Shown piece by piece: positions 1 through 64,000 of a DNA stretch of 64,000 bases; within the stretch, counting starts at the first letter, position 1; each line of letters begins with the position of its first letter. Source of the DNA: Taenia hydatigena (taxonomy: Eukaryota > Platyhelminthes > Cestoda > Cyclophyllidea > Taeniidae); NCBI GenBank assembly GCA_036345935.2, contig JADWOT020001562.1, positions 744,001 to 808,000 of the forward strand, read 5' to 3'. A model generated the notes under the pieces. It was not told the DNA's origin, ran no database searches, and worked only from the letters and a program-made list of their open reading frames with translations. The position numbers were made by a program, and so were the translations under genes.

Positions 1-1794
1 GAGGAGCATCAATGATTGACACGGAGGATTAGCAGTGATTACATCTTAACCTCAGTTGCTAAGGCAGATAGTGAGTTATTACAAACCTAGCTCAGTGCCA
101 TTGATTACCTGGATCAGAGTTGTTTGGTGATAATTCATGTGATTCTGTTTCTCTACCACCTGCTTAACCACTAATATGATATACATAAAGCAGGACTGCG
201 ACAACTTTATTACATTTGGTTTAGAGCACTCAACGCTATTAGGAAGTAAAAGGCAAATGAAAATTATGTCTTATTTAATGCTCCCATACATATGCTACTC
301 AATTCTAGATTGATAATGTATCAGCGACCCAGATGCACTAATTTAATAACCAAAAGCAAGGTAGAGCTCTGTGCCCGTGAGAGGATCTTTTATGCGTTTC
401 ACTTCGATAGAATCCATAACTACATTTGTGCATTCACTGAAGAGTAGAGTTTTCAAAACTACTGATTTGGTTGAGTAGTATCGTTCCAGAAAATGTAACT
501 GCTAGTTTGAGTTTGTGAGATGGCAAAAGTTAAGAAGTATTCTCAAAGCTTGGTTCGCGCAAAAGGTTGCAAACTCACAGGGCTGACAAATTGTGGCACT
601 TAAAGCCTGTTGAAGCAGAATGAGACAAATGGAAGGCAAAAAATGGGCAAGAAGAGTGTCTCCTCAAAGTTTTCATAGCCTTGTTTGTCTCCTTGAGTGC
701 TCGTCTCAAGGTCACACTGAAGTCGCGGTGATGAAACCAAATTGCAATTAAGCCTCAACAGTTGAGAACAATCAGAATTGACAAGCATGCATTAACAGAG
801 GACACTTAATCTGACAGGGCAATTGAAAACTCAACTGCACTCCGAGCATCAATGAGGTAGCGACCCAAAGCACCAAGCTTTTTAACTCCTGAGTAAAAGT
901 TGTGTCAATTTATCTGTTCTCTTAGAAAGTTTAATGTTACCACTCTTCATTCGCGAAGCACTTCGAAGTTAAAGTTCTCTGGACTGCTGGCCTGACGGAA
1001 GAGTGGCGAGATTACAACAAAATCTGAGAAGGGACGAATTTGCATAATGTTAAGCTTTTGAACAATTTGTATAAACTAATTTGTTTCCAAATATAAAGAA
1101 AACAATTCACACGTAGTTGACAAATTCTTGAAAGCTGTCATTTGCGTTTGTGGAATGTGGTTCGCACCCTCAAGGTGTCACTCCCTTGTTAACAGCGTGA
1201 TGGACATCTTCAAAGCGTTCAGATGGAGGTTTGCGTGCTTCATGATCGCCATCTCGTTCCTACGACAACTACTAGAGAGAAATGTCTGTTTGATGTAACC
1301 ACTTCAAAGCTCCAAAGGGAAGCCTTTGGACGTGACGAGCAAAGCCGAGGCCTCATCAGATGTAAGCTTCCAGGCGACTTGTAAAATATGGCCATACAGC
1401 AGGGTCCGCTGATCAATTCAAAACCTCCAAGTATGCCTCCAACTGTGTGTGAAAGTTGTCTATGTTTAGGCTGCTATCACCCGGCATAACTCACTTTATG
1501 ATGTAAATATAAACAGGAATTATGCATTTATCATTCTACAACCTTCTCGCATAAACCCACTCACAACACAAATACACTACGCACTGGATGTGGGATCCAT
1601 TTTCAGCACGCAGTAAACTGGGCGTGCAGTACTCTCATGTATAGTTGAAAAAAAATTAGTTGTTTGCAATTGAAAAACAAGTTAAAAAGGGAAGAACTTG
1701 AAAGGCACTGCATTAAAAAACAAGTTTGCATTGAGGAAATGAAGTGATTCTAGAACTTGGAAAGGAAGCGCTGGACTGACTTAAGGTTATGCGG
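1..1794. other. Intergenic, no gene recognised
   Basis: AT-rich DNA downstream of the minus-strand GT31 gene. The open frames here are short and match no family I know. I found no splice-consistent exon chain, RNA gene or repeat copy. It presumably holds the 3' untranslated region of the GT31 gene, but I did not identify a convincing polyadenylation signal. Confidence 0.4.
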
Positions 1795-2943
1795 CTACTT
1801 CGTCGAGATGTACTCCGGTTTAACCAGTTTATGCAAACTACTGGGCCGCAGTCCCATTCTGGCTGCCACCACACCCGTGTACGCGTCCTCCAGAGGAAAG
1901 GTCTGCGTGAACAACATGCCTATCGCCAGTCGCTCCACCTGCCCAAAGCCCAACAGCAGGAAGGCACCACACGTGTATGTGGGATACACTGTCCACGGCA
2001 CCTCATGCTTCTCCACCGACCACTTGTTGAAGCCTCTCGGCACAAACCGTCGCACGGGAATGTCGAGCAGCACTTTGCCACGATACAATTGGGCTCGTGC
2101 CTCGGGCGAGAGTCCAACGATGGCATGAGAAAATTTCTTCACCGAAATGGGCAGATCGTCGTCAATGAAGATGAGGGTGGGTCGAGAGGTGCGACAGAAT
2201 GCGGCTGCCCATTGGAATGAATAGATGGTCTTCATGGTGAGGTTGAAGTACGTGTCCTCATAGTCACCCACCACCAGGTCATTGTAATTTGCGCGCTCCA
2301 CTTCAAAGCTTGCCGCAGTGGCACGAAGTCCCTCCGGAGTCAACTCTGAGCCTCCATTCGTTGTCAGCCTCGTTAGATTACCACCTCGCATGAACAGGTT
2401 GTCCTGTTGACTTCGTGGCACACCCACTGAAAATACCAGTCCGATGCGCATGCCCATGTTGACATTGGCGTTCTGGTTGGTGAATGAGGAGTAGAGATTG
2501 CGGAACTCTTGTCGTCGCTTGAAATTGGCCAGTGCGGATCGCACCACAATCACCAGATCAAAGAATTGACTTGATGGGTTGTCTGGATGACACACGTCTC
2601 TGCTGATTGTGCGATACCGAAACACGTGACCGTTCACTGGTAACTACAATGCCAACACAATGAAGATAATCGAGATAGTTAGAAGAGGAATGAAAGAGCA
2701 GACAAATGAACCTAGTTTGGAAATGGGAAGGAGGATGAGAGTTGCCAATGACTGACCTGTGGAATGGGTTTCTGTTGGAGGAGATTGTCGTAGACCTGAA
2801 TGAGATTGAAGGCTTGTGGATAGGTGAAGAAGACGTTGAAATGATGTATTCGTTGCCAGAGTTTGTCTGAATTTTTGACAAAGTCCATTTGGGTGAGATA
2901 TCTCCGCGATAAAACGTTTCCAGTTGGTTCACGGCTTGTGTTG
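1795..2943 (-). CDS. GT31 beta-1,3-galactosyltransferase-like protein (5' end uncertain)
   Basis: A family 31 glycosyltransferase, which transfers galactose or N-acetylglucosamine from a UDP-sugar onto glycans in the Golgi lumen. The last exon (2643 down to 1795, 283 codons including the stop) carries the family hallmarks: a metal-binding acidic cluster in FIDDDLP, the WSVEKHEVPWTVYPTYTCGA acceptor-side block, and the late PLEDAYTGVVAARMG block, which corresponds to the EDV motif of GT31. An upstream exon ends at 2757 (donor GTCAGT) and joins in phase 0 through acceptor TTGTAG; it reads DKLWQRIHHFNVFFTYPQ just before the junction. The frame stays open to about 2943, then meets stops and TRIM-derived DNA. 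No signal-anchor exon was found, so the gene is either 5'-incomplete in my model or truncated. Substrate specificity cannot be assigned. The family assignment is firm; functionality is uncertain. Confidence 0.75.
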
Positions 2944-2959
2944 TTTCGGTTGTTAATTG

Positions 2960-3276
2960 TTTAAGATGGGGTAGATGCCGAATGCAGGCGTTGATCTCAG
3001 TCCTTCTTATATGGTAGGTTAGAGATTCTTCCAATCGTAGGACATACACCTCTTTCGCACCACTACAGTCTGTCACAAGCGGTATAGATCGAGATAGAAA
3101 CTCTGTAGAGTTGGGTCTGCTTTCCGCTGTCACGAATGTAGCGTCCCGAACCTCCCTTAAGGTCAAATAAAGACAAAACATTAGGGCAGAGCATTTATTC
3201 AATAGACAGGGGAACGGGGCTGCTGCGGCAGTATGGCCACCTCTGTGACCGAAACCAAAAATGGGCTGTCTGAACA
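2960..3276 (-). mobile_element. Truncated TRIM-like LTR element
   Basis: On the minus strand this reads as the LTR of the same family found at 40.7-43.3 kb. It includes the GTCACAGAGGTGGCCA block and ends ...GACGCTACA at 3137. Internal sequence with the primer-binding-site-proximal GACAGCGGAAAGC motif follows and runs to about 2960. There is no 3' LTR. It abuts the upstream exon of the GT31 gene. A poly-A/T run lies next to the LTR start near 3277. Confidence 0.7.
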
Positions 3277-3340
3277 AAAAAAAAAACAAATTCCTTTCCT
3301 CAGATAATGAGGGATCATTTATAGTGATGAATTTTATCAA

Positions 3341-4429
3341 ATCATGTCGATTAATACCCAGTTGTGCGGATTCCTTTCCACGTAAAAGGAAAAGCTGATT
3401 AAGGAGAAAAATTCATATAATGCACCACTTGACGAACAAAGCCTTGCCAGTCCTTTGTTGCTGTGAGAGTCACCTTCAATACGCAATGCATGAGACGTGG
3501 CTATTCTCCAACGGACGGAACCGTCTTCGGACGGACCAAAATCGACGCACTAATATACCAATATACTTATTGGTGCATTTAATCACATTTTGATTTATTT
3601 TTTTCCCTTCATCATTCATTTACTCATTTGATTAGCTAGGAACAAAAGCTTAATGGATGGGTAGACGAACAGGTGAATGCATGGAAGCCGTGGCGGCTGG
3701 ATCCAATTGTATCCTTCATACACGATACCAGAATGGGACTAAATTGAGCGAAATGATTCCCTATGATAGATAAATCGGTGTCCTGTGACATCTCTAAGGG
3801 AAGACCAGTAGACTCTCCAGATACCTTCATCTTGTCAACTCAAATTCATGGCGCAACCTCCGTGTAGGAATGCGGTCAAAAGAACAACCCATTTACAGTG
3901 TTATGATCCTATTGCTATTCTTAACACTAATCAGGATCATGGAATAGTTCGGCGAAATCACAATCATAATCAAGCCGCCACTATTAACAAGTATATCACG
4001 TGTCACATATATGTGACGCGTATACTTTATTGAAGTTCATTTTAACTATTCACATTAAAACGCATCTTAAACCACAGACTAGGTCTACGTTACTCGGCTT
4101 AAAGAGACCCTGCTTATAATTTTGGTGTAGCGGTTTAATTTTAGGCATTTATGAAATTTGGTGTTGGAATCTAACACCTAAAAAGGTTGGTAGTGGAGGT
4201 TAATTTGTCCTTAATAAAGTGGTAGTTTAACTACCTCCCTGACCTTATTTTCTGATCCTATAAAAGCTTCCCCTGGTACTAATGGAGCTAGTATGGGTTA
4301 CTTAATTGACTTCATCTAGAAGTAAAAAACTACGCAAACTTAACTAATCGGTAAGAAATGCTGTTTTGGAGGCAAAGCAGTTTAGAGAGTAAACGCAATC
4401 ACCCGTCATGTGTAAATTCAAGACTTAAG
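3341..4429. other. Intergenic, nothing recognised
   Basis: About 1.1 kb between the truncated TRIM and the degenerate GT31 fragment. Only short frames occur. I see no coding, RNA or repeat signal. Confidence 0.35.
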
Positions 4430-4696
4430 TCTACTTTTTGAGCAAGATTGTAAATGTGATGCGCACTATTCTTAAGGAGACTTGTCCAATGGTTTGCTTT
4501 GCAAAGAGGCTTCAACATGCAGTCGGTGGCGAAGCATGAAATACCGTGGACAGTCTCTTCCACCCACACGAGTAATACCTTCCTCCTGGCGGGCTTTTCA
4601 CAAGTTGAGCGACTTGCAATTGGCGTGCTGTTCATGCAGGTCTTTCCTCTGGAGGACGCGTACACGGATTTGGTGGCAGCCAGAATGGGAGGATGA
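4430..4696 (+). pseudogene. Degenerate GT31 glycosyltransferase fragment
   Basis: From about 4499 the plus strand encodes RGFNMQSVAKHEIPWTVSS, then VERLAIGVLFMQVFPLEDAY and a terminal LVAARMGG. This aligns block for block with the C-terminal part of the GT31 gene at 1795-2643. Upstream, in the same frame, the similarity continues weakly but is broken by TAA and TGA codons near 4450-4460, and there is no nucleotide-binding half. It is inverted relative to the intact-looking gene 2 kb away, so it looks like a partial inverted duplicate that has decayed. Confidence 0.7.
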
Positions 4697-4713
4697 CCAC
4701 TGAGATGCTCCAT

Positions 4714-7700
4714 TTATTGCTTGCTACAGTGAAGTAAAAACGGCACTCCCCATCACACTGTACCTATTCAGTAGGTTTGTCATTCAATTAGTGGATTGAC
4801 TGACAGACGTTCTCTTTTGAATGCCATGGACCTACAATCTATGTTGGTGGAAGTCCGGTTCCACTGCTTTCCCGGTTGATGTAGGCAAAAACGTGGAAGC
4901 AGTAAAGAGCATGATAAAGAGTGCTAAGAAGCCGGTCTGCAATTAATCTCGACTACGCTTTACTTTATACCCAACTAAGGTGTCCCACTAAGAGAGCAAA
5001 CATAATGCATTACCTAGTTAGTCGGATAATTGGCTGGCTGAATTAGTGAAAAATATTTGTAAAAATTCCAGAATGTTTCAAGCCACAAGTAGATATTGAA
5101 ATGACACTAAGCGCCTTGCTGACTTTTTTAGTTTTCACAGGTCCTATTCAAATTTGTACGTTTGTTGCCTTCTGTGGCATAAATTTGGACGATACTACTT
5201 AATATAATCAGTAGTTCATTCAAGAATTCACACTTTAGTAGAAGCACAAATGTAATGAGTTTCATCAAAGTAAAACTCATATAAATGCTGACGGTGTTAC
5301 AAATTGCTTCTACGTTTTTAATCGTGGATTAGCCAAATGTAATGCCGGATGAGTGCAGATCTGGATCATATTGCAGCTAAAGGCGTTGGGCATGCCTTGT
5401 TGTTGCCCATCGTCAGCCTTGACATTCGATATTATCTTTAACTTTCCTTTGTGTCTAACATCAATACCTGTTTTAGATGGAGAAGGGTACTTTTGAGAGT
5501 CCTAACGATGGATAGAGGACTCGTTTAAGAAAGTAGTACCACTATTGCAGTCCTCACCTTCGGCTGACTGTGTTACCCAAATTGTAGCCCACGTATGACT
5601 CGATCTTCTTTCCTTATAGATTTTTTGTATTGCAACTAAAGATTAGACAGACTACAAACTTTTTTGGCAATGTGCCTTCAAGTTTTACCAATACGCGATT
5701 GTAGGAAACACTGATGCAGCTCCTGGTGAAGTAATGGCCGGTGCGACTCCCTTTTTTGAAGTCTATAGAACTAAAGAAGGCCTTAGCTTTTAAAAATTTC
5801 CTTTTAACTTGTATCAAACTGCGCGTACTGACTATAATTAATTTTTTATGATACTCATGTATGTTATTTCTTTTCCATTAAGTCACGATTTATTTACGCT
5901 TTCGATTTGAAGCCATTACTATAATTTCAGTGCAATAATCCTCAAAAATATCGGATTAAATTATTTAGTCTTAGCAGCTACCTTACGTAGTGCTGCTCTC
6001 TACATTCCACTAGATCAGATCAAATCTAGTCCACTGAACAGCGATTCTTCAAGGGGAGCAAAGCCAATGAGAAAATAGCAAAGCAAGGAACAGTTTTATG
6101 AGCCAAAAATAGCAGATGTGTCATTAAAATAAATGCTATGTAGCGAATCCTTTTAATTTTAATAAAAATAACCACTGTCACCCAAGATTTCAGGAAGTTA
6201 ATTGCAGCCTACAATAGCCTCATTCATGGATCGCTTGACCAAAAACTAAGCTGTTGTTGGTAAACTAAGATAACAATGCGTTCAAACCCTGAGAGAACAC
6301 ACGAGTGTAATCAATACCACGATGTATCATTTTTTACTGGATTAGCCACTCTTGTTTAAGGAAGGTTACGCCGGTCGTACTAAAAACATGCTACTGATGC
6401 ACATAAGTAGGTCCGGCGCTCACCCATCCGCTGAGAAGAGCAGAATAAATGCCCGTCTCTACTCGGCCAAAATCTTGTCTTCCAAATTACCTGTGAAAAC
6501 AGAAGGTCCTTTTTTCAATGAAATGTTGTTGATCTTGCTGTATATAAATGCAAAGATCGGCAGCTGTCTGCGGTGTTATGTAGTCCTTCCTGACCTACTG
6601 TGAGTCCCCCAGTGAAGCCGAAATTGCACCTGTCGGCGCCAGTTGGAGGATGGCTTTTGACTAGTAATTTCTAGCACTACTATGCATTACTTTACAATGG
6701 GTTGATCTGACTAGAAAAAAGAAAAATTGAATGCTTAGTTGATGGTGCCCCTGCCTTGCAAATACTGCCTTTATCCCACTGCAAAAGGGTTTTTTGGCCG
6801 CTTTTATCCAGCAATAGCCAGAGATGAATGCTTCTAAGAAACAGTCTCCAACAGAAGTGCTGGAAATGGCGCCTGCCTTTGGCGACTTGCTCACCCCTGA
6901 GCTTCTCAGATACATTATTAAAAAATAAGGTGACATCAATTGTGAAACACCTGGAAAAGGTCGTTGTGAGCACACAATAATTCTGCCGCTTCTCTACTAG
7001 CCGGATAGGATCCAGCCAGAAGGAATGGACGCAAAACACATTCCTGCAGAGCTCTCTATTAACGGACTCTGCTTTCAGGACAGCGTTGCTACAATTTACA
7101 CCAGATATATGGAGTGACCATCACATGCTCCCGAACCCAGCTCTTTCCTCTAACAAGGGGAAATTACAGGTCCAGTTCCAAGCGCGTTATGCTTTTTGGT
7201 GCTTTTTTGTGCATCCACTATTGAGCAATCTATCACTAATCCTAATTTTACGCAGCTACAAACCACGTTTAGTCGGTAAGCGCCACCTCTTCATAGCATA
7301 GCGCACTCTCTCCAATTGTTTATCAACGCCAGATTCCAGTATTTGTAACTTTGGCATGTCTCAAGTCACATCTATCAACTTCGATGGTCTCCTGCGGTAC
7401 AATGGTTCAACAGGCCACGGGATCAAAACTTCGGGTGAGAAAAATGAAAGAGAGAAGTATAAAGGGTTCGGTCCTGCATATAAGCGATCATATGCATTCC
7501 ACAAGTCGTAGCGACCATTTTAGACGAGCAGACTTGTTGCTTTGGCACTTAATTCTCTTAGCTTCGATCGCCCTGCTGTCACGGCGTGTCATGCATGCTG
7601 AAAGCCTCTCGGTCTCTGTGTAGACTAATCCTACGTCTCCCTTCCTCACTTGATTTTTATTCATTCAATCACTATGGACGGTTTCCCAAGTAACTAACCA

Positions 7701-7749
7701 ACCGCCATATGGATTAAGAAATAGAGAGACATGGGGAATCAATGGTCTC
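4714..7749. other. Intergenic, nothing recognised
   Basis: About 3 kb of AT-rich DNA between the GT31 fragment and the first antigen B gene. Open frames near 5.6, 6.4, 6.7 and 7.4 kb show no family motif and no splice-consistent extension. No copy of the TRIM LTR was seen. Confidence 0.35.
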
Positions 7750-7755
7750 TTTATT
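7750..7755 (-). promoter_or_regulatory. Polyadenylation signal of antigen B gene 1
   Basis: AATAAA on the minus strand, 40 nt past the TGA stop of antigen B gene 1. This spacing is typical for a cleavage signal. Confidence 0.5.
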
Positions 7756-7794
7756 TACTTAGCCTTATTTGGTCCAGGAAGTGGTGCCTCGGAC

Positions 7795-8226
7795 TCATTT
7801 CTCATTCTCCAACTGCTTCACATACTTTGCAATGGCCTTGCGAATACGGAGCCTGGCTAAAATGAGAGGAAAGGTGTAAGTTATGGAGAAGCCTAGTCAA
7901 ATGCAAGCCTACCTTCCTCAACTATTTTCTTCAACTTGGCGAGGTGGTCAGCAATTTTTTGGCCAAGAGGATCTTCATCAAAGAACTTCTCCCATTTTGT
8001 TACCTTTTCATTGTATCTGGCTCGGATGGCACGGACTGGGTTTTTCTATCATGGACAAGGCTTAGACTTGCGTATCGTAAAGTTGGAGGTGGAGTGTGAT
8101 GAAGTTGACGGACTTACCTCTCTAGAAGACAAAGAGGAGGGATTAGAGCAATGGGGAGTACACTTACTCAGCAGAAACAGCCACGACAGCCAGGAGGGCG
8201 AGGAGAGCGATGATAGCGACCCGCAT
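7795..8226 (-). CDS. AgB: Antigen B / 8-kDa hydrophobic-ligand-binding protein, gene 1
   Basis: Secreted small alpha-helical lipoprotein-forming protein of cestodes. Antigen B family members bind fatty acids and other lipids and are abundant at the host interface. Exons on the minus strand: 8226-8168 (start and signal peptide MRVAIIALLALLAVVAVSAE), a 4-nt micro-exon 8121-8118 (AGAG), 8045-7913 and 7856-7795. All junctions are GT-AG and the phases agree, giving 85 residues, the same length as genes 2 and 3. The mature part is charged and helical with the family signature FFDEDPLGQK near residues 42-51 and ends KQLENEK. The gene is divergent from genes 2 and 3. A TATA-like box lies 52 bp upstream. 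The micro-exon is inferred because no other join kept the frame; without it the protein would end soon after the signal peptide. Confidence 0.9.
8118..8121 (-). other. Putative 4-nt micro-exon in antigen B gene 1
   Basis: Minus-strand context CTAG|AGAG|GTAAGT, between introns of 46 and 72 nt. It completes the split codon left by the signal-peptide exon (GA+A) and adds one GAG, giving Glu-Glu at residues 20-21. Gene 2 has the same AGAG directly fused to its second exon, which supports the assignment. Confidence 0.6.
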
Positions 8227-8277
8227 TTTGTTGATCTTAAAGTGGAGGGAATTCGGTCGCAATGACAACTGATGCAA

Positions 8278-8285
8278 TATTTATA
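8278..8285 (-). promoter_or_regulatory. TATA-like box of antigen B gene 1
   Basis: Minus-strand TATAAATA, 52 bp before the ATG at 8226. The position matches TATA-like motifs before genes 2 and 3. Confidence 0.55.
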
Positions 8286-8639
8286 GCCGACCTCTCGGAT
8301 GTATTGTTTACATTCGCTAAAGTGACTTCCGGCACCTTAAACATAAATCAGTCTTGACATAGCTGATGTGGTCCGATTCGTTGGCTGAAAAGTCAAGCCA
8401 AAATGAACCCGTTCACTATTAAGACCAGGTTTGACTTCGAAAATTTTCTCCACACCTTAAATATATTTTTAGGAGACTAACAGATAAAGGCTGAATGTTG
8501 TTTTGATAGACTCGAGTTGTAAAAATGTGCTTACTTTCGATGTTTAACAACAACGAACACAAACAAAAGGCCCTTTGATTTCAAACATGAAATGCTCGCA
8601 ACATAGGTGTTGCTGGCGTTGGATGCATTTCACTCAGCC

Positions 8640-9400
8640 ACGTTCTGTATTGGTCGCCCTAAGTTAATTCCTTTCAACGATGAGATGGCCTTTCACACAA
8701 ACGGTTATGGTAAACCTTGTAGGTTTTGACGGCCTTTCCGGACGAACCGAAAGCCTTAGCCAAACGCATTGCCCGTATGCGTAGACGACTAAGGTCTTGG
8801 TGCCTCTTCATCCGCCTAATCACGTTACTTCTCATTCATCTTGAAGTGCGATACGAGATCTTGGAGTTGGACTTTACTCTGATGTGAGATATTGCGCTGC
8901 CTAGTGAGGATGAAGTGGTGTGTAACTTAGAAAGGTGTGGAAGGTGTGGGATGGTAATTAATATAGCTCTTTGCTTAAGAAATGCTGTTTATCATTCACA
9001 GGTCGATGAGTCAGTCGGTTAGTCCACAGTCCACGAATCTTCAACGCATAAGGAAGTGGAAAATGAAAAAAATGAGATTATTCTAGACCCACTCTCGTCC
9101 CAGTCATTTAAAAAAACACGCAGTGACGCATAATGCCTCATCATCAGGAGCAGATAATCGTTCCTTCTTGATGCATTGAATGTTTTGCCAACCAAACTCG
9201 AGTTCATGCAACCATAATCCACAACTGGTGAGCAAGAAACACACTCTCTCCAAATGCCTGCCACCTCCAAATCCAACTGGAATCCAGCCTCTGTGGCCCT
9301 GCGATTGGCTTCAGCTAACCCCATACCTACAGACACGCCTGAAACACCTTTGCAGTGCCTCAGCTACACGAGGTTGGTAAGGGGCATGAAACCACTTCTT
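8640..9400 (+). repeat. Tandem segmental duplication, copy A
   Basis: Diverged partner of 9460-10330, offset by about 815-900 bp. Shared landmarks in the same order: a TTAATTCCT...GACGATGAGA-like block near 8660, a CATTGCCCGTATGCGTA-like block near 8770, an ACAGGTCG(A/G)T block near 8998, and CAAACTCGAGTTCATG near 9193, followed by related sequence ending in CAACTGGAA. It is non-coding and lies between antigen B genes 1 and 2. Edges are approximate. Confidence 0.6.
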
Positions 9401-9459
9401 TGTGTGGCAACGGTGCTAATTTTGCAAACATGATGTTTGGAGCTCTCCTAAATTTACCT

Positions 9460-10330
9460 GCTTTGGCCATTCCAATTTAATTCCTCTCGACGACGAGAGA
9501 GCCTTCAAGACCAATGATAATGATGCCAATTGCAGGTCTTGATAGCATCGAGCAACAACAGTCGACCACCTTATCTGAATAAAGCAAAAGCCTACTCCGA
9601 ATTGTGCCATGGCAAAATGTATTGTCTGTATGTGTAAACAATCCTAGCCTCGGCACCTCCGCATCTCTCTGGCTATGCTAGTTCAAGGGATCATGGTGGA
9701 TGGAGTGGAGCAGAGTCTCCCTCTTCCTTATCATTAAGTGCGGACGAGGATCCTTTTAGTGTGTACCCCAGAAAAGTGGGTTTTGGCTGTAAGTAGACAC
9801 TTAAAGGATAACTTCAATTGCAATCTGTCATTTCTTATTTACAGGTCGGTCAGTTGATCAGTTTGCTAACTAACTAACGTCCTTGAAATCGAAATTCCCA
9901 CAACACATGTTGAAGTAGAGAAGAACAAACCGAAAGCATTTGAGGCTTGCTCTCCTTCCTATCTACTCAACTTTTACTACCTCTTTTCCAATCCTTGTAG
10001 ACACAAAGGATTTGCCTCGTGATCTACGTATAATGATGCATCTTTCCTCATAATGTAGACTAGACTATCCTTCCTCCTGCGTATTTTATCGTCAAACTCG
10101 AGTTCATGTAACCGTTAACCTTGTCTGACTGGTGAGTGTCACTGCTCTTTCAAATTCAACTGGAAACTAGCTTCCATAGCCTTACGGTTGGTTCCCGCTT
10201 GTCGCGTACGATCAACTTGGACAGTCCACAACACCCTGAGGATTCAGAAGAGCTTGAGAGTGATACGATCCACCGCAGTGAGTTACAGTGGAACTCGCAG
10301 GAGCTATTAAGGCCACACGTTAAGCCCTGA
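9460..10330 (+). repeat. Tandem segmental duplication, copy B
   Basis: Second copy of the segment at 8640-9400, with the same landmarks at about 9472, 9617, 9842 and 10093. Indels and many substitutions separate the copies, so the duplication is not recent. I see no coding exon in either copy. Confidence 0.6.
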
Positions 10331-10636
10331 TATCTTTACTTCTCGATTAGTCTCACACCAACTTGGCATGCTTCATTCATGTTAACTCTTTGCACACTGT
10401 GAATAGGAGGTGGCTTTACATTGGAGCTTGACACAACTAGAGCGATGTACAAGCATTTACAACTGAACGGTCCAGACGGTAATGCATCAAAAGGAGCATC
10501 ACTATCCACTTCCTTTTCATATGCCGAAAAGGCGCTAGCTTCAATGATGCTGACAAGTAATCGACCAATTACGAGGCATCCACCGAGGACACTTTGGCCG
10601 AAAAAGTGTGTGATAAACAAAAGCCAGTGTTGGTCA

Positions 10637-10643
10637 TATAAAA
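10637..10643 (+). promoter_or_regulatory. TATA box of antigen B gene 2
   Basis: TATAAAA, 46 bp upstream of the ATG at 10683. Confidence 0.6.
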
Positions 10644-10682
10644 GACGTTCTCGATTACAAGTGTAGCCGAAGAATCTGTAAA

Positions 10683-11078
10683 ATGCGCACCTACATTGTG
10701 CTCCTCGCTCTCAGCGCTTTTGTGGTTGCGGTTTCGGCCGAGTGGGTATCCATTTTGAGTTGTCTACATGGCCTCATCCAATGCCTGTTACATGCTCGAA
10801 TTAAAACCCTTTTTTCTTTAGAGAGCAAAAACCTGAGGACGTTATAAAAAGCATTAAAAAAGGGATGGAATGCATCTACAAATTCTTCTACGAAGACCCA
10901 TTGGGAAAAAGAATACTTCAACTCGCAAAGGACTGGAAAGAATCCATGCTGGAAGGTAAGTTCTAACATTTTCTGGCAGAAGATAATACTCTTCCCGTTC
11001 CTTTTTTATCTAGCCAGAGGCAAAGTTCGGGCGAGTCTGGCTGAGTACATCAAAACTCTCAAGAGCGAAGCTGATTAA
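10683..11078 (+). CDS. AgB: Antigen B / 8-kDa diagnostic antigen, gene 2
   Basis: Secreted helical lipid-binding antigen of the antigen B family, closest in my recollection to the Taenia 8-kDa diagnostic antigens. Exons: 10683-10741 (signal peptide MRTYIVLLALSAFVVAVSAE), 10822-10955 and 11014-11078. All junctions are GT-AG, and the total is 85 residues plus stop. The mature chain carries KPEDVIKSIKKG and then the family signature FFYEDPLGKR near residues 41-50, and ends YIKTLKSEAD. The intron after MLE falls in the same phase and position as the last intron of gene 1. There is a single Cys (about residue 37) in the mature protein. TATA box at 10637 and AATAAA at 11111. Unlike genes 1 and 3, no micro-exon is needed. 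Confidence 0.95.
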
Positions 11079-11110
11079 CTTGTCAGATCAAGCGTGTTCT
11101 TCTCTTCACG

Positions 11111-11116
11111 AATAAA
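11111..11116 (+). promoter_or_regulatory. Polyadenylation signal of antigen B gene 2
   Basis: AATAAA, 32 nt after the TAA stop. Confidence 0.6.
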
Positions 11117-11371
11117 GACTAATTAATAAGAAATTTGCCTTGTGATAGTGCAACAAGGACTTCGGGCTGCGAACGTCTTAGTTTAAGGTTTTTGGGAGTA
11201 AAATGCACTAGACAATTGCACAACTTGAGCGTTGCTAATTCCACTTAAAAGCTACATTTATCCCGGAACGAATATTTGATGCATTATGGGACTAAATGAA
11301 ATACGACGTCCTGCGGTCGTCTCAAAAGCCGTCTGTGGCTTCATTAGTGAGGAGAATGTTTTGATACCAAC

Positions 11372-11780
11372 GTGAGGAGTGGCTAGAGAGCCAATGGGGT
11401 TGGCTGGAAGGTCGGTGCGTCTAAGATAAGCAGTTCCTCGGCCACTTCTCCCTTGACGACTATAATACAGTCGAGGTCACCAGTGCAGTCGTTCCCTTCA
11501 TTTAAAGATGCTTAAAACAGTCCAAAACCCAGATTTTGGGGATGGGAAACCTTACAGACACTGTGTAGTCCATTCGCTGTTCTACGTGACATCTGTCTGG
11601 TTGACCAGCCAACCTCAGGATGCGAGTGGGTGAGATTTCAAGAGCCTGATCATTATACATCCCATGTAAGTTTTAGTAGCTAGAATAATCAGAAGTGACG
11701 TCCAAGTCACCTCTAGAATCGCTATAGAGCTTCAGCCTTGACGACTAAAATGTCTGAGGAACCAGTAGCCCTAGCGCAAC
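11372..11780 (+). repeat. Tandem duplication of about 409 bp, copy 1
   Basis: Begins GTGAGGAGTGGCTAGAGAGC and is followed head-to-tail by a near-identical copy starting at 11781. Copy 1 carries about 25 extra bases around 11500-11530 that copy 2 lacks, and lacks an insertion near 11970. Non-coding; downstream of antigen B gene 2. Confidence 0.9.
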
Positions 11781-12178
11781 GTGAGGAACGGCTAGAGAGC
11801 CAATGGGGTTGGCTGAAAGGTCGACGCGTCTAAGACAAGCAGTTCCTCGGCCACTTCTCCCTTGACGACTATAATGCAATCGAGGTCACCAGTGCAGTCG
11901 TTACCTTCCAAATCTCAGTTTTTGGGGACGGGAAACCTTACAGATTCTGTGTAGTCCATGCTCTGCACCATTCGCTGTTCTACGTGACATCTGTCTGGAT
12001 GACCAGCCAACCTCAGGATGCGAGTGGGTGAGATTTCAAGAGCCTGATCATTATACATCCCATATAAGTTTTAGTAGCTAGAATAATCAGAAGTGACGTC
12101 CAAGTCACCTCTAGAATCGCTATAGAGCTTCAGCCTTGACGACTAAAATGTCTGAGGAACCAGTAGCCCTAGCGCAAC
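11781..12178 (+). repeat. Tandem duplication of about 409 bp, copy 2
   Basis: Begins GTGAGGAACGGCTAGAGAGC and ends ...CCCTAGCGCAAC, the same end as copy 1. The second half is almost identical to copy 1, so the duplication looks recent or homogenised. I recognise no coding content or known element. Confidence 0.9.
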
Positions 12179-15100
12179 ACAGGTGGAGCTAATGTCGAGT
12201 TTCTCACACTACATGAACGCTAAAATAGCAAGCAAGGTCTTCCATCCCTTAATTTTATGACCTTTTAAAAGACTTGAGGAGACTGGTGGTAGACATGCGT
12301 AAGTATTTTCCTCTCCAGCTGAAGAATACCCATCAGAAGAGTGTCATTTGTTGTGCACCAAAATTCGTCCCTCAAATCGCTTTGTTAAACCCTTTGTTTA
12401 GATGTTCCATCACCTTTGAAATGCCGTAGCCCTTTATTTACAGAGGGCCAACGGATTTTTTGGCATTACCATCATCAGAAGGCTTGAAATTGATATTTGT
12501 ATACACCGCTGTCGGCAGGTGAACGGCGTCTCGTGCGCCTCATTTTTGTGGCTAACCCAGGGGCAAGGGTTGACACCGCACAATTAATTGCCCCCTTGAA
12601 GACAATGTTTACCTCGGCGTTGATAGATTAGCCCGCCTTACATCACGATATTAATGTGTTGACGTCTTTACCCGCATTGTTTATCACCAAAGGCGACGGA
12701 TCTGATTGAAGGGAGACGCGTTTTGTGGATCACTGTAATCGGATTTGTGTAAACAATTCTTCCTCTCTTCGTCAAATTTGTAAGCTTTGAAGTGGTTCGC
12801 AAGGCAAACTAAAACAACCCACATTTCTCATTCTAAGCCTCCTAAACACATACACATGGAAGGAGGAATGCGGATTACCTGTGAGACACTCAAATATTTA
12901 TGGTGAATGAGAGAAGTTATCGTACAGTTGGCCATTTTCATATGCCTTCTTGAAAGACTCTTCTTATCGCGAGAAGGCTTTCTTGAGGACAAAAGCAATC
13001 ATAACACTAGGGCAGAATGTGTAGTAAGCGGATTGGAGGGAAAGGCTGCTGCCAGTATGGTTCAATCAGGGGAGATGCAATGACGGAGCCCCTCCGTGGC
13101 CCGCTGTTTAACCCAGTAGTTGAACTAACCATTAACGTGTGCCATAGTATCCTTTCTTTGTGCTCCTCTCGGTCAACATTTCTCAACAGCCGGCACCTAC
13201 AAAACAACCATCCTAGTTGTCAAAGTTCTATGTCTTTGCCTCTAGACAAGTCCAACTAAGGTAAGGGGAATGTGCGTTGACTGTCTCGACAGCGTCCCTC
13301 GCTGGTTGTAAGAACACTGGCCTAAAGACAGAGTGATTCAGTAGACAACGGTGTTCCAAATGGTGTTGTTGGGAGAAAGTCTCCAGCTTTTTCCTCCCAA
13401 CTTGCCCACATAAATCACGGGTAATTGGCGAAGATAAAGACGTCAGCATCAATTATTCTGCTATGAGTTATCACCGGCTTCCCGTCGTTGTGGTGTTAGT
13501 CTTGAAGGGCTTCGCACACTTCAGAAGGGTTTGTAGCCGCCAGATTATTTACTTGTCGTTTGTTGATTAAAAAGGTTTTTGGCTTTTGAATTGAGAGTCG
13601 GCCCTTTAAAGATAAGGTAAATAATCTAAGAACCAAATGTAATAACAAGAATTGTTAATCTGTTTTCGGAAACACCACAGCCAATTAAGAAGTACATCTT
13701 AGCATCGCATAGAAGAGTCTAGCAGAAAATCAGAGGAAGAATCGTAACCGTACAAAAGATATTGTAGTTTCTTCCTTCATGTTCAATTCCACCCTATCGA
13801 CGTGTCAAAACACCTGCGGCTGTACACCGAAGGACCGACGAGGAACAGACGTTCGCTGATGCAAAAAGACACTGTTATATGCGTTGACTTAGTTTGCTGC
13901 GTAGAGGCTGCAAACAAACAAGAGGTAAAGATTCCGTATTGTGTAGATCTGCGTAAGTCCCTCACCTTGATACCCTCCGCAGGGATCCTTCACCTTGAAC
14001 CCTCCCTGATCCCTTCCGCTCGCTCTCCCTCTCTCTCTCTCTCTCTCCAAGTAACGACACTTGATGGTATAACAGGCGCCCGTAAAAGTTATATCTCAAG
14101 ACTGTAGACTAGCTGCCAGGCTGTAGCTCTGAATTGAAAACTCTAGTGAGTAAGGATCCCAGAGGTATTGGTCGCTGTTATTCGCCTGAACCCCTCTGAT
14201 GATCGGTTAGCACCCATTCAATCATCTGGCGAGCTGTGAATCTCCGATCTCCTGACCATATTTCAGCTTTCTTTTGTATTTATTTCCTCTATAATTAACC
14301 TCAATTTGCAGTTAAGTATGCAGGTTCCGCTGCTTACAAACCGAAGCAACGAGGGCATAAGAAGAGAGACAAATTAGCTGCATAGGCAAGGTCTAATAAA
14401 CAGCCTTAACCCTAAAGTAGTGGATTGAAACCAAGATTACGCTAACCCGTGAGTTTGGCTGGACTTAAGACTTCGTAGTTATTACTTGACCTACAGGGAA
14501 ATGAGCTGTCAGTAAATCGGTTCCACCTAAGGCGAACAGCATAATAGAAGCTTTATAATACTCTTTGCTTTGTTTTTGGAGACGCTTAAGACTCCGCTAG
14601 GTATTGTGACATATTTTGACTTCAAGAAGGTCTCTGGGTGCTACAGCTTTGACCCTTGAGAATGCTGCAATTTCACCCATTACTGGGAAGCATAATTAAG
14701 AAGACCTAAGTCCCAGAATGATAAGTATGTCAGCCGAAGCATTTATCAAAAGATGAAGGGTTGTTAGGTGAGCAATTTTAGCCCAAGTCAACCCATAAAA
14801 TGCAATGAAGTTATAAATGACCTGAAGGTGAAGGTGAACTGTTCACTTCAATCAGGTTACAGTCGAGTCTCGAGATTCCCGACTCACGAATCTCCAGTGA
14901 CTTGCAAAAGCTCTGTGCTTTACGTATGCAAGTAGTTGAAATGTCCTTTACCTAAAAGATGAATGTTTACATAAATTAGGTTTCAGTGACCCGATCTTCA
15001 ACTCCACAATCAGATCGTCATACTTTGGTGATAAACAATTCGGTTAAGTGCGTCAAATTCCTGCGTGAAAAACATTGGGTCAAGTTTGCACATCATACAC

Positions 15101-17690
15101 CCATTAGAATGTAAACGAATCGCTAAATCATATTTTACAAAAGAAAAAACAAGCCAAAAGTATGGTAAAGTCTCCACCCCTTTGAGCGATGGTATTTGAT
15201 GATTCAAGACCTAACAGCTCTATGCCATGCCTGAATGCTTGAATGGTAAACAAGCGAAGGCACCTTTGTGGTGGCATGCGGACCTTCTTGAAACCGTGCA
15301 TTTGTTGTATCGGCCACTACATCAGTCTAGCTTTTCTGCCCATCGAAACAGGACGTTGGTGCACTAACAACTCTACAGCATACCTTGGTCTTCCGATAGT
15401 GACACATTTCTTAATGGTGAAGAGAAAAACCAGCCCCTCTCAGTCTGTGTGTGTCTTTGATTAATTAATCACAAGGCTCACACTAAGTCCTAAAAAAACG
15501 CATAAGAATGATGAATAGTTGGCTTCTGCAGCTTTGCAATCGAATTGAAATTTGGTTCCAAATGTGGACAAATGTGGATCACATCCTCCAGATTGCGGAG
15601 ACGGAGATTGAAAGTGCAAAACAAACTGCGCAACAAAACAAGATCGAGAACTCTCCAGGTTCCTTCTCCTCATGTTATAACAATGCATTGCGCCATGTTG
15701 CATCGAAAACATCACAGTTTAAACAAAGTTTTGCCAAAAATGATGCCACGAATTTTTTCCTCTCAGTTCTTGTAATGTACGTTGCTTAGGCGCTTTGTCA
15801 ATGGCATTAAATCGAAGGAACAAAGGTGAGACGGAAGGAACTAGAGGCCCAGCAGAGCTCGAGATACACCAAGTTGAGGCATATGGAGAGGGTAGATTTT
15901 GAACAAGAAGACGGCCACTACATTCTTCTTTCCTTATTACAGTTGCTAAGCAAGAGGAAACTGCAGATCATCAGCGATGCGATCAAAGCGTCTCAGAAGT
16001 AAGGGAATTCGAATGCGGTGCAGTTGGTGCGTGGGTGCTTTTTCTTACACCACCGGCTGCATTGTGAGGGGTGACAGAAAGAGCGCTTAGATTGGCGCTT
16101 AAAATGTATGGGATTGTGTAATGCTTTGATTGTTTGTTTGACTCTTCATTTCGGTCACGTGGGAACATAAGACTGCACAATTTTATTCTGGCTTGGCAAT
16201 ATGATCTTTAGGTCATGCTACTAGCCTCTCAGACCTCATGTACTTCGTAATACGTTTCCTTTGCTGGCATTCTGGCCTCTGGAGGTCAGAAAGATCCAGA
16301 TGCTTAAGATGTACAATTAATGTGCAAATCTGTGAGATTAATTATGTCAATCTGCATTCCATAAGTCGATTAATCTTTCAGTGCAGCATAAGTTCATGCT
16401 TTTTCAGACAATCATTTCATCCATGGCGTCAGGTTTTGTCGAGAACTTGTGTTTCAATTCGGAACAAGAAAGAAGGGCTAATGTGCGCACCTGACAGAAC
16501 TGAATGAATGATTAATGAAGCGTAAGTATTGAAAAATTTTAAGGTCTGTTAAACGTAATTTATTTAGTCACACTAACGAGTTAACTGCTAATTGTGCAAG
16601 TGACTATGACGGAACTCACTTTAAGATGCTCACAAAAACTCATCCTCAAAACCGATTAAATACCATGCATAGTTACTTGGGTTCGTGTTGCTTGGATTGC
16701 ACGAAAACACCACGGATTCTTTCCCATTGATGAAGATAGGATTTTATCAAGCAAGAACAAATTTTTAAAACAGTTCGTTGGAAAGGGTCAACACCAATTA
16801 GTCATGCAGCTTGATCAAACAACCTTATTTCACTGCCGCTTCGAAGACATTGAGTATATCCAAAGCCAAAACTTTTACGCCACTTCTAGTTGAATTTGCA
16901 CAACAATGTAAAATGTGATACGTAAGAATAAATGTAATGCTTTCTAAGGAAAAGTTTGGGCATTTATAGTTTTAACTCAGGGCCCTTTTCCTACTTGCTT
17001 CATTGGCCAATGTGGTGGCCTTCATTTAAATAGTAGGGATGACTGTCAATGCGTCTTACGTGCTTGAACATGTCTAGCCCTACGCATGTTGCATGTTGAC
17101 CGCAAAATTAGGTCTCCAGAGTCATCAGATTGAACCAACTGGGCGGTTTTGCCGGCACTACGAGTGCCGTCATTACCAAAAGACAAAGGCATTTAACTTT
17201 GCACCTTCCTCTTTTAGAAGCTCTGGTAAGACATTATCCTAAACTTACTATAGCCTCAGTAAGTTCCCTACAAGGTCGTGCTTCCCCAATTCTTGCCAAT
17301 ATGACAGCCATTTCTATCGCTTGAAAGTGGTTTCATCATCCTTACACCTGCAATAATCCTGCTTGGTTTGACTTTTTGCAAATTAGGTTGATTTTATTTT
17401 CTTCTAAAACGATTTGCTCTCAAAAGGACGAAGAAGCTTGCATGGTGTTACATTGGTGCTATCGCAGATATAACCGTAATCTATAAGCCTCCAGCTATCT
17501 TTCCATCTCTACTCAATTATTCTCCTTTAACAAACTGATAGAAAGTAGTTGGCCTCAATGAACAATTCCTACACCTAATAATGTACCAAGGAGCGAAAAT
17601 GCTAGGACAAACGGAAGCCTCATGGTAAATATGCTGAACTGCGACTCTGCACATGTAAGCATAAACAACGACGACCGGAAGCTAGTCGCA
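12179..17690. other. Intergenic spacer in the antigen B cluster
   Basis: About 5.5 kb between the 409-bp duplication and gene 3. It holds a TC microsatellite at about 14025-14048 and several open frames (13.0, 13.8 and 15.5 kb) without family motifs or splice-consistent neighbours. I searched by eye for further FF-EDPLG antigen B signatures and found none. Confidence 0.4.
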
Positions 17691-17698
17691 TATATAAG
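17691..17698 (+). promoter_or_regulatory. TATA box of antigen B gene 3
   Basis: TATATAAG, 52-59 bp upstream of the ATG at 17750. Confidence 0.6.
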
Positions 17699-17749
17699 AC
17701 AGCGGCGAACCCTCCATTAACTAGCCGCACTGACCGAAGAAAAACAACT

Positions 17750-18207
17750 ATGAGGGCGTCCATCTTTCTTGCGCTCGCCATCCTCGTTATTACCGTTGTC
17801 GCTGCCCCTGCCGAGTAAGTATTCTTTACTTCCATTACGTAAAATAATTGGGAGCTAAAATGACCTCATCTAACCCCCTAATGTTCTCTGCTTTGCCACT
17901 AGTGATAAGGTACGTGTGAGCCAAATATCCAGCGCTTTCGGTTGATAGCTGTCTTCCTGCCTTGATTCTGGGCACATGCTTTAAGCGATCCAGTTTGTGA
18001 ATGTGATTTCTCCTCTTTTAGGGACCTGAGGATATGAAGAAGAAAATGCTGAAGCAATTGGGTGAGGTGCGTCGCTTCTTCAGGGAGGATCCCCTGGGTC
18101 AGAAGCTTATTGATCAATTCCAAGATTTGGTTTCGATTGCCAAGGCAATCAGACAGCGAATAAGAAAACGCCTCGGCGAATACTTGAAGGGTCTTGAAAA
18201 CGAATAG
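17750..18207 (+). CDS. AgB: Antigen B / 8-kDa hydrophobic-ligand-binding protein, gene 3
   Basis: Third antigen B family member, also 85 residues and presumably secreted. Exons: 17750-17814 (signal peptide MRASIFLALAILVITVVAAP), a 7-nt micro-exon 17903-17909 (TGATAAG, giving Asp-Lys after completing the split Asp codon), and 18022-18207. The mature chain has PEDMKKKMLKQLGEVRRFF, the signature FFREDPLGQK and the ending EYLKGLENE. The intron that splits the C-terminal part of genes 1 and 2 is absent: the sequence reads straight through VSIAKAIRQRIRKRLG. The extra Pro-Ala-Asp-Asp at the signal-peptide junction is compensated elsewhere, so the total length is unchanged. AATAAA at 18236. Skipping the micro-exon would shift the frame and stop translation within a few codons. 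Confidence 0.9.
17903..17909 (+). other. Putative 7-nt micro-exon in antigen B gene 3
   Basis: Context CCACTAG|TGATAAG|GTACGT, between introns of 88 and 112 nt. It is required to keep the frame between the signal-peptide exon (ending in GA) and the third exon (starting GGACCTGAG). Confidence 0.6.
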
Positions 18208-18235
18208 ATTCGCACCTTATCCACGAGGCAAAGTG

Positions 18236-18241
18236 AATAAA
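18236..18241 (+). promoter_or_regulatory. Polyadenylation signal of antigen B gene 3
   Basis: AATAAA, 28 nt after the TAG stop; a second overlapping ATAAA follows. Confidence 0.6.
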
Positions 18242-20693
18242 TAAAAGGATCAAATTCACATCATCCTTAGACTCCTAACTGGGGATTTGTGGAAGGTTGA
18301 TGAAATTAAAACAGTTCTGCATTGAAGCTCGCCCATTGAGAGGAACAATTAGCAAATGGATTAGGTGTAAAAGAAATCCAGATAAGGCACTTACTATTAT
18401 TTTTAAAAGGCCCCATTTTAAGCACCATAAAGACTTCGAGATTAGGCACTTGTCTTAAAAATTCGTTAAGAGCTATGGGACTTGGTTGGAAAATGGTAAA
18501 GCAAGGAGAATGATTCCATATTTTAGTCGGCAGTGCAGCCCCAATCAAGGGCGGCTTGAGATGCTACAGTCAAAATAGTTTCCTGATTTTTATTATACTT
18601 ATGACCACTTGTGACTGTAGTCGACAAACTACTATTGCTCTAAATATATTAAGAGAAACTGTCGTCATTTTGGGCTAGACTAGGCTCAAATTACTTGGAA
18701 AATATGACTGGAAATCAAATGAGGACTTGTCATTAGATTTGTGAAAAAAGACAGGGCTGAGAATTTAAATCACAATTGCAAAACAATTGTGCATCAAATT
18801 TTCCTATTTCAAGATGAATCCAATTGCATGTGATACCTACACCTAATGATTCGATGAATTATTTTGTTTACACCAGTGCTCGGAATGTGACCTCCCGTTG
18901 CCTACTCGGCGGACATTCAAAAGTGTGCTTCGAGGATGGTTGGGTGCGGCATTTTTGGATAGTGTTATCGGTTTGTGACAAAGAACCAAGTTTTCTTACA
19001 ATTCAAGATGTCAGAGATAAGGACAAAACACCAAAACCTCGCGTCGGCAGTATCAAGTTGGGCACCACACAAGACTTAATGAAGGCTTGTTGGGCGTAAC
19101 TTTACTCCTTTATTCATATACTTCGTTTTAGTTGCTACATATTTTAAAAATGATTGATGTTAGGTTTAAAGCAACACTCTCCGACTATTTTTTGCCATTT
19201 TTGGTTTGGGTATTTTAGTTGTACCATTTTATGAACTCATCTAGGCATTGCAAAAGACCCTAGTTAAGTTGCTAAAAATAATACGGAAGCAATCAACAAT
19301 AACCCCTAGGTAAAAGCAGAATACTTAGTTTAAGTCCGAATTGATGCAAATCCCCCCCAATCTTAGTCATTGGGCCTGCTATCTAATGACTCCTTATCAC
19401 TCATGAGATCTCGAAGCTTGAAAATGATTTGCTCTGTAGCTTTACTACACACCATGGATTGTCTCAAAAGTCCCCAAAAGGGAGACTAAGCGTTGGTGCA
19501 ACTGGCAATAAATAGTTGTTACTAATTGCCAAAGAAAAACCACCGAGGTGAAACCTTGGAAGAACCAAGGTAATGAGGTGGGTTGACCTGTTGACGTTAA
19601 GTCCGAAATCAAGCTTAGCAGCCACGCTAGTAGCATCGAGAGCCAAATTTTACTAGTCTTGACAAAACTTTGGGAAAATGAAGGCACGCACCACACTATA
19701 TCACATGAAAAACCAGTCAAAACTTATGGGGACTGCTTGAGTGACTCACAAAGGAAAACTAGTCGGTGCCTTTTAACATCCCGACATCCGCCAATCTTCC
19801 ATTGTTTTAAGCGCTCACTGGTGGTAAACAGATGATGCCATCCACTGTTTCGCTATCAAACGCGGATGTCTTCGAATTCGTGTTGAGACAGGACTAAGAC
19901 AATGAAAAGCACGACTAACACGATGCCTATCAAGAGGGGATTGGGTACGCCTCTACAAATTCATTCAACCTCCAATAAACAATGCATAGCCACTATTGTG
20001 CTATTGACGTTGTAAAGGTGCAGCGTTGTAAGCAAAAAAGAACCCATTGGCTGTGTTTTTGTGAAAAGCGCCACTTAACGTGATCAAAATAGTGAAGAAA
20101 TTAAGCAGCGCTTTTTGGCTTTCTGAGTCAAAGCAGACCACAATGCAGCCGATTTGTCTGCCTCGTGAATTCATCAGCAGCGCCTTCCTCTGAGAGAAAT
20201 ACAAACATTAGAAACTTGCATATCGTGATGCGAACCCTTATTAACGTGAATTTTACGTCTTGACAAATTATTCTTACTCGTTGAAAAATTTTAAACTTCA
20301 TTAATGGTTCCGTTTGACCCGACAAATAGGTTTGAAATATTGGCACCTTAATTTCATTGGGCTTTCAAAGCGTGTATTACCTATGCATATAATAAAAAAA
20401 TGATTCGTAAAAGACTCACTAAACCCTTCTCACCTGCAGCAAAAACTTTGAACTAGTAATTTTAAGATGAAAAATTTAAGCGAGAATAGTATGGAAGAAA
20501 GGAAGTTGGGGCTAAAATCCGCCAAACATGTGATGATTCTTGAACTATCATTCCTGCTTTGCTAATGATTATATATAGAGTGCCGAGTTTTAAGGTGTCT
20601 TAAGCAAAAAATGGCATTGACTGGAGATGCATAGAGCATCAATATTTAGCTACCCACAGGATCTTAAACTTTCGCAGGTTTATTTAATCTGGT
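18242..20693. other. Intergenic, nothing recognised
   Basis: About 2.4 kb between antigen B gene 3 and the solo LTR. The frame at 18824-19099 encodes 91 residues with no motif I recognise. No other signal was seen. Confidence 0.35.
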
Positions 20694-20848
20694 TGCAATA
20701 CTTTGCTTGCTTGAACCACTGGTTTTGGTCAGGGTCACAGAGGTGGCCATATTGCCTTAGCTGCGTAGGCTGGCCTCCTTGTCTTGCCAGCAGCTCATTT
20801 CCTGTATTCTGCCCTCTTTTGCCTTCAAGGGAGCCTCGAGACGCTACA
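20694..20848 (+). mobile_element. Solo LTR of the TRIM-like family
   Basis: Starts TGCAATACTTTGCTTGCTTG and contains the conserved GGTCACAGAGGTGGCCATAT block. It ends GAGACGCTACA at 20848. The flanks CTGGT (left) and CTGGC (right) are a 4/5 match and could be the 5-bp target duplication. Internal deletions make it about 155 bp. It ends about 125 bp upstream of the candidate eIF2A start. Confidence 0.8.
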
Positions 20849-20972
20849 CTGGCAGTAGAACTCCTTGGCTATGCGTAAATCTTTTAAAGTCTAGGTGTAA
20901 TAACGCGAACTCTTCTTCTGCAATAATATTCTTTATTGGGGCTTAGAGGGAGACTAATTTTACCACTATAGT

Positions 20973-23900
20973 ATGTCGCCATATGTTTTAATCAGCTCTT
21001 TATCTGCGCAGAGAATCCAAGGTATAGGTGTTCGTTTTATGCAAAAAAGCCTGCAGGACATGCTGCTTCTGTGCTTAAGTAGCAGTTGAGCTTTTCAGTA
21101 CTTTGGCTACCTGGTTACATATTCAGGGAAGACTCAAGGAGCTAAACCTCAGCCATATGCATTTATTTACTGTGCGTTGGACTGCACCATAAAATTCAAA
21201 GCAATTTTGTAAAACAATTACTGCATGCAGTTCTGACAACTTCTTAATAAATTGTCAAGTAGCTTATAAGTTATTCTATGGGCTTATTTTTGCAGATATC
21301 CTGAGGCACACAGTGTATACGACGCCCGAATAACTTAAAATCATCCAATTAAAATACTGAACTTTTTAATGATTACAACTTTTCAGTGCGGAATGGTGCT
21401 CAAATAATTTTCGCAAATCCAATTGCGCTATTTCCCAAAAGTGCCCGATTCAAGCGTCTCTAGTCGTGTGCGGTGGTGTGCTATCATGACGAACTGTAGC
21501 ATTATAAGTAAGAATGTCGATATAATGTAAAATATGGAACAATTTAGCAAATACAAGTGATGGCATTCGTTTCTTCAACTTTAACGCCGCAGATGGACTG
21601 AAGATCATTAACAAGTACTTCTTTGGTTTCTCCGTTCGCATTTCGATCCATCTTATGAATACTGACGGGAATGATTTTCTTTTTTGCTTGAAGAGAGTCG
21701 GGAAATGCAGCAAGGGCTATGTGTTACACACTGGATGGATCCGTCCTATCGATAAGTGATGGTAAAAGGTGCTGATTACGCGTCAACATGCTCGTTGATT
21801 ACCCTTCTGGTATCTTATCCTCATCAGCATATATTCTCATTCTCTTTTAGAATCAGTGTGCGTAATGGTGACGACAACGTTGAATTTGCTTCTATTGATA
21901 GTGGGGATGTTTCTAAATTGGCAATTTCACCAGATGCGAAATATATTTGTACATTCGCGCCATTTAGAAGTGGGTCGTCTGCCTACATTTTATACTACTT
22001 ATAACTCCTTAATAATTTGTTACGGCTGCTCTTAGAAACTCCCGAGCATCCAGAAGGTCGGCCGAATTTGCATGTCTTTGAGGTTGAGTCGGGTAAAATG
22101 GTCGACTCTCGCGTCCATACTCTGTCGGAAACATGGTCTGCTTAAATCTTCTAAACTTCTTATTCCTTCTAGGCGTCCGCAGTGGTCTCTCGACAGCAAT
22201 CTTTGCGTTCGCGTTTGGCAGGGCGAAATTCAATTCTATGTTAACAACAATCTCGGTAGGTATACAGCGGTTCTCGATGCTAAAATTTTCTTTATTCCTC
22301 CTTGCTAAGACGAAAAGCCAGCAAAAAGACTGACACTGAAAGGCATGCGGCACTGTTCACTCTCCAAGTCGTCGAGGAATCGCAACCTCGCCGTCTACAC
22401 GCCTGGTGAAAAGGTTAGCCTCCCTTTCTCACAATCTAGCTGGCTTGGTCGTAGAGTACACCTGCAACGGTATACATCTATGCTTGGCGAAACGGAGATT
22501 GCGTTCCTGTGGCTAATAAGTCATTCTTCCGCGCCGACACTGTCTCCTTCCACTGGAGTGATACTGGCACAAGCCTTCTGGTTCTCGCTTCCACCAAGGT
22601 TCGTTCCTACCACTACTTTTTTCTGTTTGCTCCGAACTGCGCATTACGGAGATGAAGTCTTCCTTGACCGCCACCAATGTTTTAACGCGTTTGATTCCAG
22701 TGGCGAATGTGTCGTGGATTCCAATTTTTTTGTATCTGAGGCAGTTGGTCGTAACAAGTTGCCACCAACAAATCAGTTGTTCTAGAAGCAGGTTAAGTGC
22801 TGGACAGGCATAACCTTTCAGCAAATACGTCCTTCTAAATGCTGAGCCGCTGGAACAATAAAACGCCTTGATTGCAGTTGTCAGTTTCCCCACGAGTCCA
22901 TAGTAATGCGCTCGCTAATTACCACCTCCCGTCACGCCTAGCTTTCCACTCTAGTTGCTTTTGAAGGCGTAATAAGGCATACAACTCTGGGAGTAGCTGT
23001 ACTTCCAACGTATAAAAGAGCTGGTGGATTGCGGTTCCAGTATCGCTCTTTCACCTCGGACATTTGAATGAATTTTAGTGTTTGATGAGAGATCAAGGTT
23101 CCTACGATAAATCTAATCGGAAGATAATCCTAATCTTTGTTGCCCATTGCAATGATGCTAATGCGAATGTTTTATTATGCGATGGGTGCGCTCTGTACGC
23201 CGTTCGCCTTTTGTGACCGCATCAGCTTGGAAGACACTCTACTTTTTGCCAACTTCACACATGTAGATGAGTGAGAATAGCTACTATGGCGAGCAAATGC
23301 TTCACTTTCTGACCACCGCGAAGAGTGGTGATTCCGCCTCCGTGCCGATGCCTCGATCGGGCCCGATTCACCAGGTCCTTTGGCGTCCCTCGGCTGGATT
23401 ACACGACAGACCCTCGGATGAACAATTTGTCGTCTGTCAGGGATGTGAGTGATTCTTATTCTGCCAGTCAATTATTGCCGTACCATGAACGCGACTAAAA
23501 CACTCCAATTTAGCTCTACCTTCTTCGGTCCTGGTCTTCAATATTAAATGCGAGAAGCTCTACTCCCTGGGTACGGGCCCTTGGAACCAGGTCTACTTCA
23601 ACCCCCAGGGAAGCCTCCTACTAGCTGGGGGTTTCGGTAGTTTGGACGGCAGCGTAGCAGTGTGGGACTACAAAAGCCAACGTCGCCTTTGTGAGTTCTC
23701 TGCACGCAACACAACCTACCTGACGTGGTTGCCAGACGGAGCGCACATTGTCACTGCTACCACGACGCCACGACTTCGGATCGACAATGGGTAAGAGGCT
23801 GCGCTTTTGTTCTCCTCTTTTGAGGTTTGGGCTCTTGTTGGCTGGCTTTTACCATGAATTGCTGCTGTAGTTTGTCCCTTATTTTCTTCCTTGAATTTTG

Positions 23901-25333
23901 GTTTTGCACTTGTCAGCTATTAACTCTCTAACTTGTGTTCAGATTTCTCTGTGTTCCCAAGATTGGTTACCGGACCAAAATATGTCCTGAAAATCACGCA
24001 CATTCGATACAGAGTGTCACAGATAGCGCGCAACCTCCATGATATAGGGCAGACAATGTCCGATCAGCTGGACACAACTCTCTGGATCAACGATATCTGA
24101 ACGTCTTTCTCTCTCTTCCAGATGGACCGTCTGGCACTTTACAGGTCGTCCGGTGGCGCACGAGACAGTGGAAAAGCGCGCCAATCCACGACCCGCTACG
24201 GTTGATCTGCCCGCAGCCACAGAACACGAGTTGTATCAGGTCTTGCCCCGCCCATTCCCACCCGACCAGCTGCCTCCGCCCCCCGCCCTTCCCACCGGTC
24301 AGGCAGCCGATGGCAAGTTTGTTGCTCAGGCAAGGATTCTCCGAATTTTCGTTTTCTGCTATCTTACACTTCTCGATCTGTCAGGCATGACCAAGTCACA
24401 TCCGAGACCAGAGCACATTTTAAGGAATGGAAACTGGAACGACTTTTTAACTTGGCTGTGCTCCTTGTTTAAGCTCATTTCAGCGCTGAGCTAGTATCTG
24501 AAAACCAGTTTTGGCACAGAAAGGCCTATCTTCCCCACCGAACAGTTCCAAAATAGTGTTTCGCTGTCGTCGGTGCGAGGGACTAATTAGTCCCGCATTC
24601 ACTTCTTTCAGCTGCCAGCAGTGCGTTTGGAGAAACCAAAGGCCTATGTGCCGCCGTCGCTGCGAAATCGCTCTGCCACCGCCATCCATGCTGCCAACGT
24701 GGCCTCGGGTCGACCCAATCGCGACCTTCACTCAGCAGCGCACCTCGCTTTCACGTCCGACTCCGGTACCATTGCCGCCGCCTCCCGTGGTCCCATTGGG
24801 GGTGTGGCTGTTGAAGCTGGAGCCTCCAAACAAGGTACTTCCCTACATACTACTTATGAGATAATGAGAGCTTGTGATGTCTAGCTTTTTCCATCAAAAG
24901 AAATAATTGTCCTTGTGACGAGTTATTCCCGTATTTGAAGCTGAACCTGTATGTACTAGACCAGCCATTTGCTGTTGAATTCTGGCGACTCACCGTGTGA
25001 AATCACCCGTTGCTAGTCTACCTAATCACCTCTTTTAGGGGGCAAGAGGAAGAAAAAGGGTGGCAGTGGTGGTGGAGGCGGAAATCAAGGCACCGAGGTT
25101 GCACAAACTTTGCCCAATCAGAAGCAGATCAACTTCCTCAAGAAGGTAATGCCTTTTTCATGCACAAATGTCGCCAAACTAATCCTCCGTCTTCCTTTCC
25201 TTAGAAATTGGGTGAAATTGAAAAGCTGAAGACGCTTCAGAAGACCACGAAACTAGAAAATACCCAGCTGGAGAAGATAGCGAGGGAGGAGAGTCTACGA
25301 CGCGAGCTAGAGCAATTAGAGCTTTGTAAATAA
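20973..25333 (+). CDS. EIF2A: Eukaryotic translation initiation factor 2A (eIF2A)
   Basis: WD-repeat initiation factor that delivers Met-tRNAi to the 40S subunit in a GTP-independent way and supports non-canonical initiation. Phase-checked exons: 21548-21614, 21851-21969, 22036-22135, 22173-22255, 22310-22413, 22455-22598, 23267-23444, 23514-23790, 24122-24329, 24612-24834, 25039-25145, 25205-25333. Diagnostic blocks are SYYGEQMLHF, NIKCEKLYSLGTGPWNQVYF, WLPDGAHIVTATTTPRLRIDNG, KPKAYVPPSLRN and a basic C-terminal KKKLGEIEKLK helix region. The first exon is less certain: 20973-21021 (MSPYVLISSLSAQRIQ) joins in phase to 21548 and would give about 595 residues, close to the roughly 585 of human eIF2A. 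The intron after 24329 appears to use a GC donor. AATAAA lies about 20 nt past the stop. PIG-P follows 127 bp downstream. Confidence 0.92.
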
Positions 25334-25460
25334 TAATGGCCTACTGTCTAAAGGAATAAATTGCAGCTTCATTTTTGGAATACCACTGGGTCTTCTCTCT
25401 TCTTCACGGATTGTGTTGCCTTTTGAGATGGTTAATGTCTGCTGCGGTCCTTTCAGCGCC

Positions 25461-26431
25461 ATGACCGTACCAACTGTTCGAATGAGGCGATACAAGTGTA
25501 AGTTGGCTATAAGGGGAGGAGGAGAGGATTTACGTCCCTTGTAGTTACCCTGCCAAAGTCGGTGAACACACCGGGACCTCTGACTGAACGCGGAATTCAG
25601 GGTTTTGTCACCTACATCTCGTCTTGGTTACTGTTTGGTAAGAAGCTGCCCGCCGAAGTGGTATTCAGTAGGATGAGACCTTCTACATTATTACTTGGTT
25701 CTGCAGGGATTTATCTCATCTGGGCCTACGTACCGCATCAGTACTTGCACAGTGTGGGAATAACTTATCTTCCTTCGAGGTAAAATCCCACTTTATTTCT
25801 TCAAATTTAGTAACATTTATCTCACTTTGCCAATTTGCGGGGTAGTCCAATACCTTTGGCGACCTCACCTTCATTGCGCTTGCTCTTAGTTCACCACTGG
25901 TCTCAACTCAGACTTTCCACGTGGCACCTAACCCTCTATCTCGAGGTCGATTGGCCTAGCAAAAAACGCGTCTTGCGTCGCAGAAAGTGTTTACTAGAAG
26001 AGATTGAGGCATTATCTCGCGTCCTCTTCCCTTTCAGGTGGTGGGCGATAGTTATTCCGTGGAGTCTTCTAGTTGCCCTGTTCGGGGGTGTCGGTATCTA
26101 CCTCTGGATGAATCGTTATCTCGTCCATCCTCTGTCATCCATCAATCTTGTCTGTGGTGTGTTGACTAGATGATCAAGGCATCCATTCAAATAAGGCGGT
26201 GGGTGTGTCTTACCAAATTCAAGTTCATTATTCTTTTCAGACGCCACGAATTCAGATCTAGGTCTTCTTCTCCGAAAGGACGACAGTGAAGAAGACAGAC
26301 AATTGTTTGAGTCGCAGCAGCGGAAGTACGCCTTCATACCGGATGGAGGTGTGATGCCACCCACCCTTGACCTCAGTCTTGATTGGGTCAATAAGCAGCT
26401 CCATCTCCATTCACAGAGTCGTTCCGTATAA
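25461..26431 (+). CDS. PIGP: GPI-GlcNAc transferase subunit P (PIG-P)
   Basis: Small membrane subunit of the complex that adds N-acetylglucosamine to phosphatidylinositol, the first step of GPI-anchor synthesis on the ER. Exons: 25461-25497, 25545-25637, 25707-25779, 26038-26156, 26241-26431; all phases agree, giving 170 residues. The family signature is clear: LTERGIQGFVTYISSWLLF, a first membrane segment GIYLIWAYVPHQYLHSVGIT, then YLPSRWWAIVIPWSLLVALF leading into a second membrane segment and the cytosolic tail ending HSQSRSV. A splice-acceptor-like TCCTTTCAG sits 4 nt before the ATG, only 127 bp after the eIF2A stop. The gene is convergent with the OST48 gene, whose stop lies 296 bp away. 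Confidence 0.88.
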
Positions 26432-26727
26432 CTGCTAACTCCTTTACGTGCCTTGAAAAAGAAGTTCCACTCGACGCTTGTTGACTAATCAGGCGAGTCT
26501 GGGGGAGATACTGATCGTAATGATTGAGGGGAAAGAATCGGTAGTTAGGCCGAAACATGGAACAGGGAGACCAGGAGGACTGTTTGATCTCAAAAAAACT
26601 GTATTTGCTAAACACTCAACAACTTGTCAATCCACACAAACACGCACACACTGACCCTTATTACGACTACAGGTAGAAAAGGGAATATAAGAAAATGATT
26701 TTGCTTAATGCCACCGCCGTCAACGCA

Positions 26728-28324
26728 TCAGTCCGTTTTTGTCTTAGGTTTGCCTTCCCTCAAGTAGAGATATACAAAGGAGAGGAGAAAGACACCCAAC
26801 ATCATTGAGATGGCGCTTGCGTAGTAGGGGTAGGCCGACGTGATGAAGCGCTCGTACTGCGTGTGTGTGAATGGACGAACGGAGATCTTTGGGAGGGACG
26901 AAACCACGTCAGAGCGAACGAAATAAAGAGACATTGAAAAGGAGGAGAAACTAACCTGTGTGGCACTAAATACGGAGGTATAACCAATTCGATGGTAATC
27001 CACAACCAATTTGAAAACCCCGTAAACGTCGGGCAGCTTCATCTGCATCTCGTAGCCGTGGTCTGAACACCAAATCAAGTTTGTGATAAAAAGACCCACC
27101 TTTGAACTTGAGGTTTCGACGTATGAATGGGTCAATTCGGACAAGTTCCAGCTGAATGTCCTCAGCTATGTAGTCTCGCCAAACACCGTTCTCGTCTTTT
27201 TCCACAATATCGATTTTGTAGATAATGTCGTCCGTTATTGTGTACTCATGACGGGCGATTGACTCACCAACCCTATGATGTGAGACGTTGGCAACACGAA
27301 GAACACCGGACTCCTTGAAGGTCCATCGCAAGAGATTATCACAGAACTCAGAGTTGCTAGAGCGTTCAAATCTGAAGTTTCCGAGTCGAAAAGCACGTAA
27401 GCTAGCTTACCGCCTGTTAGTAGCCTTGTTAACGACTGGAGAAGAGTAAAAGGCATCAGAAAACATCTCGATTGAACCGGCGAAGACGACACGGGCGTCG
27501 TTCCTGGCCTGCAGGGCCACGACAAGTTGTGTGTTCTTCCCAACTATGGTGGGATACTGTGAAACAACTTTTTTCGTGTCGTAAGAGAAGGACTTAGCTG
27601 ACCCATGCAAAACACTGATAAGGAGTGGGTTAGCGGGATCTGTGGAGATTCTAAAGAGAAAATAGAGTTGCAGGGATGCGGCTCACCCCACGCCACGGTA
27701 GAGAATGGGGTTCTTAAATCCTCCAGTAATAACCGGCACGTTTATAGCATTTTCTGGACTTGCAACGATTAGAGTATGCTAAAGGACCTGTAAAAGTGGC
27801 AAGGGTTTCTTACGTCCCCATTATCCATCTCATCGAAATTGTGATGATCAATAACGGATGAGTTGGACGCGTCGAATTCGACTCCACATTCACTGGCGAA
27901 ATCTCGAACAGCCTCTCCGAGTTCTGGACCTCCAGCAACGAGGACATTCCCACCATTGTCAACAAAATCAGTCAAAGCCTTTACACTTACATAGCCTCCA
28001 AACTCTAGAGCGAAATATGTATCGACGGAAAAGCCTTACCTGTTGTAGTAGGAGCAAAAATGATAACATGTTGGTAATTATATTCACCAAACTGCTTTAA
28101 ATCCAATGTGGAGTCGTCAGCATACTTAAAAGTAAGCCGGTAATTACGGTCTGCATAAAAACGAGTGAAGTGAGGCATGCAAAATTACCAGTAAGTGATT
28201 TGAAAAATCGAGAATGCGTATCACGAATAATGATGTTTTCTATGAGAACCAAAACATTTTTGTCACTAGCTTGGTTCTCAGTCTTAACCGAGAATAACAA
28301 GACAAACAGGAAGAAAAGCCTCAT
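26728..28324 (-). CDS. DDOST: Oligosaccharyltransferase 48-kDa subunit (OST48/DDOST)
   Basis: Essential non-catalytic subunit of the ER oligosaccharyltransferase, which transfers the lipid-linked glycan to Asn in nascent proteins. Exons on the minus strand: 28324-28189, 28150-28040, 28004-27814, 27778-27687, 27650-27411, 27371-27100, 27062-26956, 26886-26728. The sum is 1308 nt, or 435 residues, with every phase consistent. Features: signal peptide [33 protein letters not shown] near residue 105, [55 protein letters not shown] and a single C-terminal membrane segment. The tail ends KTKTD, a KXKXX ER-retrieval signal. Human OST48 is 456 residues. Confidence 0.96.
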
Positions 28325-28739
28325 CGGCCTTATGCAACTGCTCAAACACGGCGGTGGCACAAACGTGTAATTTGCAGCGTGTGTAAACGAAAGTATAGCT
28401 TAATGAGAAAATTGGCACCTCATTCCAGAATATAGATTTTGCATTCAGGTTTTTTGTGCCTGAGAAATCATTTCAGTTTATTCTAAATGAAGGCAAGCGG
28501 AAAAAAATTGGCCTAGTAATACGCGATTTGAAATTCAGTAAAATTTCGATCGTTAAGCTTCAGGTAGCAGTTCGACCACATTGTTTCCAGTTATAGCGTT
28601 AATGCTTGATTTCCAATGTCAAGAACCTTACATATAAATTTTTACGCGTCAAATGTGTCAAAATTTGCCTCATTGATTAGCGGATACTGTATTTCTAACA
28701 TGCTTGTTTTTGAACTCTTCCTTTAGGTATATTTGCGCC

Positions 28740-29640
28740 ACTTTAGGTTTTAGTAATTAGATTTTTGCCATGTGGTTTAGCCTCTGGCTCGAGCCCTTTG
28801 CCTTAATCCCTTTTCGGGGCGCTGCACCGATGGTAGCGGAAAACGGACTGTAGCGTTCCAAGGCTCCCTCGAAGGCGAAAGAAGGCAGAATGCTAGAGTA
28901 GAACATATATATTCAACGAACAGAGGAAAATAAGCTTCTGGCATAGCCCAAGGGCAGCCTACGCTGCCAGGACAATATGGCCACCTCTGTGACCCTGACC
29001 GAAACCGGTAGTTCAAACAAAAAAAGCACCACACGGACCTTGTCCTCAAAATTCACCTACCTTTTTCTCAACAGCTGGGTAATAAGCTTGAGTGTGATTG
29101 AAGAGGTGCAGATGCTGAATGTGAGAAAAAATGTGCCGATCCATAAACGAAGAGCTGAGAATGAAGTCTACCTTCGGCATCTACCCGAATCCCGTGTTTT
29201 GCTGGAAAGTTATTCATAACTAATGAATCACCAGTCAAGAACGATTAAGGAGCATTTCATTGCTGATTTGTCTATGGCATGTATGCCAAAATACCTAGTA
29301 AGCTAACTCCCTATACGTCCTTTACTTCTCTACTAGTTGCATAGAATCCAGATAGGCATAAATGGCAGCTCTGAAGTGGGGAAAAGATGTCACACTCTCA
29401 TGGAACTGCTAAATTTTTTCCTTCTCATAGGATTCTGGTTTTAGTCCGGTGTTTTTACACCTGGTCAAGGACACGCGTGACGGTCGGCACAATGTCCCTT
29501 CCCAGTATTCGTTTTGCATACTCTGTTGCAGATAAACTGAAGGGATAACGCGGTCGGTGCGTAGATGGTTTTCTTAGAGCCCCGATTACGATATGATGGC
29601 TGCCAGCGATTTGTTGACCAAGGGGAGCGCGGCGAGTAAT
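28740..29640 (+). mobile_element. Old TRIM-like element, plus strand, interrupted
   Basis: A decayed LTR end (TTTGCCTTAAT...TCGGGGCGCTGCA, about 28796-28826) leads into GATGGTAGCGGAAAACGGAC, the primer-binding-site-proximal sequence of the family. Internal sequence resumes at 29033 and includes CTACCTTCGGCATCTACCCG near 29170 and GATTACGATATGATGGCTGC near 29583, both matching the complete copies. An antisense LTR (28849-29032) splits it. The 3' LTR was not recognised. Edges are approximate. Confidence 0.65.
28849..29032 (-). mobile_element. Nested antisense solo LTR with 5-bp target duplication
   Basis: 184-bp LTR, TG...CA-bounded when read on the minus strand (start TGTGGTGC, end GAACGCTACA). 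It is flanked on both sides by CGGAC (28844-28848 and 29033-29037), a perfect 5-bp target duplication. The flanking DNA is itself TRIM internal sequence, so this is a younger insertion into an older element. Confidence 0.85.
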
Positions 29641-31141
29641 CCTAAAGTGATGTGGACGGCTATGCAAAGCGGTGGCTCTTGGTTTCGCTAATGGGACACT
29701 TTGTGTCTTGGCCATTGTATCGTTGCCGTGTAGGCAGGTATTTGGGCTATACCAATTGCCTTAGGCTCCTCTGCATACCGAGTACATATTACGCCTGAGT
29801 GTATGTTCTTCGTCAAGGAAGTCTCGGAGGGCTATAATGATGGACCTAAAAACTTCTTTGTGATGTTTATTCTCAGTGTCTTTGATGATCGCTTTCAAGG
29901 CGTTGGAATGATCATTTAAGGGCCCGTCAAACACAGAACATGTGTTCAAAACCCTACTCAAAGTACCTACAACAATATATGACAATAAATCCAATTTTTC
30001 AACTTCTTTGGAGTTTTAATTATTTCCCAGACCATTCTATGTAGAGGAAGCAAAATCTGCCTTACTCTAGCCTCAGGTGTGGTCGTGCACACAGTTAAAC
30101 GAATCACGATTCACTACATGTATCAGTTGTTGCAGCGTAGTTGCCAATCACATAACTTTCTGGCATTATTAAAGAGCAATTAATTCCGACGCCGCTGATA
30201 CACCTCTTCAGTTTCCGTTAATAGCCTTCACGGAATTATTCACCTTCACCAGAGACCCCCCTGGGGGGTCACGAATTTGTTTTAGGCCATATAAGTTAAC
30301 AAGACCCTCAGTTTCGGTTGGGGATGCTTACCGACAACAACAATGCAGCGATTTGAATCTTTTCTAGGCTTGTAATGAACCCAAGGACCGTAGAAGAGCG
30401 CAGAACCTCGGCACCCAAGCAACCTGAGAGGACTCGAAGGCCGTGCTACAGAGAGGCAGTACAAACTGTGTTGTTGTGCTCGCCTAATACCAACTCAGAC
30501 CACGAGAAGTGGGTCCAGCTAGTGGTGTCATAGTTATGTTTGCGCTGAAACTCAGGCTAGAGATGATGCCGGCTTCCAACAGCGCGTGGATAAAAGTGCA
30601 GCAAATTTTTGGGTCACGAATATTAGCACATGAAATCGTTCGCTTTCAAAGTGTATTTTCTACACAAATTTATTAGTTCTAAAACAAGAAAAAGTTGTCG
30701 TTTTAAGGTGACTTGTACTTTAACCAGTGGGTGCTATGAATGAATGCTCAATTTGACATTCTGCTCCGCAGCATAAAGAAAAACGAGAAAAAGACGAGTG
30801 TATCAAGCTGAGAAGAGAAGTCTTCGGTTTTATTGAATTCCAGACATCTGTTTTTTCTAAAAATGAAAAGTTTACAATGTCAACAGACTGTTAATGATTT
30901 AATCTCTATGACGATGCATTATATGTTGTCTATATTATTGAAGGCGCAAATATGTTGCAAAGAATTCATGGGAATTAGGTGATTGGTTTGCTAGTAAAAA
31001 ACAAGAATTCGAAACACTGGTTATGGCATTCATATGTCAAATTTTTCACAATATTAATGAAACTTACTATGACTAAAAAGAGCTTTAATAATAAACTCGA
31101 AGTTTAACTTTATACAAGTAATCCAAGCATTCGCGTAAAAC
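29641..31141. other. Intergenic; one short palindrome
   Basis: About 1.5 kb with no gene recognised. It holds a perfect 17-nt palindrome GACCCCCC-T-GGGGGGTC at 30254-30270. Confidence 0.4.
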
Positions 31142-31873
31142 CTATTTGTCTCCAGCCATACGGAACTGAAAAACAATACATCGGAACCATAATATGAGTT
31201 AATAACAGTTACAGCCAAAACGTCTGAGAAATTTGCAATATCAGCTCACTTCTCTCTCAGAAACAAAGTCATGCTTGGACTCCAACTCTTTTATTCTTGC
31301 ATTATAAAGCTCCTTTTGTCTTTTGAGATAGGCTACGCCTGCAGCTGAGCGAGAGACGACGTTTTTGCAGTGGTTTCCGGGATGGTGGCATGGCTCACTC
31401 CAAGTACCGTGAAAGTGGCCAAATGGATTATTGCCAGGAACACGATCTTGTGCTTCAGCCAAATGGCCGCGATCATTTGCTATGATTCTTGTTGGTACCT
31501 TCTTCCACTTAGGGTGCTTTAGATAAAAAATTAAGTTAGCCACCAAAGTTGTTATTTAGCTAAAAAACTAAAAAAACTTATGCGCCAAATGATGTCTGCA
31601 AGTATGAGGGCGTAAAACCAATGCGATTTTTAAGATGGAGTAGATTATTCACTTAAATATTGTGACATATAGAAAAGCAACAAACGGGACCGATTAGCGA
31701 TGCTAAGACTAGTATACTTATGATGCGAAATATCATTTACGGCTCACATCTGGCAGCTTCTTGGTCGGTCCATAATAACTGCTAAATTTGGGTGTAAAGC
31801 CGTCCTCAAACTAGCCAAATAAGTGATGGAAAATTCGATTGAAAACCTGTCCTGCGCAGTAATTTTTTGACAT
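31142..31873 (-). CDS. CFAP126: Flattop homolog (CFAP126), ciliary microtubule inner protein
   Basis: Small protein of ciliary axonemes and basal bodies; in vertebrates Flattop helps position basal bodies and is a microtubule inner protein. Exons on the minus strand: 31873-31847 (MSKNYCAGQ), 31810-31748 (FEDGFTPKFSSYYGPTKKLPD), 31516-31250 and 31165-31142. Phases agree, giving 126 residues. The hallmark is TRIIANDRGHL, followed by NPFGHFHGTWSEP and a SRSAAGVAYL block, matching the conserved core of Flattop in order. Human Flattop is about 177 residues; the difference is in the C-terminal tail. In a tapeworm the likely sites are flame cells of the protonephridia, sensory endings and sperm. Divergent from the gene starting at 32377, with about 500 bp between them. 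Confidence 0.88.
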
Positions 31874-32376
31874 TTAACAGGTAACAATATGTTCTTGTAG
31901 TAATCGGTCAATTAAATGAGACCTTTTCTGATCACCAGTATAGAAAACTGAAGTTTATTAATTTAAACAAGTATTGGTCATTAACCCATAGTTAATTGTC
32001 TAACAGATGGCAGTGCTTTAGTAATGCTTCTCTAATCTTTTGATTCACTCTCCTGCGACTGCAGTAACTGTGCAGATATGTTGTCAAATTCGAAACTTAA
32101 AAATGCATTGCCTAATAATTAATTTAAGCAGCAAAGGCTATTAAAAATAAACTTAAAAAATTAGCCAAACCAGGCTTAAAACAATTTTTTTGTCCGAAAA
32201 CATTGCGGCAGTCACGAGTCCTATATTTTTCTCTTTAAAAAGAATAAGCTTAGATATAAGTCTCATATCTTAATACGCATGTTTGTCTAGCTTGTTTTAG
32301 AATTAAGCACTTTTATGTTTCGTTTTAACGTTTGTTTGTCTTTACATGTATATCTGTGCTTCGTTTGGATTATCGT
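31874..32376. promoter_or_regulatory. Shared divergent promoter region (inferred)
   Basis: About 500 bp between the start codons of Flattop (minus) and the coiled-coil protein (plus). Very AT-rich; I identified no defined element. Called a promoter region only from the gene arrangement. Confidence 0.3.
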
Positions 32377-35300
32377 ATGATCGGATTAGCCCCTCAGTGG
32401 CGTCTGATGGACGTTGGAAACCGCGAGGAGGATGATTTTAGATCAGATCTCCTAATTTGCAAATCCTGTGAAAATGTATGCTTTGCACTTTATTCCTTAT
32501 TTCTTGTAGTCGTCAAGTTCGTTTAAATGCTTAATACAATAATGAACTTATTGATGGGCATTTAAATGTAATGTATTGACATTAAGATTCGTTTGTCTTT
32601 TAGGCCAGCTGCCGTCGTGTCGCTGACCATGCGTCAAAACTGTTACACGCTAGTGCTTTTCTTAAATCATATATTTTACATCAACACCGAAGCCAGGCAC
32701 ACTTGAGCTCTCAAACTCGCCTCGATAATAACGATGTTGCTCTTACCCGTTCCTGTACTGATCATGCTGCTTTACAGCGTCAAGTTGAAGAGGGACTTTC
32801 TCTCCAACGAGAGGTACAGCATTTGCGCAAAGAATTGGATTTTCATCGCGTAAGTTCAGTGAATACTTACCAAACGTTTGTTGAATGCTTAGGAAGCGAT
32901 AGATAATTACAAACAATTGCTAAGTGATGGGAACAGTCTTAGAGAAGAACTTCGCAATGAGTTGACTCAGGCGAGGAAATCTGCATCCATCGCTCGTGCT
33001 GCTTTGGAACAGGAAAAACGGAATCATGTTCCTCAAATGAGTTCTCTAACTCCAGGCCCTATTGACGGTGTCAGCCGTTGGTTTGAGGCATACAATGAGG
33101 AGAATGCAAAGCTTCTGGAATCCATCCGATCACTGACTAATAAGGTAGGTTCACTATTTATTCATTCGGCTCTAATAGTCTGTTTCTTAAGGAAATGGAA
33201 CTCGCAGGAGTAATCTCACGAGTGAAGGCCTATATCAAAGAGGAAGTGGACCGGATTATCAAATCGAAGGGCCAAAATACGAACACCGTTTTTTCCGGGT
33301 CGTGGTTTTTGGGCCTTCTGGGTTTGCTAAGCCTTCCTTGTCCTGCCGCTCTGAAATACAAACTTATGCCCGTTCGTTCACCGCCATCATCATCACCACG
33401 ACGGCGGCCTTCCAAACGTCGTCGACGCAATAGCTCGGTATCCAAGCCGCCCAAAAAGCATCCCTCAGCCCTAGAGAGTATTTTGAGTGAGCTGGACGAA
33501 GCGAGTGTCGACGTGGCCATCCATACTCCAGACAAGTCCCAGTGTCGAACTCATACCTTATCCTCTTCCTCCTCTGCTTCCTCTTCTGATTTTGTGGAAG
33601 CATCACCAAGACCGCGAACCCGAGAAGCGAAGCGTTTGCGGCGTGACTGTGATATTTCTCCGCCTCCTCTATCGCAAAAACTTCCAGCTAAGGATGCTCA
33701 AGGAGATGTCTCGCCAACCTCATCTCAGAAGTCCCGAAAATTGCCTGAAATTGGAGTGTGTTATAGTCTCTCCGATCAGAGTGGGTTGTTTTCCTCTGCT
33801 AATCAAATGTTTAAGTCTTGCGGAATGGAGATCCTTCTTTGGAAGTGGCGCTATCTTTTTTTTCTTCATTTTTAATGCATGATGAGGCCTTTTGTCCGCA
33901 AGCACTGTACGGTCTAACCATGACAATCGACATAACTAGGTACACACAGCCATTTATTCACCGTTACTAATATCCATGTGATCATAATATTTATTAGAAG
34001 CGCGTTTTACCTCCACGGTATTTATTGTTCCTTGTCGAAATCTTAAGTTACGTTTTACTTCAAAGTACAAAATGGGTCTCTATGCCACTACTCTTTTTGA
34101 CAGAGAAGTCGGGGAAGCATGATGAAAGGAAAGAATCATTGCGGATTTCCAGCTCTGTATTACAAAACGATGTACAATCACGCGAGCATATTCGTGAGCT
34201 TTTCATTTATTTTTCGAAATCTTGAATCCCCCTTCTTGAGTGCTTTCATTCATCCTCTTTGTCTTCCCCAGCGCATTCAACGGCAGAATCGGTCGTTGAA
34301 AACGTGAGTCCTTCCCTCCAAACATCCACAGTCGATTTAGATGAGGTGGAGGCCCCTCCGGTGATAGAAAACCAGCCCCTCATAGGTCAGTTAGAAACTT
34401 GTTAGCCCCAGTCTGATCTAGGGACTGAAATAATTGTGAGATATTGTTTTATAGAATCGGGGTTCTCATCACCTGTTCTTCGACCGTCGTCACCTCCTAA
34501 GCCTCATGAAACTACTATTGGGGAAATGGAGCCTGAAAAGGAAAATTCATTTGGTTAGTTTTATTTTCGGTGTTCTGTGCATGTATGCGTTGAACATCTT
34601 TTTGTACTCTATTTTCTCATTTAGAGAAGAATAGTAATAAAGATGGTGTACCAAAAAAAAGTTCAACGACTAAGAGGTCCCGGCTCCGCAAGACCGGCTC
34701 TCCTCAAGGCTTATCTCCTACGGACCGCGTTCAAACGAGTCCGTCTGTCGCATCAACGCAACAGAGGAAACCGCCCTCTTTGCCCACCTCCCTAGCCGAG
34801 ATTATTACAGCCAAATTCTCCAAAGCCGTTTTCGATTGGTTTAATGATATCACCACTTATGAAGTAGCTAAGGCGGCACCTTCGCAACCACAACCTCAAG
34901 TTGCTGAGCCTAAACCAGTTCCTCCCCCTTCTGCAAAAGAGAATAAGAAGGAGGCCACCCCTCGAAAATTGAGTATTCCCCTCGGTAGCTGCGTGGGAAT
35001 GGAGTCGGGTATTGTCAGCACTCCTCAACCTCAATCTCTTCTCGAAGACCTGACTGCTCACTTTGTCGGGCAACGGGCGTTTGGTCAGCCTTCTGCTTCC
35101 AGTCTATCCATGGAAGTTGTCTGTGAAGCACTCATACAGGCACTGGAACTGGTTCCTGGAGCTGATCCAAGCCTTGCTCCTCATCCTCCTGATCCCGTCC
35201 TCCGAGCTGCAAGTCTGTTGAAGGCAATAGATAAGCCCCGGGAAACATCATCCTTCACCCTCTGGTTCCGTGTTCGTCCTCACGCCAAGAAGAAGCGTCG

Positions 35301-36324
35301 GTGTCTTCCGCGAACACCGTTGGAAATTTATCGACTGGCACAAACTGCTTTCTTGATTTGTGACCCTTCGCGACGTAGCGACCTGCTCTACCGACTCACC
35401 ACATTCCTCTCCTTCAACGAATACAATAGAGCTCCGATTTCCTGTCTTCTTCTCGCCTTTCAACATGTTCCCTCCACTCCAATGTCAAGTCTGGATAATG
35501 TCTATCAATTCCTTGCCTGGGAGGAGGCTGAGGAGTCGGTTGATGTCGAGTTCATCTCCAATTTTCAAAAGACTTCCTTCTGGTCTTCAACTCCGACGGT
35601 TACATCCCTACGAGACCTTGTCTCGAATTTAGTGGACGATTTTTGCTATGTGAGAGGTGATAACGCTGACGACACCTCGAGAGCTCTCCGCCTTATCCTC
35701 ACAGCTCATGCATTCACAAATCTAGAGGTTAAGAAGTCTTCTACTTATCGGTTCGGTTTGGTCGGCTGGCTCCTCAGGGCCAGACTTATCAATTGGATTA
35801 ATACCCTTACAAAGGACGTTGAGGTGGAATCAGCGCTACAGTTGATGCTTCGAGTCTGTTCTCTCTCTGTCGATGTAATCCTACTGACTGTTCAATTGGA
35901 TTTGCGACGATCTTCCACCACTCCTTCCAACAAGAAACTCTCAGCATGTCAGCGAGGTGTTCTGGCGTGTTGCGAACGGCTTTTCGAAGTGTTGGTGTCC
36001 CTTCTTTCTACGTCGTCGCAGCACCTTCCTCTTGTAAGTTTAATTTTATTGTATAACCAATTTTTTTAGGTTGTTTTCAGCCTTTTTCGGCTAGTTCCCT
36101 GCCTCAGTGATGACCAAATCACGGAACTTGGTGGACTTTTGAGGGATTTACCTGTGGACGATCTTCCTACTCCCACTCCCGTTGGTATTTCATCCATCCT
36201 GCCACCGCTGCAGAGTGCCTGTATCAAGCGTTCTTTTGAGCGTCTGAAGATACCATTAACTCAATCACTTGCTCACTGGATACAAAGAACCCTTTCCCCT
36301 TCTCCTCTTTTATCCCTCACCTAG
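32377..36324 (+). CDS. Coiled-coil, Ser-rich protein of about 1041 residues; possibly ICE1-like
   Basis: Exons: 32377-32475, 32604-32849, 32893-33144, 33192-33755, 34106-34193, 34272-34385, 34455-34553, 34625-36033, 36070-36324; all phases agree, though the 33755/34106 junction is the weakest. Residues about 25-200 start with a Cys pair (CKSCEN) and continue as a coiled coil with LQRQVEEGLSLQREVQHLRK. The middle is basic, Ser/Pro-rich and probably nuclear (RRRPSKRRRRN). The last 450 residues are a helical domain without a motif I know. The Cys-x-x-Cys followed by a QVEE-containing coiled coil resembles the N-terminus of little elongation complex subunit 1, which acts in snRNA transcription; this is a guess from memory. 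The start is the first ATG that splices in frame. Cyclophilin H starts 130 bp after the stop. Confidence 0.75.
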
Positions 36325-36454
36325 TACATGAAAACCCTCACCTTTTTTTAACTGTAAATACAAAGAAGACTTGCACTAATTCCTTTCTGTGTGTTCATCA
36401 ATGCTTTGGCCTCGAAGTGCCGTCTTTTATGCATTGGTTTGTATGACAGAGAGA

Positions 36455-37212
36455 ATGGCGGTTCCAGCTCCCATGGTAGCCGAACGGATGAACAATCCGA
36501 AGAATCCGGTCGTCTTTTTTGACATCTCTATTGGGGGCCAGGATATTGGTCGGATTCAACTCGAGCTCTTCGCCGATGTGACGCCCAAAACGGCAGAAAA
36601 TTTTCGGTTTGGTGTTTGTCTCACACTAACCCCTCTTCTGCAGCCAACTCTGCACGGGCGAGTATCGCAAGGATGGCGTGCCCACGGGCTACAAGGGCTG
36701 CACCTTCCATCGTATCATCAAGGATTTTATGGTCCAGGGTGGAGATTTTGTCAATGTAACCTCTCCATCACTCATTTTTATGCCCTTCTCCCTTGTTCTT
36801 GTTTAGGGAGATGGAACCGGTTCCTGCAGTATTTACGGTGGCTCCAAATTCTCCGACGAGAATTTTATCATGAAGCATTCTTCACCGGGAATGCTTTCGA
36901 TGGTAAGTCATTCCCAGACGTTCAACTTCCACCTCCTCTAGGCGAATAGTGGGAAAGACACTAATGGGTGTCAGTTTTTCATCACCTGTGCCCCATGTGA
37001 CTTTCTGGACGGGAAGCACGTTGTATTCGGTTAGTTTGATCGGACTTGATTACTTTGAGTATTTCATTGATGTTAGTGCCCAATATGGTTCCCTTTTCAT
37101 AGGTCAAGTCGTCGATGGAATGTTGGTGCTCAAGAAGATTGAAAATGTCCCCACGGGGCCTCACAATCGTCCAAAGGTCCCAGTTGTTATTACTCAGTGT
37201 GGAGAAATGTAG
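36455..37212 (+). CDS. PPIH: Peptidyl-prolyl isomerase H (cyclophilin H, U4/U6 snRNP)
   Basis: Nuclear cyclophilin that binds the U4/U6-60K/90K proteins of the tri-snRNP and assists spliceosome assembly. Exons: 36455-36606, 36644-36755, 36807-36902, 36942-37029, 37103-37212, giving 185 residues; introns are only 37-73 nt. Motifs: [20 protein letters not shown], the catalytic block [15 protein letters not shown] with the Arg, Phe and Gln of the active site, [20 protein letters not shown], and the PPIH-type C-terminus [10 protein letters not shown]. The N-terminus is about eight residues longer than in human PPIH (177). The position of cyclophilin A Trp121 is Phe here. AATAAA lies directly after the stop, and a TATGACAG acceptor-like site sits 5 nt before the ATG. 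TIPIN follows 115 bp downstream. Confidence 0.96.
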
Positions 37213-37327
37213 AAATAAAGTTCTTTTTCCTACCTACTCTATTCTTGCTAGCTATTCCTGTTCTGGAGGCATTTCCTAGGCAGTTCGACATTCGCTGGCG
37301 ACACCGCATGTTTCAGGAGTGCTGATC

Positions 37328-38473
37328 ATGGACGAATTGGAAAGTTCTTCGACTGGGAGTTTTTTCCTACCTCCTAAGCCTATTATGACTAGCACTCAGG
37401 TTGGCGAGCGCTCATTGAGTGACAGTCGACCAAGAAGACGACTCAGACCACTCGATTCAGACGATGATGATGGGGACGGTGGAGACATCCCTGATGTCAG
37501 TGCTGCACCATTTCCCATTCTGACTCATCCGGCTGTTTCTCCAGTTGGTGATCATTTCAGCGAAGAGGGCGAAGAATTAGACGTTGGTGTTGGTGGTGGT
37601 ATTGACGTGGACTCGGTTCCCTCGGCTGATGAAGAGGGTAGTGATGAAGCAGAGGTTCAAGATCTGGACATTAAAACGTTGCGTCAACTTAAAAGTATCT
37701 CGGCAAGTGCTCGAAAGAAGACTGCACGACGACCACAGCCCAAGTTGGATCCACAAACGTACGCAAATTTTATTACTCGTTTTACCTTTTTTCCTTTCTA
37801 AGCCTTCTCGGTGAACGCGGTCTTCCAGCTCTCTTGAAGGACTTTGAAAATGTCCGATTTCGAGGCCGTGGTCATGAGGTAAACCGACTGGAATTTCTAA
37901 CGCACTTTTCCTGAATAGTTCGAAGATCTGGATAAGTTGATGTTCATCTATGAGTCGTGGGCGAATCGGATGCTGCCAAAATTCTCCTTCATGGATGTGA
38001 TAGAACGGTTAGAAGCTGTAGGCTCCAAACGAGAGGTCCAATCAGCCCTGAGGGGTATGCGGGCCGGCACCTGGCCACCAACTATTACCTCTGAATTTGT
38101 CCGTGATAGCAGTGACAGCAATTCGGAAAACGAGATGCCACTGCCTTTGGACAATCCACCGGAAAGTGAGGACATGCAGGAGTTACTGCGACTCCCTGAA
38201 GACGAGTCAGAGTCGCCAAAATCGTCTTCTCCTCTATCACTTCATCCTCCTGTGCCCTCCACTTCGACGATTGTGGCGGAAACGGAGTACGAGCAGGAGG
38301 AGGAGGAGAAGGAGAGTGTTGCAGCACGGATTGAACGAAATCGTCAGGCAGCTTTACAACGTCTGGAGGCAAAACGACGTGCGTCCATGCCCCACACCTA
38401 CACCTCGTACAGAGGCAGCCCCTCGGTTCTGCGAAAAGCTCTGCGTCCCCTGAATCCCTCAAACAATATATAA
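37328..38473 (+). CDS. TIPIN: TIMELESS-interacting protein (TIPIN/Swi3)
   Basis: Subunit of the replication fork protection complex; binds TIMELESS and RPA and supports checkpoint signalling and fork stability. Exons: 37328-37758, 37803-37878, 37919-38473, giving 353 residues. The N-terminal 140 residues are acidic and disordered. The Swi3 domain follows (about 145-215): KLDPQTLLGERGLPALLKDF, RFRGRGHEFEDLDKL and VGSKREVQSALRGM. Near residues 306-324 sits RIERNRQAALQRLEAKRR, the RPA32-binding helix type shared by TIPIN, XPA and UNG2. Human TIPIN is 301 residues. A strong acceptor-like GCATGTTTCAG lies 10 nt before the ATG, and the cyclophilin H stop is only 115 bp upstream. Confidence 0.93.
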
Positions 38474-39519
38474 TGAAGGAAATAACGTCAAAGACCTGGT
38501 GGATTTCGTTGTGAAAATAATTTCCGTCTAGAGTGTGTAGTAGTCCGGAATTGCAAAGCCTTTGAAAGCCTTAACAGGTCGGTGTCGTCGCTTGCGGCTG
38601 TGTCGACTTTCTGCTGACTGGGTGGGTTGTCGCAATATAGAATGCTACTTAATAAGTTTAAGTAGCGTCACAAAATATATACGGAGTGACGCGGAATTTA
38701 GTGCAGAAAGTATGATGCTAGGAGACGAGATTCATTCTCACCTTGACCACTAGATCAAAAGTTATGCTTATGCCGATGTTGATTGGCGTGTCAAAGTCGT
38801 GACTTCTTTCTCAAAACAATTTAGCTTTCTGAAGCAGTGTAATGACAAATCCGATGTCAAGCATGTATTCTTCTCTATGAGAATATCATTGGTGAGGAAC
38901 GCTGTAACTTTTTTGGCACAGTACCAATTGAAGTTATGCCTGACATGATTGTAGGGAGGTGAGGTTCTGGAAAGTGTCACTTACAAGGTATCAGTGTCTG
39001 AACTTTAGTACCTCGAATCGATCTTCAGCTAGTAGTGTCAACAAAATCACTAAATGCTCATGGGTTCGAATTGGTGGTAAAATAAATGCAGTAAAAGTTA
39101 TGGCCTTGGTAATTGGGACGAACTACTTAAGTAATATCAGTAGCAAGAAATGGGCAGTATACAGCTTGGCGCATTAGGGGAGTTTATTCAACTTGTGATC
39201 GAAATTTAACAAATCCACCCAGTGAACAATGGAGAGGACGTTATCCTGTGGAATAGCTCTTCGAAATCCGTATTCTACCGCTTGTAATTGTTAATGATAG
39301 TGGACGTGAAGATAAAATCCCATGACACCAGTTATTTTTATGGTTCCAAATTTAGAGTGGAGATAATTATTTTGTCACCGATCGAGTTAATTTTGGGCAT
39401 ATGTCAGTTGTATTAGAAGTTTCAGATCTCAAAAGCGATGTTTGGTGACATGAGTGATGGATATTTCAAACCTGCGATCACGTTAATTTGGCAATGCGTG
39501 AAGCGCTGAAACAGTATTT
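38474..39519. other. Intergenic, nothing recognised
   Basis: About 1 kb downstream of TIPIN, AT-rich and without recognisable coding or RNA signal. Confidence 0.35.
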
Positions 39520-39544
39520 GTGGGGGATGAATTCCACGGAGTTA

Positions 39545-40280
39545 GCTCATTGTGTTCCAATCTAACCTTCATTGTCTTCGCTTTCCGTCGACGAGATGCA
39601 CAATTTGCAATCCCTCCTCCACTTTATTGTGCACCCACTAAATTGGGATCCCACGTGCGACGATATGTAAACTGGTACTGCATTACAATTATCTCCCCTT
39701 CCGCGAGATTAGGCCAAAATTGTCAACTGAACTGCTACATACTGCTGTGCCAAGAGGTGTAGCCTCCTTGTGGCCTAACTACTGGGAAAGTTGATTTAAT
39801 CAGGTGAAGTAAATCCTTTACTTCATGTGTAGGGTGGATAGGAATTTGCAGTCACCTCAGTGCGCCCGTAGGCTTGATTTGCCATGGTATTCACATGGAT
39901 GGCCATAAGGTGGGTTCGGTTGGCGATTTGGCTTGCCTGGATGCATTGACTTGATGTAGCTTGTTTGGACTTGTCAAGTGCGTGCATTGCACGACAAAGG
40001 CGGGAATGTGTCAACCGGCCCCGTTTGTGCCCTGGACTACCTTCATGTTATTTGTTAGGCCTAATTTTGATGGTGTGGGTTGGGGCTGTGCGGCGGACAG
40101 GACTGGAACCTGCTTGCCCCACGAGTTGACCGTACAACGAGACACTTGAGAGTCACTTGCTCTTTTTCTTTATTCAATTGTACCAGTTCTTTTCTTTAGC
40201 TTTTAGGATGACTGTGTAAATTAATTTGACTTGTTATTTCAGGAAGAAATCTAGTGCAAATCACCGCCTTCTACTCCACA
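39545..40280 (+). repeat. Unclassified dispersed repeat, copy 1
   Basis: Shares ordered, diverged blocks with 53895-54740: CCTCCTCCA..TTCATTGTGCA-like near 39610, TGTGCCAAGA near 39747, AGGGTGGATAGGAATTTGCAGT near 39831 (against AGGGTGAATAGTAATTTGCAGT), GCGTGCATTGCA near 39980, and CTCCACACCATGGA near 40275. No open frame is conserved between the copies, so I cannot place it in a class. Confidence 0.55.
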
Positions 40281-40726
40281 CCATGGATATAGCCATCGCT
40301 CTGGTTAGCCTTGTCATTGAATGCGTAGATACCGGAGGCCACGTAAGTCAGTACATCACGGCGTGTTTATACCGGTAGTCATTTAAAATGATTTAGATGT
40401 TTATGCCATTGAAACTGCGTCATGACTTCCTGCATTCTGATTGATGGAATTAAGTCCCAGTCTTTTGGCTCCATAAAATTGGGGCTCAGAGATTTGACCC
40501 TGTTTATTGAATCTATAGTCCATACGTAATAACTCAAAACGTATGGTCCGACCTCACTTGAGCTTTGTGAAATGTCACTGTGATAGCTTTCCTTCAAAGA
40601 ATTGTTTGTTTGGTGATGTGGTTAATTTTTTGTTTATCCACATTGGCATTTGAAAGTAGGAGATTAAAGATGGGCTTTTTTCAACCACCGAATTTCTCTT
40701 AATTATAAGAATTATAATTATAATTA

Positions 40727-41596
40727 TGGACTGCCGGTTTCCGATCAGGGTAACAGAGGTGGCCGCATCGCCCAAGCTGCGTAGGCTGGCCTACGGGCCA
40801 TGCCAGCAACTTGTTTCCCTCTGCCCGTTGAATATATATGTATATATATATATTCTACCCTAGTACTCTGCCTTCTTTTACCTTCAAGAGAGCCCTCAAG
40901 ACGCTACATTGGTGGCAGCGGAAAGTGGACCCGACTCTCTGGGGATTCTATTCCGATCTCTACCGCGCGTGGCATATTGCAGCGGTACGAAAGAAGAGTA
41001 TGTGCTACGGATGGGAGCATCTCTGACCTCCCATAGCAGAAGGGCTAAGATCGACGTCCGGCTTCGGCGCCTACCTCATCTCCGTGTTCTACAGGAAAGC
41101 TGTTAAGAACTGAAGCGACACTAGCCATGGACCACCTGGAAAAGTTTCGTTCCGGAGACTACCCCTAATATACTTGCTTAAGGACATCTGTGTGCCAGCG
41201 CCTCCCTATGGGCATACTGATAGTCGGCAGGACTTCTTATTCTGAATTTTGTTCCCTAGCCGGACGAAACTCCAAGTCCAGTCGAATGTCGCCGACTGGC
41301 ATGGTTGGCTCGTAGGTGCTTCTTGCAGCACTGATTAAGTTGTGATGGCTGACGCGGGAGGTTTACTAAGGGGCGCGTCGGCGACGACGCTCAAGGGAGA
41401 AGAGGGGCAGTATAATACTTTGTTTGTTTGAACTACCGCTTTCGGTCGGGGTCACAGAGGTGGCCGCATTGCCCAGGCCGCGTAGACTGGCCTCCGGATT
41501 ATGCCGACAGCTTATTTCCCTCTGCCCGTTGAATATGTATATTCTACCCTAGTATTCTGCCTTCTTTTGCCTTCGAGAGAGTCTCGGGACGCTACA
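40727..41596 (+). mobile_element. TRIM-like retrotransposon, near-complete copy 1
   Basis: 5' LTR about 40727-40908, internal region 40909-41410 and 3' LTR 41411-41596. The 5' LTR start is blurred by an ATTATA microsatellite. After the LTR end GACGCTACA comes TTGGTGGCAGCGGAAAG, the likely primer-binding site, and a purine tract AAGGGAGAAGAGGGGCAG lies directly before the 3' LTR. There is no gag or pol coding sequence, which fits a terminal-repeat retrotransposon in miniature that is mobilised in trans. Taeniid TRIMs of this kind are known from Echinococcus. A TA-rich run inside the 5' LTR (about 40835-40856) could serve as its TATA region. Confidence 0.85.
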
Positions 41597-42292
41597 GTTC
41601 ATGCTAGTCGGTGGCCATAACTCGAACATGTGGGAGTGAATAAAGTGGAGGACTACATTCGTACAGCCTGGCAAATGCATCACAAGATCTTGCTGGCTTT
41701 CCAAAGGAAGGTCTTATGAAGGATCTGGAGGGTTCGAGGAGTGGTAGATGGACCTTTTATGGAGTTTAACTACAGTGAAATTTGTAAACATCAACTTGGG
41801 TAGAAACTGCAAGACTGCATAAGTCTAGATCAAAACTGTTTCGAAGATAGGAGCGGATCCAACAAAACGTCACGTGACGTGCCGAGATCTCCCTGAGGAC
41901 CCAGTAACCCATATCAGAGTGGATGATATGATCGAAAGGCATCCCAAGTCGAATGGAGTAAGGGAAGAGAAGACCTAAGGGCCCCTATAAATGAGCATGC
42001 AGTCAAACGAAGTTCGGATTCCCAGCATGATTGTCAAATACTTTTAGCGGTTTTTCATAACGCCTTTATGTTTATAAGCGCATTTGCAAATTACTGGTTA
42101 TGTGTATAGGACATGTGACGAAACTAAAAAGGGGTCACAGAACATTTTTGTTGCACTATTTTAGTCTCAATTGCATTAGTAGTCAGCATTTACTTTTGGT
42201 ACAGTACTCCCATGATTTCAGTCTGGATATTATCCCAAATTTGCTATTTGTTAAAGCCCAACAAAACAAAAAATTCATTTGCTAACTTTATT
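41597..42292. other. Spacer between two TRIMs
   Basis: About 0.7 kb of non-coding DNA. No gene or further LTR recognised. Confidence 0.35.
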
Positions 42293-43306
42293 TGTAATAC
42301 TGTGTTTGTTTGGACTTCCTGTCTCTGATCGGGGTAAAAAAGGTGGTCATATTGCTCTGAGCTGCGTGGTCTGGCCTCCAGGCCATGCCATCAGCCCCAT
42401 TCCCTCTGTAATTTGAATATATGTATATTCTGCCCTGGTACTCTGCCTTCTTTCGCCTTCAAGGGAGACTCAGGACGCTACATTGGTAGCAGCGGAAAGC
42501 GGACCCGACTTTATAGGGTTCCTATCCCGATCTCTATCACTTGTGGCACATTGCAGTGGTGCATGAGAAGTGCATGTGCTGCTGACTGGCGTATCTCCGA
42601 CGTCTCCTAGCAGAAAAGCGAAAAACGACGTCCACCTTCGACATCTACTCTATCTCCGTACTCCACAGGAGAGCTATTAACAACTGAAGTGACACCAGCC
42701 ATGGACCACCGGCAGAACCTCTTACTTCCGGAACTCCAAGTCCAGTCAAACTGCCAAAATGAACCCCTGACGTTGGTGTCGAGCATCGCCCTAATCGCGT
42801 TGAATGTCAGCGACTGGCATGGTTAGCTCGTATGTGCTTCTTGTAGCATTGATTACGATGTGATAGTTTGCGCGGGAGGTCCACGAAAGGGGGCATCGGC
42901 GACAATGCTCAAAGGAGAAGAGAGACAAAGCAAAACCTTGATTGGCTGGATTGCTGGTTGTAATCAGACTCAGAGAGGTGGCCATATTATCCTAGTTGCG
43001 TTGGTTGGCCTGCGGTCCATGCCTGTAGTACCTGGTTTGTTTGTACTACCGGTTTTTGGTTAGGGTCAGAGGGGTGACCATCTTGCCCTAGCTGCATAGG
43101 TTGGACGCTGGGCTATGCCAGCGGCTTATCTCCCCCTGCCCGTTAAATATATATATTCCACCCTAGTATTCTGTCTTCTTTTGCCTTCGAGGGAGCTTCG
43201 GGACGCTACAATGCCAGCAGCTCATTTCCCTCTGTCTGTTGAATGTATGTATTCTGCCCTGGCACTTTGCTTTCTTTTGCCTTCAAGGGAGCCTTGAGAC
43301 GCTGCT
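42293..43306 (+). mobile_element. TRIM-like retrotransposon, near-complete copy 2, interrupted
   Basis: 5' LTR 42293-42482 (TGTAATACTG...GACGCTACA), primer-binding-site-like TTGGTAGCAGCGGAAAGC directly after it, internal region without coding capacity, and a purine tract near 42911. The 3' LTR begins about 42959 and is cut after ATGCC at 43023 by a second LTR. It resumes at 43211 (ATGCCAGCAGCTC) and ends near 43306. Same orientation as copy 1, about 700 bp downstream of it. Confidence 0.85.
43024..43210 (+). mobile_element. Nested solo LTR with 5-bp target duplication
   Basis: 187-bp LTR starting TGTAGTACCTGG and ending GGGACGCTACA, flanked by ATGCC on both sides (43019-43023 and 43211-43215). 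It lies inside the 3' LTR of TRIM copy 2, which can be rejoined across it. This defines the LTR ends as TG...CA. Confidence 0.9.
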
Positions 43307-43707
43307 TTGCTTTTTGTGGCTAACAATTATTATTATTACGAAGAATGCAGAGACCTAGGCTTCGTTTCAATAAATCAGGAACATTCCATCGATATACCCG
43401 CTATTATTATGCACAAAAAACGATTATTTTTGCAGTTTAAAATTATTAAAATGCACTTAAGCGCATATGTTGTTGATAATTTGAGTGCAGGGACTTTAAT
43501 GGTGAGCTTAGTTTTATTGCGCTCGTCTAGGATTTGTTTATACTTATCATTATTAATGCCTCTCTCCTCCTTGATTGGTCGTGATAACGTACCCTCCTGT
43601 CGCGCCTAATTAGGGGTTCGGTATGGTGAGTCGTTCTTTGTTTTTCTAGTTCAGCCCTAAACTCAATAGGAATACCTCTTTTCGGTCCTACTAGGACGAA
43701 TTGTATG

Positions 43708-46700
43708 ATGGGAAATACACCACTGCATAGCAAGCGACGTCTTTCCGGTGATCTCGACGCGAATTCTCTTGAAGACACACCTCCTCATATTTCTATGGAT
43801 ATTCCCAGCAAGCGTCCCACCTTATCCGAACAAGAGGTATTTTTCACTAGAATTATACGTATTTTTTAATTCGTAACCTGCAAATCCATCACTGCTGCCA
43901 GGGGTTTCCTCGTTCTGCTCCTATTGGGAGCAACTTCGATAGGCAGGACGTGGATAACATGGCCTGGATGCTCCATGGGGCTAGCCTCCAGGACCATGGA
44001 TCCCCCATTAGGTCCATTCCTATCCCTTCTGGACCTTCTATGCGCCCAATCTCTCTCCCTGTACCATCTTCTGCTCAGGAGCTGCCTCCGGGCAACTACG
44101 CTTCCGGTGATTCAAGAGTGCTGAGTCAAAGTGTTGGAAACGGTGGTATAGATCTGTCTACAGACGTCGAAATGACCCCTACTGCTCCCCAAAAACATCT
44201 TCTTCCCACTGTCTTTCGTTGGAATGGTGGCGGACACGAAATTTATGTTAGCGGTACTTTTGACAACTGGCAAAGAAAAATACCAATGGCTCGGCGGTGA
44301 GTGAATCTTTTTCAATTTACGTTCGATTTATTTTAATCTTTAGGGTTTTGTTTACATTTTCACCCAATTTTGTTTGGAAGCGTGGTTTGTCAAGTTGTGA
44401 CACCTACTTGAGTGATTGTTTAGATTCTCATGTTCCGGTCTCATAGCGTGCCTTGGGATAGTTAAATTTTTCCTCAGTGGCCTTTTATTTCTGGTTCTGG
44501 ATAAATTTTGAGAGGTCTAAACTTCTTAATCTCTACTAACTGGGAAATTCTGTGAGTTTATAAGTACTCTTAAACTTTAACTGTGAATTTCGTTGCACCC
44601 TTTCTTGCCGCCTGTGTCTGTAAAATCCAAGGCTCCCTTTTTGTAGTTTAGTGGTTGATCTCATTCCGCTTTTAAAAAATTTCCAACCTATTCATGGACG
44701 TATCAAACTCAAAACAATTACCAGTTGTATTCTTTCACAACTGTTGCATTGTTCTTGATATTTTGTGCAGCCACTGTGGTCTTTTTGGTCTCAATTCCCT
44801 TGTCAGTATCTTTTCAAGGGTGGTGGTTGGTTTTTACATGGTAGACACCCATAGATTGCTCTAGAAGGCTCTATCGTACGCCACATGCATACCATCAGGG
44901 ATTTAAAGATACGAATTTCATGTCGAAGAGTCCTCGATCAAGTGCAAAAGTTGTCTCGATTCTCGGGAGCATTCAATGGCTGGAAAGTGACTACTTCACT
45001 CCTTCCCGTTCGCACTAAAACTTCAAAGACTCCCATTGCCATAGTCTGTGGTCTATTCCTACCTTTCACCTCATAGTTTCTTGCCCCCTTCTTATCATTT
45101 CTCCTGTAACAGTTGCTTACCCCAGGCTAGAAATTTGTAATGTAATTGCCTCTGGTCGCTTTAAGCTCAATCAATCCATTCACAATGACATTCGGTGCAA
45201 CAGATTGTCATGAACCGACGAAATGTGCATATTACACGTATTTCACTGGTAGTGGGTGCGTTAACATCTTACCTTTTTGTTGTCGGTCTCGACCGCCTTT
45301 TGTCTGTAACTACTTTTTGGAAGGCTCTATCACGTGTCATGCGCGCACATGTGCCTTCCATGAGTCATCCAACCTCCTAGACTTGAGGGTTTGGCCTGGT
45401 CGGATTGGAGATGGTCAATTTAAATGCCTCTGCGAGGCCAATGCTCAATTGCAGCACTTAATCAAGGATGCGTTATTCACCACCGCTATCGCTATTTACC
45501 GTGTTCAAAGCCACTGCTAATCCACTACTGAGAATGCGCCTGTTAAGTTTTTTTTCTATCTTAATTTCGTGCTGTCTAGTGCATTTTTGTACCCACGCAT
45601 AAACTAATTACACCAGTCAAGCTCGGTACAATTTGTTGCCTACGCGGTGGGACGCTTGCGTTATTATGAACACGGAAAATCGTTTACGTGACCCTCCGAT
45701 GGAAAAAAATGAATCATCTACTTATTTTTTCTGTTGATAGGAAATCTGGCCACGTGGTGATTGTGGACTGTCCACCCGGCAGACACGAATACAAATTCTT
45801 CATCGATGGTGCCTGGTATCACGATCCCACTAAGGTTAGTTTTTATTTGGTCTAAACCTTTTTTAAAGTGGTGGAACTCTACTATTAACTACTCTCCTGC
45901 TACTGCAAAATTTGCATAATTAAGCCAGCTTATTCAAATTGGGGCGCGAATTATGCAAAGTGCATGCGAGGGCGGGGTGGGAGAGTTTACGGGTGTAATC
46001 CCTTCCCTACCTATTGCTACCGCATTTCTGGTAAGGTATAAGCATAAAAATTTTTGCACTTTTGGGCTACTGGGATGCATTTTTCTGTTGTTCCTTCCCC
46101 TGGATTCATGAAAATTGTAATTACATCCCATTTCTCTGCTTTTGGAAACGTAAGAAACCATTCCAAGTGCATTTTCACTTGATTAACACACGCTATCAGG
46201 GCCTCTGAAGAGTCGATCCACTCGACCGCTGCCTAACATTGAAGAAGACTTAATTATTCTTACTCCCAGAACGTTCGACATCTATTTCACTTCTGTTTTA
46301 CCCTCAACCGATCGGATTGCAATAAAATCTAGTGTATTTAGCCATCACAACCTGGGGTGTCACATATACGTGGCGCTGGAAGGGCTATTGTAAAGCGATG
46401 ATAGAGAGGATGTGAGTACAGCAGTACGCGGCTAGATCTCCGGCGTTCATGTCCAACAAATATGCCTAGCTCATCATTTTGTGCGCACACTCACACACAC
46501 GTATACGTCTGCATGATTGCCGTCAATATGTTTACTATCCTGGTGATAACTCATTCGGGTAGGTGTTTGGCGTTAGGTCTTGGTTTTGGCGTGCACGAAT
46601 TTCCGGTCAGGGGTCTTCGGTACGAAGAACTGACTCGTAAAATAATATAATCCGTCCACTACCTTTTTGGTGGTCCCTATTTAGTTGCATTTACTGAATG

Positions 46701-49700
46701 GCAGATTCTCGACCGAGTTTCTGGGATTTTCTTCTCCATTCGGGTCCTTTTTAAAAAGTAGTTAGCTGGTCTGTGGGATGATCCAAGCCAGTGATTTGAA
46801 CTTGGCATTAGTGGTTATTTAAAGACCATAATCGTCAGAGATTGTGCGTAAAGCGAGCAAATTGGAGGGGTAAGCATAGTTTATAGTCATTAATGCTTCA
46901 ATACACGGGATGTATTTATTCAGGTCAAGCCTTCATCTAAAATAACCATCTTTGGACTTGTCAATGCATTATTTCTAAGCATAGGTGATCGAGTCAAGTT
47001 TACACTTCTGTTTCTTATCTGACACTGAGTACAAAAGTTAATTTCCCGGTTTTCTTACTCTGTTTGAGTGTAGGTGCGTTTGTAACTAGTTTTTTTTGCT
47101 AAGTAATCCAAATTTTTGCCCACTCGTTGATGACTTTATGTCATTGTCCTTGGTTTCGCTAAGTCCTTGCTCCATCCAATTTGGAAGTTACTTTGCCTGC
47201 CAATTATTCCATTCTTATTTTCATTTGTGGTTAACTGAGTTGTGCTAGCTCGGTTTTGCCACTCATTTTTCTTTCCATTCTTCACTGGTGAAGAATCAAC
47301 GATATCTATTTTCCGCAATTCCCATTCAAAATGAATGCTCGCTCTTTTCTCACCTCCAGGAACTTGTGATCATTGCTGTTTTGTGAATAAATTATGCCTG
47401 GACTTTGATACATAGGCTAGATTTCTGGGAACAAGGACACAGTTCATTGATATAATGGCTTGTTAGAAGCTTTGCAATTCTGCTGGAATCGTAAATTTTA
47501 GGCCCAGATTTTTTATTACCTTGGCCGAAGCGAGGCCACCTACACAAAGGATCAAATTCAATGTTAGAAATTATCTGCGGTCCTTCCCAGATTGAACGGG
47601 ACCGCATTTGGAGCGAGCAAGATACACTAGCTACTACTAAATTAGCGGTCGTCCTGAGCTGGAGACAGAATTGCTGGTTGACAATCCAACCCTAAGCGTT
47701 ACTGTCAAGACATTTAGGCTGTTTGCTCCATGAAACCAAGTGGGTTAGTTCTGAATTTCGGTGATGTGAGTAGATCACTGGATTTGTGATTACCACGTCC
47801 GAACCTTTAAACCACTATGAATTCTTTTGTTTTCACAAGCGTTTTTTCCCACCTCTTAATGGATGCGACAGTCAAATCACGCCTCTATCCATACCAGGAT
47901 AGAGTGAAGTATCTCTCTCTTGTTTTGACTCTTTAGCCAATGGTGGATAACGAGTATGGGACGAGAAATAACGTGGTGGAGGTGAAGGAGTCCGACTTCA
48001 ACTTCCTCAATGCCTTGGAACAAGATATTGCCAACAGCAAGCACAAAGCAGATTCAACTGGAACCGGTTCTGATGTAAGTTCCTTCCCCCCTGCTTGTTT
48101 TCGGTGGAGTGGCCGACTGAAAGTGAACGAACAATTTCCTTTCATGACGATCTTCTCCTGTGCCTGCACTTTCTTGCCGTCTTTTAATGCTAGTTTCATA
48201 CCACCGGTCAATTTGACGGCTTCTTAGTTTTGAAAGGAAATGCAGATCTATGGAATCAGTGGATCGGTTTATTTGACAGATAATCTTAAAGTATTTGCTT
48301 CATTGATGAAATCATACCCTTTGATTGTAAATGCGAAAACCTCTGTCTACCGGTAGCTACAGCACAATGGAGATGTTTGTGTGCGCATTGCGTTGTATCT
48401 AAATAGCTAAAATGCGCCACGATGCTGCAACGTGAAATGGATGGCATGACCTCAGCTTTTATCACTACTGTTGCCTTGAAGATTGCGTTGACAAGGGGTA
48501 TGTGCCCTGCACCGCAAATTGGTAAGCACGTGAATTGCTTGCATCCGTGTTGTATTTGCGGAGGAGTGCATACATTCGAGAGAAAAGTACATCCTTAGTG
48601 TGAGTATCTGCAGCGTTATGATGGGAATATAGACGCAGCACCACCTATTTACTCTCTAGTAGGTATGAGTGAATTTAGAGGGAACGACCTTCCGTGGTGA
48701 TTGTCTTTGCATAAGATGTAGATTGTAAGGGGATGAGGGGGATGCATTCTTTCAACTTCTGACTTTGCGACTGCGATAAGTACGCCTGCCACCACTAGGC
48801 ACGCACATTAATGTCCCAAGGCAAAGTAACTGTCCCATCTGTGTGCATCTGTTTTAAACACATCGTCATCCATAACATTATCCCACTCAATCCCTCTCCT
48901 CTCCCCGTAGGTAGCAGCATCCTCCCCTGATAATAGCTTTATGTTTTATCCCAACTGCTTTCACAAAGGAAGTAGGCGCTCGATCATCTCACTGGAAGGA
49001 AGTAGTGATGGGATCCCTTCACCTTTACTTGCCCAACCGCTTCACTTTAAAGGCAACCGCTTGTTGCCATATGGTTTGCCCTACATTGACAGCGTTAAAT
49101 CCTTTTGGCTTGCATTTACACTGCAATGTCAAACGCAAGGGCGCATGTTTGTCACATGAGTGTTAAGGTCATCATTCATTGTTGTTGTTGTCCTTGCTGG
49201 TGCTTTCGCTAGCCGTGCAAGTACAGACACAAAAAGTGCTGGCAATGCAGACGCAAAACAACTTAGGACGGATGTACGTGTTCCCGTCTCCTATCTTGCT
49301 TGCCACGCGATCTGCTGCAGTCACGTACGCATCTCTCCGAGTTTAAGGAGGCAGAAAATGAAAAAGGCAAATTTAGCCTGCATCCTTGTTGTTTTTGCAA
49401 TTTCTTCCTATCTCATGCTGGACATTCCCACGGTCGATATTTGGACACACTCGTAGGGGTCCATCTCGTTTTAAAAAAATGTGCCAAATTCTCACATCGG
49501 TTATTTTGATCACGAATTTGGCCTCGTATGTGCCTTAGGCCAGATCTTTAATAGGAAAAAGGGAATGCGAAAGGGTAAACGCCTCAGGCAATAAAGTCCA
49601 GCCTCGGGGCAGATTCTTTCCTTGTTGTTATCTAACAGTTCAAAAAAAATGGAACAGTGGTCTCTGACTGTCAAGATTTATGTTTACAACTTCGTGTAGT

Positions 49701-52700
49701 GGTGCAATTCAGGACGGAGTTGTCTTCTTAAAATGTTTTCTCCGTTGAAATAATAATCACCGCCGCAATCGACTAAACTTTCCCGAACGGGCACTAGCCT
49801 GCCTCGATCCTCACATCCATTAAACACGTTTTGTCTCTCGATGCCTGGAAGAGAACCTCGTACTACCCACCCCTGGTTGCCCACTCTATTTTTACCCCAT
49901 TTGCTACGTGGTCATTTGATAATCAGGCGTCAATACCAAGCAAAGGTCGTGTCTACCACTTGAAGCCTGGAGGGACGAGGGACCATGGTGGTGCATAATG
50001 ATGAGAGCAAAGCGGTATCCCTCTCCCAAACTCAGGAAGAAATTGTCTCAACGCTAAGTCTTGTGGTGTTACGGCGTTATGAATCCGGAGTAGGAAGCAT
50101 GGCGTATAAGGCCTCGAGTTGCTACTAGACTTTGCTGTCTCCCTCTGCAAAGAGCAGCTACTCTTGCACACTTTTGAGTTGTATCGTACTGTACCGAGTA
50201 GGTACACTCCGATCATAATTGTTACGCCTTCAGCACGTGGTCATTTCTGTCTGCGGACGAAGCCAAACAAACACAAGGCAGGCATCGTCTTGAAGTGGTT
50301 CATGAACCAACACTACAGACTCTGCCTTTTGCTACTGTTTTGCAGCACGTCTGACGCGAAGCTAACTTCTTTCGTAGCTTTGAATTCGGTTAAACCTCGG
50401 TTCATGTGGTAGGCGAGCATGGGTCGCGTCCTTAGTCTTAAAGCTATTTTTATAGAGATTCAAAATGGAGCAGAAAAGGTGTAGAACATGCTTATTATTG
50501 CACAAGCTGCAGACCGGTGGATGTCCACTTATGCATATAAGCAGTAGATCGAACGGAACATGCCTTCTACTTGCGCATCTTTATTGCACTTATCGTCTCA
50601 ACCTCCTATACCCGCATGTTTTCATTATCAATTCCGGTGGCCTTGTTAGGAGACGTTATTAATGCTTTGGCCTCATAAGTGTGGGCGTGGTGGTGGTGGT
50701 GGTAGTAGTCTTAAGAGGTCAAGTTTGAATTAAGTGGCCAGATGTACCTCGGGGGTCAATGCGAGCATGGAGAGTATCAGGAACCGCTCTAGGCCCGTAC
50801 AGGCTGCGCAAGGAGATGGAGCCTTATTTAAATGCGCGACTTACCCATTTATCAGATTTTGAGATGCAGAGCTTGGTAAAAACTGTGCCAAAGTGGTCTA
50901 GTGCATTGAGCTGGTTCGTAATATCCCCTCTGGCTGAAAAAAATTGCCGCACTTTCCGATAACTATTGCTTTCTTGTATTGAGAGTTATTTGACAGAACA
51001 GAGGCGCAAATTCCGTATGATTTTGACGGTGTGAGTATCTTTGACATACCTCTGCTGAAGTGGACAGTTAGTGGAACCGGAAAGATGGTCAGGTGAACGT
51101 ATTTTGGTTTGCACGCGGAGAGTTAAGGTGCATTAGTGAAGGTTGTGCATTTCAAAAACAGGAATTATCGTTAAGGTGTCGAGTGAATAATGCGACAAGA
51201 CTTTGCCTTGTTTTGGTTTGTCTTTGTGATATGTTCTATTTCTCTTGTGCGCCTCCTACGGGTTTGAAGTAATGCATTGGTGTTCGGAACCTCAGTGTCG
51301 AGGCCACTGGCTGATGTTAGGGATGAGTAGGTGGGTGGGAAGTGGAAGAAGGGAATCGAGGCAACCGTTCTATGGTAGATGCTTTCCTCAGTGGTCATCC
51401 GGTGGATTCAACCGTCGACAATGTCGTGCGGACCCTTAATTACGGGTATCTCGTCCGTTTTGTCCTGATCAGAGAGAGTGAGGGTCTAGGCCAAAGGAAG
51501 ATATTTTCATTGTTGTCAGCGTTTTTGGCTCTTGAGAGCAGCGAAATAGATGATGATCTGATGAGGAAGGCAATGCAGTAGTGTGTAGGTCTACGTATTT
51601 CTATTTATATCCTGTAGACGGAGAGTCGGACCCCGCCAGGAGAATACGGATGTTTCATCCCAGAGTCACCAAAGGATATATACGCACACCTCGACTTAGC
51701 GTATCCACGCAAGTCGCACCAAGCACCGCCTGCGCCGGGGGTTGGCTCCATCACGCAACCACCTCTATTGCCTCCTCAACTCCTTCAGGTTTGTCTCCCC
51801 CCTTCTACCTCCCTCCAATTTTGATTGTGTTCGCGTCACTCTCTAAACTTGGAAGTGTGTGTGCAAGTACTTGAAGCAGTCAGTGTAACCATATGATGAT
51901 AGTCACTTAATGTGTTGAGGCCGCACAACACCTAGGTAAAAAGTCCGGATGCATGTGAAACTGTGGAGTTGCGCACTTGGAGTTGAAACACGCGGTAAAA
52001 GTAAACTTTCATGTGATGGGTGCGACAGACGTAAGAAGTTGATAGCTGTCTTATGTCGCGGTTAACAGCACTGTTGTGCGTGACAATTTGAATTGGATTG
52101 ACGTTTGCGGCAGATCTGGGGTAGTAAGAAGGCCTTGTACTTGATTTATTAGCTACCTATACACTTCTGACTGTGTGACGCTAGTTCTGTGATGTTGAAC
52201 ATTGGCAAGTTAGGTGCAACTATTCAGCCTGCTTGAGGTGTCTTGCCTGTGGTACATGTGATTCCGTGAGTGACGCCTTTGAAAATGGGAGGTGCATGCG
52301 CTAAGGTCAAGTGATGTGAAGGTTGTCAGTTATGCCATCTTATGTGCATAACTGCATTAGCGAGAAGGGGCTGTAGTCTGCCTTTTTGTCGTGTTACCAC
52401 GACCTTAAATTTGAAACAGTGGCTGTTCTATAGCAGTTGAAGTTAATTAGGCCGTGATGGAGAAGCAATGGGTACATTAACGAAGTGCCGCCCTTTTTGC
52501 ACACTTTATTCACCTTCTGTTTCTCTGATTGGTGTCTTTTGCTGGATGTACAGTTTGTGGAGGCACTGGTGACGTGTTGTGGAGTGAAGTGCATGACATA
52601 CCAAGTTCTAATGTTGGAGTTGCTTGATTTCGGTAAAATCACGGTTGACTTCAGTCCGATTGGGGTAGTTGCTGTCAAATGCTCCCCTAAGATATAGGAC

Positions 52701-55700
52701 AGATCAAGGTGCGGTATTGAGGTAGGGAGGAATATCCATTGCGATTTCGATTTGAGGCGAATAGAAATAGTTGATATGTCCGGATTTAAGTTAGCCGGTA
52801 GGCTGGCAATCACACGCTGGTTGGGAAATTTGGTGGGAGTTAGAAGGCATAGGATTCTATAATCCCACAATCGTTTCAAGCAATCACTGTCGTGTGACGT
52901 AGGGGATGTCATTGTTCACCCTGTTTGCTATGGCGGAATTAGTACACTTCACATCATTCATAAGTTCAGCCAGTAAATGTGCTTTTGTTTGACCACTGAA
53001 TTGCACGTTGCGTGAATGACAAGTTAACAGCGGCTTCTGGATTGCATCGTCCTTACGAAGCAACTAGCAAGCAACGTCAAAATGGAGCATGCCACAGTGA
53101 AGGTGGAAAGGACTTACATAGAATGCATGCATCTAACGGTGGGCCAGTTGAGGTTACGATGAGTAGGCAGAGTTGTTTTGTTTTTCGTTGTCTCATAGTT
53201 GACCCTGTCTCACATGCTAACGATGCAATTTAAATGTATCTGTGCGTGTGTGTGGGGTGACTTTGAGAATTCCCTCCTCCCCCTCAAATCCGTTATTCAA
53301 TGTCAAAGTGTCTTTGTACGCACGGTCTTGGAGATTTGATAGGCCACGTGGGTTCTGTGGGGATCTGAGCTATCTCACACATGGACAGTGGCATTCACGT
53401 GTTAATGTGTGCATTTTCATTGTCGTTTAAACTTGGTTGCGACGAGGTTTGGAACATTGCCACAGGAGTGGCGTGGAAGCAGTGTTGAAAGTGCTAACTG
53501 TAGTGAAGAATAAGGGGATTTCAAGTGTCTGAGCTTGTTGGATTGAGTTGGCTTATCAGAATGTATTGACATTGTTCGCCCATTGTGTTGAGGCTGTACG
53601 TAAAGAAGACCGAAGGTCAACTTGTGCACTTGGCGTGTTGAGTTCAGTCTCCCGATTGTAATTGTGTCGCCGTGGGATCGCCCGCTCCATTATTCTCGTG
53701 TAACATAGATTTGCTGCCAAGTTCTATCATGCAGACTCATACCGGCTTCATGTAATGTGCTGGCCGTCATGATGTTTCGTTACAAAGGCACATAGAAGGA
53801 AACAGTGACGTTTCCTCTTCAGAAATTGTGGCTTTCAAAACACGCCCACGTTAACCTCCATTGCTTCCACTGGCCCTTGCAATTATGCGCAACCTGAATT
53901 TCCTCCTCCAATTCATTGTGCATTTATTTACTTGGAGCACTATGTGGGCGTTTAATTGAACTGGTGTTGCATACTTTCCTCCTCCTTCTTCTCTCTTACT
54001 TTCTCGAATGAACTACCGCCCACTGTTGTGCCAAGAAGTGCCTCCTCGTTGCAGTGGCCATACATTCGTCATGCCTTTGCCACTAGGGAAGCTGATCGGA
54101 CTGGGTGGATTTCATTGGTATCCACTGGATTGGAAGTCACCTCATTCGTAGGGTGAATAGTAATTTGCAGTTGTCTCTACCGCTACGCCTAGAGAGATGA
54201 CTTGCTGTGATATACACTTGAGTGCACGTAGGATAGGTGTGCTTGGTGGTGTCTCTAGCCTGGTTGCAGGGTCTTGTTGTAACTTGCGTGGACGTGCGAA
54301 AAGCGTGCATTGCAAGGCACAAGCGGAAGTACGCAGGTCAATCATCGGTGTGGTGACCTTGTTTACATCCTCAACTACTTTATTGTTATTGTGAGGCTTT
54401 GGTTGATAGTGTAAGCTGAGAGGTCGTGGTTCGATTTTGTTTGCCTTACAAGCACGAGCGGCTTATAACACGTGGAGTGTCATTTGAAGAGTGTGAGGTA
54501 TGCTAGGGCACTGTGCAAAATCAAGTTGTTTGACGAACCGTGATTACGGTGATGAATCATAGTCTCCCCCTTTTATGCAGCTCATTATGTGTAGGCAATT
54601 TTTTGCTGGCCAGGTGGTTTGGTGTCTGACTGATTGAGGTGTAATGCGGAATTTTTTTGTGTTGGACTTTCTTTAAAAGAACGGATACAGTTTACCTATT
54701 GTGAAACAACCCCTCACTGCTGACTGCACACCATGGAGACGCGTACCATCTCACCACCACTGGACTATCTCTTACCTCACGTGTGTGGATTGCAGACGGA
54801 GTTGACCACTAGCTGATGAGAAACAGCTATGACTAGGATAGCCTACTCGATACAATACGATGCAACCCATGAGTGTGCAATGATAACTCCTTTGGGAGGA
54901 GCAGCAGGGTCTAATAACTCAGTTAAAAGAATATCTCATTTTTGCTCCTGCAGGCAGCACGAGACCACATACTTCACTCTCATTGTTATGCTTTGTCGCA
55001 GTCTTGTGTATCCCTGGGCCATAAGTGATAGACACAACCACTTCTTAATATTGGCACTACATTATCACATGACCATGTGGCATATGTAGTAGGGAAGCAG
55101 AGTGGGCAACAGAGATGGGTATTACGAGGGTCTTCTGGGTTCCCAGGGACAAAATGCATGCTATGAATGCGGGCACTGAAACAGGCTTGTGCCTCCTTAG
55201 GGAAGAATGATGGATTGCAGCTGTGGTCGTTATTTCAATGAGGAAATTCTTCTAAGGATCCTACCCCAATTGGCTAATGCAACTTAACATGCCTTATTTT
55301 GTAATCACAAAACCTGATGTGCATGAACAATGCGACAATGGCAGTTGGATTAGTAAGGAAAGAATCTGCCTCGGAGCTGAATCCGATTGTTGGGAGGATT
55401 TCGCCTTCCAATTGATGATCTAGCCTAAAGGCCTCACAAGATTGCAGCTTTGGCTGAATCACCCGAGTTGGGAATTCGGCATCGTGAAAAAGAGATGATT
55501 ACGCTCGGGTGTCGACCATGTGAATGTCACACGTGGAATAAGAAACAAGGCCAAAAACAACGAGTCAAGGAAAAGGATAGGCGAGTGTTTGCCAATGATG
55601 CAGGCTCAATTCGTTGTTTTTCTGCCTCCTTTTCCGTTGCAAAAGAGCCGTGTACGTGACTACAGCAGATCGTGTGGCAAGTCAGACAGGAGACGAGACC

Positions 55701-57438
55701 GCGTCTGCGTTAGTTATGCGACTATTGAAAGCACCGGCGGCATCAACAACAAAACAATGAATAGCGACCTTAGCGCTCGAGTGACATTGGATTTTAACTG
55801 TAAACCGAGAAGTCTAATTATGCAAATGCTGTGAACATTAAATGGTCTAGCACATGGTCGGTTTTAAAGTTGCTGAGTCGGTGAATGCGAACGGGTCTCA
55901 TAATTACTTCTCCAAGCGGATGCTTTGAGTCTCCTCTTGGCTCACACGTATGCAAGCTTCCGTCTCGTTTCAATCTTAATTGCAGTATTTGCTTCTGGTT
56001 TAACTTGCACTCCGTCTAATCCCGATTTTCGCCTCGCAGTCCAAATCCATGGCTACCTTAAAACTTTTCTTTTCATTTTGAAGCCATTCGTGATTTTAGT
56101 TATTCGGTCCTTTTGCCGCTCCCCAGTAAATTCGTTTTGTTCGTGCGCGTTTAGTTCGAAAATGGTCCGAACTAACTCCCTCCAAAGCGGCGGTGTCTCC
56201 ATCTAGCCTTTGTTTTGTTAACGGTGTAAAATAAAAGTACACTTGTGTAAAAACATTCATCCGTTGGGCCTTGAAACAGGAATGCGTTTTAGCCAGCATT
56301 GTCAACAGGAAAGAAACACGCTATGATTAAATGCCCTCTCTTGGGAAGTAACGCTACCAAACGGTGTTAAAAGTGGATCCTCATCTGTTAGGATTGGATT
56401 AATTCTGGCTGTAAATGTCTAGCCGCTGTTTGGGGCGGGCTCGACATGATTGAAGATTGTCATTTGGATCATTCCTGATCCTGATCTTCCATCGGTAGAA
56501 GTAGGTAGATGCACATTCGGCCCTCCTTGTCGTGCGGCTAATAAATCCCCATTTAATAGACTCTTGGACAAAATCACACTCCCCAACTTCCACTCCAATT
56601 CACGAAATGTTGGGAAAGCGAATGTAACGGTAGCGCACCCCATGTTCGTCCCCATCTGTTTTATACGTGTGTCTTCACAAATGGGAATAAAAACTACCAT
56701 AGAAGTCGATGGGAGTCACTACTATTGGTGGGAGATAGATTTAAAGTAAACATTAGCAATGCGCCATGATAACTCAACATTCTTTTGCTCTCATAGAATT
56801 GAGTGTTGTTTACTTCCTGTGACATTGAATTTACCGTCATCTTTTCAATTGCCTTGAAAAGTTTGTCACTCGTATTTCGTTGAGGCACTCGTTTACAGAA
56901 TTTTATGATCAGATTTTGGGGTAAGTTTTCTCGAACCTTCCATAGGGAATCTCTCCAGCGTTTACGTTCCTGCTATAAAGCTTTGACGTATTCGCCAACA
57001 GCACCTAGGGTGAGACCCCACGCCTCGATCCAAGCAGTCTCTGTAGACGAGCATGAGTTTCGTTGTTAGCCTACTTATGCTTTTACCACCTAATTAAATT
57101 CTAAAAAGTGGGTTCAAGTCATGATTTCTCATTCCTTGCCTGCCTTGCATTTGAAGGGCATCCTAAACAAGGACATTGGCGTGCACTGCGATCCAAATCT
57201 GCTGCCGCCACCGAACCATGTGATGGTCAATCACCTCTATGCTCTATCCATCAAGGTGGGTGTAGTCTCCGTCTCCTCTTGCATCTACCCTTTTTGGTTG
57301 GCCAGTGTGTTGAAAGTTGTCAATGGCACTGTTAATTTTGCTTTTCTTTTTAAGGATGGGGTAGTTGTACTGAGCGTAATTACACGCTATCGACAGAAAT
57401 TTGTCTCCACCCTCTTCTACAAGCCCATAGCCAACTGA
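43708..57438 (+). CDS. PRKAB: AMP-activated protein kinase beta subunit
   Basis: Scaffold and glycogen-sensing subunit of the AMPK energy sensor, linking the alpha kinase to the gamma nucleotide-binding subunit. Exons: 43708-43836, 43902-44296, 45741-45834, 47937-48074, 51618-51788, 57157-57255, 57355-57438; phases agree, giving 369 residues (human about 270). MGNT at the start is an N-myristoylation site. The carbohydrate-binding module (about 165-250) has FRWNGGGHEIYVSGTFDNW, VDCPPGRHEYKFFIDGAWYH and YGTRNNVVEV. The C-terminal alpha/gamma-binding domain has TPPGEYG, PPLLPPQLLQGILNKD, NHVMVNHLYALSIKDGVVVL and ends STLFYKPIAN. The extra length is mainly a Pro/Ser-rich insert before the carbohydrate module. 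Introns 2 to 5 are large (1.4, 2.1, 3.5 and 5.4 kb). Confidence 0.96.
44297..45740 (+). other. AMPK beta intron 2
   Basis: 1.4-kb intron. It contains a frame at about 44885-45076 with FSGAFNGWKVTTSLLPV, which faintly recalls the VSGTFDNW strand of the carbohydrate-binding module but has no matching splice sites that I could find. No repeat was assigned. Confidence 0.4.
48075..51617 (+). other. AMPK beta intron 4
   Basis: 3.5-kb intron without a recognisable gene on either strand. It holds a short GTG/GGT trinucleotide run near 50690-50708. The frame at 51342-51581 has no family motif. Confidence 0.4.
51789..57156 (+). other. AMPK beta intron 5, repeat-bearing
   Basis: 5.4-kb intron, the longest in the window. 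It contains copy 2 of an unclassified repeat (about 53895-54740). The minus-strand frame at 52394-52912 (172 residues) has no motif I recognise and is Ser/Thr-rich in a way typical of chance frames. No other gene was seen. Confidence 0.45.
53895..54740 (+). repeat. Unclassified dispersed repeat, copy 2
   Basis: Diverged partner of 39545-40280, in the same orientation and inside AMPK beta intron 5. Shared landmarks include TTCATTGTGCA, TGTGCCAAGA, AGGGTGAATAGTAATTTGCAGT (split: AGGGTGAATAG then TAATTTGCAGT), GCGTGCATTGCA and a final CACACCATGGA near 54728. Class unknown; edges approximate. Confidence 0.55.
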
Positions 57439-60400
57439 AGCAATCGATGGTGATGGTGATGTCAAAGGTGATGCTATCGTCACTGTTTCCTCCTCCCTCC
57501 CCTCCTCCACCATCTTGTTTCACCTCGCCTTCCGTCTTGTAGGCCCCTTTGCCCGCATTTCGCCCTCCCCTCCCCTCCCCACTTTGATTACTCCCGTCCC
57601 CATTGTTATTGTTGCTATTCTTGGACGCGCGTGAGATTCCGCACGCTTATGCATATGCTTATGTGTGTGCACACATGTGAGTACATACAAATATACATAT
57701 TTTGCAAGTACTACCTTCCTTATCTCGCCGGGGACGCGAGGGGACTGAAGACTAGTATAACACGGGGCACAGAGTGAGTGTTACTTCACTGTTGCGGTGA
57801 CAGCCCAGGAAGCTGGACGAATCCGCAAAAAGCGTGCGGTCTCAAAAGGAGGTGGATGGCAGAGTTTTGTTGTGTTGTAACTTTTACTTGTATATTTGAC
57901 TGCTCGGAATCTTCGGTCTTCGTGCCTTGCCCGTCCGATTGGTGGCACGAGTCGAGGGTCTGCGGCCTCCCGACTTCTCTCCACATTCATAATGAGGCCT
58001 TTCTGCGATTTACGGGTCGAGGAACAACAAGTCAAGTATGTTTCTGCCTTTCTTGTGTTTTATTAGCTCGCGTCACCTCGTGCCTCTGTGTGTGTTTCTC
58101 GATCTGCATCTGTCTGCTTCCCATTTATGGGCTTTGGGAATCTGTTTATCCTTTGAACTGAGATTAGGCGTCTTCATGACGAAAATTCCAGGCTTTGTTT
58201 TATTTACTAGATGAATGGCGCTTAAAATTTGGTTGGGTAACAGTAATAACGAAAGTTTGTCACTTCATAGGTAACAGCCCTGAACCGTCCAAGTTACCTC
58301 CCAAGGCGTTGGTGGTCGGTGAAAGTGGATGATTTACTGTTTCATTACAAGGTCTAGTAACTGAGGCATTGATAAGTAGCTGAATTTCACTCTTTTATTT
58401 GTACCTTCCAGTTGATGAAGAAGTGGAGAAGTTGTCGCATGTTCGCTTAGTTGACACTTTTATTCAAGTACCGTAGACAGCCCCGTAACGCCCTTTTTTT
58501 ACTGGTTCACGGCTAGCCTTGCTCCAGTTCTTAATACCACTCTCACAATACACAGGACCGGGCTTGTTGTTCAGGAAAAACGTCATTTTTGCAGCCTTCA
58601 CAGATTTTTCCGCCTAAAAACCATTTCTTAAGGCGGAAGAAGTCATGAAGCTATGGCAGAAAATGCATTGCTGATGTACTGAAAAACTTGGAGGCTTTAC
58701 TGCCGAATGGACGTAAAATGGTTCAGCCTTAAGTGCCCTGGAAACCAAAACGCATGGGTAAACAACCTATATCTTTTCTCTCTAGTATTTTGACATTCGC
58801 AAGGTCGCAAAAATGGGTTTAAACCAGTAACACTGAAACAAATCCACTTAAAGCCTCTGATTTGTCGGTTCCTAGGCTCATCCTTCTCTCCCTCTCTCTC
58901 TTGAGATCTAAATAGGCCGCAGCGGCAAAATAACCGGAAAAGGGGTGGAGCGTCACCAGCTTTTTGTGGGGAAAAACCATGGTTTTGGTTTGATTTAAAG
59001 GCCTTTTAGTCCCGAAAAATGTAGGCTCCATGCATACATAGCTGCATAAAGTGACTTTTCTTTTTATAAGAAGATTACGGATGCATCTTCACCTTTGATT
59101 CCATTTGTAGGCGCCTCGGAGGTGCAAGCACCTCGGTTTTGCTTACCCTCGTTCAAGTTGGCCTCGTGGAGTTGACAAATCACGGATGTGTTGAAACAAC
59201 AACAAGGTTAGTTGGACGAACCGTCGTTTCGAGTGCGGACTTTTATTACAGAAATTGTTACTCAAGTTGACCACATTCCACTGTTTGCGGAGGAGGCATC
59301 AAAAATAAGGTAAATCCTTATGAATCAAAATAGTTCTTAATGCACATTTTACAGTGCTAGGTGCATCAAATGGACGATTTTGTTTTTTTTTTTTTGAAAA
59401 CCCTTTTCGAGGCAGCTAGACTGTTTCTTGTTTACAGTTCTTGTCATTATGGCGGATTGGGTGTTAGTGTATCTCAATGTTGGAGCCGTTGCCACGTTGT
59501 TTGTCACTGGCTGAATGGACTGTCTTGTTTGTAATATATTTTGCAAGAGGAAGGGAACTCTTATGTGGATTAGTGTAGGAACTCCCATCCCTTTCTTTTT
59601 CATTGAATACATATGTTATGAATCTAAAGAAAATTGCCTTTCCTTTCCCCTCTCACTTCGAGGTTTCATGTGGCATAGGATTTCAAATTTGGACTCAGCG
59701 CTTCTCTCCAAAGCCGAAAGAAGAGTGAAATCTGCATTGTTAACGTACGGAAGGGTTGGGGTGGAGGCCACCGGCGTAATCCGAAGACAGTTCCACCCAG
59801 CGGAAGTGCGTAACCAAATTGAATAATCGGCAGCTTGCATCGCTCCACCCTCTGTCTTGAGCGTTGTCCTCGGCACTCTGCTCTGTCAAACTTTCCGCAT
59901 CTACCATCGCGAGGTAGGGGAGATGGCCACGAACCAACCGCGTAGGTCATCGAATTGGCTTGCAACTGAGAAGATACTTGACAGCATCGTCACTGAACCC
60001 TCTTAACCTCTTCTCTCCCCCGCTAGGACGGGGTCATTGCTGGTTTTGTGAGATTAAGCTTTCGTGTCTGTCCCTCCTCACCACTTTGTTTTCATTCCAT
60101 TGTTGTTCAGCCATACATCCACCTGGATTCTATCTAGCCAGTAGAGAGGTTGACATCTTTTCAGATATTTTACGACTAATGTCGCTTTCTCCTCTACTGC
60201 CAGCTCATTAGATTGTTGTATTACAGTTCTGACGGCTTTCGGGTTCTTATAGCCACCAATATTTACTTCATTTGCCCTAGTCATTTTCATTTTAAATCCC
60301 ATTTATGCAGTAACACCTTGAAGGCTTGGAAGGTAGGACTCTAGAATCTCCACCGGGACGGGAGGAATCGCTGATGTTCAATAGGACTCACTGCAAGCGC

Positions 60401-63400
60401 TGATGAATGCTTAATTGTGTAAGTTAGCAATTGACTATGCTCCTAACCATGCGCTCGAAGCTAGCTTAATGCATTACCCTTCAAAGGAGTAGATGGTTGA
60501 CGTCTCTCCCTTTTCAGTAGGGTTGGAGCAAGTAACTTGATGGCGCACGTTTCAATCACTGTCAGAATGGTAAGCTAGCAGAGCTGCGACTGAATAAAAT
60601 TTGAAGATTTTGATTGTGGATTGGGTGGGAACTACTCTCCCTTCTCCGGTAGTTGACTACAAGGCTGGAGAAGTTGTCGTAGTTAGACGTTATTTTATCT
60701 CTTTTGTTCAACTTCGTCACAATTTGCACCGTCCGCAGCGTATGCACTTCCACCATGATAATGTTTGTCACCCAGTCGCAAAAATTGGTGTAGTTTCCTT
60801 TCCGTTGCGGCCATTATAGCACTCTCAGACTTTCTTGGAGTCGCAAGAGGACTGCGTGCATATTTTTGACTCATTGAAGAGCTTAAGATCTACAGTCACT
60901 TCGCAAAGTACAATGCCAAAAAACACTGCATGCAATTTCGGCCCATTTTCAGTGAAATATGGTCCGGGGTTTAACAGTTCACCAACTTTTTCGATCATCT
61001 CTAACTTGGCGTTGTAGATGTGTAGTTTGGTGTCCGTTTTTCTTCGGTCCAGAAGATGGTAGCATCGTGTCTCACTTTAGCCTAGTAAATAACTCCACCA
61101 ATTTGTACTTAGCCTTGGGAAAAGCACATGAGCGACATGTAAATGAAGGAGGAATTTCACACGTGGATATAAAACAAGGAATGTTTGCGGAGAGGTGACA
61201 AGTACAAGTGGAATTAGCTTCGTGATGTAGGAGCTAAGTAAACGACCACAGACGAACAATGTCTGACTATGGTGAAGCTGTTTGCGTCGCTAGGACAGCG
61301 CAAGCATGGAGCCACTTTTCACCAGATAAAAAAGTGCAGGTCAGTAAATAGATGAACAAATTTACCGCCCAAGTTGCCGAAAATGTCACTGGGTTCATTA
61401 ACACGTCTGCTGTTAGGTCCGATCTCAGAGGGTAATTGACCACACCACCCATCCACCCAGCTGGTGATTGCATCAACAAATCATAAATATGCCTCGCATG
61501 TACCTTACCTCTGGCAAGTTCAACCGAAGTAGTTTTCGTCACGATTTACTACAATTACTTGTCATAACTTGACAGTCTCAACAGTGGGTTCATTGTCTCA
61601 GTTATTAGTGACCTTGGAAGTCGATATTTCACCTTAACTGTTTTTGTATTAGTTCGGAACTTGAATTGCTTGAATCACCCAGTTGAACAAGGACCGAGCC
61701 AATGAATTAGGCTGAGCAGACTGCCCCAATGCCTTGACTGACACCAAGGCGATGATGATTGATGGTGGTGGACTCAAAGCTGTCACGGTGGACGCGCAAC
61801 GAAGCCAACAGCTCCCCTCGGGCAGTAAGAGGTTTTTGTTTCCACATTAGTTAACCTTTCTTATCTCCTTGCAATGGAGTACTGTATCGGTTCATCCACT
61901 CATTGGTTCGGAGACTTGAATAAGGAGTGCTTCCAACCTCCCAAGCAGCTTATCCTCTAGGAGAACATAAAATATCTCCTTATGCGTGTAAATTCACTTC
62001 TCTAGCAGCGATTTAGTCAGTCTCCCTTGCTCACTAATAATGTGCCTCCTGCCTTGCCTACGTGGCTTGGACAAGGCTGTGACCAATGCACACCCATCCA
62101 CTCACCCACTCTTCTCCGATCCAACTCTTCGAACCAGCTCTACTTTATCTTCAGTTTTGGTAAGGAAGTGTTCGTGTTTGACAAAGTGGATTACTGTAAT
62201 CCTTTTATGAAACCGTCTGCTGAGCTCGTAGTTTCATAATTTTACTGCAAGCAAGCAATCATTATTGGCCCTGCTGTTTCATGCTCCATTACTTTTATGC
62301 TTCCAAATTAGCCTCTCATGCAGTGGTTGTCTTCTTACAAGCTGCCAGAGGAAAACACCCATTTTTTCCCCCAACTGGCTACTAAATACACCTTCTCTTT
62401 TCAGTTTTTTTGGGCTTCTATGCTGTTGCTGAAGGTAGGCACATCGTCGTGGTTGTCCTACGCTAAATTTAGGACTTGATCTTTCTAACACCTTTTAGAA
62501 TGCGACTTTGACAGTTTCTAATGGCTATTTTCCCGCCTGGATGAGTTTTTTTTCCTTACAAATAAGCTCACTTCACCTATTTTCAACTTGCATTTTTCTC
62601 CTTCATTAAATTTCTTAAAATGGAGCTCGAGTTATTTCTGAGCTCCTTAAGCAAGACGGCTCCAACGGGGGACATTTTATTGTCAAGTAGACATTTCCAA
62701 CTGCGTAATTAAAGGCTAAAGAATTTGATGTGACTACTGCCTGTCATCTGGTGCACACACACACACACACGAAGCATTTCTAAGCTTAGAGTGACCGTTA
62801 TTTCCGAGCTTTGCAAATCGGCAGCCAAAAGGTTGTTTGGTGAAGTAGTGTGGGTGCTTCATGTCTCCCACTTGGCTATCCATCCATCTTACTTTCCATC
62901 TCCATCCACCTGCTTACTTCTCCATCTTTCTCACCACGCAAATGGTACAAACCGAGGCCTTCTCGGTGAACCCACTCACCTATTTCCTCCTTCAACATGC
63001 GCTCCACTGTGCCACACTGATCGGAGCGCGGTTGTGGCTTTTGATCTCACTAAGTTTCACAGATCTACGGATCTTACTATCCCTGTCAAGTTGAGGCGAT
63101 CAGTATCGTTTGCATAGCTGGACGTGGCCTAAGATCTAGTTCTTGGAAGACTCCTTCTGCTGCTAGTACTCGTAGGTCCATCAATTTGCACTGTATCTCA
63201 TTCACCACAAATTCAGCAGCACTCTTGTACCATTTGAATGCACTGATCAATCAACGAAGTCGCTGATGTCTATGCAGCGTTAATTTCTGTGAATCCGAAA
63301 GTCAGTTCACCGCCATGCCAGGAGAGCTGGAAGTCTGCTTTGACCTAGGTTACATGCGGAAACGTTGTTTTAAATATCCCTCTTCCTTTTCACTCCCATT

Positions 63401-64000
63401 GCACAGCGGTCCTGAGTAGCGAGATATTAAGGCTTTGGATACGGCTCATCGTTTGCTGATCATTTACAGAATGAATGGAAGTCGTTCTATACAGAATCTA
63501 TTTCGTTACCAGACATGAGCAGATCTTCAACTTTGGATAGTTGTCAAACTCGTGATGTTTCCATTGGTCTTCAGGAGACTTTAGAAGGCAAGCACATGGA
63601 CCCATAATTTGGTCGGAGGGATTGAAAGGTAATGCGTTCCATGGACAGAGGCCATTGTTGTGATAGACTATGGAGGTCAGCGTACTATGGGGAGGTTGAA
63701 GTCGGCTCTAGACCGAATTTCGCACGTAGGAATGGTGCATACATCGTGGTCCAGCCTACTTCATTTCTGATAAGAATTGCCTTAGAAAGGACTCGTTAAC
63801 AGAATTGTGTCAGTTTACCACACAGCGCTACGCTCACCCACCCTGCGTCGACATTCTTCTGGTACTTGCATATTCAGTATCCCCTGTGCTTTCTAACCGT
63901 CAGCTTTGCTTCCGTGAAGCTTTGAAAAAGTCACGTGGGAGGGTGGAGCTTTCTTGGTCGACAGCTAAATAGACTACAAGTGGATGGATGAGTACGGAAA
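57439..64000. other. Intergenic, no gene recognised
   Basis: About 6.5 kb downstream of the AMPK beta gene. Frames near 57.8, 59.5, 60.0 and 62.8 kb are short, match nothing I know and could not be extended by splicing. A CA microsatellite lies at about 62755-62770. Exons of a gene continuing past the window end cannot be excluded. Confidence 0.35.

Follow-up and report, generated by a model that had tools for sequence, protein, structure and literature searches.

In the 64-kb window (the whole stretch of DNA analysed here), Pfam recognises three Taeniidae antigen (PF05596) genes from pieces of their main exons; membership of this family makes a tapeworm the likely source of the DNA. The pieces of genes 1, 2 and 3 score 45.6, 40.9 (over 10829-10954) and 84.7 bits, respectively, all above the gathering cut-off of 31.9 bits. 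A TBLASTN search of the window with the exon pieces yielded no fourth copy (best other match, E 0.36). The exons and introns of the three genes in their best-scoring in-frame models are as follows.

8226-7795, minus strand: gene 1, whole
8168-8226, minus strand: gene 1 exon 1, 59 nt, with the likely signal peptide, ending in the split codon GA and followed by GTAAGT
8122-8167, minus strand: gene 1 intron 1, 46 nt, phase 2
8118-8121, minus strand: gene 1 predicted micro-exon AGAG, 4 nt
8046-8117, minus strand: gene 1 intron 2, 72 nt, phase 0, with a perfect GTAAGT donor and the weak acceptor TGATAG
7913-8045, minus strand: gene 1 main exon, 133 nt, with the PF05596 match
7795-7856, minus strand: gene 1 last exon, 62 nt including the stop, preceded by a 56-nt phase-1 intron
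10683-11078, plus strand: gene 2, whole
10683-10741, plus strand: gene 2 exon 1, 59 nt, ending in GA and followed by GTGGGT
10822-10955, plus strand: gene 2 main exon, 134 nt, starting with AGAG that has no intron after it
11014-11078, plus strand: gene 2 last exon, 65 nt including the stop, preceded by a 58-nt phase-1 intron
17750-18207, plus strand: gene 3, whole
17750-17814, plus strand: gene 3 exon 1, 65 nt, ending in GA and followed by GTAAGT
17903-17909, plus strand: gene 3 predicted micro-exon TGATAAG, 7 nt, with an 88-nt phase-2 intron on its 5' side and a 112-nt phase-0 intron on its 3' side
18022-18207, plus strand: gene 3 main exon, 186 nt including the stop, with the PF05596 match and no 3' intron

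With the micro-exons included, the coding lengths are 59+4+133+62 = 258 nt for gene 1 and 65+7+186 = 258 nt for gene 3, and the exons of gene 2 also total 258 nt, so that the 85 residues (plus stop) assigned to each of the three genes in an earlier note on this DNA are correct. Exon 1 of all three genes encodes a hydrophobic stretch of 19-21 residues with A as the last residue, as read from the translation. In every gene a TATA-like box precedes the ATG by 46-59 nt (59 nt in gene 1) and AATAAA follows the stop by 28-39 nt (39 nt in gene 1), and for this reason the three genes look intact.

Several other features of the window were recorded. The short phase-1 intron near the 3' end of genes 1 (7857-7912, minus strand, 56 nt) and 2 (10956-11013, plus strand, 58 nt) is lacking in gene 3. 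About 400 bp on the 3' side of gene 2 (11368-12178) are duplicated head to tail; the copies measure 211, 132 and 59 nt, with identities of 99, 93 and 86%, respectively, and their spacing is 386-409; a 96-nt tandem unit in two copies, 77% matching, lies at 43115-43303. A Pfam scan of 20 long open frames in the window identified neighbouring frames with galactosyltransferase (1798-2643, minus strand), OST48 (26731-27406, minus strand), Swi3 (37919-38470, plus strand) and AMPK glycogen-binding (43851-44297, plus strand) domains. The Rfam search gave no matches, and the sole match among solved structures, talin (E 0.1), was regarded as chance. Searched with the pattern of the gene 3 main exon, collections of genome contigs and viral contigs returned 165 and 24 matches, respectively, with no relatives among them, as expected for a tapeworm gene.

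Reading the sequence of gene 1 directly, we find, as did the earlier note, that exon 1 ends in the split codon GA and that the next coding block, open from 8045, is in phase 0. We listed the GT-AG joins from exon 1 to the main exon that keep the frame and are free of stops: single-intron models (donors at least 30 nt past the ATG, introns at least 30 nt) and two-intron models (first donor scoring at least 0, internal exon at most 60 nt, introns at least 25 nt). With generic metazoan splice-site matrices, not trained on tapeworms, the summed score is 16.6 for the model with the 4-nt exon AGAG, 5.5 for the next two-intron model and -4.7 to -8.3 for the single-intron models. The earlier note had placed this exon at 8118-8121, with coordinates and phases that hold, and had taken it for the only join that keeps the frame; it is the best-scoring one, but four two-intron models, this one included, and three single-intron models keep the frame. 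A 2-nt micro-exon derived from the tandem AGAGAG acceptor was rejected, since it stays in frame only when joined to a poor acceptor that lies within the main exon (score 5.5 versus 16.6).

The context of AGAG is TTTGTCTTCTAG-AGAG-GTAAGT: the acceptor, which reads CTAG (5.6), and the donor (7.9) are the strongest of the interval, the donor of exon 1 scoring 1.8. The 3' end of intron 1 has 16 pyrimidines among the 17 nucleotides before the AG and a branch-like CTAAT about 21 nt from the end. The single-intron joins would remove one intron from a weak donor within the signal exon (after 8185, 8179 or 8188) to 8045. All three keep the frame; however, their donors score -5.9 to -9.6, far from the values for the exon 1 and micro-exon donors, and the signal peptide would be shortened, and we give such splicing hardly any credence.

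The chance expectation was determined in three ways. In 20000 dinucleotide shuffles of the 122-nt interval of gene 1, with its first 6 and last 14 bases fixed, an internal exon of 1-30 nt that is in phase, free of stops and bounded by sites of the strength found in gene 1 never occurred, nor did such an in-phase exon occur in 12448 natural 122-nt segments from outside the three genes (both strands, overlapping, step 10). Among all acceptor-donor pairs 1-30 nt apart in the 128 kb of both strands, a single one reaches the score of gene 1, namely that of gene 1 itself. The bare pattern YAG-N(1,4..28)-GTRNGT, on the other hand, is found 72 times in 128 kb, including 28 cases with 1, 4 or 7 nt, and the case of gene 1 therefore rests on site quality. 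Elsewhere in the window, a micro-exon-like pair, TCTCTTTTAG-AATCAGT-GTGCGT, is located at 21851-21857 (plus strand) in no gene recognised here.

A phase clash between two exons could also be mimicked by an error of one or two bases, if gene 1 were mis-assembled or a decayed copy in which no micro-exon is used. The window is one sequence without reads behind it, and two of the three genes look out of phase without a micro-exon, as such an explanation would have it. Still, the rest of the gene 1 reading is open and is flanked by the TATA-like box and AATAAA, gene 3 shows the same phase pattern, and a base error would not create between the exons the best acceptor-donor pair of 128 kb. We regard this explanation as very unlikely.

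The best models of genes 1-3 all place a phase-2 intron behind the signal peptide; in those of genes 1 and 3 a second intron, of phase 0, follows a few bases later. Gene 2 needs no micro-exon: its best single-intron model scores 7.0 and the next one 0.55. As was claimed earlier, the same AGAG is found at the start of its main exon, at 10822, fused to the exon without an intron and behind an acceptor similar to that of gene 1. In gene 3 the best in-frame model includes a 7-nt exon, not mentioned in the earlier note, in the context CTAG-TGATAAG-GTACGT and scores 16.4, compared with at most 1.0 for six single-intron models, whose donors are very weak and lie inside the signal exon, and 11.9 for a variant with a 13-nt exon (17903-17915), a possible alternative that would encode 87 residues. 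This micro-exon has a weak acceptor, scoring 0.4 against 0.8 for another AG at 17949, and its site score is reached in 145 cases among 20000 shuffles and in 203 among 12379 natural segments; taken alone, the 7-nt exon has moderate evidence in the sequence. When the proteins are aligned by eye on a proline (EEKNP, EEQKP and DDKGP in genes 1, 2 and 3, respectively), the second intron of gene 3 falls one codon beyond that of gene 1, which could mean that the intron slid, that codons were gained or lost, or that the two introns had separate origins.

AGAG at 8121-8118 is read here as what is likely a real, constitutively included coding micro-exon that would bridge the phase-2 signal exon and the phase-0 main exon. 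The two-intron layout predicted around the 7-nt exon of gene 3 supports this reading. Both the uninterrupted AGAG of gene 2 and the strong sites of gene 1 point to constitutive use. Against this reading counts the final acceptor of gene 1 (at 8046), which is weak (1.3, with pyrimidines at 10 of 17 positions).

The earlier note had gone further and proposed that inclusion of the exon acts as an on/off switch, skipping being said to truncate the protein right after the signal peptide. Skipping would indeed be disabling; the frame, however, would run 15 residues (E and 14 more) past the signal to a stop at 8002-8000, giving a product of 34 residues. Retention of intron 1 leads to a near-immediate stop (GAG TAA). 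The stop of the skipped form lies 87 nt before the end of its exon, with a further junction downstream, so that the message may be degraded; the 50-nt rule is the usual criterion for decay of prematurely stopped messages. These properties would fit a regulated exon, but the sites around it, being the strongest of the interval, favour constant inclusion, which is the simpler reading; moreover, gene 2 carries AGAG fixed in its exon, and the stop of a skipped form of gene 3 would fall in the last exon of that gene. A switch is accordingly not upheld, and we consider it unlikely.

Four bases separate the two splice sites of the proposed constitutive micro-exon, so little that both can hardly be occupied jointly, and we therefore infer that gene 1 would be spliced in two successive steps of intron definition. 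The first intron to be removed would probably be intron 1, given its pyrimidine tract, its CTAAT and the best acceptor of the interval, and AGAG would thereby be joined to exon 1. The retained GTAAGT donor behind AGAG would then pair with the weak acceptor at 8046. In both micro-exon genes the mature protein would receive its first acidic residues from the tiny exon, namely EE in gene 1 and DDK in gene 3, the EE of gene 2 coming from the fused AGAG. Since skipping breaks the frame, the length of the micro-exon would be expected to stay at 1 modulo 3.

The proposed process would resemble a recursive splice site four bases wide. A recursive splice site is a zero-length exon, in which the acceptor AG abuts the donor GT and no base is kept. 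Gene 1 shares with such sites a pyrimidine tract and acceptor with a strong donor close behind, as well as the stepwise removal proposed here, but four bases would remain in the message, and the interval spans 122 nt instead of the length of a long intron; since these four bases separate CTAG from GTAAGT in the model that keeps the frame, gene 1 falls outside the definition.

A close counterpart is the 1-nt exon of Arabidopsis APC11, which also carries the frame and is too small for exon definition (PMC4674806). It is constitutive in Arabidopsis, and Guo and Liu, considering its sites not to be bound jointly, propose intron definition and recursive splicing; before that report (2015), the smallest known exons are given there as 6 nt (constitutive) and 3 nt (alternative). 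The two cases differ in that APC11 is a plant gene with a 1-nt exon documented by cDNA and reporter assays, whereas the exon of gene 1 has 4 nt, is predicted and is likely from an animal. In a potato case cited in the same paper the second intron is removed first, opposite to the order proposed here. With regard to intron size, the short introns of tapeworms peak near 36 and 73 bp, and the 46 and 72 nt of gene 1 fit these short introns; Taenia introns beside small exons, unlike those of gene 1, tend to be long, with minimal means of 370-502 bp (PMC5036155).

Schistosomes and tapeworms also have micro-exon genes (MEGs), with very small internal exons that gene finders and read aligners miss (PMC7653826). 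MEGs contain many micro-exons with lengths divisible by three, whereas we find one per gene, of length 1 modulo 3. The criteria described for MEGs are seven or more exons and micro-exons whose lengths are divisible by three and which come in runs of at least four; with four and three exons, respectively, and a single micro-exon of 4 or 7 nt, genes 1 and 3 are not MEGs as described there. Among the titles and opening abstracts returned by searches of openly licensed PMC papers, none reports a micro-exon in a gene for antigen B or for a Taeniidae antigen.

The antigen B genes of Echinococcus granulosus (EgAgB) belong to the same Pfam family as genes 1-3 and have, as is likely for these too, the signal peptide in exon 1 and the mature protein in a following exon (PMC2919375). 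The statement that antigen B genes are usually described as two-exon genes is right for this species: EgAgB is described with two exons and one intron, whereas the best models of genes 1, 2 and 3 have four, three and three exons and an exon of 4 or 7 nt is predicted in two of the three. For E. granulosus, second exons of 198 bp (65 residues), 213 bp (70 residues) and 216 bp (71 residues) are given (PMC2919375). If complete, these lengths would mean a phase-0 intron, matching intron 2 of gene 1 and not intron 1, which suggests that the two-intron state is the older one, a hint drawn from the published lengths alone. The introns of E. granulosus AgB3 measure 137-152 bp, compared with 67-89 bp in the other subfamilies (PMC2919375), and would have room for a former micro-exon. 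In AgB2 of Echinococcus canadensis, as would hold for the genes described here, the making of a functional subunit depends on how the intron behind the signal exon is spliced (PMC5234841). There, a change of the splice acceptor was proposed to abolish the product, whereas in gene 1 the two acceptors both have AG and the model stays in frame; the proposed loss of AgB2 suggests that splicing at this place has changed before in this family.

Taken together, these comparisons allow a tentative reading, which we hold to be possible rather than probable. The ancestral cestode antigen B gene may have had a tiny, frame-carrying exon where the signal meets the mature protein, between a phase-2 and a phase-0 intron, which genes 1 and 3 would retain as 4 and 7 nt; gene 2 would have lost the phase-0 intron, leaving AGAG fused, and Echinococcus the phase-2 intron, leaving two-exon genes with a phase-0 intron. 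On the same reading, the 4-nt exon would rank with the smallest coding exons that animals include constitutively, and its splicing would take two ordered steps.

Antigen B and its Taenia relatives are main diagnostic antigens of tapeworm disease and form a much duplicated family. A frame-carrying exon of 4 nt would escape ordinary gene finders and aligners, and members of the family may therefore be truncated, dropped or called pseudogenes. If confirmed by transcripts, AGAG of gene 1 would rank among the smallest known animal coding exons; if the micro-exon is real, gene 1 would also be a natural test of the minimum spacing between two splice sites, and its layout yields a checkable prediction on the origin of the two-exon genes of Echinococcus.
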